Positions 1 to 64,000 of a stretch of DNA of 64,000 bases are shown here, piece after piece (positions within the stretch are counted from its first letter, which is position 1; each line of letters opens with the position of its first letter). The stretch is taken from NCBI GenBank assembly GCA_031274925.1, contig JAISPL010000006.1, forward strand, positions 124,001 through 188,000, given 5' to 3'. A program made the translations under genes and the position numbers. The notes beneath the pieces were generated by a model, which was not told the origin of the DNA, ran no database searches, and worked only from the letters and a program-made list of their open reading frames with translations. This DNA is from Syntrophobacterales bacterium. GTDB lineage: Bacteria > Desulfobacterota > Syntrophorhabdia > Syntrophorhabdales > Syntrophorhabdaceae.

Positions 1-24
1 GGGCATATGCCATATGGGGGTTTT

Positions 25-1827
25 ATGAAAGAAATAATGCAGGGAAACAGCGCGATTGCAAGAGGTGCCTGGGAAGCTGGAGTGACGGTCGCTGCTGCAT
101 ACCCCGGGACACCTAGCAGTGAAATCCTTAAGGAGATTGCCGACAACTACCCGGAAATTTATGCTGAATGGGCGCCTAACGAAAAAGTGTCCGTCGAGGT
201 AGCAAGCGGCGCCGCGATTGCTGGCGCACGGTGTATGGCGTCAATGAAGCATGTTGGTATGAACGTCGCCGCCGACCCGTTCATGACACTGGCTTACACT
301 GGTATAAAAGGTGGATTCGTCATTGTCATCGCCGATGATCCGAATGTACATAGCTCTCAGAACGAGCAGGACAGCAGGAACTGGGCGCGTTTTGCAAAGG
401 TTCCCATGCTGGAGCCTGGTGACGCCCAGGAATGTAAGGACTTTACCAAGATAGGTTATGAGATCAGCGAGAAGTTTGATACACCGGTAATCCTTAGAAC
501 CGAGACAAGGGTTGCCCATTCCGACTCTCCTGTCGAGCTTGAGAACAGAGTGGAATCGAAAATTCCTCTGGGACTTGATCCGAAGCAGGCGCCCAAGTAC
601 GTCATGGTTCCGTTCAATGTACGGGAGCGGCGCAAAGTCGTTGAGGACAGAATGGAGAAACTCTCCGCCTACGCGGATGAATTCAAGTATAACGTAATGG
701 AGATCAACGACCCGAACATAGGGGTAATCACAAGCGGCGTTTCCTACCTCTATACCAAGGACGTATTTCCTAACTATTCATACCTTAAACTCGGAATGGT
801 CTGGCCTCTCCCCAAAAAGATGATCGCCGATTTCTACAAAAAGGTTAAGAAAGTGATCATCGTAGAGGAGCTTGACCCCTTCCTCGAAACAGAGATAAAG
901 GCTCTTGGGTATAAAGTGTGGCACGGCAAAGATGTTATTCCAAATATGTATGAGCTGGACCCCATGATCGTTGAAAAATCCCTCTTGGGCAAGAAGTACA
1001 AAGCATCCAAACCGAGGATCGCGGCTGGAGACCTGCCGAGAAGGCCGCCGAACATGTGCGCAGGCTGTTCCCACAGGCCCATGTTCTATGCCCTTAAGAA
1101 GTTGGGCGCCTTCGTATTTGGTGACATCGGCTGCTATACCCTCGCCACTGCTCCTCCTCTGCAAGCGCTCCATACCACGGTGTGCATGGGGGCTGGCGTA
1201 GGTGAAGCGCACGGCGCAATAAAGGCCATGGGGAAAGAGGGCCTTGGCAAGATAGTTGCCGTGCTCGGTGACTCCACATTCCTCCACTCAGGAGTAACCC
1301 CGCTTATGGACGTGGTCTATAACAAGGGCGCATCCACTACCATCGTCCTCGATAACAGGATCACAGGTATGACGGGACACCAGGAACATCCGGGAACAGG
1401 CTTCACGGTCCGTCAGGAACCAACCAATATGATCGACTATGAAACCTTGGGTAAGGCGGTCGGCGTAAAACACATAAGAAAGATTGATCCCTATAACATC
1501 AAGGAGACAATGAAGGTCGTGAAAGAGGAGATGGACAGGGACGCTCCGTCGCTCATCCTCTGCGTAGACTCTCCATGCGTCATGCTGAAAAGAGAGAAAA
1601 GGAAATTCCAGGCTGCCACCTACACCATTGACACTGACAAGTGCCGCGGCTGCAAGGTATGCCTCGACATTGGCTGCCCTGCCATAAGCTGGCAGGAAGG
1701 AGCTGGTGCCACAGTAGACGGCCACAAGAGAAAAGGGACCGTATTCATCAACAAAGATCAGTGCGCAGGTTGCGAGGTATGTGCTCAGGTATGTAAATTC
1801 GAAGCCATCGTACCGGGCGCGAAGTGA
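25..1827 (+). CDS. iorA: Indolepyruvate:ferredoxin oxidoreductase, alpha subunit
   Basis: Oxidatively decarboxylates indolepyruvate and related aryl-pyruvates to aryl-acetyl-CoA, reducing ferredoxin; cytoplasmic and oxygen-sensitive. The 600-residue protein has the family layout: an N-terminal pyrimidine-binding domain, a TPP-binding domain with GDS...N motif around residues 414-442, and a C-terminal ferredoxin domain with two Cys clusters (CRGCKVC...GCP near 539 and CAGCEVC...C near 579). I chose the ATG at 25 because it follows GGGGG with 4 nt spacing and gives the family-typical beginning MKEIMQGN; an in-frame ATG at 7 lacks a ribosome site. The left window edge hides any promoter. iorB follows at once, so the two form an operon. 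Identification is confident; the true substrate range (aromatic versus phenylacetate-type) is inferred from the family. Confidence 0.95.
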   Translation: MKEIMQGNSAIARGAWEAGVTVAAAYPGTPSSEILKEIADNYPEIYAEWAPNEKVSVEVASGAAIAGARCMASMKHVGMNVAADPFMTLAYTGIKGGFVIVIADDPNVHSSQNEQDSRNWARFAKVPMLEPGDAQECKDFTKIGYEISEKFDTPVILRTETRVAHSDSPVELENRVESKIPLGLDPKQAPKYVMVPFNVRERRKVVEDRMEKLSAYADEFKYNVMEINDPNIGVITSGVSYLYTKDVFPNYSYLKLGMVWPLPKKMIADFYKKVKKVIIVEELDPFLETEIKALGYKVWHGKDVIPNMYELDPMIVEKSLLGKKYKASKPRIAAGDLPRRPPNMCAGCSHRPMFYALKKLGAFVFGDIGCYTLATAPPLQALHTTVCMGAGVGEAHGAIKAMGKEGLGKIVAVLGDSTFLHSGVTPLMDVVYNKGASTTIVLDNRITGMTGHQEHPGTGFTVRQEPTNMIDYETLGKAVGVKHIRKIDPYNIKETMKVVKEEMDRDAPSLILCVDSPCVMLKREKRKFQAATYTIDTDKCRGCKVCLDIGCPAISWQEGAGATVDGHKRKGTVFINKDQCAGCEVCAQVCKFEAIVPGAK

Positions 1828-1838
1828 GGAGGTGTGTG

Positions 1839-2432
1839 ATGATAGACAATAATAAAGTGACCAATATATTTCTCTCCGGCGTAGGCGGTCAGGGTACGAT
1901 CCTCGCAAGCAACATACTCGCGGAAGTCTTCCTGAAAGCAGGCTACGATGTAAAGAAAAGCGAAGTTCACGGTATGGCCCAGAGGGGCGGGGATGTGACC
2001 ACCCATTTCAGGTTCGGCAAAAAGGTCTACTCCCCCCTCATCAAATACGGCGACGTCGATTTTCTCCTCTCCTTTGAGCTCTTAGAGGCACTCCGGTACA
2101 TCAACTGGGTGAAACCGGAAGGGAAGATCGTCATCAACAAACAGGAGATACTGCCTTCCGGGGTAAACCTGGGCGTTGCGAAATATCCTCAAGATGTAGA
2201 GAAAAGTTTCAAGAAGTATTTTAAAGACAATGTATGGGTATTGAACGGTCAGGAGATGGCGCGGAAACTTGGGAATATCCAGGCTGCAAACGTCGTTCTC
2301 TTAGGCGCCTTTTCGAACTTCTTCCCTGAAATGAAGGAAGAACAGTTTATAGATGCCATCAAGACGCTCCTTGCGCCTAAGCTCCATGACTTGAATGTAA
2401 AAGCGTTTTACGAAGGAAGGAAGACCATTTAA
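1839..2432 (+). CDS. iorB: Indolepyruvate oxidoreductase, beta subunit
   Basis: Gamma-domain-type partner of IorA that completes the 2-oxoacid:ferredoxin oxidoreductase. The protein (197 aa) shows the family's SGVGGQGTILASNILAE beginning and the GMAQRGGDV motif. The ATG at 1839 is preceded by AGGAGG at 1827-1832, which overlaps the iorA stop, so translation is probably coupled. An in-frame GTG at 1824 lies before that ribosome site and is unlikely to be used. Together with IorA it would supply reduced ferredoxin from aromatic amino-acid breakdown, a reaction expected in a fermenting or syntrophic anaerobe. Confidence 0.93.
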   Translation: MIDNNKVTNIFLSGVGGQGTILASNILAEVFLKAGYDVKKSEVHGMAQRGGDVTTHFRFGKKVYSPLIKYGDVDFLLSFELLEALRYINWVKPEGKIVINKQEILPSGVNLGVAKYPQDVEKSFKKYFKDNVWVLNGQEMARKLGNIQAANVVLLGAFSNFFPEMKEEQFIDAIKTLLAPKLHDLNVKAFYEGRKTI

Positions 2433-2447
2433 GGAGTCCTCCTTTTT

Positions 2448-5000
2448 TTGAAAAAGTCTCTTTTCTGGCTTATTGTCGTTCTGGGGCTTTGTGTTTCTTG
2501 GAGAGTGCATGCTATGAGCTTGTTTACGGTGGATGATCGTCTGGCCTGTGTCTTTGAACAGCGCAAGGGGACCGGTGTGGTTGCGGTCCAGATTTGGGTT
2601 AAGGCAGGAAGCCGCAATGAGGCGGCGGAGCAGGCGGGCATTACTCACTTTATCGAGCACCTGATTTTTAAGGGGACCGAGAAGGTAAAGGCCAATGAAA
2701 TGGCGTCACGGATTGAGTCCCTAGGGGGAAGCATAAACGCTTTCACATCCTACGACAACACGGTGTATCACATCGTGGTGCCGAAGCAGGCTTTTGAAGA
2801 GGGTCTCGACCTTCTGGTGGATGCGGTCTATAATCCCGCTTTCCCGGAAGACGAGGTAGAAAAAGAGAACAAGGTTGTTTTAGAAGAAATCAAGATGGGG
2901 GAAGATGACCCCCAGCGAAAGTTGTTCCAAGAGCTCTTCGCCATAGCCTATGACGGTAAGCCTTATGGCAGACCGATCATAGGCTATGAGGAGACTGTGA
3001 AGAACATCAGCAGAGACGATATCGGGCAGTATTTCAAAACCCATTATAAACCGGAAAACATGGTGGCGGTAATAGTGGGTGATTTTGATGAAGAAGCGGC
3101 AAAGGTATTCCTCAAGAAATCTCTTCAGAAAAAAAAAGACCAAGTACAGACCAGTCCTGAATCCGACGCCACGGCGTCCGGAAAGGGCGGCAAAAAAATC
3201 GCAATCATAGAGAAAGATGTGAGGGAGGGGTATCTTGCCATATCCTATCCTATTCCTCCAGTGGTCCATCCAGACACCCCGGCGCTTGAGGTGCTTGGAG
3301 CCATCCTGGGCGCAGGAGAAAGTTCCAGGCTTCAGGAACAATTGAAAAATCGGCAGGGTATCGTTCCGAACGTAGGAACCTATTTCTTCTCTCCCCGCGA
3401 CGGCGGACTGATGGTGGTATACGCCACGTTTCAAGGGAACGATTATGGCTCCATAGTCAATGCAGTGGATAAAGAGATCAAAAGACTCCTTGAGGAGAAC
3501 ACGGGCGAGTGGGAGCTTACCAAGGCGAGGAACATGATTGAGGCTTCCTACATATATGGGGCGGAAACGGTCCAGGGCAGAGCCAGGCAGATTGGCAATT
3601 TCATGACCATGACCGGCAATGCCGATTTCATAGACCGCTATCTGAAGGCTATCAACAAAGTGACTGCGGCCGACGTAAAGAGGGTACTCGAAAAGTACCT
3701 GACAGATCAAGAGAAGAGGCTTGTGGCGCTCTTGCCGAAGAATTCCTCGAATCCCACGAATCCCAACACCTTCCAGTTGGAAAACGGTTTGACTTATACA
3801 ATAAACAGGAATACCGCATCTCCCAGCCTGGCCTTCAGGATCGGTTTCGTCGGCGGACTCAAGGAGGAGCCAAGCGGAAAAAACGGCGTCTTCAACCTTA
3901 TTTCGAAAATGCTTCTGAAAGGCACCAGAGATAAAGATGTCCATGCAATCGCTAAAGAGATAGACCTTCTCGCTGGGAGTATATCACCCTATACAGGCCG
4001 GAACGTCTTCGGCCTTTCGGGCATCTTCCTCAGCAAAGATATGAAAAAGGCTCTTGCCCTGCTCCAGGAGATCCTCGTTTCCTCAGAATTTAAAGAGAAG
4101 GAGATGAAGACGGCAAAGGAGGAGATCCATTCGGAGATACGGCAACGGGATGACGACCCCATATCAGGCGTTTTCAGAAAATTTAACGAGACGATGTACA
4201 CCGGGCACCCTTACGGGAAAGACCCCATCGGGACGGAAGAAGATGTGGAAGGTCTTACCCTCGCCGAGTTGAAGGATTTCTACGGCAAATATGTGAGTCC
4301 AGAAAATGCTGTCCTCGCCATATCGGGTGATATGGATGAAAAGGAACTCAAAGGTCTCGTGGAGCAGCTTTTCTCCGGCTGGAAAGGTAAAGGCCATACG
4401 CTCAGGAAGGTGATCCCGGAGTTACCCTCGGACAGGGTCGTGCAGGTAAAGAAGGACATGATGCAGACCCACCTTGTGTTCGGTTTTTACGGCCCTGGGC
4501 TGATCGACGAAGACCGTTACGCCGTGGAAGTCATGGCGGCTGTGCTCTCGGGTATGGGAGGCCGGATACACAAGATTCTGAGAGAGGAAAAACCCTACGC
4601 ATATGCCCTCACCTTTTTTAACCAGATGGTTTACGAAGCGGGGACGATGGGGATTTATATCGGCACCGACGGGAGGCACGTCAAAGAGGTGGAAGACATC
4701 GTGCGAGCAGAGATCTGGCGCCTCAGAACCGAAGGTTTTACCGACCAGGAAGTCTCCGACGCAAAAAGGTATATAACCGGTAACCATTACATAAGAAAGC
4801 AAAGCAATGGTTCGATATCGACGGATATGTGTCTCGACGCCATGTACGGCATGAAGGCGGGCTTTTTTAAGGAATGGCCGTCATTTATAGAGCGCGTGAA
4901 AAAAGAAGACGTAGATAATGCAGCCAAAAAGTACCTTGATCTTGATAAGATGGTCCAAATCACCTACGGCGCCTCTGTTGTGTCAACTTTTTCCCCATAA
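2448..5000 (+). CDS. Exported M16 (pitrilysin-family) zinc protease, two halves fused
   Basis: An 850-residue protein made of two M16 units in tandem, roughly 25-430 and 440-850. The first half has the inverted zinc motif HFIEH (residues 67-71; E70 the catalytic base) and the downstream Glu pair at 146-147. The second half has no HxxEH (the position reads NLISK), as in the non-catalytic partner subunits encoded by separate genes in many bacteria. The N-terminus MKKSLFWLIVVLG...VHA looks like a signal peptide cut near residue 22, so the enzyme is probably periplasmic. The start is TTG at 2448, with AAGGAG at 2431-2436. It lies 15 nt after iorB but is functionally unrelated. The protease call is firm; the substrate is unknown. 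Confidence 0.93.
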   Translation: MKKSLFWLIVVLGLCVSWRVHAMSLFTVDDRLACVFEQRKGTGVVAVQIWVKAGSRNEAAEQAGITHFIEHLIFKGTEKVKANEMASRIESLGGSINAFTSYDNTVYHIVVPKQAFEEGLDLLVDAVYNPAFPEDEVEKENKVVLEEIKMGEDDPQRKLFQELFAIAYDGKPYGRPIIGYEETVKNISRDDIGQYFKTHYKPENMVAVIVGDFDEEAAKVFLKKSLQKKKDQVQTSPESDATASGKGGKKIAIIEKDVREGYLAISYPIPPVVHPDTPALEVLGAILGAGESSRLQEQLKNRQGIVPNVGTYFFSPRDGGLMVVYATFQGNDYGSIVNAVDKEIKRLLEENTGEWELTKARNMIEASYIYGAETVQGRARQIGNFMTMTGNADFIDRYLKAINKVTAADVKRVLEKYLTDQEKRLVALLPKNSSNPTNPNTFQLENGLTYTINRNTASPSLAFRIGFVGGLKEEPSGKNGVFNLISKMLLKGTRDKDVHAIAKEIDLLAGSISPYTGRNVFGLSGIFLSKDMKKALALLQEILVSSEFKEKEMKTAKEEIHSEIRQRDDDPISGVFRKFNETMYTGHPYGKDPIGTEEDVEGLTLAELKDFYGKYVSPENAVLAISGDMDEKELKGLVEQLFSGWKGKGHTLRKVIPELPSDRVVQVKKDMMQTHLVFGFYGPGLIDEDRYAVEVMAAVLSGMGGRIHKILREEKPYAYALTFFNQMVYEAGTMGIYIGTDGRHVKEVEDIVRAEIWRLRTEGFTDQEVSDAKRYITGNHYIRKQSNGSISTDMCLDAMYGMKAGFFKEWPSFIERVKKEDVDNAAKKYLDLDKMVQITYGASVVSTFSP

Positions 5001-5146
5001 AAGCATCGTCTGCGGCAGGAAGTGTCCTACCTCGGTGCACGCGATTATGCGTCACCTCACAGACGACCGCATTGTTCAACTCCGCTATTCATGACCTCCT
5101 CGGATGTGTTTTGTCAACTTTAAAGTAAGAGCAAATTCGCTTATTC

Positions 5147-5174
5147 AAAAATATTGAAAGTTTTCAATATTTTT
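5147..5174. promoter_or_regulatory. Perfect 13-bp palindrome, probable operator
   Basis: Two 13-nt arms (5147-5159 and 5162-5174, core AATATTGAAA / TTTCAATATT) are separated by only GT. The palindrome ends 2 nt before the -35 hexamer of the next promoter, the usual place for an activator or repressor site. No candidate regulator gene lies next to it, so the cognate protein would act from elsewhere. Confidence 0.6.
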
Positions 5175-5176
5175 TA

Positions 5177-5204
5177 TTGACATACTCATAATGCGTGGTA
5201 TGCT
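5177..5204 (+). promoter_or_regulatory. Sigma-70 type promoter for the DUF2589 operon
   Basis: TTGACA (5177-5182), a 16-bp spacer and TATGCT (5199-5204). Predicted transcription start is near 5211, giving a leader of about 29 nt before the ATG at 5240. One of the best promoter matches in the window. Confidence 0.7.
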
Positions 5205-5239
5205 CTCGTAGTAAGTCAAAAACTGAAAGGGGGAAAAGA

Positions 5240-6148
5240 ATGGCAGAACCGGGTAAAGAACTATCAAGCATTGACTTCAAGAACCTCATCGGGGGACCAC
5301 TCATCGCGGTCGTTGAAGCACAAGCGCAGGCAGCAATGAGCACGGTCAACTTCATTCGAGCGGTTGGCTTCAAACCACCGACAAAACAAGATGAGAATGA
5401 CGATCCGGGGAACCTGCCGACCACCGGCGATCCGATTTATGTGGTCTTCAAGTATCCCAAGGAGATCTCTCCGTATGAGCCGGCAACCGAGTACTCCATC
5501 TCCGTCACAGTGACCAATCCGGGCAGCGGTTACACGGCGCCCAAAGTCACCATTTCTGGGGGCGGAGGCACCGGTGCTACCGCGACGGCGACCATCGACG
5601 GTGATGGCAAGGTCACAGGTATTGAAGTGACCAGCCAAGGAAAAAACTACAAGACAGCGCCAACGGTTACCATCGGCCACCAAGGTACCGCACCCTCCGG
5701 AGCCGTAACGGCAACGGCAGAGGTCGTGTTCACAGAACCAAAGGCGGCGTCTCCCGCGGTGTGGCAGGAGATGAAACTGGAAGTGCCCATGCTCAGCATC
5801 GTGCCCATCCCGTACCTCCGGGTGGATGAGGTCACCATCGACTTCAACGCAAAGATCAACTCCATGCAGACATACGAGTACACAAGTTCCTACGGGGTTA
5901 AAACGGACTCCTCCGTGTCGGGCAGCGCCGGTTTCCTTTTCGCCAAGGCCTCGGCATCTTTCAAGTGCTCCACGTCCTACCAGAGCCAATCCAAGTCCAC
6001 GGGCCAGGTGGAGAGGACATACTCCCTCGCCATCCATGTCAGAGCCGTTCAGGACGAACTGCCAGGCGGAATGGAGAAGATCTTGGGCATCCTGGAAGAC
6101 GCGATAAAGGCGCAGCCCGCCTCCGCGCCAAAGGAAATCAAGGTATAA
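5240..6148 (+). CDS. DUF2589-type protein with inserted fibre-like repeats
   Basis: A 302-residue protein of unknown function. The N-terminus ([10 protein letters not shown]...[13 protein letters not shown]) and the later block with [20 protein letters not shown] match my memory of the DUF2589 family. The two conserved blocks are split by a Gly/Thr-rich insert at about residues 91-165, made of two degenerate ~36-residue repeats ([16 protein letters not shown] and a decayed second copy), a pattern better known from phage tail fibres and adhesins. There is no signal peptide. The ATG at 5240 follows AAAGGGGG; longer in-frame starts would lie in the promoter. First gene of a three-gene operon whose other members are also unidentified. 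Family call moderately firm, function unknown. Confidence 0.75.
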
Positions 6149-6186
6149 TGTAGTGCGCGAACCGTTTTTTACTTATGTATGCTTCT

Positions 6187-6228
6187 TGCTGAGGGGTCTT
6201 GCGGTTTATGTGACAAGACCCCTCAGCA
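6187..6228 (+). promoter_or_regulatory. 15-bp perfect intercistronic hairpin
   Basis: Arms 6187-6201 (TGCTGAGGGGTCTTG) and 6214-6228 are exact reverse complements around a 12-nt loop. It sits between the DUF2589 stop (6148) and the AAGGGGG ribosome site of the next gene. There is no U-run after it, so it is unlikely to be a simple intrinsic terminator. A role in protecting the first message's 3' end, or in setting different expression levels for genes 1 and 2, is inference. Confidence 0.65.
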
Positions 6229-6248
6229 GTGATTAAGGGGGAAATAAC

Positions 6249-7061
6249 TTGCCAGACCTTTCTGAGTTTATCGGTGCTATAGTACAGGAGACGGCTAGGG
6301 CAAGGATGCTTTCCGATCTTGAGTCGATCCGCATTGCAGAGACCTATTATCAGGACATGTATCTCAAGAATCTGCCGATACCGCACTTCAAGATGCCCGA
6401 GGTGACCATTGAGATGCCTGTGGCGGTCAAACAGATAAACCCTCCCGACGGCAGTGTGACCAACAGTACGCTGCTCAGCAAGATGAGGACGCGCATCAAA
6501 GACGACATGAACAAGTTTTTGTTGCGGGCGCTCCTTGCTCTCAAACAGGACGCGTTGCTGGCAAAGGGTCTTACGTTGCGGACGTTACCGAACCGAACGG
6601 CCAAGTTGGTCAGCGCCCAAGAGACAGAGCTGGCCAAACGGGTGACGGCCTCCTGCCAGAGCATTGTCGATGTTGTCTTCAAGAACAAGGACTACACGGA
6701 CGCGAACACCATGCCACTGCGACTGACGCGGTTGGCTGATGATTTGGAAATCATGCTGTCGCGGGAACTGACGGCAAACTATCTGGACTACATCGGAACC
6801 GAAAAAGGCAAGGTCAACGAGGATGTGCTGAACAGCATCCTGCGCATGTCCCGGGAGATGTTCCTTGATAGCGTGACGTTTCTGATGAAGGTGGACGAGA
6901 CTACGCTGGAGATCATCAGCGGTACGACGGATCTGATCAATCTGGGTGATATCAAGTATCTGACCACAATAAAGATCACCATGCGCGAACAGGATTACGA
7001 ATGGACCATAGGCGAGGGTGTCGATGGCGGTGTTGAAGAGCGCCGTCTGATGGTAGAATGA
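6249..7061 (+). CDS. Unknown protein, second gene of DUF2589 operon
   Basis: 270 residues from a TTG start at 6249, set by AAGGGGG at 6235-6241. I do not recognise a named domain. The N-terminal ~60 residues (ARARMLSDLESIRIAETYY then PIPHFKMPEVTIEMP) combine a helix with a Pro-rich beta segment that resembles the PIPYLRV block of the upstream gene. The remainder looks helical and then beta, with no membrane segment and no signal peptide. The same ribosome-site style and direction as the flanking genes indicate one operon. It may bind or assemble with the DUF2589 protein (inference). Confidence 0.8.
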   Translation: MPDLSEFIGAIVQETARARMLSDLESIRIAETYYQDMYLKNLPIPHFKMPEVTIEMPVAVKQINPPDGSVTNSTLLSKMRTRIKDDMNKFLLRALLALKQDALLAKGLTLRTLPNRTAKLVSAQETELAKRVTASCQSIVDVVFKNKDYTDANTMPLRLTRLADDLEIMLSRELTANYLDYIGTEKGKVNEDVLNSILRMSREMFLDSVTFLMKVDETTLEIISGTTDLINLGDIKYLTTIKITMREQDYEWTIGEGVDGGVEERRLMVE

Positions 7062-7082
7062 TGCGAATAAGGGGGCATACAT

Positions 7083-7667
7083 TTGATATTGTACACGATT
7101 CTGGTGGAGTTGGACTCCGTTTTGTCTGAAACTGCACCCCTTATTGACCTATACTCGAATAAAGAACTGTCCTTTTATGGGAAGTCCGTAAAATGGTTCG
7201 AGAAGCTGGAAAAGCTTTCGAATGACAACAATTGGCCCATCAAAGCCGAGATTGCTTCTCTGCGCGGTCGGATCGTCACGGCGTCCAGGATGCAATCGGA
7301 CGATGTCTTTGCGTGGATGCCGAAGTCCAAAAACCGCAGGCGCGCCAAGGAGGCGCTGACGGTCGAATGCATAAGCACCGCCGTCAGCCGGTTGATGGAG
7401 TTTGTACAGAAGGACAGGGAGTTACAAGCGGAGGCCGCCAATCTATTACGACAAGTATTATCGGTCGCCATCTCAAAAGGACTGGTGGAACCACGCCCAA
7501 AAGCCGCGATAGACAGCGCGTTTATCACCCACAGCTGGCGCATGGCAGCGTCTGATCCGGAATTGACGAAGATGTGCGCTCACATTGTCGGTTTGGTTGG
7601 CGCCTATAATGCGTATATGTTGTTTGACAAGGCGTTTGGAGATATATTTATCAATGGGCACTGTTGA
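7083..7667 (+). CDS. Unknown protein, third gene of DUF2589 operon
   Basis: 194 residues, largely alpha-helical by composition, with no recognised domain, signal peptide or membrane span. The start is TTG at 7083 with AAGGGGG at 7069-7075 (7 nt spacing), the same site used by the gene before it, 21 nt upstream. There is a basic stretch (SKNRRRAKEA) near residue 83. Likely co-expressed with the two upstream genes; function unknown. Confidence 0.75.
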   Translation: MILYTILVELDSVLSETAPLIDLYSNKELSFYGKSVKWFEKLEKLSNDNNWPIKAEIASLRGRIVTASRMQSDDVFAWMPKSKNRRRAKEALTVECISTAVSRLMEFVQKDRELQAEAANLLRQVLSVAISKGLVEPRPKAAIDSAFITHSWRMAASDPELTKMCAHIVGLVGAYNAYMLFDKAFGDIFINGHC

Positions 7668-7709
7668 GACCGTGTCGAGGTGTTTAATAAAAATAATTTT
7701 GTAAGTACT

Positions 7710-7890
7710 CTATTTAAAAGCCCCCTTGATGGTGCGCCTCTTGATTTCCATGGAGATCCTATCGAAGGTCAATTTGTTTCGCGCTCCATACGTGACGTGG
7801 ATTTCTCCGGAAAGATAAATTATCTTGACCGCCGCTGATTACCAGACGAAACGGTCTGCCTTGACATATACCCAGCGGTCACAGTCGAGG
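7710..7890 (-). pseudogene. Decayed C-terminal coding fragment, unknown family
   Basis: Read on the minus strand, this stretch encodes a protein-like tail (for example VYVKADRFVW, one stop, then AAVKIIYLSGEIHVTYG and ending RRTIKGAFK-stop). It has one in-frame stop and no recoverable start. I cannot name the family. It fills most of the 430-bp gap between the operon and the exported protein; the rest of that gap (7891-8098) shows nothing clear. Confidence 0.3.
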
Positions 7891-8098
7891 CGCGCACGAA
7901 CATGCTATTTCCAACTGTCTGCAAGCCGAAAGAACGAGTTCATATATTAAAGTACCCGCAAGTAAGATAACGAGCGTTTTTTCACAATTTCATCCGCTAG
8001 AACAGAATTCAAAAAAATCAGTAAAAAAATGAATTTTTAATGAAATGTCATTTGACCAATTCCTATTTATGGATTATGTTTACGAAGGAGATGACTCA

Positions 8099-8503
8099 AT
8101 GAAAAAATTAACGATTTGCTTCCTCGCGCTGCTGGTCTTAGCAGCAGCATCTGTCGCTTTTGCAGCGCCTTTCCTGGTGAGTAACCCATATCCGGCCAAA
8201 AGAACTACGCCCTCGCAATTTTTGATAACGATAAACGAAAAAACCGAAACATCAATACCGGCGAAGAATGAGGATGGCTCCGTTTATCTGAAGTACGACC
8301 TCGGCGGCCTGTCAGATGGCACATACACGGTCTACGTCAAGGCTATCAATAAAAAAGGGGTCGAGTCATCCCCTTCTGTCTATTCTTTTATAAAAACGGG
8401 TTCCATGGTGGAAGCCTTCATACCTCCGACACCTAAGGAAAAACGAAACCCGAGCAGAAGTTCTCTCACATACAAAAACTATCCCGGGTATATAAACAGA
8501 TAG
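8099..8503 (+). CDS. Small exported protein with FN3-like core
   Basis: 134 residues. A classical signal peptide (MKKLTICFLALLVLAAASVAFA) is predicted to be cut near residue 22. The mature part contains a short beta-sandwich-like segment (YDLGGLSDGTYTVYVKAINKKG), reminiscent of a fibronectin type III strand pattern, followed by a basic Pro-rich tail. The ATG at 8099 follows GAAGGAG at 8083-8089; an upstream in-frame ATG has no ribosome site. It is separated from the DUF2589 operon by 430 bp, so it may be independent. Function unknown. Confidence 0.75.
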   Translation: MKKLTICFLALLVLAAASVAFAAPFLVSNPYPAKRTTPSQFLITINEKTETSIPAKNEDGSVYLKYDLGGLSDGTYTVYVKAINKKGVESSPSVYSFIKTGSMVEAFIPPTPKEKRNPSRSSLTYKNYPGYINR

Positions 8504-8815
8504 CGTTACCATACAGAAAATTTTCTTGCCGTCCCTTTTCAGGAAAAGGTAATCTGGCAATGACTTCCTTAAACTGCCCCTTGAGCCAACCCCAAAAGTG
8601 TTTGATGAGGTTCGTCTCCTAAGGGTATGGCGGTAGATTGCTACCCTATCAGCAAGAGCATACAGTCTGTTTTTGTGATGAAACGAAGCGTTATCCATGA
8701 CAATAACCGTGCTTTCGGCACATGGTCAGATTCAAGCCATGCCTAAAACGTGCCCTTGTACTGCATGGTGAAGTAATGCTTTAAGCTGCGACAATCCCAG
8801 TTCGTCTGAATTTTC
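8500..8815 (-). pseudogene. IS630-family transposase remnant
   Basis: On the minus strand the DDE-transposase signatures are plain: VIVMDNASFHHKNRLYALAD, then in another frame LPPYP-stop-ETNLIKHFWGWLK (usual family form LPPYSPELNPIE.FW..LK). Several frameshifts and stops separate the pieces, and the N-terminal part is missing. This is a dead fragment, not an active element; terminal inverted repeats were not found. Confidence 0.75.
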
Positions 8816-8825
8816 GGAGAGCATT

Positions 8826-9240
8826 ACCTAATATATATAGATAGGCAGTTTGCTGCAACGAGAAGAGAAGAATTGGTTTGTAGAGGTAACAGCATGCCAA
8901 ATACGAAGTGTAAGGTCAGCCATAAGCTCTTATCACCTTGGTACGCCGTGTAAATATGACGAGGTGATGGCGAGTACTGCTGTTGTCTGTGGGCTTTGCC
9001 GACGATATGGCGTTCAGGCGGCAGCGCTTTAAGCAAAGGCATCCCAATTAAAAGTACAATTCATTAAGCGCTTCGCTTTGTCATAGAGGTTGCAGTATCA
9101 CGACCACCGAGTATCCAGGCCACAATTCTCCGTGTGTGCTATGGCGGGGGTAAGTCGTCTGCCAAATTCCAGTGGTGGTGCGAACAATGTATGCACAAAG
9201 CGCATGGCGAGAGGAATCTTAAAGGGCTGCCAAGGAAAGT
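8826..9240 (-). pseudogene. IS1-family transposase (InsB-like) remnant
   Basis: Minus-strand pieces in changing frames give RRIVAWILGGRDTAT, NWDAFA / KALPPERHIVGKAH, DNSSTRHHLVIFTRRTKVI and ELMADLTLRIWHAVTS. In this order they match the C-terminal two thirds of IS1-type transposases (typically WDAFAKVLPPERHVIGK...DNSNTRHHLGR.TRRTKVVS). At least three frameshifts are present and no intact copy exists in the window. Confidence 0.75.
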
Positions 9241-9415
9241 ACACGCAGGGCTCTTAACTTCCATTCTCGAAACACATTTTTTCCATATATAAACGGCCCG
9301 CCTGTGATTATCCATGAACCTATACGTCTGGAAATATCTCCTCTCAATGCTGATCTTCCGCTTTATAAGGAATTGATATCCCTGAAACTCATTATGCGCA
9401 TTGCTTCAATTCAGC

Positions 9416-10984
9416 CTACCTTGAGGACCCTATGCGTCTCCGCATATTCACGATCAGAACTGTGGCAACGGGGAGTATCAGTCCTATCAGGGTCGCTGCT
9501 ATCATCAGATTACCCAGGGCCTCGTACCTGCCGCGCTCGACCACAAAAATCTCATTGAGATAATTGGTCCCGAGACTTGATGCGGAGAGGGCAAGATTGG
9601 TGAAGGCTGCCATGACGGCAAAATAAGTAGCCTTCTTGTCGCTCGGGGCTTCCCTGGCGATCCACGCCAGCATAGGGATCATGGCAACCTGGCCCAAGGG
9701 GGAATCCGCCATGGTATCAATGATGGCAATGGTTCGAGCTCCGAAGCCGAATGCCCTTTGCGTCCACTCATGGAGACCGTAGTACATCCCGATAAAGGGC
9801 ATGATCATCAAGGTGCTATAAATCGAGAGAAAAACGACAAGATAAGGAATTGGTCTCCGAGCCATCCATCCCCTGAGGGCAAACATGCCGATAATGGCCA
9901 GTATAGCAGAAACCTGACGGAGGGTGCCGAAGAACGCCTCGTCGAACTCAAGTACATCAATCTGCCACCAGTTTGCTCCTGCGCCTATCCCTGGCATAGC
10001 CCTGAACACGAAGACAATGATCGCGATACCTATGATATCACGACGCTTGGCAGGATCAAGGTCCTTAAGGAGCTGGCGCATGAGATAACTGATTGCGGCT
10101 AAGGAGGCAAGGAAAATAATCTCCTTTTTTGCAGGAACCGGCGAAAGCCCGAGGAGCAGGCTTACCCCGACAAAAACGGCGCTTCCTCCCAGTATATACC
10201 AGTCAGGGCGTTGCGTGCGTTCTTCAGAGTGCAGCAGTTTGCATATCTCTTCCTTAGAGCGGCCTGCCCGTTTATACCCGATGCGGAGTCTCCGGAGATT
10301 CCATGTCCCGAGCACGGCGCCCAACACGGAGATTACCGGTATAATAAGGGACAGCTCATACATGGCTTTATAGGACATGGTCTTGGCAAGCCAGCCGCCG
10401 ACCCCGGCAACAACGGCACTTCCGCTAATGATAGCGACCCGTCCGAGAGTCTGCATGGTGACATGCATACGCCTGAGCATGTCCTCTGGAACGGGCGAAC
10501 CGTCTTTATTATAAGGTTGGACCGCCTCGACGGTCATGGCGTCGGCCACTACATCCTGAAGCATAAACCCGACGGGAGAAATAAGTGTGGCGATCACATA
10601 CCATACATCAGGCGGCAGTATGGTTGCCATCAATTCCTTGTAGCCAGTAAGGCCTACCATGATCATCAGGCTTGCGGCCATTAGAACCGCCCCAAAATAG
10701 ACAAAGACGGTCTTTCGATGCCAGAAAAGATCCACAAGATGGCCGAAAGGCATTTTCAATGCCCAGGGAAGTCCGGTCCAGAACGCGAGACTCGCAAGGA
10801 ATGCCGCTGAAAGCCCAAGGCTCTCCTTTACAAAAAAACTCTCGATGATCCCGGTAAAACCCGAAACACCGGCCGCCAGATACACCATGAGCGGGGGCAT
10901 GTAACCCCATCGCATCTCCCGCACGATACCCAGAAAATCCTGTGTGAACCATCGCCAAAGACGATGGTAATGCAACGGCAACAT
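9416..10984 (-). CDS. MFS transporter, folate/biopterin (FBT/BT1)-like
   Basis: A 522-residue inner-membrane protein with about 12-14 hydrophobic spans. The early motif with an ESFFVKESLGLS helix followed by LPWALKMPFGHLVDLF resembles the FBT (BT1) branch of the major facilitator superfamily, in which LPW.IKP..G...D is conserved. Long spacer loops near residues 240-290 separate the two halves. The start at 10984 follows AAGGA. No biosynthetic neighbour suggests a substrate, so 'folate or pterin' is only a family-level guess. Single gene, isolated on both sides. Confidence 0.8.
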   Translation of the reverse strand: MLPLHYHRLWRWFTQDFLGIVREMRWGYMPPLMVYLAAGVSGFTGIIESFFVKESLGLSAAFLASLAFWTGLPWALKMPFGHLVDLFWHRKTVFVYFGAVLMAASLMIMVGLTGYKELMATILPPDVWYVIATLISPVGFMLQDVVADAMTVEAVQPYNKDGSPVPEDMLRRMHVTMQTLGRVAIISGSAVVAGVGGWLAKTMSYKAMYELSLIIPVISVLGAVLGTWNLRRLRIGYKRAGRSKEEICKLLHSEERTQRPDWYILGGSAVFVGVSLLLGLSPVPAKKEIIFLASLAAISYLMRQLLKDLDPAKRRDIIGIAIIVFVFRAMPGIGAGANWWQIDVLEFDEAFFGTLRQVSAILAIIGMFALRGWMARRPIPYLVVFLSIYSTLMIMPFIGMYYGLHEWTQRAFGFGARTIAIIDTMADSPLGQVAMIPMLAWIAREAPSDKKATYFAVMAAFTNLALSASSLGTNYLNEIFVVERGRYEALGNLMIAATLIGLILPVATVLIVNMRRRIGSSR

Positions 10985-11864
10985 TCTATATTTCCTTCCC
11001 GAGTTTTCCCGGTGTTAAATTTATGATCACTTTCCCGCGAATAACACCGTGATGATGTCTATTTAAATATCGCGGCATCTCAAGATCGGGGCCAAAATCC
11101 ATTCTTTAAGCCGAAGCTCAAGACCATAACTTTTAGAGCTTATCCCATGAAAAAAACATAAGTCAATATTTTATACGAGAAGGTACGTGTCCGCCCTCTG
11201 CCGGTCATTTGTTCCAATCGGTAATGGCAATGGCCCCTGCCAGGCATTTAAATATGGGACGGTTAGCATCGTATTGCCATGTATAACCAACCCTCGTATA
11301 CTTAACCCGGGCCGCCCCAACCCCTCAAAAGGTCACTTTGGTGTATAGGCAAGCGAGGGAAGTACTGCGAGAGCTGATTCTGGTTTCCCGAGAAAGAATC
11401 AGGGAAAACATCCGAAATGCCACCACCGTAACAATCTCCTCCTTCGTGTACGGTCTCATCATTGCGGGTAATATCGACCTTCATGAAGAGGACATGGCAA
11501 CGCTTTGTCTATACTTTTCAGGAAAAGTGCACAAGTTGGTCGCTGTGGCTTATTTGCAAGGGCACAAGCAGCAGCCTATGTCGTGGTCGCTATCTTTCAA
11601 TTTTATTATGTAAGGCGGGGGCATAACGGTTTGCTCCCGTAGCCGCCTCGGTGTACCATAGGCTATCGTCGGTTCGGTATAGTCTTAAAATTGGTGAGTT
11701 ATTATCTTTGTCCAGTCGCCGGCAAGGCTCACATCGTAGTTGTTCCAGGTTGCCAAGCTCTTTTCTGCAACGTTGAGGTCTCCGTATTTGATATCAATAA
11801 TGGGGATCGGGATAGACGACGGTCAGGAGGTGGTGGTGGAGAAAGGGGTGTGATTACGAAAGAC
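10985..11864. other. 880-bp stretch without intact genes; protein-like fossils
   Basis: No complete gene was found. Two minus-strand tails look protein-coding: about 11170-11290 (YTWQYDANRPIFKCLAGAIA... ending DWNK-stop) and about 11690-11800 (NVAEKSLATWNNYDVSLAG... ending THQF-stop). Neither has a start or a recognisable family. They are most simply the 3' ends of deleted genes. Confidence 0.3.
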
Positions 11865-11893
11865 TTGACAGCTTTTAGGAAATAAGTTAAATA
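11865..11893 (+). promoter_or_regulatory. Candidate promoter upstream of etfBA
   Basis: TTGACA (11865-11870), 17-bp spacer, TAAATA (11888-11893). A start near 11900 would leave a leader of about 290 nt before etfB at 12192, with GC-rich, potentially folding sequence. No known riboswitch was recognised in that leader. Confidence 0.5.
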
Positions 11894-12191
11894 TTATCGG
11901 TTTACTGTGGAGTGGGACATCATAAAGTTCCCGGGATGGATATCCCCTCCGAATTCTTCCGTACGCCCCGAGGACCGTTCGTATGAGGCGGTATCTACGT
12001 GTTGCTGTCGGCTATATCCATTGGCCGGGGATGGATGTGCGTTCTGATGATTAAGGTTCGCGCCTCTTGCCTCCCAAAGTCGATGCAACCGTGCAGATAT
12101 TAGGGATAACCGGAAAAAGACGGCATAAAAGCCTGATAACCAAGAGCTTAACGGCAGTGATCTCGAATTCATATGAAAAGGAGTCTGCATT

Positions 12192-12977
12192 ATGAACATA
12201 GTTGTATGTGTGAAACAGGTCATAGACCCTGAAGCGCCTAGCAGCGTTTTCCGCATTGATGAAGCAACCCAAAAAGGGAAGAATATTGACGACAGCCCGC
12301 CGGTGCTTGACCCTTATGGAGAGTATGCTTTGGAAGGAGCCTTACGGCTCAAGGCCGACAAGGGCGGCAAAGTTACGGTTATTTCCATTGGAAACGACTT
12401 CGACCAGAATGCGATGAAAAAATCACTTGCCATCGGTGCAGATGAATTGATTCTCGTAGAGGATGATTCTTTAAAGGATTTGGATGCGTATGGCACAGTC
12501 TGCGGACTGGTGCAGGCCATAAAGAAGGTGGGCGATTACGACCTGATCCTGACCGGCCGTGAAGCATCCGATACAAACGCCGGACAGACGGGTTCGGGTA
12601 TTGCCGAAGCCATGGGACTCCCACTCGTTACCCTTGTCCAACAAATTGATATTGATGGCAGCCAGGCAAAGATCCAGAGAGTGATCACCGACGGGTATGA
12701 GTCAGTAACCATCCCCCTCCCTGCCGTGCTGACAATCAGCAATGAAATAGGCGAAGTGCGGTTTCCAAATATGAAAGGTATTATGGCGGCCAAGAAAATG
12801 AAGCCCACCGTCTATGGGCCTGGTGATATCGGAATGGACACAGTCCCGAAAAAATCAAAAATGGTCCGGCTCTACCAGGAAGTCTCGGAAGCTCATTGTG
12901 AATTCATCAAGGGGGAATCTCCCGAGGAAATGGCTGTAAATCTGGCTGAAAAACTTCGTGAAGCAAAGTTATTTTAA
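12192..12977 (+). CDS. etfB: Electron transfer flavoprotein, beta subunit
   Basis: 261 residues with the EtfB start MNIVVCVKQV and the family's LDPYGEYALE block. The motif TGREASDTNAGQTG contributes to the nucleotide (AMP or second FAD) site at the alpha/beta interface. Soluble and cytoplasmic; passes electrons between acyl-CoA dehydrogenases (or other donors) and the respiratory or ferredoxin pool. The ATG at 12192 follows AAAGGAG. etfA starts 17 nt after its stop. No dehydrogenase partner is encoded nearby, so the physiological donor and whether the complex bifurcates electrons cannot be told. Confidence 0.95.
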   Translation: MNIVVCVKQVIDPEAPSSVFRIDEATQKGKNIDDSPPVLDPYGEYALEGALRLKADKGGKVTVISIGNDFDQNAMKKSLAIGADELILVEDDSLKDLDAYGTVCGLVQAIKKVGDYDLILTGREASDTNAGQTGSGIAEAMGLPLVTLVQQIDIDGSQAKIQRVITDGYESVTIPLPAVLTISNEIGEVRFPNMKGIMAAKKMKPTVYGPGDIGMDTVPKKSKMVRLYQEVSEAHCEFIKGESPEEMAVNLAEKLREAKLF

Positions 12978-12994
12978 GAAAAGGAGATAGCCCG

Positions 12995-13990
12995 ATGGCT
13001 GAATATAAGAACGTAGGTGTCTTTTGTGAAACAAATGGAGGGAAGTTAGCTCCCATATCCACCGAGAGTCTAGGAATCGGTCGGAAACTTGCCGACGATC
13101 TGGGTCAGTCGCTCGTGGCCCTGTTGATCGGGGATCAGGTGGGCGATGCAGCCAAAGATGCGATTCGCTATGGAGCCGACAAGGTCTATGTGGTGGACAA
13201 TCCAATGTTCAAAGACTATCTGTCGGATTCGTATGTTGAGGTTGCGCAGAAGCTGGTGGATCAAGCGTCCGCGCAGATCGTGATCATGGGCCAGACTGAT
13301 ATGGGCAGAGATCTTGCGCCACGGCTGGCGTTTCGTCTTGGAACCGTGTCTACTTCGGACTGTTTGGAGTTGGCTATTGACGGAGCTTCCAAGCGTCTGC
13401 TACAGACTAAGCCTGTTTACGGTGGCAATGCCAAAGAGGTATTCATTATCGATACCGACCCGCAGATAGTCACCATTCGCAGCAAGGCCATGACAGCGTT
13501 GGCACCCGAAGATGCCAGGCAAGGTGAAGTGGTTGCATTTGATGCTGCTATCGATGTCGCTACGCTGAAAATGAAACTGCTGGAAAAAGTAGTCGAAGAG
13601 GTAACAGGAGTAAAACTGGAAGAGGCAACTATAGTAGTCTCCGGTGGACGGGGTATCGGCAGTCCTGAAGGGTTCTCACAGTTGGAAGAATTGGCAGCGC
13701 TCTTTAAAGGAGCGGTGGGAGCGAGTCGTCCTGCAGTCGATCAAGGTTGGTTACCCCCTAACCGGTTGGTGGGCATTACAGGTAAGATTATTGGACCTGA
13801 CCTGTATATCGCAGTGGCAATTTCCGGTTCCACGCAGCACATGACAGGATGCGGAGGATCCAAAACCATTGTCGGCATCAACTTGGATCCGGAGGCCGGC
13901 ATTTTTAAACGCGCCCATTTTGGAGTGATCGGGGATTGGAAAGCAGTTGTGCCTGCGCTCACGGAAAAAATAAAAACAATGATCGGTTAA
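12995..13990 (+). CDS. etfA: Electron transfer flavoprotein, alpha subunit
   Basis: 331 residues. The C-terminal FAD-binding domain is clear: GGRGIGSPEGF near residue 211, GASRPAVDQGWLP, then the ISGSTQHMTGC segment. The N-terminal half has the ETF fold shared with EtfB. The ATG at 12995 follows AAGGAG. It forms the EtfAB heterodimer with the preceding gene. No ferredoxin-like N-terminal extension is present, which separates it from the longer EtfA of some bifurcating clostridial complexes. Confidence 0.95.
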   Translation: MAEYKNVGVFCETNGGKLAPISTESLGIGRKLADDLGQSLVALLIGDQVGDAAKDAIRYGADKVYVVDNPMFKDYLSDSYVEVAQKLVDQASAQIVIMGQTDMGRDLAPRLAFRLGTVSTSDCLELAIDGASKRLLQTKPVYGGNAKEVFIIDTDPQIVTIRSKAMTALAPEDARQGEVVAFDAAIDVATLKMKLLEKVVEEVTGVKLEEATIVVSGGRGIGSPEGFSQLEELAALFKGAVGASRPAVDQGWLPPNRLVGITGKIIGPDLYIAVAISGSTQHMTGCGGSKTIVGINLDPEAGIFKRAHFGVIGDWKAVVPALTEKIKTMIG

Positions 13991-14003
13991 TTGAGAAACA
14001 CGG

Positions 14004-14040
14004 GCGGCCCTGGGTCATATCATTGACTGACCAGGGCCGC
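14004..14040 (+). terminator. GC-rich hairpin after etfA
   Basis: Arms GCGGCCCTGG (14004-14013) and CCAGGGCCGC (14031-14040) pair exactly, extendable by 3 bp with a one-base bulge. It begins 13 nt after the etfA stop. No U-tract follows, so termination strength is uncertain; it may mainly protect the 3' end. Confidence 0.5.
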
Positions 14041-14613
14041 ATCGGTTATAGCCAACCGCAGCAAAGCGTATCACACAGAAGTGTCCTGAAAAAATATTTG
14101 GATATTTATAGGATTTATGGGTCTCTTGATACTGTGAGAGGGACAGTGTATATAGCTTTAGGGAAAATAATACAGACAGGAGAAAAAGGATCCTATTGCG
14201 TGAGACATACCCGGTGAACGGGAGGGAAATAGCAAGGACCTCTAGAAATGGTAAGATGTAAATGTGCAATTAGCTCTTCTGTCTGCTCGTGATCATTAAA
14301 GGATGTGTCGGGTGGACTAGAAAATTTTTCTAGACCTATCTTGACGCCATCCCAGTATGATTTGCCTAATATTCCAAATCAAGTTGGACAGGGCAAAATG
14401 AAATAGGGAGCTTTGAGGGACCGTCTGGGCAGGTCGTGAAATTTCGATATTACCCCTAATATAGACTCATGGCCCCAAGTCAAGTTCATGTTTTCCTGAA
14501 TTTTTCGTATCTTATGAGGCCACTCAACAAACGTGGATCAAACATATAAATTATTTAAGCCGAAAAAACATCAAGAGAACCAAAAAACTATACAGCCACA
14601 ACTTTCCCCTTTA
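14041..14613. other. 570-bp gap with minus-strand coding fossil
   Basis: No intact gene. Between about 14245 and 14500 the minus strand reads as two protein-like pieces in different frames: SLFHFALSNLIWNIRQI (14359-14412) and YWDGVKIGLEKFSSPPD...EQTEELIAHLHL (14248-14357). The first piece has the look of a transposase C-terminus, but I cannot assign it to a family. Confidence 0.3.
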
Positions 14614-15399
14614 CTATTGAAGGCCAAGGACATCTCGCATCGTATATGCACCATGTGTCTTCTGGAAAAGCCACTTGGCCGCAAGTACAGCTCCTTTCGC
14701 AAAGTTATCTCTACTGTACGCTCTGTGGGTAATCTCCAACCTTTCCCCTATCCCTGCAAACATCACCGTGTGCTCACCCACCACATCTCCGCCTCTCAGG
14801 GCAAGTACTCCAATTTCATCCTGCTTCCTTTCTCCTGTAATCCCCTTCCTCCCGTATATCTCCAGCCATTCCTTTTCCGGCTGCACCCCCTTAATCACTT
14901 CCATGAGTTTCACCGCTGTGCCGCTAGGGGCGTCTTTCTTTAGCCTGTGATGCATCTCGACTATCTCGGCATCATAGTCTTCCTTCAGTATCCTTGAAAC
15001 CTTCTCTACTATATCAAACATGAGGTTCATTCCCACACTCATATTTGGGGAGATTACAACCTTCGCATCTTTAGCGCTCATAATCTCTTTTAGGGCTTCC
15101 GCCTTCAATCCCGTCGTCCCTATCACTATCCCTTTGGCGTGCTCTACCGCTGTCCTGAAATTCTGAAGCGACGATTCAGGTCCGGTAAAATCGATGACCA
15201 CATCACACATATCTATAATCTTAGCCAGTTCGTCCGTCACCGGACATGCGGTCGTCCCTTCGCCGACGTTCTTACCGGCCATCGGATGCCCGGGGATTTC
15301 TGTGCAACCCGTCACAGCCACTTCGGGATCGGCTTGGGCGAGCCTCATGATGACGCTTCCCATTTTTCCTGCCACTCCGGTGACGATGAGGCGCACCAT
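14614..15399 (-). CDS. dapB: 4-hydroxy-tetrahydrodipicolinate reductase
   Basis: Reduces the DapA product to tetrahydrodipicolinate with NAD(P)H, the second committed step of lysine and diaminopimelate synthesis. 261 residues with an N-terminal Rossmann motif GVAGKMGS and the substrate/catalytic block EMHHRLKKDAPSGTA. Last gene of the eight-gene minus-strand operon, starting 2 nt after the dapA stop; GAGGAGG inside the dapA end serves as ribosome site. Length and motifs are normal for the family. Confidence 0.96.
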   Translation of the reverse strand: MVRLIVTGVAGKMGSVIMRLAQADPEVAVTGCTEIPGHPMAGKNVGEGTTACPVTDELAKIIDMCDVVIDFTGPESSLQNFRTAVEHAKGIVIGTTGLKAEALKEIMSAKDAKVVISPNMSVGMNLMFDIVEKVSRILKEDYDAEIVEMHHRLKKDAPSGTAVKLMEVIKGVQPEKEWLEIYGRKGITGERKQDEIGVLALRGGDVVGEHTVMFAGIGERLEITHRAYSRDNFAKGAVLAAKWLFQKTHGAYTMRDVLGLQ

Positions 15400-15401
15400 C
15401 G

Positions 15402-16289
15402 CTATTCCCTCCTCAGCAGATCGTATTCTTTGAGGATGCCTTTAAGGAAAGCGCTGCTTCCCTGGGAAAGAGGACACAACGGAAGCCTAAACTCCTTCTC
15501 GATCATTTCCATATGATACAACGCTTCTTTCACGGGGATTGGGTTCGTCTCCACGAACATGGCCTGCATGATGGGGAGCATGGCTACATTTAGATCTCTT
15601 GCTCTATCTATGCTTCTCTCCTCCATGAAAGCCTTGTAGATCGCCTTCAGTTCTTTCGGCATAATATTGGATATGACGGAAATAACACCCACTGCGCCCA
15701 CGCTCATCATGGGAAGGAAAAGGTTGTCATCCCCTGAGACTATGGCAAACTTACCTTTCGTGAGCCTGTAAATATCGGCCACCTGGACGAGAGAACCTGA
15801 CGCTTCCTTTATTCCCACAACGTTTGGGATCTCAGCGATCCTCGCGATGGTCTCGGGGGTCATATTGATTCCCGTCCTGCCAGGTATATTATAAAGGACA
15901 AGAGGTATGTCCACCTCTTCAGCCACTTTTTTGTAATGCAGGTAAAGTCCTTCCTGTGTGGGCTTGTTATAATAAGGTGTTGTGAGAAGGCAGGCATTTG
16001 CGCCTAGCTTCTTCGCCATTTCCGTAAGCTCTATCGTTTCGGTGGTACTATTGGAACCAGTTCCCGCAATCACCGGTACTTTGCCGTGTACAAATTTCAG
16101 GGTTAGCTCAATCACTCTCGCGTGTTCGTCATAGGAGAGAGTTGCCGCTTCACCCGTACTTCCGCAGGGCACTATCCCATCCACGCCGCCTTCAAGCTGA
16201 AATTCTATAAGCCTCTTGAAGGCCTCCTCATCGAAGCGGTATGCGGTAAAGGGGGTTACTAACGCCGTGTAAATCCCTTTTAATTCCAT
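15402..16289 (-). CDS. dapA: 4-hydroxy-tetrahydrodipicolinate synthase
   Basis: Condenses pyruvate with aspartate semialdehyde. 295 residues, TIM-barrel aldolase class I. Visible catalytic residues: Schiff-base K161 in GIKEASG, Y133 in YNIPGRTG and the CGSTGE loop (S44, T45). AGGAG precedes the ATG at 16289, 12 nt after dapF. Shares its aspartate semialdehyde substrate with the carboxyspermidine pathway encoded at 55325-57911. Confidence 0.96.
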   Translation of the reverse strand: MELKGIYTALVTPFTAYRFDEEAFKRLIEFQLEGGVDGIVPCGSTGEAATLSYDEHARVIELTLKFVHGKVPVIAGTGSNSTTETIELTEMAKKLGANACLLTTPYYNKPTQEGLYLHYKKVAEEVDIPLVLYNIPGRTGINMTPETIARIAEIPNVVGIKEASGSLVQVADIYRLTKGKFAIVSGDDNLFLPMMSVGAVGVISVISNIMPKELKAIYKAFMEERSIDRARDLNVAMLPIMQAMFVETNPIPVKEALYHMEMIEKEFRLPLCPLSQGSSAFLKGILKEYDLLRRE

Positions 16290-16301
16290 AGTTTCTCCTT
16301 T

Positions 16302-17114
16302 CTATAAGAGCGCTTCGTCATTCAGTTTACCTACATAAATAAGCCTCGTGTCTCCTTCAAGGTAGACTTCTCCATCAAGGTAGACTTTTAGTATCTCTCC
16401 ACCCTTCGTCTTTATGTTCACAGGGCTTTTCACCAGCGCTTTTTCCTTCAATATAACACCCACAGCCACTGCTCCCGTGCCGCAGGCGTAGGTCTCTCCT
16501 TCCACTCCCCTCTCGTATGTCCGGAGCTTCAGATTCTCTTTGTCAATGATCTCAACAAAGTCTACGTTCGTTCCTTTCTCGCCGAACACCTTGTGGTGGC
16601 GGACAAGCCTTCCGAGTTCCTCAACAGGCATATGGTCTACATCATGGACAAGAAGAACCGCATGCGGCACGCCTGTATTGACGCTGCTCAAGAATATCTC
16701 CTTGTCTTCAAGGCCCACGGGATAATCAAGCTTCATGCCCACCGGGGCGGTAAGCTGCAGCTTTACCCGCATTCCGCTCACCTCTGCTTTTATCACCCCG
16801 GCAATAGTCTCGAAGGTCATTTTTTCCTGCGTGATGCCATTCATATAGGCGAACCTCGCCGCGCACCGACCGCCGTTCCCGCACATCTCTGCTTCGGAAC
16901 TGTCGGCGTTGTAGAATCTCCAGCTGAAATCGTGTTCATCGGAATTTTCAATAAGTATGACGCCGTCCGCACCGACCGAGTGATGTATTCTGCATATTTT
17001 TTTGATAAACCCGGTGACGTCAGGGAAATCCCTGTCAACTTTACCGTCCCGGTTGTCGATTATTATAAAATCGTTTCCACTTGCGCTCATTTTGAAAAAT
17101 TCCAAGGCAACCAA
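16302..17114 (-). CDS. dapF: Diaminopimelate epimerase
   Basis: Interconverts LL- and meso-diaminopimelate by a two-cysteine mechanism. 270 residues; the two active-site cysteines are visible as C78 in MCGNGGRC and C211 in ACGTGA. The start is TTG at 17114, placed by GGAGG that overlaps the lysA stop (9 nt spacing). Lies between lysA and dapA in the operon, so the cluster holds meso-DAP formation and decarboxylation side by side. Confidence 0.96.
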   Translation of the reverse strand: MVALEFFKMSASGNDFIIIDNRDGKVDRDFPDVTGFIKKICRIHHSVGADGVILIENSDEHDFSWRFYNADSSEAEMCGNGGRCAARFAYMNGITQEKMTFETIAGVIKAEVSGMRVKLQLTAPVGMKLDYPVGLEDKEIFLSSVNTGVPHAVLLVHDVDHMPVEELGRLVRHHKVFGEKGTNVDFVEIIDKENLKLRTYERGVEGETYACGTGAVAVGVILKEKALVKSPVNIKTKGGEILKVYLDGEVYLEGDTRLIYVGKLNDEALL

Positions 17115-17118
17115 TTTA

Positions 17119-18378
17119 CTACACCTCCAAAAATGATGGGATTGATTCTCCTCTTATCAGATCCTTGTATGTCTCTCTCTTTCGTATCACTGCAAATTCT
17201 CCACCCTTTACAAGCACTTCTGCGACCCTACGCCTCGAATTATAATTCGATGACATGGAAAAACCGTACGCACCAGCACCCATAACGGCCAACAATTCGT
17301 TCTTTTCAAGGTACGGCATTTCCCTATCTTTTGCAAGAAAATCTCCGGATTCGCAGATGGGACCGACAATGTCCACCTTCCCTTCTGTCCGGCCCCCCTC
17401 CTTCGCGGGAATGATCTTGTGGTATGCGCCATAGAGAGAAGGCCTCACCAGATCGTTCATCGCCCCGTCTATGACGTAGAACGTCTTCCCAGGAGGTCGC
17501 TTCACATAGAGAAGGCGGGTCACAAATATGCCGCTGTTCCCGATTAATACCCGCCCAGGTTCAAGTATCGCCGTGAATCCCGTCTCCTTCAACTCCTCGC
17601 CTACCACCCGTCCGTAGTCTTCAGGGTCGGGAGGAAGCTCATCCTTGTAAGTAATGCCAAGACCGCCGCCTATATCAATATAACTCAACTTTATACCTTC
17701 GCCAAAAAGCCTCAATACCATTGCCTTGAGAAAGCGCACAGCCTCCACGAAGGGAGCCAGGTCCAGAATCTGAGAGCCTATATGGGAGGATATGCCCACA
17801 GGATTAAGGTATTTGTGGTTTCGCGTCTTTTTGTATAGTCTGAAAGCATCATCCCATGGCACCCCGAATTTATTCTTCTTGAGGCCCGTCGTTATGTAGG
17901 GATGAGTCTTTGCGTCAATCTCCGGGTTCACCCTGACGGAGACGGGTACTGCTTTTTTCATGCGCGAGGCAACCCGTCCCACGACGTCAAGTTCGTCTTC
18001 CGATTCCACGTTGATCATGAGGACGTCGGCCTTGACGGCCGCTACAATCTCCTCTTCCGTCTTCCCTACTCCGGAGAAGACTGTCTTCCGTCCGGAAATG
18101 CCTGCCTTGAGCGCCCTGAACAGCTCTCCTCCTGACACTATATCGACGCCTCCACCCAGACTTCCGATGATTTTGAGGATCGAGAGATTAGAACATGCCT
18201 TGCAGGAGTAACACGTGAGGTGCGGCGTTGCTCTGAAAGCATCTTCAAAAGCCAGGAAGCGTCTCTCGAGAGTTTTGTAACTGTAAATGTAGACCGGCGT
18301 CCCCGTGGCCTTCGCAATCTTGGCGACAGGCACATCTTCGCAATATAACTCACCATTTCTGTACTGGCAATAATTCAT
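17119..18378 (-). CDS. lysA: Diaminopimelate decarboxylase
   Basis: PLP-dependent decarboxylation of meso-diaminopimelate to L-lysine. 419 residues: TIM barrel with PLP lysine K60, glycine-rich phosphate loop DIGGGLG, and the C-terminal dimer-site block with CESGDFLA. The PLP motif reads YSCKACSN rather than the usual YAVKAN, a variation also met in other deltaproteobacterial-type enzymes from memory. Start 3 nt downstream of the lipoprotein gene; ribosome site weak (GAGTGA), so coupling to the upstream gene is likely. Confidence 0.95.
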   Translation of the reverse strand: MNYCQYRNGELYCEDVPVAKIAKATGTPVYIYSYKTLERRFLAFEDAFRATPHLTCYSCKACSNLSILKIIGSLGGGVDIVSGGELFRALKAGISGRKTVFSGVGKTEEEIVAAVKADVLMINVESEDELDVVGRVASRMKKAVPVSVRVNPEIDAKTHPYITTGLKKNKFGVPWDDAFRLYKKTRNHKYLNPVGISSHIGSQILDLAPFVEAVRFLKAMVLRLFGEGIKLSYIDIGGGLGITYKDELPPDPEDYGRVVGEELKETGFTAILEPGRVLIGNSGIFVTRLLYVKRPPGKTFYVIDGAMNDLVRPSLYGAYHKIIPAKEGGRTEGKVDIVGPICESGDFLAKDREMPYLEKNELLAVMGAGAYGFSMSSNYNSRRRVAEVLVKGGEFAVIRKRETYKDLIRGESIPSFLEV

Positions 18379-18381
18379 TAT

Positions 18382-19389
18382 TCACTCTTTTATTAATATA
18401 ATGATGGACTCTTTGGAGTTTTCGCTTTCGTTGCCGAATGTATCCACCGCCGTCACATAGTAGGATACGTATCTTGCCTCGGGGAGATTTCTATCAAGGT
18501 AGGAAGGTTCTTTGAGTGGTTCTGTGTTCATTTTCACGGTTTTTCCGCTTGCTATTCTGTACACATTATAACCCAGCAGGTCCGGCTCCGTGTTCATTTT
18601 CCACGTGACCAAGACCTCTCGCTCATTCTTTTCCGTCTTTATTTCTCTCGGAGCCGCCGGAGGCGTCCTGTCGATTGGGTGGGCCGACAGCTGAACGCCT
18701 TTCCCCTCCCATCTCATGCCAGACTTTAAAGCCACAGCCCTCACCTCGTACTGATATGTCTTCCCGTTTTCAAGCCCGGAGTCGACGAAAAATGATGTAG
18801 AGAGCGGGGCAGGGTTGACCGGAAAGAGGGGATAGACGCCTTCCCTCAACCTATAAACATTATAGAGAAGGTTCTCTTCCTTGTCCCATGTAAGCTCAAT
18901 CCTCTCATACTCTCCTCTGGCCTGGACGCCTGCGGGAGGAACCGGAACCGCTTGCCACGTTATGGTAAATGTATTCGAAGCGTCGCCTGCGGTACCAAGT
19001 TTCGTCAATGGGTGCACCCGGTAAGAGTAATGAAAGCCAGTCCTAAGGTCGTCATCTGTAATATAGAGCCTTCCCTTTGCTATCGTGTATCCCTGTTGTT
19101 CCTCCAACAGGATCTCTTTGAAGGGCTCAAATCCCACCATGCAGCTCCCGCAGCTTTTCAAGACTCTAAAACCAGAAAGGTCTTTCAACTCAGCTCCTGT
19201 CACATCCCTCGAAGGAATGGTGAAGGAGAGGAATAGAACACCTTCCTTGATATCCCCCGCGACATCTTTTATACCTCCGGGAATAGGCAGATTCTGAGGC
19301 GCAGGGAAACTTTTCTTGCCGCAACCCGCGACGCCAAAAAAAGTCAGGGCCACGCTAATAATCAGAATTGAGATAGCGTTTTTCCGCAT
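18382..19389 (-). CDS. Lipoprotein with fibronectin type III domains
   Basis: 335 residues from the ATG at 19389, which has AAGGAG before it and gives a signal peptide ending in a lipobox (FFGVAGC, C23). A longer frame from 19473 would bury the signal and is rejected. The body contains two FN3-like domains, each with the NVYR and YEVRAV/YYVTAVD strand motifs, about 160-240 and 250-335. Presumably anchored to the inner or outer membrane facing the periplasm. It overlaps the argH end by 35 nt. Why an FN3 lipoprotein sits between argH and lysA is unknown; similar placement is known from memory in related anaerobes. Confidence 0.85.
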   Translation of the reverse strand: MRKNAISILIISVALTFFGVAGCGKKSFPAPQNLPIPGGIKDVAGDIKEGVLFLSFTIPSRDVTGAELKDLSGFRVLKSCGSCMVGFEPFKEILLEEQQGYTIAKGRLYITDDDLRTGFHYSYRVHPLTKLGTAGDASNTFTITWQAVPVPPAGVQARGEYERIELTWDKEENLLYNVYRLREGVYPLFPVNPAPLSTSFFVDSGLENGKTYQYEVRAVALKSGMRWEGKGVQLSAHPIDRTPPAAPREIKTEKNEREVLVTWKMNTEPDLLGYNVYRIASGKTVKMNTEPLKEPSYLDRNLPEARYVSYYVTAVDTFGNESENSKESIIILIKE

Positions 19390-20734
19390 TGAGCTCCTTT
19401 TCCACTTCGGAGAAAGAGGCCGCCCCCGCTGTTCGCCGATTGGATAAAATTCTCCGAGGGTCAATATGGTCAAATATATCGCTGTCGAAAGCCCCGGAAT
19501 ACGTCTTCATATCTTCTATGTTCATGGCCGAAAGGGCCGTACCATTTTCCTCGCAGTCCCTTACCAACCTCCCAACTATTGAATGGGCTTCCCGGAAAGG
19601 GACCCCTTTCATGGTCAGGTATTCCGCCATTTCAACGGCGGACATATAACTCCCCGCCACCGCAGCCTCCATCCTGGCAACCTTCACTTCCATGCCTTCC
19701 ACGCACAAGGTCATAATGGATAATGCGTCTTTGACCGTGTCGACCGCATGGAAGAGCGGCTCTTTATCCTCTTGAAGATCTCTATTGTATGTCATGGGCA
19801 GCCCCTTAAGAAGAGATAAGAGGGCGAACAGATCGGCCATGACCTTTGAAGCCTTGCCTCTCGTCAGTTCGAGGGCGTCAGGGTTTTTCTTGTGAGGCAT
19901 AAGACTGCTCCCCGTACAAAGCTCGTCAGGGAGTGACACATATCCGAACTCTTCAGTAGAGAATATGATGAGATCCTCCGACAACCTGCTTAAGTGCATC
20001 ATAATCATGGCAAAGACATATATGGCGTCGACGATGAAGTCTCTGTCCGCCACCGTATCCATGCTGTTTTCTGAAACTCTGGAAAACCCGAGTCTTTCTC
20101 TCACGAATTCGCGGTCAAGTGGTATGGTGGAGCCTGCAAGAGCTCCACTCCCAAGGGGCAGGACATCGACGGCGTGCATAACCCCTTTAAGCCGCTCCCT
20201 GTCTCTCTTTAGCATATAATAGTATGCGAGAAGATAGTGGGCAAATGGCACCACCTGGGCCTTCTGCATATGGGTATAGCCAGGCATAAAAACTCCGTTC
20301 CCTTTTTCCCCTTTATTGATCAGCGCCTTGAGCAATCCGACAAGAATTTCATCGACTCTTGCCATCTCGGCCCTGAGAAAGAGCCGCATGTCGAGGGCAA
20401 CTTGGTCGTTCCTGCTTCTCCCTGTATGGAGTTTCTTCCCTGCGTCGCCCGTCTTTTCTATGAGCCGGGCCTCGATATGCATGTGGATATCTTCCATGGA
20501 CGCAGAAAATAGAAACGTGCCCTCCCTTATTTCCGCCTTTATCTCATCCAGAGCGGTCAGGATTGCATCCCTTTCCCCGCCACTAAGTACGCCTATTTCC
20601 CTTAACATCTCCGCATGGGCCTTACTCCCCTCAATGTCGTACTCGAAAAGGGCCCAGTCAAAATCAATGGATGCGCTGTACCGTTCCATAAGCGGATTCG
20701 TCTCTTTTTTGAATCTGCCTCCCCACGCCTTCAT
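19355..20734 (-). CDS. argH: Argininosuccinate lyase
   Basis: Cleaves argininosuccinate to arginine and fumarate, last step of arginine synthesis. 459 residues with the fumarase/aspartase-superfamily signature GSSLMPHKKNPD near residue 280, and the N-terminal WGGRF and TGRSRND segments. Its ATG overlaps the yggS stop by 4 nt; GGGGAG is the ribosome site. Arginine made here feeds the polyamine cluster at 55-60 kb. Confidence 0.97.
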   Translation of the reverse strand: MKAWGGRFKKETNPLMERYSASIDFDWALFEYDIEGSKAHAEMLREIGVLSGGERDAILTALDEIKAEIREGTFLFSASMEDIHMHIEARLIEKTGDAGKKLHTGRSRNDQVALDMRLFLRAEMARVDEILVGLLKALINKGEKGNGVFMPGYTHMQKAQVVPFAHYLLAYYYMLKRDRERLKGVMHAVDVLPLGSGALAGSTIPLDREFVRERLGFSRVSENSMDTVADRDFIVDAIYVFAMIMMHLSRLSEDLIIFSTEEFGYVSLPDELCTGSSLMPHKKNPDALELTRGKASKVMADLFALLSLLKGLPMTYNRDLQEDKEPLFHAVDTVKDALSIMTLCVEGMEVKVARMEAAVAGSYMSAVEMAEYLTMKGVPFREAHSIVGRLVRDCEENGTALSAMNIEDMKTYSGAFDSDIFDHIDPRRILSNRRTAGAASFSEVEKELNAEKRYLNSDY

Positions 20735-21399
20735 GTTCTCTCCCCGAAAATGGCCGTGCCCACTCTCACCATGGTGGAGCCTTCCTCAATGGCTACTTCG
20801 AAATCGGACGACATCCCCATGGAAAGTTCCTTCATATCAAGGCCGAATTCCCTGTTGGCCCGCCCTAAAATATTCCTTAAGGAGGCAAACACGCCCCGCA
20901 CCTCCTCCGGGTCGTCGACAAAAGGCGCCATGGTCATGAGCCCGACCGGTTTCACGTGTTTCAGGGCTACAACTTTCTTCAGCATGCGCCTTAATCCCTC
21001 TTCTTCCGTACCGTGTTTGGAAACCTCCCTGGAGAGGTTGAGCTCAAAAAGGATGTTCATGGGTTTTCCATATTTATCGAGACCCTCCGCAATCTCCAAT
21101 CTATCCACTGAGTGAACATAGTCGAATAGAGGCGGTATATATTTGAGCTTATTCGTCTGGATATGTCCGATCATGTGCCAGCAGACTTTCTCCTCAAAGC
21201 CCTCAATTTTTTTTTTCGCTTCCTGGATATAGTTCTCTCCGAAATCAGTGAGTCCCGCCCGGACTGCCTCTTGAATTTTATCCGAATCGACTCGTTTCGT
21301 CACACCAATGAGCAGCACCTCGGATTCGGCCCTGCCGGCCCTGCACGCAGCCGCTGATATCCGCTCTCTTACAGCCCTGATTGTATCCTCAATATTCAT
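20731..21399 (-). CDS. PLP homeostasis protein, YggS/PROSC family
   Basis: 222 residues, single-domain alanine-racemase-type TIM barrel that binds PLP without known enzymatic activity and buffers vitamin B6. Family landmarks: LLIGVTKRV (PLP lysine), DFGENYIQEAKKK and WHMIGHIQTNK. The ATG at 21399 overlaps the maf stop (TGATG); a GTG one codon earlier is also possible. Linked to PLP-dependent LysA in the same operon, which may be coincidence. Confidence 0.93.
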   Translation of the reverse strand: MNIEDTIRAVRERISAAACRAGRAESEVLLIGVTKRVDSDKIQEAVRAGLTDFGENYIQEAKKKIEGFEEKVCWHMIGHIQTNKLKYIPPLFDYVHSVDRLEIAEGLDKYGKPMNILFELNLSREVSKHGTEEEGLRRMLKKVVALKHVKPVGLMTMAPFVDDPEEVRGVFASLRNILGRANREFGLDMKELSMGMSSDFEVAIEEGSTMVRVGTAIFGERT

Positions 21400-21989
21400 C
21401 ACGAAAGAACGCCCAGTGACAGGAGTGCTTCTGCAACTTCACAAATAGGGAGACCTACCACGTTCGAATAAGAACCTTTTATCTCTTTAACCATATATCC
21501 GCCTTTGCCTTGGACGGCATAAGACCCGGCTTTGCCGAGCGGTTCCGACGTCTTTACATAGCGCATTATCTCCTCGTCGGACAAGTCCCGCACATGGACT
21601 CTCGTTTCGATCGCATCACGGTGCATAATATCTTTCAATACATTCAGGATACAGTACCCGGTAATCACCTTGTGCCACTTGCCTCTGAGCGACCTTAGCA
21701 TATTGAAAGCGTCCGCCTCATCCCTGGGCTTCCCCAGCACCCGGCCTTTGTTCACCACTATGGTGTCTGCGCCGATCACCCATTTATCGGTAAAATGTTC
21801 CCCCACTTTGAGGGCTTTCTCCATGGAAACCCTGAGCGTAAAATCCCTCGGAGATTCATCCTTTTTTTTCCGCTCATCTATGTCAGGGGGGATGATCGAA
21901 AAGGAGATGCCAAGACTTCTCAGTATATCAACCCTTCTTGTGGATTCGCTCGCCAGTACTATCGAATCCCCGTTTCTAACTTGAAACAT
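21399..21989 (-). CDS. maf: Maf-family nucleoside triphosphate pyrophosphatase
   Basis: Hydrolyses non-canonical or excess nucleoside triphosphates (dTTP/UTP or m7GTP depending on subfamily). 196 residues with the SxxR motif (LASESTRR), the GADTIV aspartate, the GKPRD segment and a WHKVITG block. First gene of the eight-gene operon; TAGGAG precedes the ATG at 21989 and a promoter lies just upstream. Confidence 0.95.
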   Translation of the reverse strand: MFQVRNGDSIVLASESTRRVDILRSLGISFSIIPPDIDERKKKDESPRDFTLRVSMEKALKVGEHFTDKWVIGADTIVVNKGRVLGKPRDEADAFNMLRSLRGKWHKVITGYCILNVLKDIMHRDAIETRVHVRDLSDEEIMRYVKTSEPLGKAGSYAVQGKGGYMVKEIKGSYSNVVGLPICEVAEALLSLGVLS

Positions 21990-22013
21990 GTTGACTCCTA
22001 AATGTAGAATAGA

Positions 22014-22042
22014 AAAATATATGAAATCAATTATAATTTCAA
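22014..22042 (-). promoter_or_regulatory. Promoter of the maf-to-dapB operon
   Basis: On the minus strand TTGAAA (22042-22037), 17-bp spacer, TATTTT (22019-22014). A start near 22007 gives an ~18-nt leader that includes the TAGGAG site of maf. The 85-bp AT-rich gap is shared with divergent cutA. Confidence 0.55.
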
Positions 22043-22074
22043 GATAAATCTATTGTACCAAAAAAGAGGTCGTC

Positions 22075-22392
22075 ATGGAAGAGGTCATCCAAATTACCAC
22101 AACTGCGGATAACAAGGAAACCGTTGAGCGCATAGGCATGTCGCTCGTAGAGAAAAAACTCGCAGCCTGCATCCAGATACTGGGTCCCATCAAAAGTGTG
22201 TACAGGTGGAAAGGAAATGTAGAGAACGCCGAAGAATGGCTCTGCCTCATTAAGAGCAAAACATCCCTGTATAAGGAGATAGAGACAGATATCCTCCGTC
22301 TCCACCCTTATGAACTGCCGGAGATAACCGTAACCGATGTCATTGGCGGGTTGGCAGGGTATATCCGGTGGGTGGAGGATGAGACGCGGTGA
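22075..22392 (+). CDS. cutA: CutA-type periplasmic/cytosolic trimeric protein
   Basis: 105 residues, ferredoxin-like fold that forms trimers; historically linked to copper tolerance, exact role unsettled. Family residues: the TTADNKETVERIG start, KKLAACIQI, SVYRWKG and EEWLCLIKS, ending with the HPYELPEI motif. Divergent from maf with an 85-bp spacer; ribosome site AAAGAGG. No signal peptide. Confidence 0.94.
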   Translation: MEEVIQITTTADNKETVERIGMSLVEKKLAACIQILGPIKSVYRWKGNVENAEEWLCLIKSKTSLYKEIETDILRLHPYELPEITVTDVIGGLAGYIRWVEDETR

Positions 22393-22983
22393 GCGAACAG
22401 AAGTAGCGGCTCTAGCCGTACCCCCCCCCAAGCAGGGGATGTAGAGCACTCAATTCCGACTAATCCTGTTTCCGGATATACTTTTGGTCGCTTAGAAGCA
22501 CTGTGTAATCACTTATTTTTAGCTACTGTTGGTTCCGTGACTCAAATGGACGGTTTCCTTCCATTTCTCTCCATCCCTCAATCATTTCACGCCTTTTTCC
22601 TCCACACATTTCCCTCCAGGATCATGGACCAGGACACCTTCCTCTTTGAGCCCTGCACAGGAAAGCCTGCCGGAAAAATCGGAAAACCAGCGAGCCTTAC
22701 TATCTTATTTTCATTACCTTTGGGGCTGGTCTGTCGCGGATGTCCCGTGGGCAGTGGTGCGAGGGCTCTGTTGCCTGATCACCATCCCTTCAACCTGACC
22801 TGCAAGAACACCAAGTACGTGAACGGGCAAGCATTCACAAATGGACAATCCCCCCTTGATGGTGGACATGCGCAACCCTTGTCTATCCGATAGATGTCCC
22901 CGCCGTATCGGTTGAAGGGCTTTGAGCCGGGTAGTTAAATATTCCAGGACCGCTTCGGAATATTTGCAAAACAAGTCTTTTTG
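22393..22983. other. 590-bp gap, nothing recognised
   Basis: Contains a C9 run near 22421 and short open frames without ribosome sites or recognisable motifs on either strand. No RNA gene seen. Confidence 0.4.
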
Positions 22984-23012
22984 TTGACACGCGGGTGAAC
23001 GGTCGCTAATAC
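22984..23012 (+). promoter_or_regulatory. Near-consensus promoter predicting a leaderless mRNA
   Basis: TTGACA (22984-22989), exactly 17 bp, TAATAC (23007-23012). The expected +1 falls on or within a base or two of the ATG at 23019, and there is no ribosome-binding site before that ATG. Confidence 0.7.
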
Positions 23013-23018
23013 TGTATC

Positions 23019-24245
23019 ATGTCTTTGAAGAACTTCTTCGGCCTGCCGAAAAACGTGTGTGTTCTGGGAATTGTCAGTCTTCTCATGGATATAAGCTCCG
23101 AGATGATCTACCCTTTGGTCCCTCTTTTTCTCAACAATGTCCTCTATGCCTCAAAGACATCAATCGGATTGATTGAAGGCATAGCCGAAAGCATGGCAAG
23201 CGTCCTAAAGGTCTTCTCAGGATGGCTCTCCGACCGGCTTGGCAAGCGGAAATCTATCATATTGTGGGGATATGGTATTTCGGTTTTCAGCCGACCTATA
23301 CTCGCAACCGCATCTTCGTGGATCGGTGTACTCACATACCGGTTTACCGACAGAGTCGGTAAAGGGGTGAGGACGGCTCCCCGAGATGCCATCATCGCAG
23401 ATTCCACGGATAAGTCTATTTTGGGAAAGGCCTTCGGTTTTCACCGTACTATGGATACTACGGGTGCGGCAATAGGAGCGTTCATCGCGTTCCTGATACT
23501 GAATTTTCTGCACGGCAGCTTCAGGTCCGCCTTTTGGTTCTCCATGGTGCCCAGTGTCCTGGCCCTCCTCTGCATCATCTTTTTTGTAAAGGATACAAAA
23601 AAAGCGCCAGCACTCAAAACATTGTCTCTAAGAATCCATTTTTCCGACAGCAACTTCTCACGTTTTCTGGTGGTCGTTACCGTCTTTACTCTCGGGAAGA
23701 CATCCGACGCCTTCCTTATCCTGAGAGCCCAGGAATTGGGGGTATCCGTGGCGGTCATTCCCGTTCTCTATCTCACTTTCAATATCAGTTCTGCCCTCTT
23801 TTCCACCCCTGCGGGGATGGTGACGGACAAGGTAGGCGGGAAGGGAATGATACTTTTTAGTTATTTCCTTTTTTCTTTAATTTTTATTGGATTCGCGTTT
23901 GCCACGAATCAGATTCACGCCTGGATGCTGTTTATCGTTTATGGCATCTTTGTGGCGATTAACGACGGCGTGCAGCGGGCTTATGTGGGGACCGTGATAA
24001 GATCAGAGATAACAGGAACAGGATACGGCGTTTACCACACGATCGTGGGCATCGCATCCCTTCCGGCGAGCATTATAGGGGGAGCCCTCTGGCAAAAGTT
24101 CGGTTCCCATGCCCTTTTCTTTTACGGCGCCATGATGTCTTGGGTGTCCATCGTTCTCTTCGTGATACTCCTATATTTTTTTGGAAACAAGGCCCCGGGC
24201 AAACCCGAAAAAGGGGAGTATATATCCAATCAATCCCCCCGATAA
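23019..24245 (+). CDS. MFS transporter
   Basis: 408-residue inner-membrane protein with 12 predicted helices. The loop between helices 2 and 3 carries the MFS signature GWLSDRLGKRK, repeated in weaker form in the second half (GMVTDKVGGKG). The N-terminal LMDISSEMIYPLVPLF is typical of a subgroup annotated as generic or nitrate/drug-like permeases; substrate cannot be inferred. The motif FTDRVGKGVRTAPRD between helices 4 and 5 is a strong marker of this subgroup. Translation probably starts on a leaderless transcript. Monocistronic; a weak terminator follows at 24348. Confidence 0.9.
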   Translation: MSLKNFFGLPKNVCVLGIVSLLMDISSEMIYPLVPLFLNNVLYASKTSIGLIEGIAESMASVLKVFSGWLSDRLGKRKSIILWGYGISVFSRPILATASSWIGVLTYRFTDRVGKGVRTAPRDAIIADSTDKSILGKAFGFHRTMDTTGAAIGAFIAFLILNFLHGSFRSAFWFSMVPSVLALLCIIFFVKDTKKAPALKTLSLRIHFSDSNFSRFLVVVTVFTLGKTSDAFLILRAQELGVSVAVIPVLYLTFNISSALFSTPAGMVTDKVGGKGMILFSYFLFSLIFIGFAFATNQIHAWMLFIVYGIFVAINDGVQRAYVGTVIRSEITGTGYGVYHTIVGIASLPASIIGGALWQKFGSHALFFYGAMMSWVSIVLFVILLYFFGNKAPGKPEKGEYISNQSPR

Positions 24246-24347
24246 CTCCTACAGATATGGACGACAGAACACGGTAGCAACGCCAGTTTCCATCACCAGT
24301 GATGATGCAAGGGGGGCATCCTTACATGACAGATATCGGGAAGAGAC

Positions 24348-24379
24348 GGCCTGAATGAGGCCTCCTTCCTCTTTTTTTA
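24348..24379 (+). terminator. Probable intrinsic terminator
   Basis: GGCCT / AGGCC stem around a GAATG loop (24348-24362), followed after 10 nt by a run of seven T. The short stem and displaced U-tract make it a weak candidate, about 100 nt after the MFS stop. Confidence 0.4.
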
Positions 24380-24596
24380 GATTTTACTAATTCCAAGCGT
24401 GTAAAAAATATTGAGTCTCGCCCGGGGGGATTCGTATTCGCAACACGAGAAGCATCTCCATAAGAGCCACGCCTTTTCGCAGGTCATGGAGTTTACGCCT
24501 TCAGAGATAGAAGCGGCAAAGATAACCCCCCGCCAACTTAAGGGAGGCGTATGGGCATACACGTCATAATAGACAAAACAGGAGAGAGGGTCCGCG

Positions 24597-24887
24597 ATGC
24601 AGGGGGATACCAGTATAGATATTGTCAGGAAAGTGCCGACTCCGTCTATGAATTTCGATTCCCCAGGAAAGCGCAGATTCACTACCCCATTAACCCCAGA
24701 GCTAAAACAAAAGAGCCTCCAACCCAGGAACACGCTCACAGACATTCAGCGATTTCTCGAACATCAGCGGACAACCACACGACAATTATGGCAAAACGTC
24801 AACGACAAGCTTAAAAGAAGCGATAAAAAACTGGAGGAACGGCTCCCTCAAGAATTCCCTAGGAGCGTAGAAATGCCCCCGGCATGA
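24597..24887 (+). CDS. Possible small hypothetical protein
   Basis: 96-residue frame starting at ATG 24597 with AGGAG 12-16 nt before it. Composition is protein-like (charged helical second half, LTDIQRFLEHQRTTTRQLW). It runs 14 nt into the opposite-strand tRNA-Arg gene, which argues that it is either a decayed gene or chance. An upstream short frame from ATG 24487 (27 codons) may belong to the same degraded unit. Family not recognised. Confidence 0.3.
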   Translation: MQGDTSIDIVRKVPTPSMNFDSPGKRRFTTPLTPELKQKSLQPRNTLTDIQRFLEHQRTTTRQLWQNVNDKLKRSDKKLEERLPQEFPRSVEMPPA

Positions 24888-24947
24888 CTCGAACATGCGG
24901 CACATGGTTTAGGAAACCATTGCTCTATCCGCCTGAGCTACGGGGGC
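24874..24947 (-). tRNA. tRNA-Arg (anticodon CCU)
   Basis: Minus-strand cloverleaf: acceptor GCCCCCG / CGGGGGC, D-arm GCTC...GAGC, anticodon stem ATGGT/ACCAT with loop TTCCTAA (anticodon CCT, reading AGG), T-arm GCATG TTCGAGT CATGC, discriminator A. CCA is not encoded. Stems are all complete. tRNA genes are common integration sites, and the flanks here are gene-poor, but no integrase was found. Confidence 0.93.
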
Positions 24948-25312
24948 ATAATAGATAATTATAGCGGTTTTTTAGCTCTATTTCAACAGGAATGTCACCT
25001 CCGAATTGACTCACAATAAATCTTACTCAAGGGAGGAAAAGGATTGTTGGCGCATATATTACCCAATATCTGTCTTTTGGGGGGGGCGTATAAGTCCCCG
25101 CTCTAGGGCTCTATCTGCAAAAAGCGGAGAATGCCCTCAAGAGAGACAACAGTCATTTTTGATGAGTTCTGCACCACCACGAGATATGATAGTATGCGAT
25201 TATCTTCCTTATCTGCCATACCTCAAACCCAGATCTGGATTCCCTCTATACACACAATACATTATAGAGGGGGAATGATATAGACAATCACAGGGGGGAA
25301 AGTGATCGGAAA
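24948..25312. other. Gap of ~365 bp, nothing recognised
   Basis: Short frames only, with a G9-rich stretch near 25080; no motif, ribosome site or RNA structure that I can support. Confidence 0.35.
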
Positions 25313-25411
25313 ATGCACCTCCCCGCCGCAAGCGGCGGGGTATCCCGGGGTTTACGACTGACTATTGGGAAGCCCCCCAAGGGACAGGGAATTAGACCCG
25401 TAGAGATTAAA
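25313..25411 (+). repeat. Dispersed double-hairpin repeat, copy A
   Basis: About 98 bp. Hairpin 1 is CCCCGCCGC-AA-GCGGCGGGG (25321-25340), then TATCCCGGGG, TTTACGACTGACTAT, a second weaker hairpin (GAAGCCCCCCAAGGG...) and a conserved tail GAATTAGACCCGTAGAGATT. Copies B (27588) and C (63910) share this order and orientation. The layout resembles the structured ends of IS200/IS605-type elements; no transposase gene is attached. Confidence 0.7.
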
Positions 25412-25590
25412 ACAAAGGCTTTTACGGCTGATCATAAGAAAGTAACTTCTTATCAAGAAGTTGCATTGAGTGTAAGGATGCAAGCCCCCTTGAAAAATCA
25501 CTGCCCTCAAACTCGCCAAAATCATGCTTTTTCAAGGCTTTATGACTGGACGGAACCACGCTTTTTTGCTATTATTATATTCAATTTTTT

Positions 25591-25596
25591 TATAAT
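25591..25596 (+). promoter_or_regulatory. Probable -10 element of rlmN
   Basis: Consensus TATAAT at 25591-25596 in a very AT-rich stretch; a -35 (TTGCTA, 25566-25571) is present only with a wide 19-bp spacer. A start near 25603 would exclude the TTG at 25596 and support the ATG at 25614 as initiation codon. Confidence 0.4.
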
Positions 25597-25613
25597 TGGA
25601 TGTACTGGACGAG

Positions 25614-26648
25614 ATGCAAAGTTTTTATGAACTAACACTTACCGACCTCGAAAAGATTATCGGTGCCCTCGGGAACGAGAAATTCCGGGCTCGCCAACTC
25701 TATAAGTGGGTCTACAACAAGGGCATCTTGAACTTCTCTTTGATGACCAACATATCAAAGAGCCTCCGCACCGTCTTCGCCGATATGTTCTCCATGGCGC
25801 TCCCCTCAATCACCGAAGTAGTGCCCTCCGGCGACGGCTCGATTAAATTCGGCCTCACCATGTCCGACGGCAACGTGGTAGAGAGCGTGCTCATGCCTGA
25901 TGAGGATCGAAGCTCGCTATGCGTCTCCACCCAGATCGGTTGCAGGATGGGCTGCAAGTTCTGTGTTACGGGGAAGATCGGCTTCCGCCGGAACCTCTCT
26001 GTCTCCGAGATAATCGGTCAAGTGATGGCGGTGAAACAGTATCTCGGCGAGAAGTATATATCTAATATCGTTTTTATGGGTATGGGCGAACCCATCGACA
26101 ACTTGGACAATGTCCTCGTTTCTCTCGAAATCCTGAAGGCCGAACTGGGTCTTGATTTTTCCCACCGGAGAATCACCATCTCTTCCGTAGGTCTTCTCGA
26201 CGGACTCCAGGCAATACAGCCGAAAGTAGCCAGCATCGCCATATCGCTCAATGCAGCTGACGATCAGACCAGATCATTTCTCATGCCCATCAACCGCCTT
26301 TATCCAGTAAGGAAGGTCATCAATTTCGTGAAAGGTTTCAAGGGGAGCCGAAGAATCAGGATCACCTTTGAATACGTGATGTTGAAAGGTATCAACGACT
26401 CCATGGAGAATGCGAAGAGTCTCGCCCAACTCCTTGCAGGCGTGAAGTGCAAGGTGAACCTCATTCCGCTCAACGAATCGCCTTACATCGAATTCAAAAC
26501 GCCCTCCCAGGAGACCGTGGAGCAATTCCAAGAGTACCTTCACGAAAAACACTTCATCACCATCGTGAGGAATTCGCGAGGAAAAGACATCTGGGGCGGA
26601 TGCGGCCAGCTCGGCATGAAATATCTTGAGGAGCTTAAAACTCAATGA
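25614..26648 (+). CDS. rlmN: 23S rRNA/tRNA adenine-C2 methyltransferase
   Basis: Radical-SAM enzyme that methylates A2503 of 23S rRNA and A37 of some tRNAs. 344 residues from ATG 25614. The [4Fe-4S]-binding CRMGCKFC is present, as are the GMGEP SAM motif and the C-terminal methyl-accepting Cys in WGGCGQL. The in-frame TTG at 25596 overlaps the probable -10 box and is less likely. Next gene overlaps the stop (ATGA). Confidence 0.95.
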   Translation: MQSFYELTLTDLEKIIGALGNEKFRARQLYKWVYNKGILNFSLMTNISKSLRTVFADMFSMALPSITEVVPSGDGSIKFGLTMSDGNVVESVLMPDEDRSSLCVSTQIGCRMGCKFCVTGKIGFRRNLSVSEIIGQVMAVKQYLGEKYISNIVFMGMGEPIDNLDNVLVSLEILKAELGLDFSHRRITISSVGLLDGLQAIQPKVASIAISLNAADDQTRSFLMPINRLYPVRKVINFVKGFKGSRRIRITFEYVMLKGINDSMENAKSLAQLLAGVKCKVNLIPLNESPYIEFKTPSQETVEQFQEYLHEKHFITIVRNSRGKDIWGGCGQLGMKYLEELKTQ

Positions 26649-27130
26649 AAGGCAGACTACCGGTATACAGAGATTCCTTTTTTTGTGGCACTGAACGGCC
26701 CGACGGGCTCGAACTGGCCATGTCTTACGAGAGCCACCTCGTTCTCTGCGACCTATTTGCGGACACAAGGTTTGAAGGATACACGGACGTCCTCCATGGC
26801 GGTATGATTTTCGGCATCATGGACGTTATGATCTGGTATGTCATTTTCATGGAAACGAAAAAGATATGCATGACCAGAAAGACGGAAACCGAGTTCCTGA
26901 AGCCTGTCATGTGCAACGTCCACTATACCGCCAAAGCCCAATTTCTCCACATTGACGACAGGGATGCGTACGCCGAGGCATGGATCGAGAATGAAAACGG
27001 CGAGATCTGCGCGAAAGTAAACGCCCTCTTCCGCGAAGCCCGCATCCCGGTAAGTCATTTCATAAACCGGTTTGATTTCAGTATTACGACTCCGGAGATA
27101 AGGGATCATTTTCTCTCCCTCTTGGAATGA
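26645..27130 (+). CDS. Hotdog-fold (PaaI-like) thioesterase-family protein
   Basis: 161 residues. The segment DVLHGGMIFGIMDVMIWYVIF matches the central helix motif (LHGG...D) of PaaI/4HBT-type acyl-CoA thioesterases, and the KTETEFLKPV strand follows as in that fold. The N-terminal ~30 residues are extra. ATG overlaps the rlmN stop by 4 nt, so it is translated with rlmN. Substrate unknown. Confidence 0.8.
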   Translation: MKGRLPVYRDSFFCGTERPDGLELAMSYESHLVLCDLFADTRFEGYTDVLHGGMIFGIMDVMIWYVIFMETKKICMTRKTETEFLKPVMCNVHYTAKAQFLHIDDRDAYAEAWIENENGEICAKVNALFREARIPVSHFINRFDFSITTPEIRDHFLSLLE

Positions 27131-27587
27131 AACAAAGTGATCCGCATCGTCGTCAGCGGTTAAGAACTGGTCATTAGTCATTGCGGCGCATCTCCTTTCG
27201 GCGCTATGACAAAAAAGCAACTGGGGCTAAGTTAGTTAGAAGTTAAAGGGCCAAAAAAGTCTGAATTCCGGATTAAACCAGAAATAACAAAATCCCTAAA
27301 TAACTGCCAAGGGTACTATACGCCACATTATAGCGCCACACTCGAAATTATATAAACTATCTCCTTTTGGACAGTATTCATACTCAAATAACAACCACAC
27401 AGGTCAATTACCGCTGGATTCATGGTCGGAGCACGGAATGACGGAAAGGGCAACAGAGGAATCGTGCAGGCGGTGGCATGGCTCTATGCTCGAACGTGCC
27501 CGCCTTGGCCTGTATGCTTTCTAAAATCTGGGCGACAAAAATAGAGGCGCCGCAGGCATATATTAAGGTTACTCGGCCAATGGCGAG
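27131..27587. other. Gap of ~455 bp, nothing recognised
   Basis: Low coding potential on both strands and no RNA motif; flanked on the right by repeat copy B. Confidence 0.35.
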
Positions 27588-27689
27588 ATGAACCTCCCCG
27601 CCGCAAGCGGCCGGGGTATCCCGCGGGGTTTACGACTGACTATCAGGAAGCGCCCCAAGGGTCGGAGAATTAGGCCCGTAGAGATTAAA
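27588..27689 (+). repeat. Dispersed double-hairpin repeat, copy B
   Basis: Same element as at 25313, about 90% alike by eye. Hairpin 1 arm carries one extra C (GCGGCCGGGG) and the following box reads CCCGCGGGG; hairpin 2 is GAAGCGCCCCAAGGGTCGG. Ends with CCCGTAGAGATTAAA 18 nt before the smc stop. Confidence 0.7.
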
Positions 27690-27707
27690 GAAGACGGTAT
27701 ACCAAGA

Positions 27708-30700
27708 CTATAATTTGACGGAGATGATTTTACTTATGCCTTCCTCTTCCATCGTCACGCCATAGACCGAGTTCGATGACTCCATCGTGATGCGGTTGTG
27801 GGTAATAAAGATGATCTGCGTCTTGGCGCTCATTTCACGGATGATGTTCATGAGGGATTGGAGGTTCGCGTCATCCAACGGCGCGTCGATCTCGTCCATG
27901 AGCACGAAGGGGCTCGGTTTGGTGTCGATAAGAGAAAGGAGGAATGATAGGGAAATCAGAGCCTTCTCCCCGCCCGAGAGCTGCTCCATACGCGCCACTT
28001 TCTTGCCTGGCGGCTGAACGTACATGTCGATGCCGGCCATATCCTGGTTGAAGACAAGATGGCCCCTCCCCCCCTTGAAAAGCATCTCGGTGAATCTCTT
28101 GAAAGCCTTGTTTACCGTCTCGAAGGTTTCGAAGAATATCTCCTTCGTCATGTTATCGATCTTGATGATCGTCTTCCTGAGAGAATCAGCGGCGTTTTTC
28201 AAATCCTCCATCTGCTTCTTGAGGAAGTCTACTCTTTCCTGCAATTCAAGGTATTCTTTCTCGGCCCGGAAATTGACCTCACCCACTCTCTCGATCTTCC
28301 CGGTGATGTTATCACGCTCCGTCTCAAGATCGGAAGAGGTCGGGGGTGCGGGCACATCCTCAATGTCTTTGAGACCGTACATCGTGGTGAGCCGTTCTTC
28401 TATGACATTCCTCTTTTCCATGAGCACGAGCATCTCTTTTTCGAGACTCTCCTGTCTCGACCTGATGCGAGCCATTTCCTTGCCCAGACCTTCACCGCTC
28501 TCCTGGAGGGCGTGACGCTCCATGTGGATGTTTCCAGACGTCTCCTTCAGTTTTTCATACCGTTTGATCTGCCCCTCAACTGCCTTCTTCAGGTTATCGT
28601 AATTCTCCTCAAGGGAGGCCGCCTTTTTCGCACACTCTGCCATGCGCGCCTCGGTCGCCATGGTTTTGGCGAAGGCCCTGCTCTTTTCCTTGCCGAGGTT
28701 TTCGGCCTCGCGAGCCTTTCTTGCCGCATCTTCACTCAGGCCCCCGATGAGGTTCCTTTTTCTCTCCATATCAAGGGTGATTTGATGCCACCTCGATTGG
28801 GTATCGTCATGGACGCGCTTCACTGAGGCCATCTCCTGCCTGAAACTCGCCATCCCATGCTCAATTCTCTCCTTGTCCCGGGTATGGACTGTCATCTCGG
28901 CCGCAAGCTCCTCAGGGGTAGGCTTTGCTCCCTCCTCCTCGGAAAATTCAACTTTTGTCTCAAGCTCATAAAGCCTTTCCCGTACGGTCCTAAGCTCCGT
29001 CTCTATGGCAACCGTATCTCGCTCCAAACCGTTGATCCTCTTTTCCCTAGCCTCTCTCCTTGTTCTCGCGTCCCGCACCCGACTCTCCGATCGGCTGTGC
29101 TCAGCCTCCAAGTCTCTTAGGGACGAGGATTCCGTCTCCAGGAACGATGCGATCTCCTTCAATTCCTTTTCCGCCTTTACCCTTTCCCGGTAGCTCTTAA
29201 GATCAACCTTTCCGCTTTCCTTTTCCCGTAATATGAACCCCCTGGAATCGACGTACACGGTATTGTTGATAAATATGCCCTCTTCACCTTGCTCAATCCG
29301 CGTAAGGGCATCCTCCACGGTCTCAATCCATTTCACTGCCATGGAAACATCGCCGTTATTGTATCCGAACATGCCATGTCTAGGAAAAAAGATATAATTC
29401 CCTTCGTGCTTGCCTGCAGCTTCGGCGATGGCAGGGGCGCCCTCTTCTGTGAGCACGTAATATTCCATCTCTTTAAAGAAGAACCGTTCCAGCGCTTTTT
29501 CCGCTCCGTCTTCGACGCGGACCATATCAATGAGCTTGTTCCTGTTTAGCAGGTTCTCATCTTTAACGCCTTGGAGGGCACGCATTTGCCGGACAAATTC
29601 TTCCTTGCCTCTCTTCGCTCCTTTGAGCTGTTCAATCCTGACTCTCTTTTGTTGAAAACCTGTCAGCGCTGCCTCCTTTTCCAAAAGAGCTTTCTGTTCT
29701 TCAGCGGCGATAGTCACCTTTTCGCCTCTCTCTTTTTCAAGAGCCTTTTTCAGGCTGCCGTGTTTCTCCTGCAGATCGTCAAGCCTCTCCCCGAGGCGTC
29801 CCTTCTCTTCCCGCCTTCGCTCCTCTCTTTTCTTCTTCTCATCCTGAATTCGCTCCAGATGGACAATCCGGTTTTTTATCTCAGTTACTTTACTCATGGA
29901 GACGAAGAGGGTTACCCTCTCAGTCTCAATCTTCTTCTCGAACCCCTCAATTTGGGTCTTGAGGCTTACGATGTATTCCTTAATACGGGCTTCCTCCGCG
30001 CTCTCCCTCCCAAGGAGCGCCTCTTCCTCCGCCTTTTTCGCTTCCAGTCCTTTTTTCTCTTCACCGCAACTGGCGATCCTCGCATCAAAATCCGCCTGCT
30101 GAGCAGTCAATTGGGTCTGCTCCTTCATGAGTCTTCCCTTTTCTTCTCTCAGGTACTCTATTTCAATGAGCCTTGACTCCATGTCTTTTTCCTGGCCCTT
30201 GATATCGACTTCAAGCTGCCGTATCGCGTTGTCAATCAGTGAAAATTCCTTCTCCTTCGCATCCTGTTCTTCTTTGAGGATGGCCAGTTCCTGTTCCTTA
30301 TGATCCATTGCTTTCTTGAGGTCTGCCTCCCGCTCCCCAGTCTTGCCCGCCCTTCTCGTGAGCTTCTGATACCCGTCCACGAGTATCCATTTATCGACCT
30401 CGTTCAATTGGTCGGTCAGGACCTTGTACTCCTGCCACCTATTCCACTCATGCCCGGCTTTTTCGAAATTCTTGCTTACCTCGCGGTGGATGTCCTCAAC
30501 CCGCTCCAAGTTCGTGCTCACTTCTTCAAGCCTGACAATAGCCTCTCTTTTCTTCTCCTCAAATCGGGTGACGCCGCTCGTCTCTTCGACCACGATCCGT
30601 CTTTCCTGGGGCTTCATGGATATGAAGTATTCGATTTTGCCCTGCTCGATAATGGCATAGGAGTTCATACCGATTCCCGTGCCAAGCAGGAAATCATGGA

Positions 30701-31052
30701 CATCCTTGAGTCTCACAACTGACCCGTTCAGAAGATACTCATTGGCGCCGTCGCGGTAGATACGCCGCTTTATGGATGTACCTGCCCCATCCCTGTTTTG
30801 GAACTCTATGTCAACTTCTGCGATGTTCACGGGCCTTTTGCCGTTGCTCCCGTGAAAGATCACGTCACCCATATCTTTGATTCGCAAGGATTTAGTGCCC
30901 CGTTCTCCGAGGGCCCAGATGATGGCGTCCACCACGTTGCTCTTACCGCACCCGTTGGGGCCGACGATGGAGGTTACACCTTCATTGAATTGAAACACAG
31001 TTCGGCTGAGGAAGGATTTAAAACCGAAAAGCTCCAGCCTTGTAAGTCTCAT
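27708..31052 (-). CDS. smc: Chromosome segregation ATPase SMC
   Basis: 1114-residue SMC protein that, with ScpA/ScpB, organises and segregates the chromosome. Walker A GPNGCGKSN at residues 31-39; long coiled coils either side of a hinge at about 490-640; ABC signature LSGGEKALISLSFLLS and Walker B FVLMDEIDAPLDD near the C-terminus. The length is slightly short of the usual 1150-1190, mostly in the hinge region. ATG overlaps the gltX stop by 4 nt. ScpA/B are not in the window. Confidence 0.96.
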   Translation of the reverse strand: MRLTRLELFGFKSFLSRTVFQFNEGVTSIVGPNGCGKSNVVDAIIWALGERGTKSLRIKDMGDVIFHGSNGKRPVNIAEVDIEFQNRDGAGTSIKRRIYRDGANEYLLNGSVVRLKDVHDFLLGTGIGMNSYAIIEQGKIEYFISMKPQERRIVVEETSGVTRFEEKKREAIVRLEEVSTNLERVEDIHREVSKNFEKAGHEWNRWQEYKVLTDQLNEVDKWILVDGYQKLTRRAGKTGEREADLKKAMDHKEQELAILKEEQDAKEKEFSLIDNAIRQLEVDIKGQEKDMESRLIEIEYLREEKGRLMKEQTQLTAQQADFDARIASCGEEKKGLEAKKAEEEALLGRESAEEARIKEYIVSLKTQIEGFEKKIETERVTLFVSMSKVTEIKNRIVHLERIQDEKKKREERRREEKGRLGERLDDLQEKHGSLKKALEKERGEKVTIAAEEQKALLEKEAALTGFQQKRVRIEQLKGAKRGKEEFVRQMRALQGVKDENLLNRNKLIDMVRVEDGAEKALERFFFKEMEYYVLTEEGAPAIAEAAGKHEGNYIFFPRHGMFGYNNGDVSMAVKWIETVEDALTRIEQGEEGIFINNTVYVDSRGFILREKESGKVDLKSYRERVKAEKELKEIASFLETESSSLRDLEAEHSRSESRVRDARTRREAREKRINGLERDTVAIETELRTVRERLYELETKVEFSEEEGAKPTPEELAAEMTVHTRDKERIEHGMASFRQEMASVKRVHDDTQSRWHQITLDMERKRNLIGGLSEDAARKAREAENLGKEKSRAFAKTMATEARMAECAKKAASLEENYDNLKKAVEGQIKRYEKLKETSGNIHMERHALQESGEGLGKEMARIRSRQESLEKEMLVLMEKRNVIEERLTTMYGLKDIEDVPAPPTSSDLETERDNITGKIERVGEVNFRAEKEYLELQERVDFLKKQMEDLKNAADSLRKTIIKIDNMTKEIFFETFETVNKAFKRFTEMLFKGGRGHLVFNQDMAGIDMYVQPPGKKVARMEQLSGGEKALISLSFLLSLIDTKPSPFVLMDEIDAPLDDANLQSLMNIIREMSAKTQIIFITHNRITMESSNSVYGVTMEEEGISKIISVKL

Positions 31053-32443
31053 GAAATAGAGTCGATTGCCCTTCTTATACGTTTTTCAACGGTTTCTTTT
31101 CCCAGAATGGTGATTACCTCAAATATACCAGGGCTTACCGTCCTGCCTGTAAGGGCCACCCTGATAGGTTGGGCTACGCCCACGAGCTTCTTGTTCTGGT
31201 CTTTGGCGATCCCCTCCACGAGGATTTTCTGTTCCTCCGCATTGAGGGATGGGAGCGCTTGAAACCCGGCAAGAAAGCTCTGGAGGACGGGTTTCGTTTC
31301 GGCGTTCAAAAACTTGGTCCGGGCGGCCTCATCGTACGCCACGTTTTCGATGAAATAGACAACCGCCATCTGCGCCATCTCGGTGATGGTTCTCGCCCTC
31401 TCCTTGAGGTTCGCCACCACTGCGGTCAGTTTCTCCCCCGCCTCCACATTGACCCCCAGCTTCCTGAGGAACGGTATGAGCCTGTCCGCGACCAGGGATT
31501 CGGGCATCGTCTTCATGTAATGCCCGTTGAGCCAGGTGAGTTTATCCATGTCAAAGATGGATGGAGATTTACCCACATTCGGGAGATCGAAACAATTGAT
31601 CATCTCCTGGCGGGAGAATATCTCTTGGTCGCCATAAGCCCAGCCGAGCCTCGCGAGGTAGTTCATGAATGCCTCGGGATGGAACCCCTCCTCCTTGTAA
31701 TCAATGAGATTCGTGGCGCCATGGCGCTTGCTCAGGCGGCCCTTGTCTTTTCCGTGAATGAGGGGCACGTGAGCGAATCTTGGTATGGGGTATCCTAAGG
31801 CCTCATAGATGGCTATCTGCCGTGGCGTATTGTTAATATGGTCATCCCCTCGGATGATATGGGTAATATTCATGAGAGCATCGTCGATGACGACAGTAAA
31901 ATTGTAGGTGGGTGTGTTGTCACTCCTCAGAATCACAAGGTCGTCCAGTTCCTCGCACTGGAATCTGATTGGTCCCCGCACCATATCGTCAAAAGAGATG
32001 GTACCTGTAATGGGGGTTTTAAAACGTATGGCGAATGGTTTATCTCCGTGATCGGAGGGCGGCAGGTCCCTGCATGTCCTGTCATAGGCAGGCTTCCGAC
32101 ATTCCTTGATGGCGAGCTTTCTCTTTTCTTCCAACTCCTCCTGGGTGCAGTAGCATTTATACGCATGGCCTGTCTCAAGGAGCTTCTGTACCTGCTCCCG
32201 GTACATGTCCATCCTCTCCATCTGATAGTACGGCCCCTCGTCCCATTCAATACCAAGCCAGGTAAGCCCATCCAAGATGGCCTTTACATACTCTTCCTTC
32301 GACCGCTCCACATCAGTATCCTCTATCCTTAGCACGAAGACACCCTTATGGTGTCGCGCGTAAAGCCAGTTGAACAGGGCTGTTCTCGCCCCGCCTATAT
32401 GGAGATTCCCCGTAGGGCTTGGCGCAAATCGCGTTCTTATCAT
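31049..32443 (-). CDS. gltX: Glutamyl-tRNA synthetase
   Basis: 464-residue class I aminoacyl-tRNA synthetase. HIGH motif in FAPSPTGNLHIGG at the N-terminus and the KMSKS equivalent in KGRLSKRHGA. I moved the start from the longest frame (32617) to the ATG at 32443, which begins MIRTRFAPSP as in the family and has GGAGGT upstream. A CYC...C-H-type cysteine cluster (YKCYCTQEE) lies in the insertion domain. Cotranscribed with smc. Confidence 0.95.
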   Translation of the reverse strand: MIRTRFAPSPTGNLHIGGARTALFNWLYARHHKGVFVLRIEDTDVERSKEEYVKAILDGLTWLGIEWDEGPYYQMERMDMYREQVQKLLETGHAYKCYCTQEELEEKRKLAIKECRKPAYDRTCRDLPPSDHGDKPFAIRFKTPITGTISFDDMVRGPIRFQCEELDDLVILRSDNTPTYNFTVVIDDALMNITHIIRGDDHINNTPRQIAIYEALGYPIPRFAHVPLIHGKDKGRLSKRHGATNLIDYKEEGFHPEAFMNYLARLGWAYGDQEIFSRQEMINCFDLPNVGKSPSIFDMDKLTWLNGHYMKTMPESLVADRLIPFLRKLGVNVEAGEKLTAVVANLKERARTITEMAQMAVVYFIENVAYDEAARTKFLNAETKPVLQSFLAGFQALPSLNAEEQKILVEGIAKDQNKKLVGVAQPIRVALTGRTVSPGIFEVITILGKETVEKRIRRAIDSIS

Positions 32444-32632
32444 TTCTTGTTTACCTCCGATCAGACTGAAGTGATTATAATTTAAACAGAGAGATAATTC
32501 AAATAAATGAGCGTTTAACGCGGAGAACGGGGGGCAGTGGGAACACAGAACGTTTAGCGCGGAGAAACGACAGGCAACGGAATAGCGATAAGTGTGATGT
32601 ATAGAGAAGATGGACAATCCAAATATGGAGCC

Positions 32633-32714
32633 ATGTCAGAATTTCGGACATTTCCATACTCCCATCTTTTGTGGTAATCCTATCTTACCATCCTGTCCGA
32701 AATTCTGTTGACAT
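32633..32714. promoter_or_regulatory. 18-bp inverted repeats between gltX and selA
   Basis: ATGTCAGAATTTCGGACA (32633-32650) is matched in reverse complement at 32694-32714, where the right arm has a 3-base insertion before TGACAT. The arms are 43 bp apart, and each arm is itself a partial palindrome (TGTC...GACA). They lie in a divergent intergenic region (gltX minus, selA plus). Could be a pair of operator half-sites, or the ends of a small deleted insertion. Confidence 0.5.
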
Positions 32715-33089
32715 CCCCAACGCCAGAGGCATTACTTCCCTTCCCCATGCTTAGCCTAACACCCTTCTTCATTTGTTGTGTCATCCTCTTGTATCCGATC
32801 ATCTTTTCTTTGATACCCATAAGCGGTCATTTATTCATTTATCCTCTGTCGTATTGTACATAACAGAGGAAGTCAGATCAGGTGGAAAAGTAGGGTGTAG
32901 GGCGAATACAGTTTAACTCTAACGAAGTCCCCGCAAATAATTATGAGGTAATTGCAAGTTCTATTCTACGGATATTATACGGATACCCCCGGCTCTGCCG
33001 CTCCATGTTATCGACCCTACGTTCTGCTCTTTAAAGGATTGATTAAACATTTCTTCTGTGATAAAAGTAACTTATGGAGTATGAGCTAT

Positions 33090-34487
33090 ATGAATGACCT
33101 TCTGAGACAAATTCCCAAGATCGACAATGTTCTCAAGGAAGCCGCATGGGCAGAATTGATTGAGAAATTTCCGGAAACCCTCTCGAAAGACATACTCAGG
33201 ACCTATCTCGATACTCTGCGCCTTGATATCCGAGACAGGAAGATTGACTCCATCCCCTCCATGGAGGGGATCGTTGCCACTGTCAGGAGAAGGGTCATGA
33301 CGTTTGTGGCCCCAAATCTCAGGCGGGTGATCAATGCCACGGGGGTTATCATCCATACGAACCTCGGCAGATCCCTTCTGCCCCAGAGCGCGGTAGATGC
33401 GATAACAAACGCCGCCAGGCATTACGTGAACCTGGAGTACGACCTGGACCGGGGTGGACGGGGGGACAGATATGACCATTGCGCCTCAATCCTCACAAAA
33501 CTCACTGGATGCGAGAGCGCACTGGTAGTCAATAATAACTCGGGCGCAGTATTCCTCATTCTCAACACCATGGCGGAAGGAAAAGAGGTCGTTATCTCAA
33601 GAGGAGAGCTCATAGAGATCGGTGGTTCCTTCAGGATTCCTGACGTGATGAAAAAGAGCGGCGCTATCCTCAGGGAAGTGGGGACCACAAACAGGACGTA
33701 CAAGGAAGATTACGAACAGGCCATTCACGAAAATACTGCCATTATAATGAAAGCCCACACGAGTAACTACAAGATCAGGGGATTTACCAGAGAATCAAGG
33801 GCCCCGGAACTTGTCGCTCTCGGGAGCGCATACAATGTCCCCACCTATTTTGACGCTGGCAGCGGACTCCTTGTTCATTTCCGCGAGTTGGGGATCCACG
33901 ACGAGCCGGTTATCGCGGAAGAATACGAAAAGGGCTTCGACATCATCTCCTTCAGCGGAGACAAACTCCCAGGAGCGCCTCAGGCAGGCATCATAATAGG
34001 AAAGGCGCCTTACATAGAAGCCATGAAAAAAAATCCGCTGGCAAGGGCGCTCCGGGCGGATAAATTTACCCTTGCCGGACTGGAGAGCACGCTTCTACTT
34101 TATCTTGATTTACAAAAAGCAAGGCTTAAGATACCAACACTCCGCATGATCCTCGAAGACGAAGAAGATGTGAAAAAACGGGCAACCCGCATCATGCGGA
34201 TATTGAAGACCCACTGTCCGGCTCATCTGTACTCCGCTCAGATAACTCCCATGTTTTCCGAGGTGGGAGGCGGGACGCTCCCCAACGTCACCATACCGTC
34301 TTTCGGTATCGCCCTGAAGCCCATGCTGGTCAGCACATCGGATTTCGAGGGACGCCTTAGGCGGCTCGAAATTCCCATAATCGCAAGGATAGAAAAAAAT
34401 TCCATCCTTCTCAATGTGAGGACGGTAGAGAAGGAGGACGAGGCCCATCTCATCTCAGGGGTCAAATCAGCCCTCACAGATGAATAA
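33090..34487 (+). CDS. selA: L-seryl-tRNA(Sec) selenium transferase
   Basis: PLP enzyme that turns seryl-tRNA(Sec) into selenocysteinyl-tRNA(Sec) using selenophosphate. 465 residues with PLP lysine K292 in SGDKLPGAPQAG and family blocks NATGVIIHTNLGR and VNNNSGAV. The longest frame begins at 32952; the ATG at 33090 gives the usual MNDLLRQIPKID start with GGAG 10 nt before. It implies that this organism makes selenoproteins, but selB, selD and tRNA-Sec are not in the window. Confidence 0.95.
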   Translation: MNDLLRQIPKIDNVLKEAAWAELIEKFPETLSKDILRTYLDTLRLDIRDRKIDSIPSMEGIVATVRRRVMTFVAPNLRRVINATGVIIHTNLGRSLLPQSAVDAITNAARHYVNLEYDLDRGGRGDRYDHCASILTKLTGCESALVVNNNSGAVFLILNTMAEGKEVVISRGELIEIGGSFRIPDVMKKSGAILREVGTTNRTYKEDYEQAIHENTAIIMKAHTSNYKIRGFTRESRAPELVALGSAYNVPTYFDAGSGLLVHFRELGIHDEPVIAEEYEKGFDIISFSGDKLPGAPQAGIIIGKAPYIEAMKKNPLARALRADKFTLAGLESTLLLYLDLQKARLKIPTLRMILEDEEDVKKRATRIMRILKTHCPAHLYSAQITPMFSEVGGGTLPNVTIPSFGIALKPMLVSTSDFEGRLRRLEIPIIARIEKNSILLNVRTVEKEDEAHLISGVKSALTDE

Positions 34488-35403
34488 CAACAGGTTCAGT
34501 ATCATAGCGGACGAAGAAGGTAAAAGGCTTGATGTCTTTCTCTCTGAAAAACTCTCCATCACGCGGACAAGGGTCAAGGGCATGATTGAAGGCGGCCATG
34601 TACGTCTCGGCGGGAAGGTGCCAAAGTCCTCCGCAAAACTCAGGAAGGGCGCCGCCCTGGAAGGCGAGATTCCGCCGGAGGAACCCTTCTCCCTTACTCC
34701 TGAGGCCATACCACTTGATATCCTCTATGAAGACGAATATATCCTCGCAGTAAACAAACCGGATGGCATGGTTGTTCATCCCTCGTTTGGGCACAAAGAA
34801 GGTACCCTGGTGAATGCCGCCCTCGCCTACCTGGGAGAAGAGAGATTAAAGGGTGACGAGGAGACGGAAATCCCAAACCATCGGCCAGGCATCGTACACA
34901 GGCTCGACAAGGGTACCACCGGCGTTATCCTCATCGCCAAAGACATAAGGACCCAGGAGAAGCTCTCTTCGCTCTTCAAGGACCGAGCAGTCCGGAAGAC
35001 CTACAGGGCCATAGTCGAGGGTGTAATGAAAAGAGACGAGGGAATCATTGAGGGCCACATCGGAAGGCACCCTGTGGAGCGTAAAAAGATGGCTGTGGTC
35101 AAAGAGAAGGGGAGAGAGGCGTTGACCTGGTTCAAGGTGATCGAAAGGATGAAGGAATTCACTTACGTTGAGGTATACCCAAAAACAGGACGCACCCATC
35201 AGATAAGGGTCCATCTCGCCCATATCGGCCATCCTGTAGTCGGCGACGAACCATACGGGAAGAAAGCCCGAAGACTGGCCGGCAGACCTCTTCTCCACGC
35301 TTACGCGATTACTTTCGGTCACCCGGCGAAAGACGGTACTGTCTCAATCACCGCTCCCGTACCGGAGGATATGGAGGAATTCATTGCCGCCCATGAAATG
35401 TAA
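34480..35403 (+). CDS. rluD: RluD-family pseudouridine synthase
   Basis: 307 residues. N-terminal S4 RNA-binding domain (KRLDVFLSEKL...ITRTRVKGMI), then the RluA-type catalytic domain with the active-site aspartate D143 in HRLDKGTTG and the family block TGRTHQIRVHLA. Likely modifies 23S rRNA (positions 1911/1915/1917) if truly RluD; the exact target is inferred from domain layout. The ATG overlaps selA by 8 nt. Confidence 0.92.
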   Translation: MNNNRFSIIADEEGKRLDVFLSEKLSITRTRVKGMIEGGHVRLGGKVPKSSAKLRKGAALEGEIPPEEPFSLTPEAIPLDILYEDEYILAVNKPDGMVVHPSFGHKEGTLVNAALAYLGEERLKGDEETEIPNHRPGIVHRLDKGTTGVILIAKDIRTQEKLSSLFKDRAVRKTYRAIVEGVMKRDEGIIEGHIGRHPVERKKMAVVKEKGREALTWFKVIERMKEFTYVEVYPKTGRTHQIRVHLAHIGHPVVGDEPYGKKARRLAGRPLLHAYAITFGHPAKDGTVSITAPVPEDMEEFIAAHEM

Positions 35404-35421
35404 CACAAGGAGGCATTACCA

Positions 35422-36141
35422 TTGAAGGCCATGGCCGACTACAGGATAAGAGAAAAGGCGGGCTGGTCTTACTATTGCCTGCCGGAACTCGAAAAAAGAG
35501 GTGTAACCCACGGGTTTTTCACAAAACTCTCGCCTTCCCACCGAATGGAAGGGGTTGAGAGACGGGAGTTTCTTGAAGCCTTTTCCCTCAAAGACCTCGT
35601 AATTATGAGCCAGGAGCACGGGGACCATGTCCATGTGATAGATGGCGAACAGCGACCTGCAGTCGGCGATGGCATCGTTGTCCTGAAAAGAGGGATAGCC
35701 GCTATTATAAAAACGGCCGATTGCCTCCCGGTAATTCTGGCGGAACCGGAATATCCCGTGGCAGCCATCGTTCATGCCGGGTGGCGCGGCACCGCGAAAA
35801 GGATTGTGGGAAAGGCGGCGAGGAGACTCATGGACCTCGGGGTTAACCCGAAAAAAATCATCGCCGTTCTTGGGCCCGCCATAGGGGCATGCTGCTACGA
35901 AGTCCAAAAAGACGTGCAGGACATCTTTATCGCCGAAGGATTCTCTCCCTGCGCGATCCGCCAAGCGGACGGCTCCGTCACGTTAAATATCAAGGAGGCG
36001 AACAAGACAACGCTTAAGGACGAGGGCATTGAGCAAATACACAATATGGATTTCTGCACATTTTGCAGCGGCAACCTCTTCCACTCCTACCGCAGGGGCG
36101 AGAAGGATAGGCGCCAGATAAATTTTGTCTCTTTGCAGTGA
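35422..36141 (+). CDS. YfiH/LACC1-family (PgeF) copper-zinc purine/laccase-type enzyme
   Basis: 239 residues. The conserved Cys-His set of the family is visible: KTADCLPV, VHAGWRG and GPAIGACCYEV, plus the C-terminal CTFCS...FHSYRR. Members have peptidoglycan-editing factor activity or purine nucleoside phosphorylase/oxidoreductase activity. TTG at 35422 is the probable start because AAGGAGG sits 7 nt upstream; an ATG lies three codons in. Third gene of the selA-rluD-yfiH run; rluD-yfiH adjacency is common in bacteria. Confidence 0.9.
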   Translation: MKAMADYRIREKAGWSYYCLPELEKRGVTHGFFTKLSPSHRMEGVERREFLEAFSLKDLVIMSQEHGDHVHVIDGEQRPAVGDGIVVLKRGIAAIIKTADCLPVILAEPEYPVAAIVHAGWRGTAKRIVGKAARRLMDLGVNPKKIIAVLGPAIGACCYEVQKDVQDIFIAEGFSPCAIRQADGSVTLNIKEANKTTLKDEGIEQIHNMDFCTFCSGNLFHSYRRGEKDRRQINFVSLQ

Positions 36142-36153
36142 TGAAGGTATAAT
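36125..36153 (+). promoter_or_regulatory. Promoter of the sensor kinase gene, leaderless geometry
   Basis: TTGTCT (36125-36130), 17 bp, TATAAT (36148-36153). The predicted +1 (about 36160) is only ~3 nt from the ATG at 36163, and no ribosome site precedes it. The -35 lies inside the end of yfiH. Confidence 0.6.
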
Positions 36154-36162
36154 TTAAATACC

Positions 36163-38301
36163 ATGAAGAAGCTTAGAAAAGATCTGATCTTCGGCGGAGT
36201 TATCGCATTTACCTGCGCCCTGCTCATATATATCGAAACCCAGCTTCCCTTTTTCAAGAGATTCATCCCGGTCGGGGAAAATAAGCTGATCGTGATCATC
36301 TTCAACATCAATATGCTCCTGATCCTGCTCTTCCTATACCTTCTGGCGCGGGCGTTCATAAAAACCTACCTTGAAAAGAGACGGGGCATATGGGGTTCGG
36401 GACTCAGGACAAAACTGATCACCACCCTTCTGTGCGTCTCCTTGATCCCCTCTTTTACTCTCTTTATCCTCGCCACTGGTTTTTTCAATATAAGTATGGA
36501 CAAATGGTTCAGTCAGAAGATAGAAGACACGGTTACCAACGCCCTTGAACTCTCGAATTTTTACTATAACGATTTGTCCATCAGATATGATAGAGCAGGG
36601 AACCTGATCGCCCGCGACATCAGCAGAAATAATCTCCTCGACAAGACAAAAGATCTCGATCAATTTTTCAAGAAAAATATGATGATCCATGCGCTAGGGT
36701 ACATGGCTATCTATGACACTTCGGGAGAGTTTATAAAAGGAAGCGCACACATTGACAGGGAGTTCAAGCATAGAATCGCGAACAAGGCGAAGTATTTTGT
36801 GACAGGCAATGTCCCCATGAAGGCGATTATTCCTATGAAAAGAGGGGAATTGTGGGTGACAGGCAAAAAGATCACCGATGATGGCGGGGATCTCAGGGCA
36901 ATCCTCCTCATTGGTGGCCTGATAAATGTCCACGGGACCGAAAAGATCCTGGAGATCGCGTCCACTCATCAGGAATATAAGGAATTGAGGCCCCTCAAGA
37001 AGATCCTGAAATACGGGTTTATCGTCCCCCTCTCGCTCATCACGATTATGACCATATTCTTTTCCGTGTGGGTGGGAACAAAAATGGCGACCGAGATTAC
37101 CATTCCCATTCAAAAGGTGAAGGAAGGGACGTCCATTATAGGTAAGGGCAGGTTCGACATCAATCTGGAAGACAGAGGAAAGGACGAGATTGGTACCTTG
37201 GTCACCGCATTCAATACTATGGCCCGAGAGCTCAAGGTCACGAAGGATGAAATTGAGGAAAAGAGCCGGTATATTGAGGTAATACTTGACAATGTCGCAA
37301 CGGGCATCATTTCTACGGATAAGAAAGGAGGCATACTCTTTCTCAATATGGCAGCGAGAAACATCCTCGGCATCGAAAGGGAGGTACCAGCGGGCATGCC
37401 GATCAAGGAGATATTTGGCGATGATTATAAGCCCATCCTGAAGTCTTTTCTCAAAGAAATGAGGGAAACTGAGGGCCGCAGCGCAACGCAGGAGATGAAA
37501 CTCAAACTCAAAAAAGAGGTCACCTATCTCAGGGCCTCCATCACAACGCTCAAGGATAAGACTGACAAAGCTGAGGGCTTCATCGTTACCTTTGACGACA
37601 TCACTCACATTGTGAGGGCCGAAAAACTCGCAACTTGGAGAGAAGTGGCGAGGAAACTGACCCACGAGATTAAAAACCCTCTCACGCCCATCATGCTATC
37701 CGCCGAGAGGATCAGGCGGAAGTTACTGCCACACTCCCAGGAGAACGAGAAAATAGTCCTCGACGAGACTACCTCGGTGATCATCAGGTCAGCGGAGGAC
37801 ATTAAGGGAATCGTAAACGAGCTTACAAAGCTGACTCACAGTTCCCAGACAAAGACAATGGAGGATATCAATTCTGTCGTTGATGAGACCGTGACCCTAT
37901 ATAGACACCTTTACCAGAACATCGCGTTTGAGGTCGAGAAGAAGAACCAGATTCCTCCGTTCAAGCTCGACCGGGACGGCATGAAGAGGGCTCTCATCAA
38001 TCTCATTACCAACTCCATAAAAGCCCTTGACTCGACTGGAGGGATCATTAAAGTCACCACACGGCATGACGCAGTCGGCAGGACGGGAATAATAGAAGTG
38101 GCGGACACGGGCAGGGGTATCCCTGATGAGGACAAGGGACGGGCCTTCGATCCGTATTTTACGAAAGATAAAGACGGCACGGGTTTAGGCCTCGCCATAG
38201 TCCACTCCATTATACTGGAACATCACGGAAAGATTTTCGTGGAGGATAACGTGCCTTGCGGAGCAAAATTCATCATAGAGATCCCCATCGTAGAATCCTG
38301 A
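36163..38301 (+). CDS. NtrY-like membrane sensor histidine kinase
   Basis: 712 residues. Three N-terminal membrane helices (about 10-28, 45-65, 88-108), a periplasmic sensor region, a further helix near 285-305, HAMP (about 305-360), a PAS domain (370-480), then the kinase core. The phospho-acceptor is H501 in LTHEIKNPLTPI, and N (NLITNSIKAL), G1 (DTGRGIP) and G2 (GTGLGLAIV) boxes are intact. EIKNPLTPIMLSAERIRRK is the signature of the NtrY nitrogen/redox sensor group. No response regulator gene follows, so its partner (probably NtrX/NtrC-like) is encoded elsewhere. Signal unknown. Confidence 0.9.
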   Translation: MKKLRKDLIFGGVIAFTCALLIYIETQLPFFKRFIPVGENKLIVIIFNINMLLILLFLYLLARAFIKTYLEKRRGIWGSGLRTKLITTLLCVSLIPSFTLFILATGFFNISMDKWFSQKIEDTVTNALELSNFYYNDLSIRYDRAGNLIARDISRNNLLDKTKDLDQFFKKNMMIHALGYMAIYDTSGEFIKGSAHIDREFKHRIANKAKYFVTGNVPMKAIIPMKRGELWVTGKKITDDGGDLRAILLIGGLINVHGTEKILEIASTHQEYKELRPLKKILKYGFIVPLSLITIMTIFFSVWVGTKMATEITIPIQKVKEGTSIIGKGRFDINLEDRGKDEIGTLVTAFNTMARELKVTKDEIEEKSRYIEVILDNVATGIISTDKKGGILFLNMAARNILGIEREVPAGMPIKEIFGDDYKPILKSFLKEMRETEGRSATQEMKLKLKKEVTYLRASITTLKDKTDKAEGFIVTFDDITHIVRAEKLATWREVARKLTHEIKNPLTPIMLSAERIRRKLLPHSQENEKIVLDETTSVIIRSAEDIKGIVNELTKLTHSSQTKTMEDINSVVDETVTLYRHLYQNIAFEVEKKNQIPPFKLDRDGMKRALINLITNSIKALDSTGGIIKVTTRHDAVGRTGIIEVADTGRGIPDEDKGRAFDPYFTKDKDGTGLGLAIVHSIILEHHGKIFVEDNVPCGAKFIIEIPIVES

Positions 38302-38997
38302 TTTCAAGATATATTCTTCCTCAACTCGCCGTTATCTACAGCAGGAAGCGTCCTCGCCGTACGTTATTATTTATTGCCCCGGCACTTCCATTTCATTAAT
38401 GAAAATTAACAATAAATATAACTATTTATGGTGAATATGCGGAGAGCTTGACGGGTACGCCATTTATAGTTGTAATGAACGGGCAAGAAGAGGGGGGCGC
38501 AGAGAGTCAGGCGCGAAAATGATTATCCTCCATGACCCGCTGACGGTAGTTCGCGTGAGACGATTGCGGCATAGATTGGGCAACTAGAATAAGGACAAAT
38601 GGAAATGCATCCTCAGAGGGTTTGCCTGCTGAAACGAAATAGCCAGATGTGTAGAGTCTTTGAACGACACTGTATCCCGTTCCCTCTGAAGACGCCCCAT
38701 CATCTGGCCGCATGGTTGCCCGCGTGTACGGCACAACCCTCCCCCAATGCCATAGGCTTCATCGAACAAGAAGCAAACAAAGACAACAACTGGCTCTTAC
38801 CCTATGGCTTAACCAGGCAGCATTCCTTGAGGTATAATCACTTAAAAAGGTAAAGGTGAAGGAAAAAAGCCGAGGGATAAGTATTAAATGAATATAAGTA
38901 GGGAGCAGAAAAGATTCATCTGCAAGAATCAATTAACTTACGCCTTCATCTCATTGAAAGAAACATCTGCCCGTAAGGAAAACACGGGATGTCGGTG
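38302..38997. other. ~700-bp gap, no gene recognised
   Basis: Several open frames overlap on both strands between 38507 and 38853, but none has a ribosome site or recognisable motif. Possibly a decayed gene. Confidence 0.35.
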
Positions 38998-39888
38998 CTA
39001 TGCCTTCCCTGCGTCTTTGCCCGCTATGTTCCAGATCATTGCTTCCATCTCGGAAGTAAGACGCGGCGATTCGTCCAACCCCGCCGTCTCGGTGCGCATG
39101 TCATACACGATTTCAAGTTGCGGAAGGAGGGCTCTTATCTCCGGAGAATTCTCCGCCCGTCCATTGATGAAGTTGCGCTGCTCAAGGGCCTTCTCGAAAT
39201 CTTCCGTCGAGATTGGGATATCGTAAAGCAGGTTCAGGACTTCCATAAGCCTTACCTTTCCCGCCAAATCATTTTCCACCTGAATATACTGAGGAAGGGA
39301 TACGATAAAGACCGCCGCCTCAATCCCTGATTCAGCCACCTCTTTAGTGATCAGATTCACGATGGTCGAAGGACCGTGATATGTGATGGGGAGCACCTCT
39401 GCTCTCCTCACGTCCCGGAGACTCTGCTCTCCCATCCCATATCCACTCACAAGCAAGGGTCTGGTATGGGGCACCGTGTCATACATACCGCCAAGAAAAA
39501 TGTATTTTGTTGCTTTGAAGGTCTTGATGAGCTTCAGGACGGAATCAATGTAAAACTCGGCATTGGCATGAGGTTCCAGGAGGCGGAGCAGGAGGAGATC
39601 GCCTTGCCCCTCTCTCCTCGCAAGGTGTACCGTGGTGTTGGGAATTGACATATCGCGGATACCATCGTCGTCTATACGGACCGTGGGCCGGTATCGCGTA
39701 AAATCATAGAATCGGCCCGGTCTTAACAGTTTTCCGATGTCTGTCGCCCCGAAGCGCCTGCTCAATTCTTTCAGGACCAGAGTACCTACATTATTCACAT
39801 CGATCCACGGCCTGAGAGTTGCCACAACATAGGGCGCATTGCACTCCGGAACAGGATCCCGCAATTCAAAACCACCGATTCTCACCAA
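38998..39888 (-). CDS. PAC2-family protein
   Basis: 296 residues resembling the proteasome assembly chaperone 2 (PAC2) / DUF75 superfamily. Visible features: YVVATLRPWIDVNNVG near the N-terminus, the glycine-rich ATKYIFLGGMYDTVPH centre, and a YGMGEQ segment where members often have GPS. Bacteria lacking a 20S proteasome carry such proteins with unknown role. Stand-alone gene, both neighbours distant. Confidence 0.75.
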   Translation of the reverse strand: MVRIGGFELRDPVPECNAPYVVATLRPWIDVNNVGTLVLKELSRRFGATDIGKLLRPGRFYDFTRYRPTVRIDDDGIRDMSIPNTTVHLARREGQGDLLLLRLLEPHANAEFYIDSVLKLIKTFKATKYIFLGGMYDTVPHTRPLLVSGYGMGEQSLRDVRRAEVLPITYHGPSTIVNLITKEVAESGIEAAVFIVSLPQYIQVENDLAGKVRLMEVLNLLYDIPISTEDFEKALEQRNFINGRAENSPEIRALLPQLEIVYDMRTETAGLDESPRLTSEMEAMIWNIAGKDAGKA

Positions 39889-40137
39889 TCATCCCTCCTG
39901 GTTAATATGACGCTGATACCGCCGATTATCGCCTACCGCTCCGTAAATTGACACACCCTCTGCTCCAGCAGCCTACCACCCAACAGCATACCGATAAAAT
40001 TATACAAGTTCACGCTTCTTGTCAATTCTGTACGCAGACGGACGAAACTCATGCACTCTCTCGTTATTCTTATGGACTAATTGTGGTCATGTGGTTATAA
40101 AATATAGATAACGGTTTATTATGAGACGCAACGAGGC

Positions 40138-40806
40138 ATGAAAACACGGGCCAAATATATTTGGGGCGCGATTGGCGCTTTGGCAATAATTGCTCTTACC
40201 TTTGCATTTCTGTCAAGAAAGACAATCCTGTTGAGGGCGGGCTGTTTTATGGCTCCCAGAGCTAACCATATAGAGGGTGTTGCAGACGTAGCCATTTTGG
40301 AGGGAATGGAATTCATCAAGAGAAATATGATCACAGTAGGGCTGGATTTACTGTCATCAGGCAAGGCAAAGCGGCTGGCCATCGTCCTGCACAAGATTGC
40401 ACCGGATCACAGACCTTTTGCCATAAATGAAGACTATCCCTCTTCCGTTCGAAGAGAGCTGAAAAATTTTGGTGTCAGAGATACCGATTTTGTAATAATT
40501 GTAACTCATATTCACAATCCGATAACTCTGGTATCCGCGAAAGGCGTATTAGAGGTTCTCTCCAAAGATGGCGTAAAAAGCGCACTCCTTGTATCGTCCG
40601 GATTTCATACGAGAAGGAGTCTTCTTGTATACCAGTACCTCTCCATTCCACTTAATATCAAAATATATCCCGTTGCCTGCCTTGACGCATACGATCTGGA
40701 TAACTGGTGGAACCAAGATGAGGGTCAACGTGATTTCTTTTCAGAAGCGCAAAAACTGGTATTTTACCTTGCCAAAGGGTACATACCCTTGAAATTGCGT
40801 TATTAG
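40138..40806 (+). CDS. Membrane-anchored DUF218 (YdcF/ElyC-like) protein
   Basis: 222 residues. One N-terminal membrane helix (about 8-26) followed by a Rossmann-like domain. The segments GLDLLSSGKAKRLAIV and SALLVSSGFHTRRSLLVYQYL follow the DUF218 pattern, in which a central Ser-Gly-Xaa-His/Arg segment is conserved. Family members act in envelope polysaccharide or peptidoglycan metabolism; no catalytic residues can be assigned with confidence. The ribosome site (CGAGGC) is weak. Confidence 0.7.
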   Translation: MKTRAKYIWGAIGALAIIALTFAFLSRKTILLRAGCFMAPRANHIEGVADVAILEGMEFIKRNMITVGLDLLSSGKAKRLAIVLHKIAPDHRPFAINEDYPSSVRRELKNFGVRDTDFVIIVTHIHNPITLVSAKGVLEVLSKDGVKSALLVSSGFHTRRSLLVYQYLSIPLNIKIYPVACLDAYDLDNWWNQDEGQRDFFSEAQKLVFYLAKGYIPLKLRY

Positions 40807-41017
40807 AGCACCTATTCTTGTTAAATGTAATCGGAGATTTGCTTGCCGACAGGGCTCCTCCATGAAATACAGTCGATAAATTGTTTCAAAAAACCCAACA
40901 GGGCCAAAAGGCAAAGATAGACTTTTCGCCAAACGCGAGGGTCCTTCAACAAAATCAAGACGCACAAAAAAGGGGGCTTACGCCTATCCCCAATATCCTC
41001 GCCGCGCTACTTTACTG

Positions 41018-41967
41018 CTACTGCCGGAAGGCCTCCCTGAGCGCTGCCGCTGCTTCTTCCAAGGCCTTCCGGCTACTTTCTGACTTTCTGAAGAATAAAA
41101 GGAAGCCATGGATCATATTCTCATAACACGTATACTTGACCGGCACGCCCGTTTCCCCGAGGCGCTTCGCGCACAGTTCCCCGTCATCCTTCAAAGGATC
41201 GCAGCCTGCCGTGATGATAAGGGCGGGTGGAAGCCCGCAGAAACTGTCCGCCAGTAACGGCGATGCCATCGGGTTTCCCCAATCCTTTCGATCCGGCGCA
41301 TAAAGAGAGCGCACCTCTTCCATATCAACTCGCGTCAGCATGAACCCTTGCCGAACGACCGATACGAGTCTGTCTCGTATTCCGCTATATTGGTCACGGG
41401 GTTGAAAAGTATTTGGAGGACTGCGGCGGGACCGCGTCTGGTTTTTGACATAAGAGTGACTACAGCGGCAAGGTTAGCCCCTGCGCTTTCTCCTCCCAAG
41501 GCAATCCTTTTCCCTCCGCTCCCAAAACTCTCGGCATATCCTACAGCCCACTCAAAGGCTCTATAGCAGTCTTCGGGAGCGGAGGGAAAAGGATTCTCCG
41601 GCGCTAATCTACCGAAAAGACAACGCACGGCGTTTCATGGGCAAGAGACAGGCAGACATGGTGTTCCATATCAAAGTTGCCGATGATCCACCCGCCGCCA
41701 TGAAAGAAAAGGAGGATGGGGAACGGCTCATCGCCTTCCGGCGACCGGTATCTCTCCCGACACCTCTGGTATGGCCCGGTTCTCTACTTTCCTCAAAAAT
41801 CCGGAACCTGTCTTCGTTTTTTGTGCCATGACGTCTATGAGTCGGCGCACCGTCAGGTATGTATCGCGGGACAAAGGGGGCTCCGGCACGGCACCTGCCC
41901 CCTTAAGAAAAGTCTTCACTTCGGGGACAAGTTTTTCAAAACACACATTCCTCTCCTGGGCTGTCAC
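41018..41967 (-). pseudogene. Alpha/beta-hydrolase (HSL-family esterase), broken into four frames
   Basis: Read 41967 to 41018 on the minus strand, four pieces in changing frames rebuild one HSL-type esterase of about 310 residues. Piece 1 (41967-41728) is the N-terminus. Piece 2 (~41720-41610) holds the oxyanion motif LLFFHGGGWIIGNFD. Piece 3 (41628-41335) holds RLAPENPFPSAPED and the nucleophile GESAG. Piece 4 (41341-41018) holds the acid residue region (CDPLKDDGE) and the His in NMIHGF. Junctions near 41722, 41612 and 41338 are frameshifts. All catalytic residues survive, so decay is recent, or the frameshifts are sequencing errors. Confidence 0.85.
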
Positions 41968-42255
41968 AGTATTTCCTCTTTTACCAGTCGAGTCTGGAGT
42001 CCGTGAAGGTGGACCGCAATACGGGAGACGATCATGGTCTGCCGTCTATATTTTATCAAAGTCGGGTCCCTTCTTTCCACAGGATCCCTTCGCATGTTCA
42101 GTCCTATGGAAAATTTCGCAATAGCTATAGCTATATTCACACGCGGTAGTTTTTTCGTCCTTATTTTGCTTTGATTCCTTCAATATATTTGTGAAAGTAC
42201 CGACAATTATAATATAGCTCTGCTCGAATGCTCATTCTGAACAAGAAAATAGAAT
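41968..42255. other. ~290-bp AT-rich gap
   Basis: Nothing recognised apart from AT-rich sequence that could hold the lost 5' part of the Mrr-like gene to the right. Confidence 0.3.
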
Positions 42256-42520
42256 CATGTGGACAGTAACGTTTCAAGACCAGAAAGTGAAAAATTTGTC
42301 GGGCGGTTAATGGGCAAAACACCAACAAAGGGATTTTCGTTACGACTTCATTTTTCTCTGGTGAAGCCATCAAATCCGCCAAAAAACTAACTCCACAATT
42401 ATTTTAATCGACGGACAGAAGCTCACGCAACTAATGATTGATTACAGTGTCAGCGTACAAATAGAACACGTTGTTTGAATTAGGAAGATTCACATTGATT
42501 TCTTTGAGGGTGAATATTAA
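42256..42520 (+). pseudogene. Mrr-type restriction endonuclease fossil
   Basis: Two frames together give the C-terminal half of an Mrr-like Type IV restriction enzyme: DSNVSRPESEKFVGRL...KGIFVTTSFFSGEA in one frame, then IILIDGQKLTQLMIDYSVSV, a stop, and IRKIHIDFFEGEY at the end. This matches the family order NVGRP..QKFVGAL / KGVFITTS / IVLIDG..L..LMI..GVGV / Y.IKRID.DYF. A frameshift near 42400 and a stop near 42480 kill it; the catalytic D...QxK part is gone. Evidence of a lost defence gene. Confidence 0.75.
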
Positions 42521-42649
42521 GTCAAATTTTTAACCGTCCAAGAGGGGCTATTTCGAAAAAGATAGTATGGAGCATTGATCGGAGTACCTTGCGGTTCTGC
42601 TATGAAGCATGTCGCTCAATGTGGCACCTGCATTGCATAAAAATTTCTT

Positions 42650-42952
42650 ATGACCACGATCCATTCAAGGGTTGGTTCCCTCCGGAAATTTACCAGAAAT
42701 CTTAGGGTGGATGCCAGGTGGCCGCCAGTATTGGCAAAAGGCCCATTGGAGGTTGTTAGAGAGAAAGACAGGACAACGTATAAGATCATCTCTGACAATA
42801 GATCCAGGTTGGAAGAAAAAAGAGATAAAAAGCAGGCGTGGCAGATAATGCAAGGCGGGGCATGGATCAACGGGAGGCGGCGACGACCAGTCCTGGTCTT
42901 TAATTCTGCCAGTAAACAGGGAAATACCGTTCAGACAGGTACTGCCAACTAG
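42650..42952 (+). CDS. Possible small hypothetical protein
   Basis: 100-residue basic frame from ATG 42650, stop 13 nt before the next start. Protein-like middle (KGPLEVVREKDRTTYKII), no recognised domain, no clear ribosome site. May be a decayed gene. Confidence 0.3.
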   Translation: MTTIHSRVGSLRKFTRNLRVDARWPPVLAKGPLEVVREKDRTTYKIISDNRSRLEEKRDKKQAWQIMQGGAWINGRRRRPVLVFNSASKQGNTVQTGTAN

Positions 42953-42965
42953 CAAGGAGATCGTT

Positions 42966-43254
42966 ATGTTATGTCCTCAATGCAAGATCGAGATGTACAG
43001 AAACGATGACCTTGGTAACTTCATCAATGGTTCATGCGTGCGTGCTTTGTGGCCGCCGGATTTACGATGGGTATCCCACGAGAAAAGGAAAGAAGGCCCA
43101 AAGAAAGTGGGAATTAGAAGAGATGGAGTCAATTAAGGCCTATATCATGAAAGAAATAGAAAACCCAAGATTAACGTCACATAGCCGCATAGTTTTTCGC
43201 AGTAACATTTGTCGCATGGCCATCCGAGGAGTACCCTTATTCCTTGTAAATTAA
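42966..43254 (+). pseudogene. Small zinc-ribbon gene split by a frameshift
   Basis: ATG 42966 has a good AAGGAGA site and begins MLCPQCKIEMYRNDD. The second CxxC (ACVLCGRRIYDGYP) and the basic tail occur in another frame from about 43027. One frame change near 43020 separates the two zinc-binding knuckles that together would form a single ribbon of ~95 residues. Either a true pseudogene or a one-base error. Confidence 0.55.
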
Positions 43255-43323
43255 CCTCTGCCAATATATAATTTATCCTGTTGCTGATCTAATTATCCGA
43301 AAAAACTGAAGGCCGAGGTGCAT

Positions 43324-44706
43324 ATGAAGATACGGTTCCTAGGGGCTACACGTGTTGTGACGGGTTCTTGTTACCATTTGTCAGCAGGAGAAACACAGAT
43401 TCTTGTCGATTGCGGAATGTACCAGGGGAAAAACGGTGAAGAGACTAACAGGAAACCCTTTGCCTTTGATCCCAGGGAAATAGACTTCCTGCTCCTCACC
43501 CACGCCCATCTCGACCATTCAGGCTTGTTACCAAAGCTTGCCATGGAAGGGTTTAGGGGCAGGATAATCGCCACTTCGGGAACGGCAGATCTCGTGGAAA
43601 TAATGCTTTACGATTCAGCCCATATTCAGGAAAAGGATGCGGAATGGGCGACAAAAAAATCGTTCAGGGCGGGCAAAGATGAAATAGTTGAACCTCTGTA
43701 TACGGAAGAGGATGTAAAAAGGGTGGTAGGTCTTATCGAGAAAGCAAATTACGGGGTACTTGGAGAACTGGCAGAAGGTATCAAATACAGGTTTGTCGAT
43801 GCGGGTCATATCCTCGGCTCCAGCTCTCTCGAGATCTGGTATCCTGGGCCTGGGAGGGAAAAGAAGATCGTTTTTTCGGGCGACGTGGGCAAGAAGGAGA
43901 ATCTGATTATCAATGACCCTCAGCCTGTAAAAGAAGCGGACTACGTGGTGGTCGAGTCCACATACGGGAACAGGCTTCACAAAGGAATCAAAGAAAGCAT
44001 TGACGAGTTGGCCGGAGCCATATCGGAGACCCTGAGAAGGAAAGGAAATGTCCTTATACCTGCTTTTGCGGTGGGAAGGACCCAGGATATTCTCTATATA
44101 CTGAACAGACTTGTGAGAGAGAAGAGGCTTCCCCATTTAGACGTGTACGTGGATAGTCCCCTTGCAGATAAAGCCACCCAGATATATCTCAGACACCCAG
44201 AGTACTTTGATCCCGAGGCTGTTGACATGTTTAAGGCCAAGGGCAGCGATGGCATGCGGCTCCATTTCACAAAGACAGTTGAGGAATCCCAAGCCCTAAA
44301 CAAAATAAAATCAGGGGCCATCATCATCGCGGGCAGCGGGATGTGCGAAGGCGGACGTATCCGTCACCATTTCAAGCACAACCTGTGGCGACCCGAATGC
44401 AGCATAATTTTCACCGGATTCCAGGTAAAGGGCACTCTGGGCAGATTCATCGTTGACGGGGCAAGGACCGTCCGCGTCCTCGGCGAAGAGATCGTTTTAA
44501 GGGCGAAGGTCTACACCATAGGCGGCTTCTCTGCCCATGCGGACCAGAAGGAGTTGCTGGAATGGCTCAGTTACTTTACCCAAGAGCCGGAAGTTTTCAT
44601 AGTTCACGGTGAGGAAGCGGTTTCCCTTGAGTTTGAGGCGGTCGTGAGACAAAAACTGGGGCTCAAGACCTACGCCCCTCATAGAGGAGAGGAGCTTGAA
44701 ATATAA
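43324..44706 (+). CDS. Beta-CASP metallo-beta-lactamase RNase
   Basis: 460-residue two-metal nuclease of the beta-CASP/CPSF73-like group. Motif 2 is LTHAHLDHSG (H60, H62, D64, H65), then DAGHILGSS (motif 3), FSGDVG (motif 4) and the C-terminal beta-CASP motifs including GGFSAHADQKEL and IVHGEE. The ATG at 43324 is preferred to the GTG two codons earlier because GAGG lies 5 nt upstream. Overlaps the next gene by 11 nt. Likely RNA processing or decay; close to YSH1/MTH1203-type bacterial homologues of unknown target. Confidence 0.93.
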   Translation: MKIRFLGATRVVTGSCYHLSAGETQILVDCGMYQGKNGEETNRKPFAFDPREIDFLLLTHAHLDHSGLLPKLAMEGFRGRIIATSGTADLVEIMLYDSAHIQEKDAEWATKKSFRAGKDEIVEPLYTEEDVKRVVGLIEKANYGVLGELAEGIKYRFVDAGHILGSSSLEIWYPGPGREKKIVFSGDVGKKENLIINDPQPVKEADYVVVESTYGNRLHKGIKESIDELAGAISETLRRKGNVLIPAFAVGRTQDILYILNRLVREKRLPHLDVYVDSPLADKATQIYLRHPEYFDPEAVDMFKAKGSDGMRLHFTKTVEESQALNKIKSGAIIIAGSGMCEGGRIRHHFKHNLWRPECSIIFTGFQVKGTLGRFIVDGARTVRVLGEEIVLRAKVYTIGGFSAHADQKELLEWLSYFTQEPEVFIVHGEEAVSLEFEAVVRQKLGLKTYAPHRGEELEI

Positions 44707-45400
44707 TGCCAGCTCCGATCTCACCTATGAGCTCGTGCGTAGCAAGAAAAGGAGAAAAACTCTTACCATTCAGATGAGGATGGACGGAACGGTCAGTCTC
44801 CTCGTGCCTTACCGGATCTCCAAGCGGGAAGCGGATGATTTTTTTAAGGAAAAGGAAACATGGATCAGGAAACAGCTTGTAAAACGAGTAGAAGGGACGA
44901 ATAAGGAGAATAGAGAAAAGAAGTTCGTTGCCGGCAAAAATTTCCTTTATCACGGCGAGACATATCCCTTGGAGATCGGCGAGCACGACGGACGAGCCTC
45001 TCTTCTTGCCCTGTCCCACGGCACATTCATACTGAGGACCGGGGAATCGAACAGGACGAAGGAGATCTTTGCCGATTGGTACCAAAATGAAGCCCGACGG
45101 GAGCTGACGGAGAGGGTCCGTTATTATGGCGGCCACACGGGACTGATTCCCAAAGGCATTACCATAACGGGAGCGCGCACGCGCTACGGTTCATGTTCCC
45201 CTGCCAACAGGCTGTCGTTCAGCTGGCGTATAATCATGGCTCCCTATCCGGCAATAGACTATGTGATCCTTCACGAACTGGCTCATATAAAAGTCAAAAA
45301 CCATTCCCCTCTATTCTGGCAGTTTCTCGAAACGATCTGTCCGAACTGGAAGGAGCAAATGCGGTGGCTTAAGGATAATGGCCACAGGCTACATCTTTAA
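44696..45400 (+). CDS. YgjP/DUF45-type zinc metallopeptidase
   Basis: 234 residues with the HELAH zinc motif near residue 198 and a third ligand candidate in NHSPLFW. The TRYGSCS and RLSFSWRIIMAP segments are diagnostic of the YgjP (DUF45, WSS1-related) family. The TTG start at 44696 lies within the 3' end of the RNase gene after GGAG, suggesting coupling. Function in bacteria unclear; possibly DNA-protein crosslink or nucleotide-linked proteolysis. Confidence 0.9.
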   Translation: MKYNASSDLTYELVRSKKRRKTLTIQMRMDGTVSLLVPYRISKREADDFFKEKETWIRKQLVKRVEGTNKENREKKFVAGKNFLYHGETYPLEIGEHDGRASLLALSHGTFILRTGESNRTKEIFADWYQNEARRELTERVRYYGGHTGLIPKGITITGARTRYGSCSPANRLSFSWRIIMAPYPAIDYVILHELAHIKVKNHSPLFWQFLETICPNWKEQMRWLKDNGHRLHL

Positions 45401-45633
45401 GAGCAGTCATCATATCTTTTCCTTGTAAATCTTAAGTGGCGGTCTGTCTTGGTTTCTTTGGCCGTAAACTGGTCCGGAACGATATGCACGAAGGTTGTTT
45501 GCAACTGTATATTCTATTTCAGAAAGGGCTGACTTATGCCAGCGACCTTTAACGATAAGGCATTGTTACTCACTTGGGTCCTGCTTTTCTTTACCCTCCA
45601 AGCTTTGTTCCATTTCACTATTCACTGCCTCTC

Positions 45634-46029
45634 TCACCAATTGAAACTCCGGTACCAGGGGAAGTGTACAACCATTTTTCTCTCAATTTCATCGAGAATA
45701 AGGAGGGCAAGCCCGAGAGGAGTCTCTGCTTCCCTCCAACCGGAGGGCTCATATTCGTCGTCATGCTGCAAGACAAAAAAATTTGTGATCCTTTCCGGTC
45801 TCCAGTCCATCATTGCGTTTATGGTTTCACTCACGTCATCTTCGGTCTCCGTTTTTCCCGTTTTGAGCGCCCATGAGACAAGCTGCAAAATATACATGCG
45901 TGCCGGGTCCGCTGTCTCGCCCAATTCCCGGAGCATTTTCCGGGCCGTGCGGTTTACGGGCCATGCGTTAAGCCCCAGTTCGCCAGTACCAGGCTTGGTA
46001 TTGACGTTTGTCCAAACATCAACCGGCAT
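45634..46029 (-). CDS. Hypothetical protein
   Basis: 131 residues starting at ATG 46029 with a strong GGAAGGAGG site. Acidic, helical, with a block reading ARKMLRELGETADPARMYI and no recognised domain or signal peptide. Single gene, convergent with the YgjP gene. The good ribosome site and protein-like composition make it real despite lacking a family. Confidence 0.65.
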   Translation of the reverse strand: MPVDVWTNVNTKPGTGELGLNAWPVNRTARKMLRELGETADPARMYILQLVSWALKTGKTETEDDVSETINAMMDWRPERITNFFVLQHDDEYEPSGWREAETPLGLALLILDEIERKMVVHFPWYRSFNW

Positions 46030-46543
46030 TACCGCCTCCTTCCGTCAACTTCAAAACTATCTGGTGGTTTATCTGCATTCTGGAAAATCGTATAAGGAAA
46101 GTCCTAAAAGCGTTACCAATCTAATCTTTTATGCTCATTGAGCACAATGGAGATACCCTCTTTTCTCTTTCCCATGAGACTTCTCTACCCCTATGTAATT
46201 GCCGCAATGACTGCTATCACAGGTGGCTCATCCTAATTGAACCCCCGGATTTTACGTCGTCACAATACGTTGAATTCCAGACTATCCCTCAGGAGGGCAG
46301 GACGAATTCTAACACGAAAAACATGCCGAAGGAAAGAGGTTGCCGCATCCAGGCGGACAGACACCGGACGATATTCGGGAAACTTGTAATTCATGGGACT
46401 AAATATGCTGACATTTTGTAAGTTGCCAGTCTTTATGGCTCTGATCATCCCGTTGAAAATAGTGGGGGATTTGTGATACTAAAAGGAATGGAGCGGGAAG
46501 CGATGGCCGAGAGGATCAATCTTTACATGCAGGGGACATTCAG

Positions 46544-47752
46544 GTGATTGCCGATGTAAAACTAATCGAGCCTGTGAGCATGATCGTCCTTACAGGGGGA
46601 CCCTGTTCCGGCAAAAGCTCATCTCTCGCTTATCTCACAGAAAGACTCTCCGATCACGGTTTCATGGTATTCATCGTACCGGAAACGGCAACTCTTATTA
46701 CGAGCACGGGTATCGACCGGCAAAAGATGGACAGAACAAGACAGGTAGCCATGTTTGAGGAGACGATTTTCGACATGCAACTCACCTTTGAGGAGATATA
46801 CAAGAAAGCGGTAACGGACATATTTCCCGATAGGAGGAAGGTGATTCTTCTCGACAGGGGCATTATGGACATCAAGGCATTCATGCCTCAAGAAAATTTC
46901 AAAGCTATGCTCAAGAGAAAGGGGCTTTCCGAGGTGAATGTGCGCGACCGGTACAATGGCGTCATCCACCTCGTTACCGCCGCAGAAGGCGCCGAGGAAT
47001 ATTATACGGGAGAAAATAACACGGCTCGGATAGAATCCCCCGAAGAGGCCCGCTCCATTGACCTGAAGACCAGAGAGAACTGGCTTGGTCATCCTCATTT
47101 CAGGATTATCGACAACCGCACGGACTTCAAAGGAAAGATCAAGCGTACCTTTGAGACGATTTCGCAATTCCTGGGCATTTATCTTCCTCTTAACAAGAAA
47201 GAAAAGTACCTTGTCCGGTCTGTCGAATACGAAATGCTTCCTACCAATCAAATTATACACATAGAAGAGGTCTGCCTGCGGACCAAGAACAGTGCCGCCG
47301 AAGGGGTTCACATCCGGAAGCGGGGACAGCAAGGCTCCTATCTTTATTTCCTTTCGAGAAGAAGAGCGACGAAGCATGCGGACACGTGGATTGAGGAGGA
47401 AGAGCTTATCGCGGAACAAGAGTATCTTACCCTGAAGACTCTGATTGACCCGAAGACCGATATTGTCGAGAAGGAGCGGATCTGCTTTTTCTGGGACAAC
47501 CAGTATTTCGAACTGGATCGTTATAAGGGGAGGTTGGAGAGACTCATCGTGCTTAATGTGGAATATGGCGAATCTTCACGTGACGAAGCAGGTCGTATTC
47601 CACCGTTCGTCCTGGTGGATGGTAATATAACGGGCGATCCGCGCTACCTAACGCAAAGTATGGCGGTGAAAACAAAGAAGGTGGCGAGGGCTTCGGAAAG
47701 CCTGAATAAAAAGAAAAAGGTCCGGACGAAAGGAACGCTCAAGGATACTTGA
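46544..47752 (+). CDS. TTD14-like P-loop NTPase fused to a CYTH-type domain
   Basis: 402 residues. N-terminal kinase-like P-loop GGPCSGKSS (residues 18-26; AAA_28 type), with a Walker-B-like VILLDRGIMD. The second half has the alternating charged strands (EYEMLP, EEVCLRTKN, VHIRKRG, EYLTLKTLIDPK, EKERICFFW) of a CYTH/triphosphate-tunnel barrel. This two-domain layout is that of animal TTD14 proteins and their bacterial relatives. The GTG start at 46544 overlaps the stop of a 19-codon frame beginning at ATG 46488 (GTGA), suggesting coupling; ATG 46580 is an alternative start. Likely a nucleotide- or triphosphate-acting enzyme; substrate unknown. Confidence 0.8.
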   Translation: MIADVKLIEPVSMIVLTGGPCSGKSSSLAYLTERLSDHGFMVFIVPETATLITSTGIDRQKMDRTRQVAMFEETIFDMQLTFEEIYKKAVTDIFPDRRKVILLDRGIMDIKAFMPQENFKAMLKRKGLSEVNVRDRYNGVIHLVTAAEGAEEYYTGENNTARIESPEEARSIDLKTRENWLGHPHFRIIDNRTDFKGKIKRTFETISQFLGIYLPLNKKEKYLVRSVEYEMLPTNQIIHIEEVCLRTKNSAAEGVHIRKRGQQGSYLYFLSRRRATKHADTWIEEEELIAEQEYLTLKTLIDPKTDIVEKERICFFWDNQYFELDRYKGRLERLIVLNVEYGESSRDEAGRIPPFVLVDGNITGDPRYLTQSMAVKTKKVARASESLNKKKKVRTKGTLKDT

Positions 47753-48546
47753 GTGGGGTGAGGTTCCTGTCTTAGAGGTAGTCACCCATCTTAAATTTCT
47801 CCGCTTCCACGGAGCAGGCAATGAGAACCTTGTTGACGATGTCCCATAGCGGTTGAAACTTAGGATAGGGCATTGAAAGCAGGCAGGAGAAAGTCCTTCT
47901 TCTGGCTCATCCTTTGGATAACAAAAGAAAGGCCATTGAGAGGGACGGTTTTATCGCCAAGTTTGTCTTAAATTCCTCCAGAGCGCTTAAGGGGCTCGGT
48001 TCCGTCAATGATCTGGTTGGTCTCAATACTAAAAAAATGATGCCATATCGACAGATGCCCCCCTGAACGGCGGATAGGCTTTGGAGAGACGCTTTTTTCC
48101 GGGAAGCTGCCTTCTCTTTGTTTGACTGTTCTACGTAGAAGTACATCTAATTGACCTGCCGCAGTCTCTCGCCTCACCGCGTAACCCGGGTGACTGCATT
48201 CCTCACGACATTATCATTTGTTCTCTTAGTTTACGCTCCCCTTAATTAAGGAATTAAGACCCTCTATAGTGTATCTCCATATATGATCCGATGTTAAGTA
48301 TACATCTTTTTTGCAACACAGCGACCTTCGGAAGGCTGACCGCCAATCCATCATCCCTATCCGCAGGAGCCACGGAGGGATTACATGTTGGCGGACAAAG
48401 AGCAGGGCGAGGGCCTGCGGAACAAGTATAGTCCGAGAAGGAAACGGACAAATGGTTTCGGGGCGAAGTAAAATATATTCATGAAAGATCTTCACGCTCC
48501 CTAAGTCTTGCCATATTTAGAGAACGGACAGACCGCCGGAATTTTC
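47753..48546. other. ~790-bp gap without confident gene
   Basis: On the minus strand a frame from about 48146 to 47782 is open except for one TGA and ends SVEAEKFKMGDYL-stop, so a decayed gene of ~120 codons is possible. No family recognised and no ribosome site. Confidence 0.3.
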
Positions 48547-48575
48547 TTGACTTAATTGAAACTCAAAATTAAAAT
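48547..48575 (+). promoter_or_regulatory. Promoter of the tetR-RND operon
   Basis: TTGACT (48547-48552), 17 bp, TAAAAT (48570-48575). Start near 48582, leader of about 50 nt before the regulator ATG at 48632. Confidence 0.6.
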
Positions 48576-48631
48576 ATACATTGGAATTAGCTGTTTTACT
48601 TAAGCGGCCGTTCTGTCATGCGAGAAATACG

Positions 48632-49345
48632 ATGAAAATCCTCAGAAAAGATGCGGAACAGACACGGCAGAGCCTTTTGGCTGCCGGGAGCGCAATTTTC
48701 GCCGACAAAGGTTATCGGGATACCACCATCGCCGAAATCTGCGAGCGGGCCAAGGCGAATATTGCGGCTGTAAATTATCATTTCGGAGACAAGGAGACTC
48801 TATACCGGGAATCATGGCGCCATGCCTTTCTTAAATCCATAGCGACTCATCCCCCGGACGGCGGTGTTGCTGAGGATGCGCCTCCCGAAGATAGGCTACG
48901 GGGACAGATTGCAGCCATCCTGCACCGGGTGGCGGACCAAGAAAGCAAGGAATTCCTTATACTTCTCAAAGAGTTTGCCAACCATACGGGCCTCCTTAAG
49001 GACCTGGTTCTTGAGGAGGTACGCCCGATACGGATAAGGATGGAAGCTGTCCTTCGACAGATTCTTGGCGAACGTGCCTCCAAAGTCCAAGTTCGTTTTT
49101 GCACCATAAGCATCCTGACCCAGTGTATTAATGCTATTGTGGCGGGATTGACAAGAACACAGGGATGGGAGGACGAAGCCGAGTCCCTGAAAATAGATAA
49201 TATTGAAGAGTTTATCGACCATGTTGTCGGGTTCTCGCTGGGTGGGATTGCCTCCATTCGCAAGACGTTGCAAAGCCCTGGCGGAACCCGTAAATCCCGT
49301 GGAGCGGGCCGAAAAAAAGCAGACCTTATTGCCAACCCTGTCTGA
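48632..49345 (+). CDS. TetR-family regulator (CecR/YbiH-like)
   Basis: 237 residues. The N-terminal helix-turn-helix (SAIFADKGYRDTTIAEICERA...NYHFGDKETLY) is textbook TetR. The longer C-terminal ligand domain looks like the CecR/YbiH (DUF1956) type. It is the first gene of the pump operon, so it probably represses its own operon and responds to a pump substrate. ATG 48632 chosen over upstream in-frame codons because it gives the family start. A 13-bp inverted repeat spans its 3' end. Confidence 0.9.
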   Translation: MKILRKDAEQTRQSLLAAGSAIFADKGYRDTTIAEICERAKANIAAVNYHFGDKETLYRESWRHAFLKSIATHPPDGGVAEDAPPEDRLRGQIAAILHRVADQESKEFLILLKEFANHTGLLKDLVLEEVRPIRIRMEAVLRQILGERASKVQVRFCTISILTQCINAIVAGLTRTQGWEDEAESLKIDNIEEFIDHVVGFSLGGIASIRKTLQSPGGTRKSRGAGRKKADLIANPV

Positions 49346-49380
49346 CCTCCCTTGTTTTTTTAGGACTGTCAGACAGGGTT
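49334..49380. promoter_or_regulatory. 13-bp inverted repeat between tetR and adaptor gene
   Basis: AACCCTGTCTGAC (49334-49346, overlapping the tetR stop) and GTCAGACAGGGTT (49368-49380) are exact reverse complements, 21 nt apart, with a T7 run in the loop. The right arm with its left flank also forms an 11-bp palindrome CTGTCAGACAG (49366-49376), the size of a TetR half-operator. Either an operator for an internal promoter or an mRNA hairpin. Confidence 0.55.
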
Positions 49381-49400
49381 AAACCATAAAGAGGTGTTTC

Positions 49401-50609
49401 ATGCAGAGAAACTGGAAGACCAGACTGACCATATTATCTATTGGAATTCTCGGCGTTATCCTTGCATCGGCGGGATGTGGGAAGTCGACGGCAAATCAAC
49501 CTCCCAAGAGAGGAATCCCGGAAGTGGCCGTCGTGGCTATGAAAGAAGAACAGGTGGCCATCTCTACCGAATTGCCTGGGAGAACCTCAGCATACCTTGT
49601 GGCCGAGGTCAGACCTCAGGTGAGCGGCATAATTCAAAAGCGTCTGTTCACCGAAGGGGACGATGTGAAGGCCGGGGACGTACTCTACCAGATTAATCCG
49701 GCGCCGTACCAGGCGTCCTATAATAACGCCATGGCAGCGCTCGCAAGGGCTGAGGCAAATTTACCTCCCATCCAACTGAAGGCCGAGCGCTACAAAGAGT
49801 TGATTGTCATAAAAGCAGTGAGTCAGCAAGATTACGATGATGTATCGGCAGCAGTCAAACAGGCTGAGGCTGAGGTGGCGGTCAATAAGGCAGCCGTTGA
49901 GACCGCCCGCATTAATCTTACTTACACGCGGATCACAGCCCCCATATCAGGCCGTACCGGCAAATCCCATGTGACTGTGGGCGCCCTCGCAACGGCACAC
50001 CAAACCGCCCCACTGACGACCATTCAGCAGCTCGATCCCATATACGTGGATGCGATGCAATCAAGCGCGAATCTTCTGGCCCTGAAGCGGAACATGGAGG
50101 CCGGCCGGATCAATGGGGCCAGCTCCAGGCAGGCCCGGGCAAAACTGCTTCTCGAAGACGGCACGCCTTATCCATCAGAAGGAAACATGAAGTTTTCAGA
50201 TGTCACTGTTGATCCCAGCACAGGGTCATTCAGTCTCCGTACGGTCTTTCCGAACCCAAAGCATACGCTTCTGCCAGGCATGTATGTGCGGCCCGTAATC
50301 TTGGAAGGGGTTGTCAATCGTGCAATCCTTGCCCCCCAGCAGGGAGTCTCCCGAGACTCAAAGGGAAACCCCATGGCTCTGATTGTGGACAGCGAAGGTA
50401 AAGTTCAGGTGCGGATGCTCACCCTGGACCGGGCTATAGATGATAAATGGCTGGTCACATCGGGACTTTCGACGGGCGACAGGGTAATAGTCGAAGGTAT
50501 TCAAAAGGTCAGCCCTGGCGCGCCTGCGAAGGCCATCCCATTTGATGCCGGACGGAACGAGGATCCCAAAGCCTCGAAGGTAAATGGGCCGCCGTCAAAA
50601 GCAAATTAG
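49401..50609 (+). CDS. RND efflux periplasmic adaptor (MFP)
   Basis: 402-residue lipoprotein linking the inner-membrane pump to the outer-membrane channel. Signal peptide with lipobox ASAGC (C26), then biotinyl-lipoyl, alpha-hairpin (A/E-rich coiled coil about 90-165) and beta-barrel domains typical of AcrA/MexA. Ribosome site AAGAGG. The next gene starts 12 nt after its stop. Confidence 0.94.
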   Translation: MQRNWKTRLTILSIGILGVILASAGCGKSTANQPPKRGIPEVAVVAMKEEQVAISTELPGRTSAYLVAEVRPQVSGIIQKRLFTEGDDVKAGDVLYQINPAPYQASYNNAMAALARAEANLPPIQLKAERYKELIVIKAVSQQDYDDVSAAVKQAEAEVAVNKAAVETARINLTYTRITAPISGRTGKSHVTVGALATAHQTAPLTTIQQLDPIYVDAMQSSANLLALKRNMEAGRINGASSRQARAKLLLEDGTPYPSEGNMKFSDVTVDPSTGSFSLRTVFPNPKHTLLPGMYVRPVILEGVVNRAILAPQQGVSRDSKGNPMALIVDSEGKVQVRMLTLDRAIDDKWLVTSGLSTGDRVIVEGIQKVSPGAPAKAIPFDAGRNEDPKASKVNGPPSKAN

Positions 50610-50621
50610 GCGGAGGCTGCC

Positions 50622-53600
50622 ATGTTATCGAAATTCTTTCTTGATCGTCCTGTCTTCGCTTGGGTCATCGCCATTATCATCATGCTGGCGGGAACGCTTG
50701 CGATCTATAATCTGCCTATCTCCCAGTACCCGCCCATTGCTCCACCCTCCATTTATATTCAGGCGTTCTATCCTGGAGCTTCTGCGGAGACGGTGGAGAA
50801 CAGTGTAACTCAGATCATTGAGCAGAAGATGGTCGGCCTTGATAAAATGCTTTACCTTTCCGCCACAAGTGATTCAGCCGGATCTGCCCGCGTGGAACTG
50901 ACATTTGCCCCAGGGACCGACCCAGACCTTGCGTGGGCAAAGGTACAGAATAAACTTCAATTAGCCATGGCAAGTCTGCCGGAAGTAATCCAGCGTCAGG
51001 GAGTCTCGGTGGGAAAAGCGACGAAGAACTGGTTGTTAATCGTCGGCTTGATTTCCGAGGACGGCATCATGGACGGCAATGATCTAAGAGATTATGCCCA
51101 ATCCAACCTTGAGAAGGTACTTGCACGGGTGCCAGGCGTTGGCGAGGTCGAGAACTTCGGAACCCAGTATGCTATGCGCATCTGGCTCAACCCGGACAAG
51201 ATGACGAGCTACAACCTTACCATCGAAGATGTAGTCAATGCTCTCCGGGTTTACAACGTGGAGGTCTCGGCCGGTCAGTTCGGCGGAACGCCGGCGGTGC
51301 CTGGCCAGCGTCTGAACGCCTCAATCATCGTTCAGAGTCTGCTCAAAAATCCTGACGAGTTTGCCTCTATCCCGGTCCGTGTCAACACTGACGGCTCTAC
51401 CGTGCGGGTGTGCGACGTGGGGAGGACCGAACTGGGAACAGACCAGTACGACATTGAGGCTTTTTATAACAGGAAGCCTTCAGCGGCCATGGGCATTAGG
51501 ATGATGGCGGGAGCGAACGCCCTCGATACAGCTGACGCGATCAAGGCAAAGCTTAATGATATGAGCAGATATTTCCCTCCCGGAATGAAAGTCATCTATC
51601 CGTATGATACGACCCCGTTTGTGAAAGTGGCCATAAAAGAAGTGATAAAGACACTCTTTGAAGCGATTCTGCTGGTATTTCTGGTTATGTGGCTTTTTAT
51701 GGGTAATATGCGGGCCACACTGATACCGACCATCGCGGTGCCTGTGGTGCTTCTCGGGACTTTCGCGGTCCTTGGAGCGTTCGGATTTTCCATCAATATG
51801 CTGACCATGTTCGCTATGGTCCTAGCCATCGGTCTCCTGGTTGACGACGCGATTGTTGTCGTCGAGAATGTGGAACGGATCATGAGAGAGGAGGGGCTTT
51901 CCCCTAAGGAAGCAACACGTAAGTCAATGGATCAGATTACCAGCGCTCTGATCGGTATTGGACTGGTGCTCTCGGCAGTGTTCGGCCCCATGGCATTTTT
52001 TGGTGGTTCTACAGGAATCATTTACCGTCAATTTTCCGTAACAGTCATCTCGGCCATGCTCCTCTCAGTTGTTGTCGCATTGATCCTGACACCCGTCCTC
52101 TGCGCCTCATTGCTTAAACCGGTGAAACCTGGGCATGAGCCTGCGGAAAATGCGATCTTTTTTCTGCGCCCCTTTTTCAGAAAGTTCGACCAGGTGTTTT
52201 TCCGGATAAGGGACGTTTACGTAAAGCTTGTGGAGCGCTCTTTTGACAGAAAATTGCGCTATCTGGTCGTTTACGTGGTGATCGTGGGCGTTGCAGCCGT
52301 TGTTTTCTTTCGGATACCCACATCGTACCTTCCCGATGAGGACCAGGGAATGCTCATGGCTCAGGTGATCATGCCCACGGGCGCCACGCTGGAGCAGACC
52401 AAGAAGGTTGTAGAGAGGATGGACAAATACTTCAAAACGAATGAGAAAGAGGCGGTGGAATCGTGCATGACGATTTCCGGTATCGGCTTTTCCGGAAGAG
52501 CACAGACCGCCGGTCTGGTGTTTATCAAGCTCAAAGACTGGGACCTGCGCCACAAAGCGTCCTTGAGAGCCAAAGCCATTGCAGAGAGGGCCACGAGAGC
52601 CTTTTCGCAATTCCGCGACAGTATGGCGTTTGCCTTCCCTCCTCCCTCGGTCATTGAGCTCGGCAACGCGAGGGGCTTCGATTTCCAACTGCTGGACAGA
52701 GGAGGAATGGGCCACGACAAGCTTATGGCAGTCCGTAACCAGCTTCTCGGTATGTCCATGCAGGACAAAAGACTGACATCGGTCAGGCCCAATGGTATGG
52801 AAGATGTCCCTCAATACAAGATAAATATAGACTGGGCAAAAGCGGGTACCTTGGGCGTTCCCATTGCGTCCATCCACAAGACGATTTCCGATGCCTTCGG
52901 CAGCGTCTACGTCAACAACTTTATACAGTCGGGTCGCGTGAAGCGTGTGTATGCACAGGCGGATGCTTCTTATCGCATGCTGCCCAAGGATATAGAGAAA
53001 CTTTACGTGCGCAACACCTCCGGCAAGATGGTTCCTTTTTCCGCCCTCGCATCAAGCCGCTGGACTTCGGGTTCGCCCAAGCTGGAGCGTTTTAATGGTT
53101 TCTCGTCCATGAACATCTGGGGTGAGTCTGCCCCGGGGAGAAGTTCTGGCGAGGCGATGCAGGCTATGGAAGAGATGGTCACAAAGCTGCCCCATGGGGT
53201 CGGCTACGAATGGACGGGACTCTCCTACCAGGAACGGATAGCGAGCAAGCAGGGTCCGATTCTCTACGCGTTCTCCATCATTGTCATCTTCCTCTGCGTG
53301 GCAGCGCTTTATGAGAGCTGGCCCATACCGCTCGCCAACATGCTGATGCTGCCCCTCGGCGTCTTCGGTGCAACCATTGCTACTTGGGCCCGCGGCTTCC
53401 ATAATGACGTGTACTTCCAGATCGGGTTCCTTACCACCTTGGGTCTCACCACGAAAAATGCGATTCTCATCATCCAGTTCGCGAGAGAAAGAATGTCCCA
53501 AGGAGAAGGATTGATGGAGGCGACCATCGGAGCGGCGCGGGTAAGACTGAGGCCGGTTATCATGACGTCCATGGCCTTTTTCTTCGGCGTCCTGCCTCTC

Positions 53601-53852
53601 GCCAAAGCCTCCGGCGCCGGCGCCGGCGCGATGAACGCAATCGGCACCGCCGTTACCGGCGGTATGCTTTCCGCAACGTTCATCGACCTCTTTTATATTC
53701 CCCTTTTCTTTGTCATGGTATCAAGGGCGTTCAAACGAAAGAAGCCTGATGAGACAACAGGTGGAGGCGCCGAATCGCCTCCTCATGGCGACCCAGGGGG
53801 GACAACACCTGAGTTGACTGCGACTGCTTCTTTAGAGGGGGCCCGGTCATGA
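50622..53852 (+). CDS. RND multidrug efflux pump, HAE1 type
   Basis: 1076-residue inner-membrane proton/drug antiporter of the AcrB/MexB type with 12 membrane helices and two large periplasmic loops. The N-terminus MLSKFFLDRPVFAWVIAII and the GLLVDDAIVVVENVERIM helix (proton-relay aspartates near residue 405) are diagnostic. Forms the tripartite complex with the flanking genes. Overlaps the following gene by 4 nt. Substrates cannot be predicted. Confidence 0.96.
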   Translation: MLSKFFLDRPVFAWVIAIIIMLAGTLAIYNLPISQYPPIAPPSIYIQAFYPGASAETVENSVTQIIEQKMVGLDKMLYLSATSDSAGSARVELTFAPGTDPDLAWAKVQNKLQLAMASLPEVIQRQGVSVGKATKNWLLIVGLISEDGIMDGNDLRDYAQSNLEKVLARVPGVGEVENFGTQYAMRIWLNPDKMTSYNLTIEDVVNALRVYNVEVSAGQFGGTPAVPGQRLNASIIVQSLLKNPDEFASIPVRVNTDGSTVRVCDVGRTELGTDQYDIEAFYNRKPSAAMGIRMMAGANALDTADAIKAKLNDMSRYFPPGMKVIYPYDTTPFVKVAIKEVIKTLFEAILLVFLVMWLFMGNMRATLIPTIAVPVVLLGTFAVLGAFGFSINMLTMFAMVLAIGLLVDDAIVVVENVERIMREEGLSPKEATRKSMDQITSALIGIGLVLSAVFGPMAFFGGSTGIIYRQFSVTVISAMLLSVVVALILTPVLCASLLKPVKPGHEPAENAIFFLRPFFRKFDQVFFRIRDVYVKLVERSFDRKLRYLVVYVVIVGVAAVVFFRIPTSYLPDEDQGMLMAQVIMPTGATLEQTKKVVERMDKYFKTNEKEAVESCMTISGIGFSGRAQTAGLVFIKLKDWDLRHKASLRAKAIAERATRAFSQFRDSMAFAFPPPSVIELGNARGFDFQLLDRGGMGHDKLMAVRNQLLGMSMQDKRLTSVRPNGMEDVPQYKINIDWAKAGTLGVPIASIHKTISDAFGSVYVNNFIQSGRVKRVYAQADASYRMLPKDIEKLYVRNTSGKMVPFSALASSRWTSGSPKLERFNGFSSMNIWGESAPGRSSGEAMQAMEEMVTKLPHGVGYEWTGLSYQERIASKQGPILYAFSIIVIFLCVAALYESWPIPLANMLMLPLGVFGATIATWARGFHNDVYFQIGFLTTLGLTTKNAILIIQFARERMSQGEGLMEATIGAARVRLRPVIMTSMAFFFGVLPLAKASGAGAGAMNAIGTAVTGGMLSATFIDLFYIPLFFVMVSRAFKRKKPDETTGGGAESPPHGDPGGTTPELTATASLEGARS

Positions 53853-55261
53853 TACTAAAGGCCCTGCCGGTTATACTCATCATTTCGTGCCTCACCGGAT
53901 GTACTATGGCCCCCACCTATACGCGCCCAACATCTCCTGTACCTATGGAATGGCCTAAAGGTCCCGCATACAAAGAGGCTGCCGGAGAGCAGGCTGGTCC
54001 TCTTGTCTCCGATATAGGATGGCGCGAGTTCTTTACCGATGAGAAATTGCGGGAGGTGATCGAACTTGCTCTAGAAAATAACAGAGATCTAAGAATAGCG
54101 GCGCTTAACATCCAAAAGGCCCAAGGGTTCTACCGAGTCCAACGAGCCGAGCTTTTCCCAGCAGTCAACGCTACCGGGGGCAAAATAAAGCAACGGCTGC
54201 CATCTGATGTGTCAGGGGCAGGTGTTGCGACGATATTCAGCCAGTACAATACGGGTATAGGCTTGAGTTCTTATGAGCTTGATTTTTTCGGCCGTCTGAG
54301 GAGCCTTACCGAGGCGGCGCTGCAACGGTATTTTGCTACAGAGCAGACCCGCCGGAGCGCACAGATCTCACTTGTCGCATCAGTGGCAAATGCATACCTG
54401 TCCTACGCAGCCGATTGTGAAAGCCTGAAACTGAGCCGCGACACACTGGAAAGCCAGGAGGCCTCGTACAAGCTGATTCAGAAGAGATTCAGCGTAGGGG
54501 CATCTTCGGAGCTAGACCTCCGCCAAGCACAGACCCATTTGGATGCGGCGCGGGTCGATATAGCTCTCTTTACGGCTCAGGTGGCGGAGGACCTAAATGC
54601 CTTGGAAGTCCTCGCGGGTTTGCCTATTCCTTCTGAGCTATTGAGGAATGAGCTGGGTAGCAGCTCAATATTTAAGGACATTACCATAAAAGCCTCCTCC
54701 GAGGTGCTCTTGCGTCGACCCGACATCCTGCAGGCTGAGCATCAGCTTAGGGCCGCCAATGCTAATATAGGTGCGGCGCGGGCCGCTTTCTTCCCTACCA
54801 TCCTCTTGACTACGAATGCGGGCATGGCGAGCAGTCGACTGTCCGGACTTTTTGAAGCTGGCTCTAAGGCTTGGACTTTCGCTCCCCAAGTAGGCCTGCC
54901 CATCTTTGATGCGGGTTCCAGGTTGGGAAGTCTCCAAGCAGCAAAAGCTGACCGCGACATATTCCTTGCACAGTACGAAAAGACCATTCAGGTAGCTTTC
55001 AGGGAGGTGGCAGATGCCCTGGCCCAGCGTGGTACAGTGGGAGATCAGTTGGAAGCGCAGGAATCCCTCGTAGAGGCTTCAGCTCAAGCCTATCGTCTTT
55101 CCTATGCCCGCTATATGAATGGAATTGATAACTACCTGGTGGCCCTCGACTCTCAGCGGTCGCTTTACGCTAACCAGTTGCGGCTCATCTCCATACGTTT
55201 TTCCCAGCTTACCAACCTGGTGACCCTTTACAAGGTGCTCGGTGGTGGTGACAAGGAATAA
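53849..55261 (+). CDS. Outer-membrane efflux factor (OprM/TolC-type lipoprotein)
   Basis: 470-residue outer-membrane channel of the NodT/OprM type. Lipobox LTGC with C18, then two repeats of the coiled-coil OEP domain (ENNRDLRIAALNIQKAQ..., ENIGAARAAFFP-like second block). Completes the efflux operon. Convergent with the polyamine operon; only 63 bp separate the two stops. Confidence 0.93.
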   Translation: MILKALPVILIISCLTGCTMAPTYTRPTSPVPMEWPKGPAYKEAAGEQAGPLVSDIGWREFFTDEKLREVIELALENNRDLRIAALNIQKAQGFYRVQRAELFPAVNATGGKIKQRLPSDVSGAGVATIFSQYNTGIGLSSYELDFFGRLRSLTEAALQRYFATEQTRRSAQISLVASVANAYLSYAADCESLKLSRDTLESQEASYKLIQKRFSVGASSELDLRQAQTHLDAARVDIALFTAQVAEDLNALEVLAGLPIPSELLRNELGSSSIFKDITIKASSEVLLRRPDILQAEHQLRAANANIGAARAAFFPTILLTTNAGMASSRLSGLFEAGSKAWTFAPQVGLPIFDAGSRLGSLQAAKADRDIFLAQYEKTIQVAFREVADALAQRGTVGDQLEAQESLVEASAQAYRLSYARYMNGIDNYLVALDSQRSLYANQLRLISIRFSQLTNLVTLYKVLGGGDKE

Positions 55262-55324
55262 AAGTGATGAAGTACCATGCACTGTATTCCAAATTGCAGG
55301 AGAAGAGCCTTTCTGGCGAGATGA

Positions 55325-56662
55325 TCAGGATTGCCTGTTCCTGTAGTCGTTGTACCCGAATCTCCTGACAGTCTCGATTTTACCCTCGTCCTGGATCACG
55401 GCGATATCGGGGAGATTGATGCCGTTGAAGGTTGTATTCTTCACTATACTGTAAAGCGCCATGTCGGTAAAGACAAGTTTATCTCCTCTTTTTAGAGGCT
55501 TGGAGAACGAATAATCGCCTATTATATCACCCGCCAGACAACTCGGGCCAGCGAGCCTGTAAGTCCATTTTTTCTCTTTATGGGAACCCGACCTCATTAT
55601 GTGCGGCCTATAAGGCATAAGGAGCGCGTCGGGTATATGTGTTTCCGCCGATACGTCCATTATGGCGATCTTCATCTCGTTTTCCACGATATCAAGTACG
55701 GAGGAGATTAGGACCCCCGCGTTGAGCACGCTCGCCTCACCGGGTTCAAGGTAGACCTGAACACCGTATTTTTCTTTGAAACCGTTTATAATCCTGATAA
55801 GACGCTCAATGTCGTAATCGTCCCGTGTGATGTGGTGTCCGCCTCCAAAATTGACCCATTTCAAACCTCTGAGATATTGACTGTAAAGTTTTTCGAAGGA
55901 TTTTAGAATTCTTTCCAGCACATCTGAATTTTGCTCACACATTGCATGGAAATGGAGCCCGTCCACAAGGTCCTTATACTTCGGGAATTCCACGCTGAAC
56001 AGGCTGTGAGTTATTCCAAATCTTGAACGGGGTGCGCATGGGTTGTACATTTCAGTGGTCACCTCAGAGTGTCCCGGATTTACTCTAAGCCCTATATCCA
56101 CACCGCTTTCTCTCGCTGCTTTTCCGTACTTTTGGAGCTGGTAGAGCGAGTTAAATATGATGGAGTCGGAATACCCCAGTATCCTCCCGATCTCGTCTTG
56201 CCTGTATGCAGCCCCGAAGGTGTGCACCTCTTTCCCGAATTCTTCACGGCCGAGCCGAGCCTCGTTGAGACCACTCGCCGAGGTACCGTCCACATATCGG
56301 GCCATCATTGGAAAAGTAGCAAATGAAGCGTAAGCTTTCAGCGCATGGAGTATTTTGCACCCCGTGCGGTCCTTTACATATCTCAGGATGCGCATGTTCT
56401 CTTCAATGAGAGTTTCATCCAAAAGATATACGGGGGTCGCTATAGGCCCGGCGGCAATCTTCAGGAACCTTCCGTTTGCCGCCCGGAAAGATTTTTTTCG
56501 CACGTTCTTGAATAAACGGGTGAGCGCTCTCAGGTCATTGCGCAGCGAATCAAGCACCCTCTCTCTCTCGTGGCCGGACAAAGAATGATACTTGTCCGGC
56601 GCGGAGGGATCTCTTGCTGAAATCGCCCGGATTGTCGCGTCAACCAGAGTGGCTTCGCTCAT
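55325..56662 (-). CDS. nspC: Carboxynorspermidine/carboxyspermidine decarboxylase
   Basis: Fold-III PLP decarboxylase that turns carboxyspermidine (or carboxynorspermidine) into spermidine. 445 residues with PLP lysine K109 in LHALKAYASF, the FGGGHHITRDDYD phosphate block, and a CEQNSDVLERILKSF segment. Residues 1-70 form a charged helical extension absent from the usual ~380-residue enzyme, which begins near TPVYLLDETLIEEN. The start 10 nt after the dehydrogenase stop has an AGGGTG site. Last gene of the operon. Confidence 0.92.
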   Translation of the reverse strand: MSEATLVDATIRAISARDPSAPDKYHSLSGHERERVLDSLRNDLRALTRLFKNVRKKSFRAANGRFLKIAAGPIATPVYLLDETLIEENMRILRYVKDRTGCKILHALKAYASFATFPMMARYVDGTSASGLNEARLGREEFGKEVHTFGAAYRQDEIGRILGYSDSIIFNSLYQLQKYGKAARESGVDIGLRVNPGHSEVTTEMYNPCAPRSRFGITHSLFSVEFPKYKDLVDGLHFHAMCEQNSDVLERILKSFEKLYSQYLRGLKWVNFGGGHHITRDDYDIERLIRIINGFKEKYGVQVYLEPGEASVLNAGVLISSVLDIVENEMKIAIMDVSAETHIPDALLMPYRPHIMRSGSHKEKKWTYRLAGPSCLAGDIIGDYSFSKPLKRGDKLVFTDMALYSIVKNTTFNGINLPDIAVIQDEGKIETVRRFGYNDYRNRQS

Positions 56663-56672
56663 AGCACCCTAT

Positions 56673-57911
56673 TCAGAACCTGCCGGAAAGCGCTTCGTGA
56701 TCTTCCACCTGCCAGGGGAGACCGTATTTGCTCAAAGCTTCCATGAACTTGTCAGGGTCCAGTTGTTCAACATTATAGACCCCCTCTCCACGCCAGGTCC
56801 CGGTAAGGAGCATCATGGCCCCGATCATGGCAGGTACGCCGGTGGTATATGCGATCGCCTGCGTCCCGGTCTCGTTGAACGCGTACTCGTGATCGCAGAC
56901 GTTATATATATACTTAGTAATAACCTTCCCATCCTTTTTCCCTGTCATGATGTTGCCGATGACCGTCTTTCCCGTATATTTCGTTCCGAGAGAAACTGGT
57001 TCGGGGAGGAGGGTCTTCAGAAATTTCACTGGAACGATCTTGTTTCCCTCGTAGTCGACCTCATCTATTCTCGTCATGCCCACATTCCTTAGCACTCTAA
57101 GGTGGGTAAGGTAATTGTCTGAAAAGGTCATCCAGAAGCGAGCCCGTTTCAGTCCCTTTATATTAAGGACAAGGGATTCGAGCTCTTCGTGATAAAGGAG
57201 GTAACTGTCTCTCGGTCCTGCCACAGGGTAATTGAAGGTAAAGTGGGTGCTACCTTCCTCAATTATAGCTGGCGTTTCGATCCACTTCCCGTTTTCCCAG
57301 TGCCTCGCAACCTGCGTCACTTCTCTAATATTGATCTCAGGATTGAAATTCGTAGCAAAGGGATGGCCGTGGGTTCCAGCATTACAGTCCATGATGTCCA
57401 GATAATTTATCTCGTCAAAGAGATGCTTCTGGGCATAAGCGGCATAGACATTGGTCACGCCTGGGTCAAACCCTGAACCTAGAAGGGCCATGAGTCCTTT
57501 CTTCCTAAATCTGTCCTGGTACTCCCATTGCCAGCGGTACTCGAAGTGAGCCTCGTCCAATGGTTCGTAATTGGCTGTGTCTATATAGTCGACCCCCGTC
57601 TCCAGGCAGGCGTCCATTATGTGAAGGTCCTGATAAGGAAGGGCCAGGTTAAGCGCCACATCGGGCCGGAATCTCCGGATCAAAGCGGAGAGTTCAGACA
57701 CGTTGTCGGCGTCCACCTGCGCGGTCTCAATCTGCATGCCGCATCTCTTCCTGATGTCTCCGGCTATTGCCTCGCATTTGGATAGCGTCCTGCTGGCCAC
57801 CATTATGTCTCTGAAGACTTCGGGAGCCTGTGCGCATTTGTGCGCAGCCACGGTCGCCACGCCTCCGGCCCCGATTATCATAATCCTTCCGGTCTTTTTT
57901 ATATTAGTCAT
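56673..57911 (-). CDS. Carboxynorspermidine/carboxyspermidine dehydrogenase (saccharopine dehydrogenase family)
   Basis: 412-residue NAD(P)H-dependent reductase joining putrescine (or diaminopropane) with aspartate semialdehyde. Rossmann motif GAGGVATVAAHK at the N-terminus and family blocks VALNLALPYQD, DTANYEP and GSGFDPGVTNVY. Adjacent to nspC, so the pair forms the carboxyspermidine route that avoids S-adenosylmethionine decarboxylase. Start at 57911 with AGGACGG upstream. Confidence 0.93.
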   Translation of the reverse strand: MTNIKKTGRIMIIGAGGVATVAAHKCAQAPEVFRDIMVASRTLSKCEAIAGDIRKRCGMQIETAQVDADNVSELSALIRRFRPDVALNLALPYQDLHIMDACLETGVDYIDTANYEPLDEAHFEYRWQWEYQDRFRKKGLMALLGSGFDPGVTNVYAAYAQKHLFDEINYLDIMDCNAGTHGHPFATNFNPEINIREVTQVARHWENGKWIETPAIIEEGSTHFTFNYPVAGPRDSYLLYHEELESLVLNIKGLKRARFWMTFSDNYLTHLRVLRNVGMTRIDEVDYEGNKIVPVKFLKTLLPEPVSLGTKYTGKTVIGNIMTGKKDGKVITKYIYNVCDHEYAFNETGTQAIAYTTGVPAMIGAMMLLTGTWRGEGVYNVEQLDPDKFMEALSKYGLPWQVEDHEALSGRF

Positions 57912-58028
57912 AACCGTCCTCCCGTAACTGAGATTATTTCGACATTACTGGCGCCGCGATCAACAAGGGGTCAAGAATACTCTCTCGCTGAAGATTTATC
58001 CACAGGCAGGAAGCGTCTATCGCGCCTC

Positions 58029-58856
58029 TTATGAATTGAGGAGCATGAGAAATTCTCTCGCCACCTTTGAAGCGCAAATTGAAGAGACAAAGGCCGCATC
58101 GTAGTCAGGCGCCAGTTCAACTATGTCCGCTCCTATAATGTTCGCGCCTCTTAAAACGGCAAAATACTCCATGACTTCTCTAAACGTGAGTCCACCGGGC
58201 TCAGGAGTCGTTACGCCGGAAGCCAGCGACGGATCAAAAACGTCGAGATCAAAGCTCACATATACGTGCGTATCTGGTTTCATGCGGCCCGCGAGCGACG
58301 CCGGCGAGTCGACAGGGACAAGTTCTTCAAATTCCTGCCTGGTTCCTGACCGTATTCCTACCTGCAAAATCCCAGTCCTGCCCAGTTCCTTCACCCGCTT
58401 CATGACCGTCGCATGAGAAAGCCTCTGTCCTTCATATTCGTCTCTGAGGTCGCAATGGGCATCGAAATGCACTATCTGTATGTCTCTGAAACGCTTTTTT
58501 ACGCCTTTCAAAACAGGGTATGTTACGAGATGTTCGCCGCCTAATACGAGAATTTTCTTGCCTTTCTCCATCAGCACAGTCACCGCATCTTCAATGAGCC
58601 CCAAGGAGTACTCAAGATCGCCTGGGCGGAGCTCAAGATTACCCGCATCGTAAAAGATTGTGTCCTCCAAGTCCTGCTTAAGATAGGGACTATACGTCTC
58701 AAGAGTCCACGATGCCCTCCTGATGCTGTCAGGGGCAAACTTTGTCCCACCTCGAAAAGAAGACGTAGCCTCCAGCGGGCATCCGACTATAATAATTCCA
58801 GCCGGTTTCTCGTCCCCGGCGGACCCCATGTATCTCTCATTGAAGACGCCTTTCAT
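58029..58856 (-). CDS. speB: Agmatinase
   Basis: Binuclear-manganese ureohydrolase that splits agmatine to putrescine and urea. 275 residues with metal motifs GGEHL, HFDAHCDLRDE and SFDLDVFDPS. The GGEH (not GGDH) first motif is common in agmatinase-type members. Lies between the arginine decarboxylase and the carboxyspermidine genes, matching pathway order. Confidence 0.93.
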   Translation of the reverse strand: MKGVFNERYMGSAGDEKPAGIIIVGCPLEATSSFRGGTKFAPDSIRRASWTLETYSPYLKQDLEDTIFYDAGNLELRPGDLEYSLGLIEDAVTVLMEKGKKILVLGGEHLVTYPVLKGVKKRFRDIQIVHFDAHCDLRDEYEGQRLSHATVMKRVKELGRTGILQVGIRSGTRQEFEELVPVDSPASLAGRMKPDTHVYVSFDLDVFDPSLASGVTTPEPGGLTFREVMEYFAVLRGANIIGADIVELAPDYDAAFVSSICASKVAREFLMLLNS

Positions 58857-58984
58857 GGGTGCTCATCCTTACGAAATGTGGGTGTTATGAAAAATACGGC
58901 GATATTCCCGCTATGACATTTTGACCGCAGCGCAACCTTGTGGGCGAAGGAGTGTCGGACCATTTTTCTGCAAACCAATCCGGG

Positions 58985-59458
58985 TCAATCCCACAAGACC
59001 ACGCCCGCGAAGACGGCACCGATGGCGATGACTTTGCAGGTAGCTGAAATAGACTTTATCTCTTTAATCTCCCGCTGTCTCAGCTCCATCCCTTTTTCCA
59101 CCATCTTTTTGACCTGCTCGACAACGACGCTCTCTTCGGCTCGCGCAGAATACTCCATGATAAGGCCGGCCCGATTCGAATCCGTGGGTATACCTATTGC
59201 CACAGCCGCAGATATTGTTTCTCCGGGAACATCGCTATAAAGAGATGCATAGGCTACCGGTACAAGTGCGCCTTGAGGCATTGGTACCGGGGCCGGTATC
59301 ATTTCCTCACAGCCCGGAGGTAGAATACTACTCATTTTTACAAGGTTGGTATCTCCGACGCCCGAAGCCAAAAGAGCGCCGTCAAAAGCATTCAGTAGTG
59401 AGAATCCTTCGGAGGAACCGCTCACAAGGAAAAACTTCGTGGGTGTTTTAATAATCAC
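58985..59458 (-). CDS. pdaD: Pyruvoyl-dependent arginine decarboxylase
   Basis: 157-residue proenzyme that cleaves itself between two serines to form the pyruvoyl group; decarboxylates arginine to agmatine. The self-cleavage motif KMSSILPPG and the block YASLYSDVPG.TISAAVAIG are diagnostic. The frame opens with a GTG at 59467 that abuts GAGAGG; the GTG at 59458 is 8 nt from that site and is my start. Downstream of the cupin regulator by ~100 bp, same strand. Confidence 0.92.
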   Translation of the reverse strand: MIIKTPTKFFLVSGSSEGFSLLNAFDGALLASGVGDTNLVKMSSILPPGCEEMIPAPVPMPQGALVPVAYASLYSDVPGETISAAVAIGIPTDSNRAGLIMEYSARAEESVVVEQVKKMVEKGMELRQREIKEIKSISATCKVIAIGAVFAGVVLWD

Positions 59459-59567
59459 TTTGACCACCTCTCAAACTCTTTAATACCCAACAGGTTTGTG
59501 GGTGATTTCTTTACCTAAGAAATCCAGATTACCCTTATTATTACCGATTCTTTTGCCGTCGAATGCG

Positions 59568-60119
59568 CTAAAAATTAGGGGGCGAAGAGACCCATAGGAC
59601 AAGCGCCTTATTCGTTCGCCTGTTCGCTATAAAATGCTTCCTTGTTGCCCTGAAATAAAAACATTCGCCCTTTTTGAGCTTGTACACCTTTCCTCCAAGT
59701 GAAAGCTCAATACTTCCGGACAAAACAAAACCAAACTCTTCTCCCTCATGAGGCTCTTCCTCGGGTGTCTTCTCTCCTGAGGCCATTTCCAGGAGCGCAG
59801 GGTCCATCATCCTGTTCTGGGCGGCAGGCACAAGTATCTGAAACAGCTTTACGTCGTCCATCTCAAGGTCGACTCTGTCTTTCAGCTTGAAAACTATCTT
59901 TTCGTCATAAGCACCATTAAAAAAACTGGACGGTTTTTCGTCCAAAGCATCAAGGATGCCAATGAGGCTCTCCACGGACAAAGAGGTCAGATTCCTCTCT
60001 ATTTGCGAGATAAAACCTTTTGTAAGGCTCGCCCTCGAGGCAAGCTCCTCCTGCGTAAGCGATTTCGCCTGTCTCAACATCTTTATTCTCTCGCCAATGC
60101 TTGATCCGCCAATATTCAT
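59568..60119 (-). CDS. XRE-cupin transcriptional regulator
   Basis: 183 residues: N-terminal helix-turn-helix (SIGERIKMLRQAKSLTQEEL...SQIERNLTSLS, residues 7-60) and a C-terminal cupin (EEEPHEGEEFGFVLSGSIEL, residues 118-180), the PuuR-type plan that senses small metabolites such as polyamines. First gene of the polyamine run, so it probably controls that operon. The ATG at 60119 has no ribosome site and lies 9 nt after a TATATT, suggesting a leaderless mRNA. Confidence 0.9.
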   Translation of the reverse strand: MNIGGSSIGERIKMLRQAKSLTQEELASRASLTKGFISQIERNLTSLSVESLIGILDALDEKPSSFFNGAYDEKIVFKLKDRVDLEMDDVKLFQILVPAAQNRMMDPALLEMASGEKTPEEEPHEGEEFGFVLSGSIELSLGGKVYKLKKGECFYFRATRKHFIANRRTNKALVLWVSSPPNF

Positions 60120-60128
60120 ATCACTAAC

Positions 60129-60162
60129 AATATAAGCTCACTGAAAGTTTACAGTATTAAAC
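60129..60162. promoter_or_regulatory. Cupin-regulator promoter with operator-like repeat
   Basis: On the minus strand TATATT (60134-60129) is a probable -10. The -35 region is occupied by an interrupted palindrome GTTTA-N6-TAAAC (60147-60162), placed where an autoregulator could bind. The same 96-bp gap must also hold the promoter of the divergent TPP enzyme. Confidence 0.4.
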
Positions 60163-60215
60163 AAAATAATCGGCTTTATTGTCAAGTAAAATTTTATTTA
60201 ACTTTTAGTACTACT

Positions 60216-61823
60216 ATGCTAAACTTAGATATTCAAACCGCAATGCTCGGCAAAGACGCGATTTTACATTTTTTTATAGCAAAAGGCATCCGCCATCTCT
60301 TCTATCTCCCTGGCATCCACAGCCTTCCCCTGAGCGAAAGTTTCAGAAGGCACAAAATCCAGGTTATCATGGGAAGACATGAGCTGGACCTTGCATATAT
60401 GACTATCGGATATGCCGAAGCTTCTGGTGGGCCAGGTGTGCTGATCGTCACTCCTGGCCCGGGTCTCGGTAATATTATCTCGGGCTGCATGGAGGCGCAC
60501 GCCGGCAATGTGCCGCTATTGATCCTGCACGTTGACACAGGAAGAGAGGAAATCGGCAAGGGCATACTTCATGAACTGGCAGCAGTGGAAGCGCTTTTCA
60601 GACCAATTACGAAGGCGGTCTTTGCCGCGTCCCGCAAAGAAGAGGTTGTTCCTGTGCTTAGAGAAGGTTTCCGGACGATGATCACAGGGCGCCGGGGGAC
60701 CGTACTCGTCTCCATCCCTTACAGATTCTTTGAAAAAGATATTTCTGCTGAAAACGAAGAACATGAAGAGCGGGAGGTTTCACCTGAGTTGGACGGGGCC
60801 ATGGAAGTGCTTGAAGGGTGCCATAAGCCCGTCATAATCGGAGGAAAATCCCTCATGAGAGAAGATCTGGGAATGGCCGTCAAAGCAATTTGCGAGGAGA
60901 AGGGGATACCTTTTCTTACGACTACTTCTGGTAAAGGCGCTATATCCGAGCTGAGTCGCTGTGCCTTCGGGAATGTGATGGCAAAGGGCCTTGCCAGAGA
61001 GATTGTGTCATCGGCGGACATGGTCATTGCCCTGGGCACGAGACTCCGCGACATGGATGTGAAAAGACGGGGTGTTAAGATACATAAGCTTGTCCATATA
61101 GACGTGGATGACGCTTGGATAGGCAGGAACCATGGGGCTCACCTCGGCGCCTCAGGAGACCTCGGGACTGCCCTCGGCGGAATTCGTAAGATCCTCAAGA
61201 ATTCGAGATTCGACTGGGATATGGACCTTCTGAAAGAAAAGGAACGCCGGGAGAGGGAGACCCTAAAAAAAGGTTCGACAGGATTCAGGGTCATGCAGAT
61301 CATAAGAGATGCCGTCCCGCCCGAGACGACAACCGTATGGGACTTAAGTCTCGTGGGATACTGGGCCGAATATTATTTTCCCGTTGTCCACCAGAGGACA
61401 TTCATCATGCCCACCGGCGTCGCCCCCACTTTTTTTAGTTTTCCCGCAGCTCTGGGCGCAAAGCTTAGCCGCACCGATCAGCCGGTTCTCTCGGTAACGG
61501 GAGACGGCAGCTTTCTTCCCTGCGCCAGTGACCTCGCCACAGCAAAACAGTACAACATCCCCGTGGTGATCCTCGTATACAACAGTGGCGGCTTCGGAAT
61601 CCTGGAGGAATATATGGATTCATCATACGGTATTCGTAGTTCCATGGCCCTGGCTAATCCCGACTTCACAAAACTTGCAAAGTCTTTTGGTATCAAGGCG
61701 AAAAAGGCCGGTACATTGGACCGCCTGAAGGGTTTGTTTCGAGATGATGTCACGTGGGATGAGCCATTCCTTATAGAGTTGGATTTACCGGCCTTTCCAC
61801 CACCGTGGAAATTTATCTTTTAA
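60216..61823 (+). CDS. Thiamine-pyrophosphate enzyme, acetolactate synthase/decarboxylase-like
   Basis: 535 residues with three TPP-enzyme domains: N-terminal with the cofactor Glu (E56 in MGRHELDLA), central, and C-terminal with GDGSF...YNS (last motif usually NN). Group members include acetolactate synthase, benzoylformate decarboxylase and sulfopyruvate decarboxylase; the FAD-site residues of ALS are not obvious, so a decarboxylase or lyase role is more likely. No ribosome site precedes the ATG, so it may be leaderless. Divergent from the polyamine regulator. Confidence 0.85.
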   Translation: MLNLDIQTAMLGKDAILHFFIAKGIRHLFYLPGIHSLPLSESFRRHKIQVIMGRHELDLAYMTIGYAEASGGPGVLIVTPGPGLGNIISGCMEAHAGNVPLLILHVDTGREEIGKGILHELAAVEALFRPITKAVFAASRKEEVVPVLREGFRTMITGRRGTVLVSIPYRFFEKDISAENEEHEEREVSPELDGAMEVLEGCHKPVIIGGKSLMREDLGMAVKAICEEKGIPFLTTTSGKGAISELSRCAFGNVMAKGLAREIVSSADMVIALGTRLRDMDVKRRGVKIHKLVHIDVDDAWIGRNHGAHLGASGDLGTALGGIRKILKNSRFDWDMDLLKEKERRERETLKKGSTGFRVMQIIRDAVPPETTTVWDLSLVGYWAEYYFPVVHQRTFIMPTGVAPTFFSFPAALGAKLSRTDQPVLSVTGDGSFLPCASDLATAKQYNIPVVILVYNSGGFGILEEYMDSSYGIRSSMALANPDFTKLAKSFGIKAKKAGTLDRLKGLFRDDVTWDEPFLIELDLPAFPPPWKFIF

Positions 61824-61835
61824 TCAGGGTCCGGC

Positions 61836-62036
61836 TTAAGCGCGAACGACACCTGAACATTGAACGGGCCTTGAGAAGTCTTCTTCCGGCAAGACGAGCT
61901 CCGGTCCGTGGGCACGGGCTTCCGAAAAAGAAAGGTCTGCATCGCGGACAGTCAGGTTTAAGCGCGGCATGCCGCTAAACGCCAGCGTGTTCCTGTATGC
62001 TTTCTCGTCGACAGCAAAAGCGGCTGAATCCAACAT
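61836..62036 (-). other. Short open frame, probably remnant
   Basis: 66-residue minus-strand frame, 55 nt downstream of tag, without a ribosome site. Not recognised; likely a decayed gene or chance. Confidence 0.2.
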
Positions 62037-62090
62037 GGGAGGGAGGGGGCAACGAGAGGCTTTCAGGCAGATTGGCTACTGGAAGGCATC

Positions 62091-62690
62091 TCACAGGTTT
62101 TCCCCGACTAATTTCGGACAGCCAAGTCTCTCATATCTGAAACAATCCATGACATGATCATTCACCATACCGACGGCCTGCATGAAGGCATAGCAGATCG
62201 TCGTACCCGTGAACTTGAACCCTCTTTGGACCATGTCTTTGCTCATAGCATCGGATTCTGGTGATCTGGAGGGAACCTCCGTCATTCTCTTCCACTCATT
62301 CTTAATTGTCTTTCCGCTGACAAATCTCCAAATATATGTATCGAAGCTTCCAAATTCCTTTTGTACCCGCAGGAACACTGCGGAGTTGGTGACGACCGCC
62401 TTAATCTTTAACCTGTTCCTCACGATATCGGGGTTAGCGCACAACGCTGAAATGTCGCTCTCCGAGTACATGGAGATCTTCCCTGCGTCGAAATTGTGAA
62501 ACGCCGTTCTGTAACCGTCCCGTTTTTTGAGAATGGTGGACCAGCTCAGTCCAGCTTGGGCCCCTTCAAGTATGAGAAACTCAAACAGTTTTGTGTCATC
62601 ATGGATTTCTACGCCCCACTCTTCATCATGGTACGCCCTGAGGAGGTCACTTCCTTCAGCCCATTCGCAACGCTTCACTTGTATGCCCAC
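62091..62690 (-). CDS. tag: DNA-3-methyladenine glycosylase I
   Basis: Removes 3-methyladenine from alkylated DNA. 199 residues with the HhH-GPD-related Tag fold: RCEWAEG and YHDEEWGV at the N-terminus, then EGAQAGLSW, and the C-terminal zinc ligand pair in NDHVMDCFRY. Zinc ligands (Cys near 8, His near 20, His and Cys in HVMDC) are all present. Length normal. Confidence 0.95.
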   Translation of the reverse strand: MGIQVKRCEWAEGSDLLRAYHDEEWGVEIHDDTKLFEFLILEGAQAGLSWSTILKKRDGYRTAFHNFDAGKISMYSESDISALCANPDIVRNRLKIKAVVTNSAVFLRVQKEFGSFDTYIWRFVSGKTIKNEWKRMTEVPSRSPESDAMSKDMVQRGFKFTGTTICYAFMQAVGMVNDHVMDCFRYERLGCPKLVGENL

Positions 62691-62700
62691 CTTGTCGTAG

Positions 62701-63196
62701 TCAGTCTATGGAAGGAATCCTTCCCTTACTCCAGGTCCCCTCCCCTCTTCCCTTATCTTGTCTTTTAATGCAGGTCATGTCAAGACGCTTTTCCAGGAAT
62801 TTGCACACAGGTACGTAGAGCCGATTTATACAGTCCCGAAGGACTGTGGCAACGAATTTTTTAGGAGAGGACAACCACTGAAGAATTGTCTTTCGAACAG
62901 CAGCTGTCCTGTTTAGGAAGCGATGGCCCCTCCTGATCCCCCCCTGAAGGGGCCATCGCCTAAGAGATATGCAAATGAGGAAAAGCATGTAGAATTTTTA
63001 TTCGGCATACTATATGTGTGGTAACCGGCGATAGTTATCCGGGACCCATGTCCGATGGGCCGATATCCATCTTTCATACTGCCACCCACCACAACCTTCT
63101 GTTCCATCATTACCCCTGAGACTGCTCCCTGGAACTGACTGGCACGGTCTTTGCCGAACTGATTTCCCTGTTTTCGATGCTCTTCAGCGCTTCATT
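62701..63196. other. ~500-bp gap, nothing recognised
   Basis: Open frames on both strands overlap but none has a start site or motif. A GGGGCCATCGC inverted repeat lies near 62921-62955. Confidence 0.3.
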
Positions 63197-63376
63197 CTAA
63201 TCTATTGCGTTCCCGGCTATAACACCGGCGAAGGCGCCTCCGGCGGTTCATATTGAAGTGCCTGTCATGTTTCCAAAATGATCTGGCCCGCAATAACGCC
63301 TACACTCTCGCCCAGATAGCGCCCTTTTTTAGGTGTTGTAACCTGGGGAGACGCACAAAAAAACAAGTAGTGCCAT
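63197..63376 (-). pseudogene. Glycine-zipper lipoprotein remnant
   Basis: Minus-strand pieces give MALLVFLCVSPG (signal-peptide-like start from ATG 63376) and, in other frames, KKGRYLGESVGVIAGQI and GGAFAGVIAGNAID, the Gly-zipper pattern of small outer-membrane lipoproteins. Stops and frame changes break it. Confidence 0.4.
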
Positions 63377-63909
63377 CACGAAAATAACTATGTATTATAT
63401 TAACAAGTTCTTTTTCGTCCTTAACCCGTCCACCTCCCGATTCATCATATGCACTGTTATTTTAAGATGCAATATTGATGCCGATAAGCGGGATTGACTT
63501 GTAACTTTTGAATAATACGGGTATTCTTCTGTCAATATTTCCACAACCGATCCCATATGATCGTCAAGGAATTGACAATTAGCAACAGCTCCTGTCATGA
63601 AACCCACATATGTAATATTAATCTTCACCGGGAAAAACAATTTGGTCCGGTTTTTTTACCGGTTTTCTTGGTGTGCAGCGATAAATGTCGGCGAGAAAAG
63701 ATTCTTTCGACATATTTGTCGGAAATATGTTCCCCCCCCCATTCCCATCGCGAGAAAGAGGGACATAAAAAAATAAAGTCGAATGCCTCGTCAGTTCCCT
63801 CTGAGGGCACACAAATTCGGAGTGCCTGCTTCCCAACGCCTGAAATATTGATTTTGCGACGCTTTATGAATCCGAGAACGCCTGGGTAGCGGCCAAGAGA
63901 CACTCTACA

Positions 63910-64000
63910 ATGAACCTCCCCGCCGCTTGCGGCGTGGTATCCCGGGGTTTACGACTGACTTTGAAGCGCGTGCCTTAAGGGGCGGGGAATTAGACCCGTA
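63910..64000 (+). repeat. Dispersed double-hairpin repeat, copy C (cut by window end)
   Basis: Same order as copies A and B: CCCCGCCGCTTGCGGCGTGG, TATCCCGGGG, TTTACGACTGACT, then GCGTGCCTTAAGGGGCGGGG and GAATTAGACCCGTA at the window edge. Hairpin 2 is better preserved here than in A. The tail GAGATT is beyond position 64000. Confidence 0.7.

Follow-up and report, generated by a model that had tools for sequence, protein, structure and literature searches.

A three-gene cassette headed by a DUF2589 protein is conserved across Bacteria and Archaea

DUF2589 (PF11655) is a protein family of unknown function whose entry is silent on a three-gene unit, on the third gene described below, on an intercistronic hairpin, and on a domain inserted into the protein; family members outside the subfamily reported here lack genes 2 and 3. 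A search of the open-access literature returned one passing mention of DUF2589. In Archaeoglobus fulgidus, the DUF2589-related genes AF0414-AF0417 are induced when lactate is the electron donor (PMC3949148).

Other described systems resemble individual features of this locus. Domain I of the T4 tail-sheath protein gp18 protrudes outward from the sheath and makes no inter-subunit contacts (PMC3004832); a segment of gene 1 resembles this domain in its predicted fold and is likewise inserted in a loop, but the rest of gene 1 matches no sheath protein. The window does not contain the DUF805b RNA (RF02914), a candidate cis-regulatory element; the corresponding site holds a promoter and an AT-rich palindrome instead. 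Holin-endolysin and bacteriocin release systems may be similar in that an apparently non-enzymatic partner lies near unsecreted, interchangeable wall hydrolases, but in our case no transmembrane-helix holin was seen by eye, the hydrolase is usually not adjacent to the triad, and nothing in those systems corresponds to genes 2 and 3. Aerolysin-type beta-pore-formers have a long amphipathic beta hairpin whose tip is hydrophobic, as is predicted for gene 1, and several appeared in a fold search of the gene 1 model at non-significant levels (E above 0.8), whereas gene 1 has no significant fold or sequence match to them and, by eye, no signal peptide.

The locus analyzed here belongs to a Syntrophobacterales bacterium, and the term window denotes the whole 64,000-nucleotide stretch of DNA that was analyzed. 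It contains the following features.

5147..5174, no strand assigned: perfect palindrome, possible operator, with 13-nt arms (5147-5159 and 5162-5174) and a 2-nt loop
5177..5204, forward strand: sigma-70-type promoter with extended TG (TTGACA at 5177-5182, 16-nt spacer, TATGCT at 5199-5204)
5227-5233, 6235-6241, and 7069-7075, forward strand: ribosome site AAGGGGG, three copies, 6-7 nt 5' of ATG 5240, TTG 6249, and TTG 7083
5240..6148, forward strand: gene 1, DUF2589 protein of 302 aa with an ATG start (PF11655, E 2.5e-26), conserved core of the cassette
5498..5734, forward strand: inserted beta domain of gene 1 (residues 87-165), resembling T4 gp18 tail-sheath domain I
5828..6049, forward strand: predicted long amphipathic beta hairpin of gene 1 (residues 197-270; strands 197-215 and 252-270)
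6187..6228, forward strand: intercistronic RNA hairpin between genes 1 and 2, with perfect 15-nt arms
6249..7061, forward strand: gene 2, 270 aa, TTG start, probable distant relative of DUF2589, helical and variable in its middle part
7083..7667, forward strand: gene 3, 194 aa, TTG start, matching no known family; the third cassette gene in 71 loci

The preliminary description of this region had reported a single type of ribosome site shared by the three genes, a TTG start in both gene 2 and gene 3, and a built-in hairpin, all of which are present. It had also reported an operator-like palindrome, and the perfect inverted repeat exists as an AT-rich element upstream of the promoter; its reading as an operator is of the consensus type, and we regard that role as a guess. 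When an equivalent was sought in the loci of relatives, none had one, and the palindrome was therefore rejected as a family-wide operator. The promoter had been called strong. The element itself is there, with 10 of 12 consensus matches in its hexamers and a TG preceding the second, and its strength stands as a consensus match only; promoter-like sites are not commoner in the region than in shuffled sequences (4 found, 3.3 expected). The nearest relative of the cassette (L090) carries a TTGACA...GATACGAT box at the same position before gene 1.

The annotated starts are right: the alignment of the window's gene 2 product with 63 homologues places its M1 at their own first residue, which is nearly invariant, and the last residue, E270, is invariant. 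Because all three products are conserved across phyla, they are more than chance open reading frames. An Rfam scan of the window gave one match, at chance level. After gene 3, the next gene in the same orientation is 8045-8503; its small product apparently has a signal peptide and matches Ig-like/fn3-type domains weakly (E 0.003 to 0.05), short of the cut-offs. Decayed remains resembling a DDE transposase (MDNASFHHKNRLYALADRV..., recognized by eye) lie a few hundred bases 3' of the cassette, at 8366-8698 on the reverse strand and at roughly 8500-9050.

The preliminary description had ranked this region as the window's best candidate for an undescribed system and had made conserved synteny in distant genomes a point to check. 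Gene 1 alone was used as a query against 84,980 species genomes, and the downstream genes were then inspected. Homologues of genes 2 and 3 follow gene 1 in the same order and on the same strand in 71 of the 80 loci anchored on gene 1, with median intergenic gaps of 62 nt (genes 1-2) and 7 nt (genes 2-3); several of the loci that lack a full triad end at a contig edge. These loci come from over a dozen phyla of bacteria, among them Pseudomonadota, Bacteroidota, Thermodesulfobacteriota, Bacillota, Chlorobiota, Chloroflexota, Actinomycetota, and Planctomycetota, and from several archaeal lineages (Methanosarcinaceae, Methanotrichaceae, Methanocellales, Methanoperedens, and Bathyarchaeota), one archaeal copy being placed on a 2.15-Mb contig.

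Because the seed patterns behind the first sample favored close relatives, a second sample was drawn with the Pfam profile from sampled genomes, two of its loci coming from genomes whose triad was already known. In this mostly HMM-drawn sample, genes 2 and 3 were present in 15 of 16 loci of close relatives (gene 1 scores above 150 bits) and in 0 of 10 loci with gene 1 scores below 120 bits, a split by which the triad defines a subfamily of DUF2589. Conservation is strong in gene 1, and evolution is fast in genes 2 and 3; the distances among the three proteins nevertheless correlate (Mantel rho 0.60-0.69, p 0.001), as expected if the three genes travel together. The flanks are chromosomal, mostly housekeeping, and differ between genomes, which bears out the earlier statement that no neighboring gene explains the function; a constant fourth gene was rejected on the same grounds.

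We conclude that the interval 5240-7667 holds one copy of a three-gene cassette that is self-contained and has spread horizontally among Bacteria and Archaea, and its standing as a conserved gene system undescribed in the open-access literature is well supported, in agreement with the preliminary ranking. As separate observations, Desulfotignum and Geopsychrobacter (L043 2636-3358, L046, and L048 2685-3401) have a fourth gene of 238-240 aa, assigned to no family, that starts ∼36 nt beyond gene 3, and tandem paralogues of the DUF2589 or gene 2 type, often without gene 3, occur in L025, L093, L104, L179, and L189; in L179 the paralogue cluster is followed by a 105-aa protein with paired CxxC motifs.

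The distribution of the cassette is patchy. DUF2589 was found in 7 of 297 sampled genomes of the window's phylum, and gene 2 was found in none of ∼37 other genomes of the organism's family, from which absence we conclude that the cassette was acquired sideways. The nearest gene 1 (74-80% identity) is in L090, a Dehalococcoidia bin whose DNA matches that of the window at 69% from upstream of the gene 1 start to the end of gene 3. Gene 1 is 91-92% identical among Smithella, Thiodiazotropha, and one Methanotrichaceae archaeon, and protein identity between archaeal and bacterial copies reaches 80-92%. Archaeal sequences are interspersed with bacterial ones in the tree, where well-supported branches force only two changes. 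Binning errors may account for single cases, not for all of them.

The earlier assignment of gene 1 to DUF2589 is confirmed by a score of 93.3 bits against PF11655 (cut-off 23). Structure predictions of the single proteins, which the preliminary description had advised, were obtained for genes 1 and 2 (mean pLDDT 77.9 and 87.7, respectively). The gene 1 product has no sequence relatives in the PDB; in the model, a helix at residues 13-43 precedes the inserted beta domain, which is followed by a two-strand hairpin. The insert matches PHROG virion families (E down to 5e-13) and aligns by VIA-align with residues 99-186 of 3foa_C over 74 residues (2.7 Å, 24% identity) with a Z of 6.4. This is below the tool's safe level but far higher than the scores of unrelated proteins, the next being about 3.3, and the PHROG sequence matches back it. 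At this site other members carry either the insert or a Pro/Ala-rich linker, and most DUF2589 members have no insert. In a second fold comparison of gene 1, the insert filled the match list.

The predicted hairpin shows strict hydrophobic/polar alternation along both strands in the aligned columns of 48 sequences, and its tip is hydrophobic (GWLWG, GWGWG, GFLFA, and similar). Its distal part is unpacked in the monomer model (pLDDT 33-43, tip below 50). The alignments of genes 1, 2, and 3 contain no catalytic signature.

The preliminary description had placed the products of genes 2 and 3 in no known family. This holds for gene 3, whereas a remote kinship with DUF2589 is probable for gene 2. 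Searches of both proteins against Pfam, NCBIfam, PHROG, and PADLOC gave no match or none that was credible, and no clear homology to a known phage or metabolic family, the second point that the preliminary description had raised, was found for either. The window's gene 2 does not match PF11655, and 2 of 64 gene 2 homologues match it weakly (best E 0.047). The family HMMs of genes 1 and 2 find each other with E values of 3e-6 to 3e-5 in a set of ∼70 sequences; the profile alignment spans 36-38 columns and is convincing only around the shared motif (I/V)P-x-x-R-(V/I)-x-E-x-T-I-D, which suggests rather than proves kinship over the full length. Median pairwise identity in gene 2 is 41% and 31% at the two ends and 12% in the middle. 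The gene 2 model has no clear match among PDB folds: globins were rejected (TM below 0.2), the helical part of Cse1 (best Z 6.9) fell within helical-bundle noise, and a profile match of the variable helical middle to coronavirus nsp8 (E 0.07) was taken as chance. Gene 3 shows no kinship to genes 1 or 2 and has one invariant Trp, W38; its profile matches, none better than E 0.08, were likewise taken as chance.

A hairpin in the gap between genes 1 and 2 characterizes the family. In the window, the folding energy of this gap has a z of -3.5, and among the 48 loci whose gap measures 35 nt or more, z is below -2 in 32 and below -3 in 21. The stem is often GCAGGTAAAGGG...CCCTTTACCTGC, in bacteria and archaea alike. 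Some operons need their first product in excess, and by analogy with these the gap hairpins point to gene 1 as a major, probably overproduced subunit.

A second RNA element lies upstream of gene 1 in other genomes. Many triads of Bacteroidota and two of gammaproteobacteria have RF02914 ahead of gene 1, at a distance of 45-50 nt; this RNA or its core pattern precedes gene 1 in L067, L075, L078, L083, L088-L092, L094-L096, L101, L193, and L196, and every copy that the pattern search detected in those fetched loci preceded a DUF2589 gene. Elsewhere in nine genomes with this arrangement, further copies precede a muramidase (on a different contig), a LuxR-type regulator, lipoproteins, unknowns, a peptide whose leader scores over the NCBIfam cut-off as class I lanthipeptide, and three or four more small peptides of similar look.

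In most triads, including that of the window, no hydrolase is adjacent. Among DUF2589 genes at large, several lie near a Muramidase (PF11860), GH19 enzymes (twice), a phage lysozyme, PG_binding proteins, an Amidase_3 together with a Tle1-like phospholipase, or a GH46+PG_binding protein; PG_binding/peptidase-like genes (by eye) and patatins also occur. The neighboring hydrolases have no obvious signal peptide (by eye), and much of this evidence comes from more distant DUF2589 clusters without genes 2 and 3. Co-occurrence of DUF2589 with one muramidase family is marginal (4 of 19 DUF2589 genomes, Fisher p 0.036).

Other neighbors were also recorded. A 183-aa gene with an HExxH motif (AKHEQDHVLDNQQ, by eye) and no Pfam match begins ∼50 nt after gene 3 in L027 (10193-10741) and L034 (10055-10603) and is shorter or cut off in L026 and L028. 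In L016/L197 (G297:C10), an operon with sheath, tube, and baseplate-like genes of a contractile injection system (by eye) lies ∼3.5 kb from a DUF2589 gene, beyond which there is a PG-binding protein. In L174 (8-5041; G510:C1), a 1677-aa DUF4157/eCIS-core-like protein (by eye) adjoins a DUF2589 cluster and a GH19 enzyme.

Taking the predicted hairpin, the overproduction signal, and the hydrolase links together, we tentatively propose that gene 1 forms an oligomer that works with hydrolases at membranes and that genes 2 and 3 have accessory roles; we regard this reading as possible rather than probable. Gene 1 would be the major, overproduced subunit, each copy offering its long amphipathic beta hairpin, hydrophobic at the tip, and in some lineages the exposed phage-sheath-type beta domain would decorate the outside. 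The faster-evolving genes 2 and 3 would provide a cap, an adaptor, or assembly factors. The assembly would perforate or dock on a membrane, and unsecreted hydrolases, chiefly peptidoglycan hydrolases, could thereby reach the cell wall, either the producer's own (release by lysis) or a competitor's (antagonism). For the window's cassette, with no hydrolase gene adjacent, the partner would be encoded elsewhere. The occurrence of amphipathic hairpins in soluble proteins and in tubes counts against a pore, and the lactate induction in Archaeoglobus (PMC3949148) does not suggest a weapon.

The same hairpin, disordered in the monomer model, would also suit a purely structural polymer, in which gene 1 builds a tube, fiber, or shell with the optional insert on the outside, gene 2 caps it, and gene 3 aids assembly, with neither perforation nor hydrolase cargo. 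A strongly conserved subunit that is probably made in excess, an insert of an outward-facing type, and the lack of catalytic signatures in all three alignments agree with such a polymer, which we nonetheless consider somewhat unlikely, as it leaves unexplained both the repeated proximity to unrelated wall hydrolases and the RNA element common to a muramidase and a lanthipeptide-type peptide.

An ordinary intracellular stress or physiology operon, unconnected with walls or membranes, would account for the variable neighbors, for the lack of a secretion signal recognizable by eye, and for the lactate response of the Archaeoglobus genes (PMC3949148). The patchy distribution, transfer between domains, rapid change of genes 2 and 3, and the hydrolase and peptide links all argue in the other direction and make this explanation unlikely.

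A role of the cassette in extracellular contractile injection systems or tailocins, as a component or as cargo, is suggested by the sheath-like insert and by the G297 and G510 clusters described above. The sheath family PF04984 is, however, absent from the window's genome and from G171 and G071, triad genomes of the same phylum, and is below cut-off or absent in 13 of 18 triad genomes; this explanation is largely refuted in general and very improbable, although individual distant clusters could still conform to it. An origin as a prophage remnant or as genes borne by phages is scarcely credible: the insert does occur in phage virion proteins, a 4-kb metagenomic "phage" scaffold (MT839761) has DUF2589-type genes, and an IMG/VR contig (L107) carries a gene 1 relative that ends at the edge of the fetched stretch, but that relative is the only one from 2.9 million viral contigs, with the other three matches confined to the insert, and the triads sit in chromosomal surroundings. 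A known anti-phage defense system was rejected, since PADLOC gave only a chance-level Cas8b match (E 0.015).

Returning to the membrane-acting oligomer, its broadest form would be a new class of membrane-perforating or translocating assembly, common to Bacteria and Archaea, with interchangeable hydrolases as the cargo or the released product and with fast-evolving accessory proteins that tune it; we put this forward as a doubtful extension. A unit that keeps a fixed order across two domains, has spread sideways, and has no described function is itself a well-defined target for study, and its activity is useful in very different cells. If the hydrolase link is true, the cassette would represent a machine for delivery or lysis of a new kind, and the orphan RNA RF02914 would gain a physiological setting that joins peptides, a muramidase, and the DUF2589 cassette.
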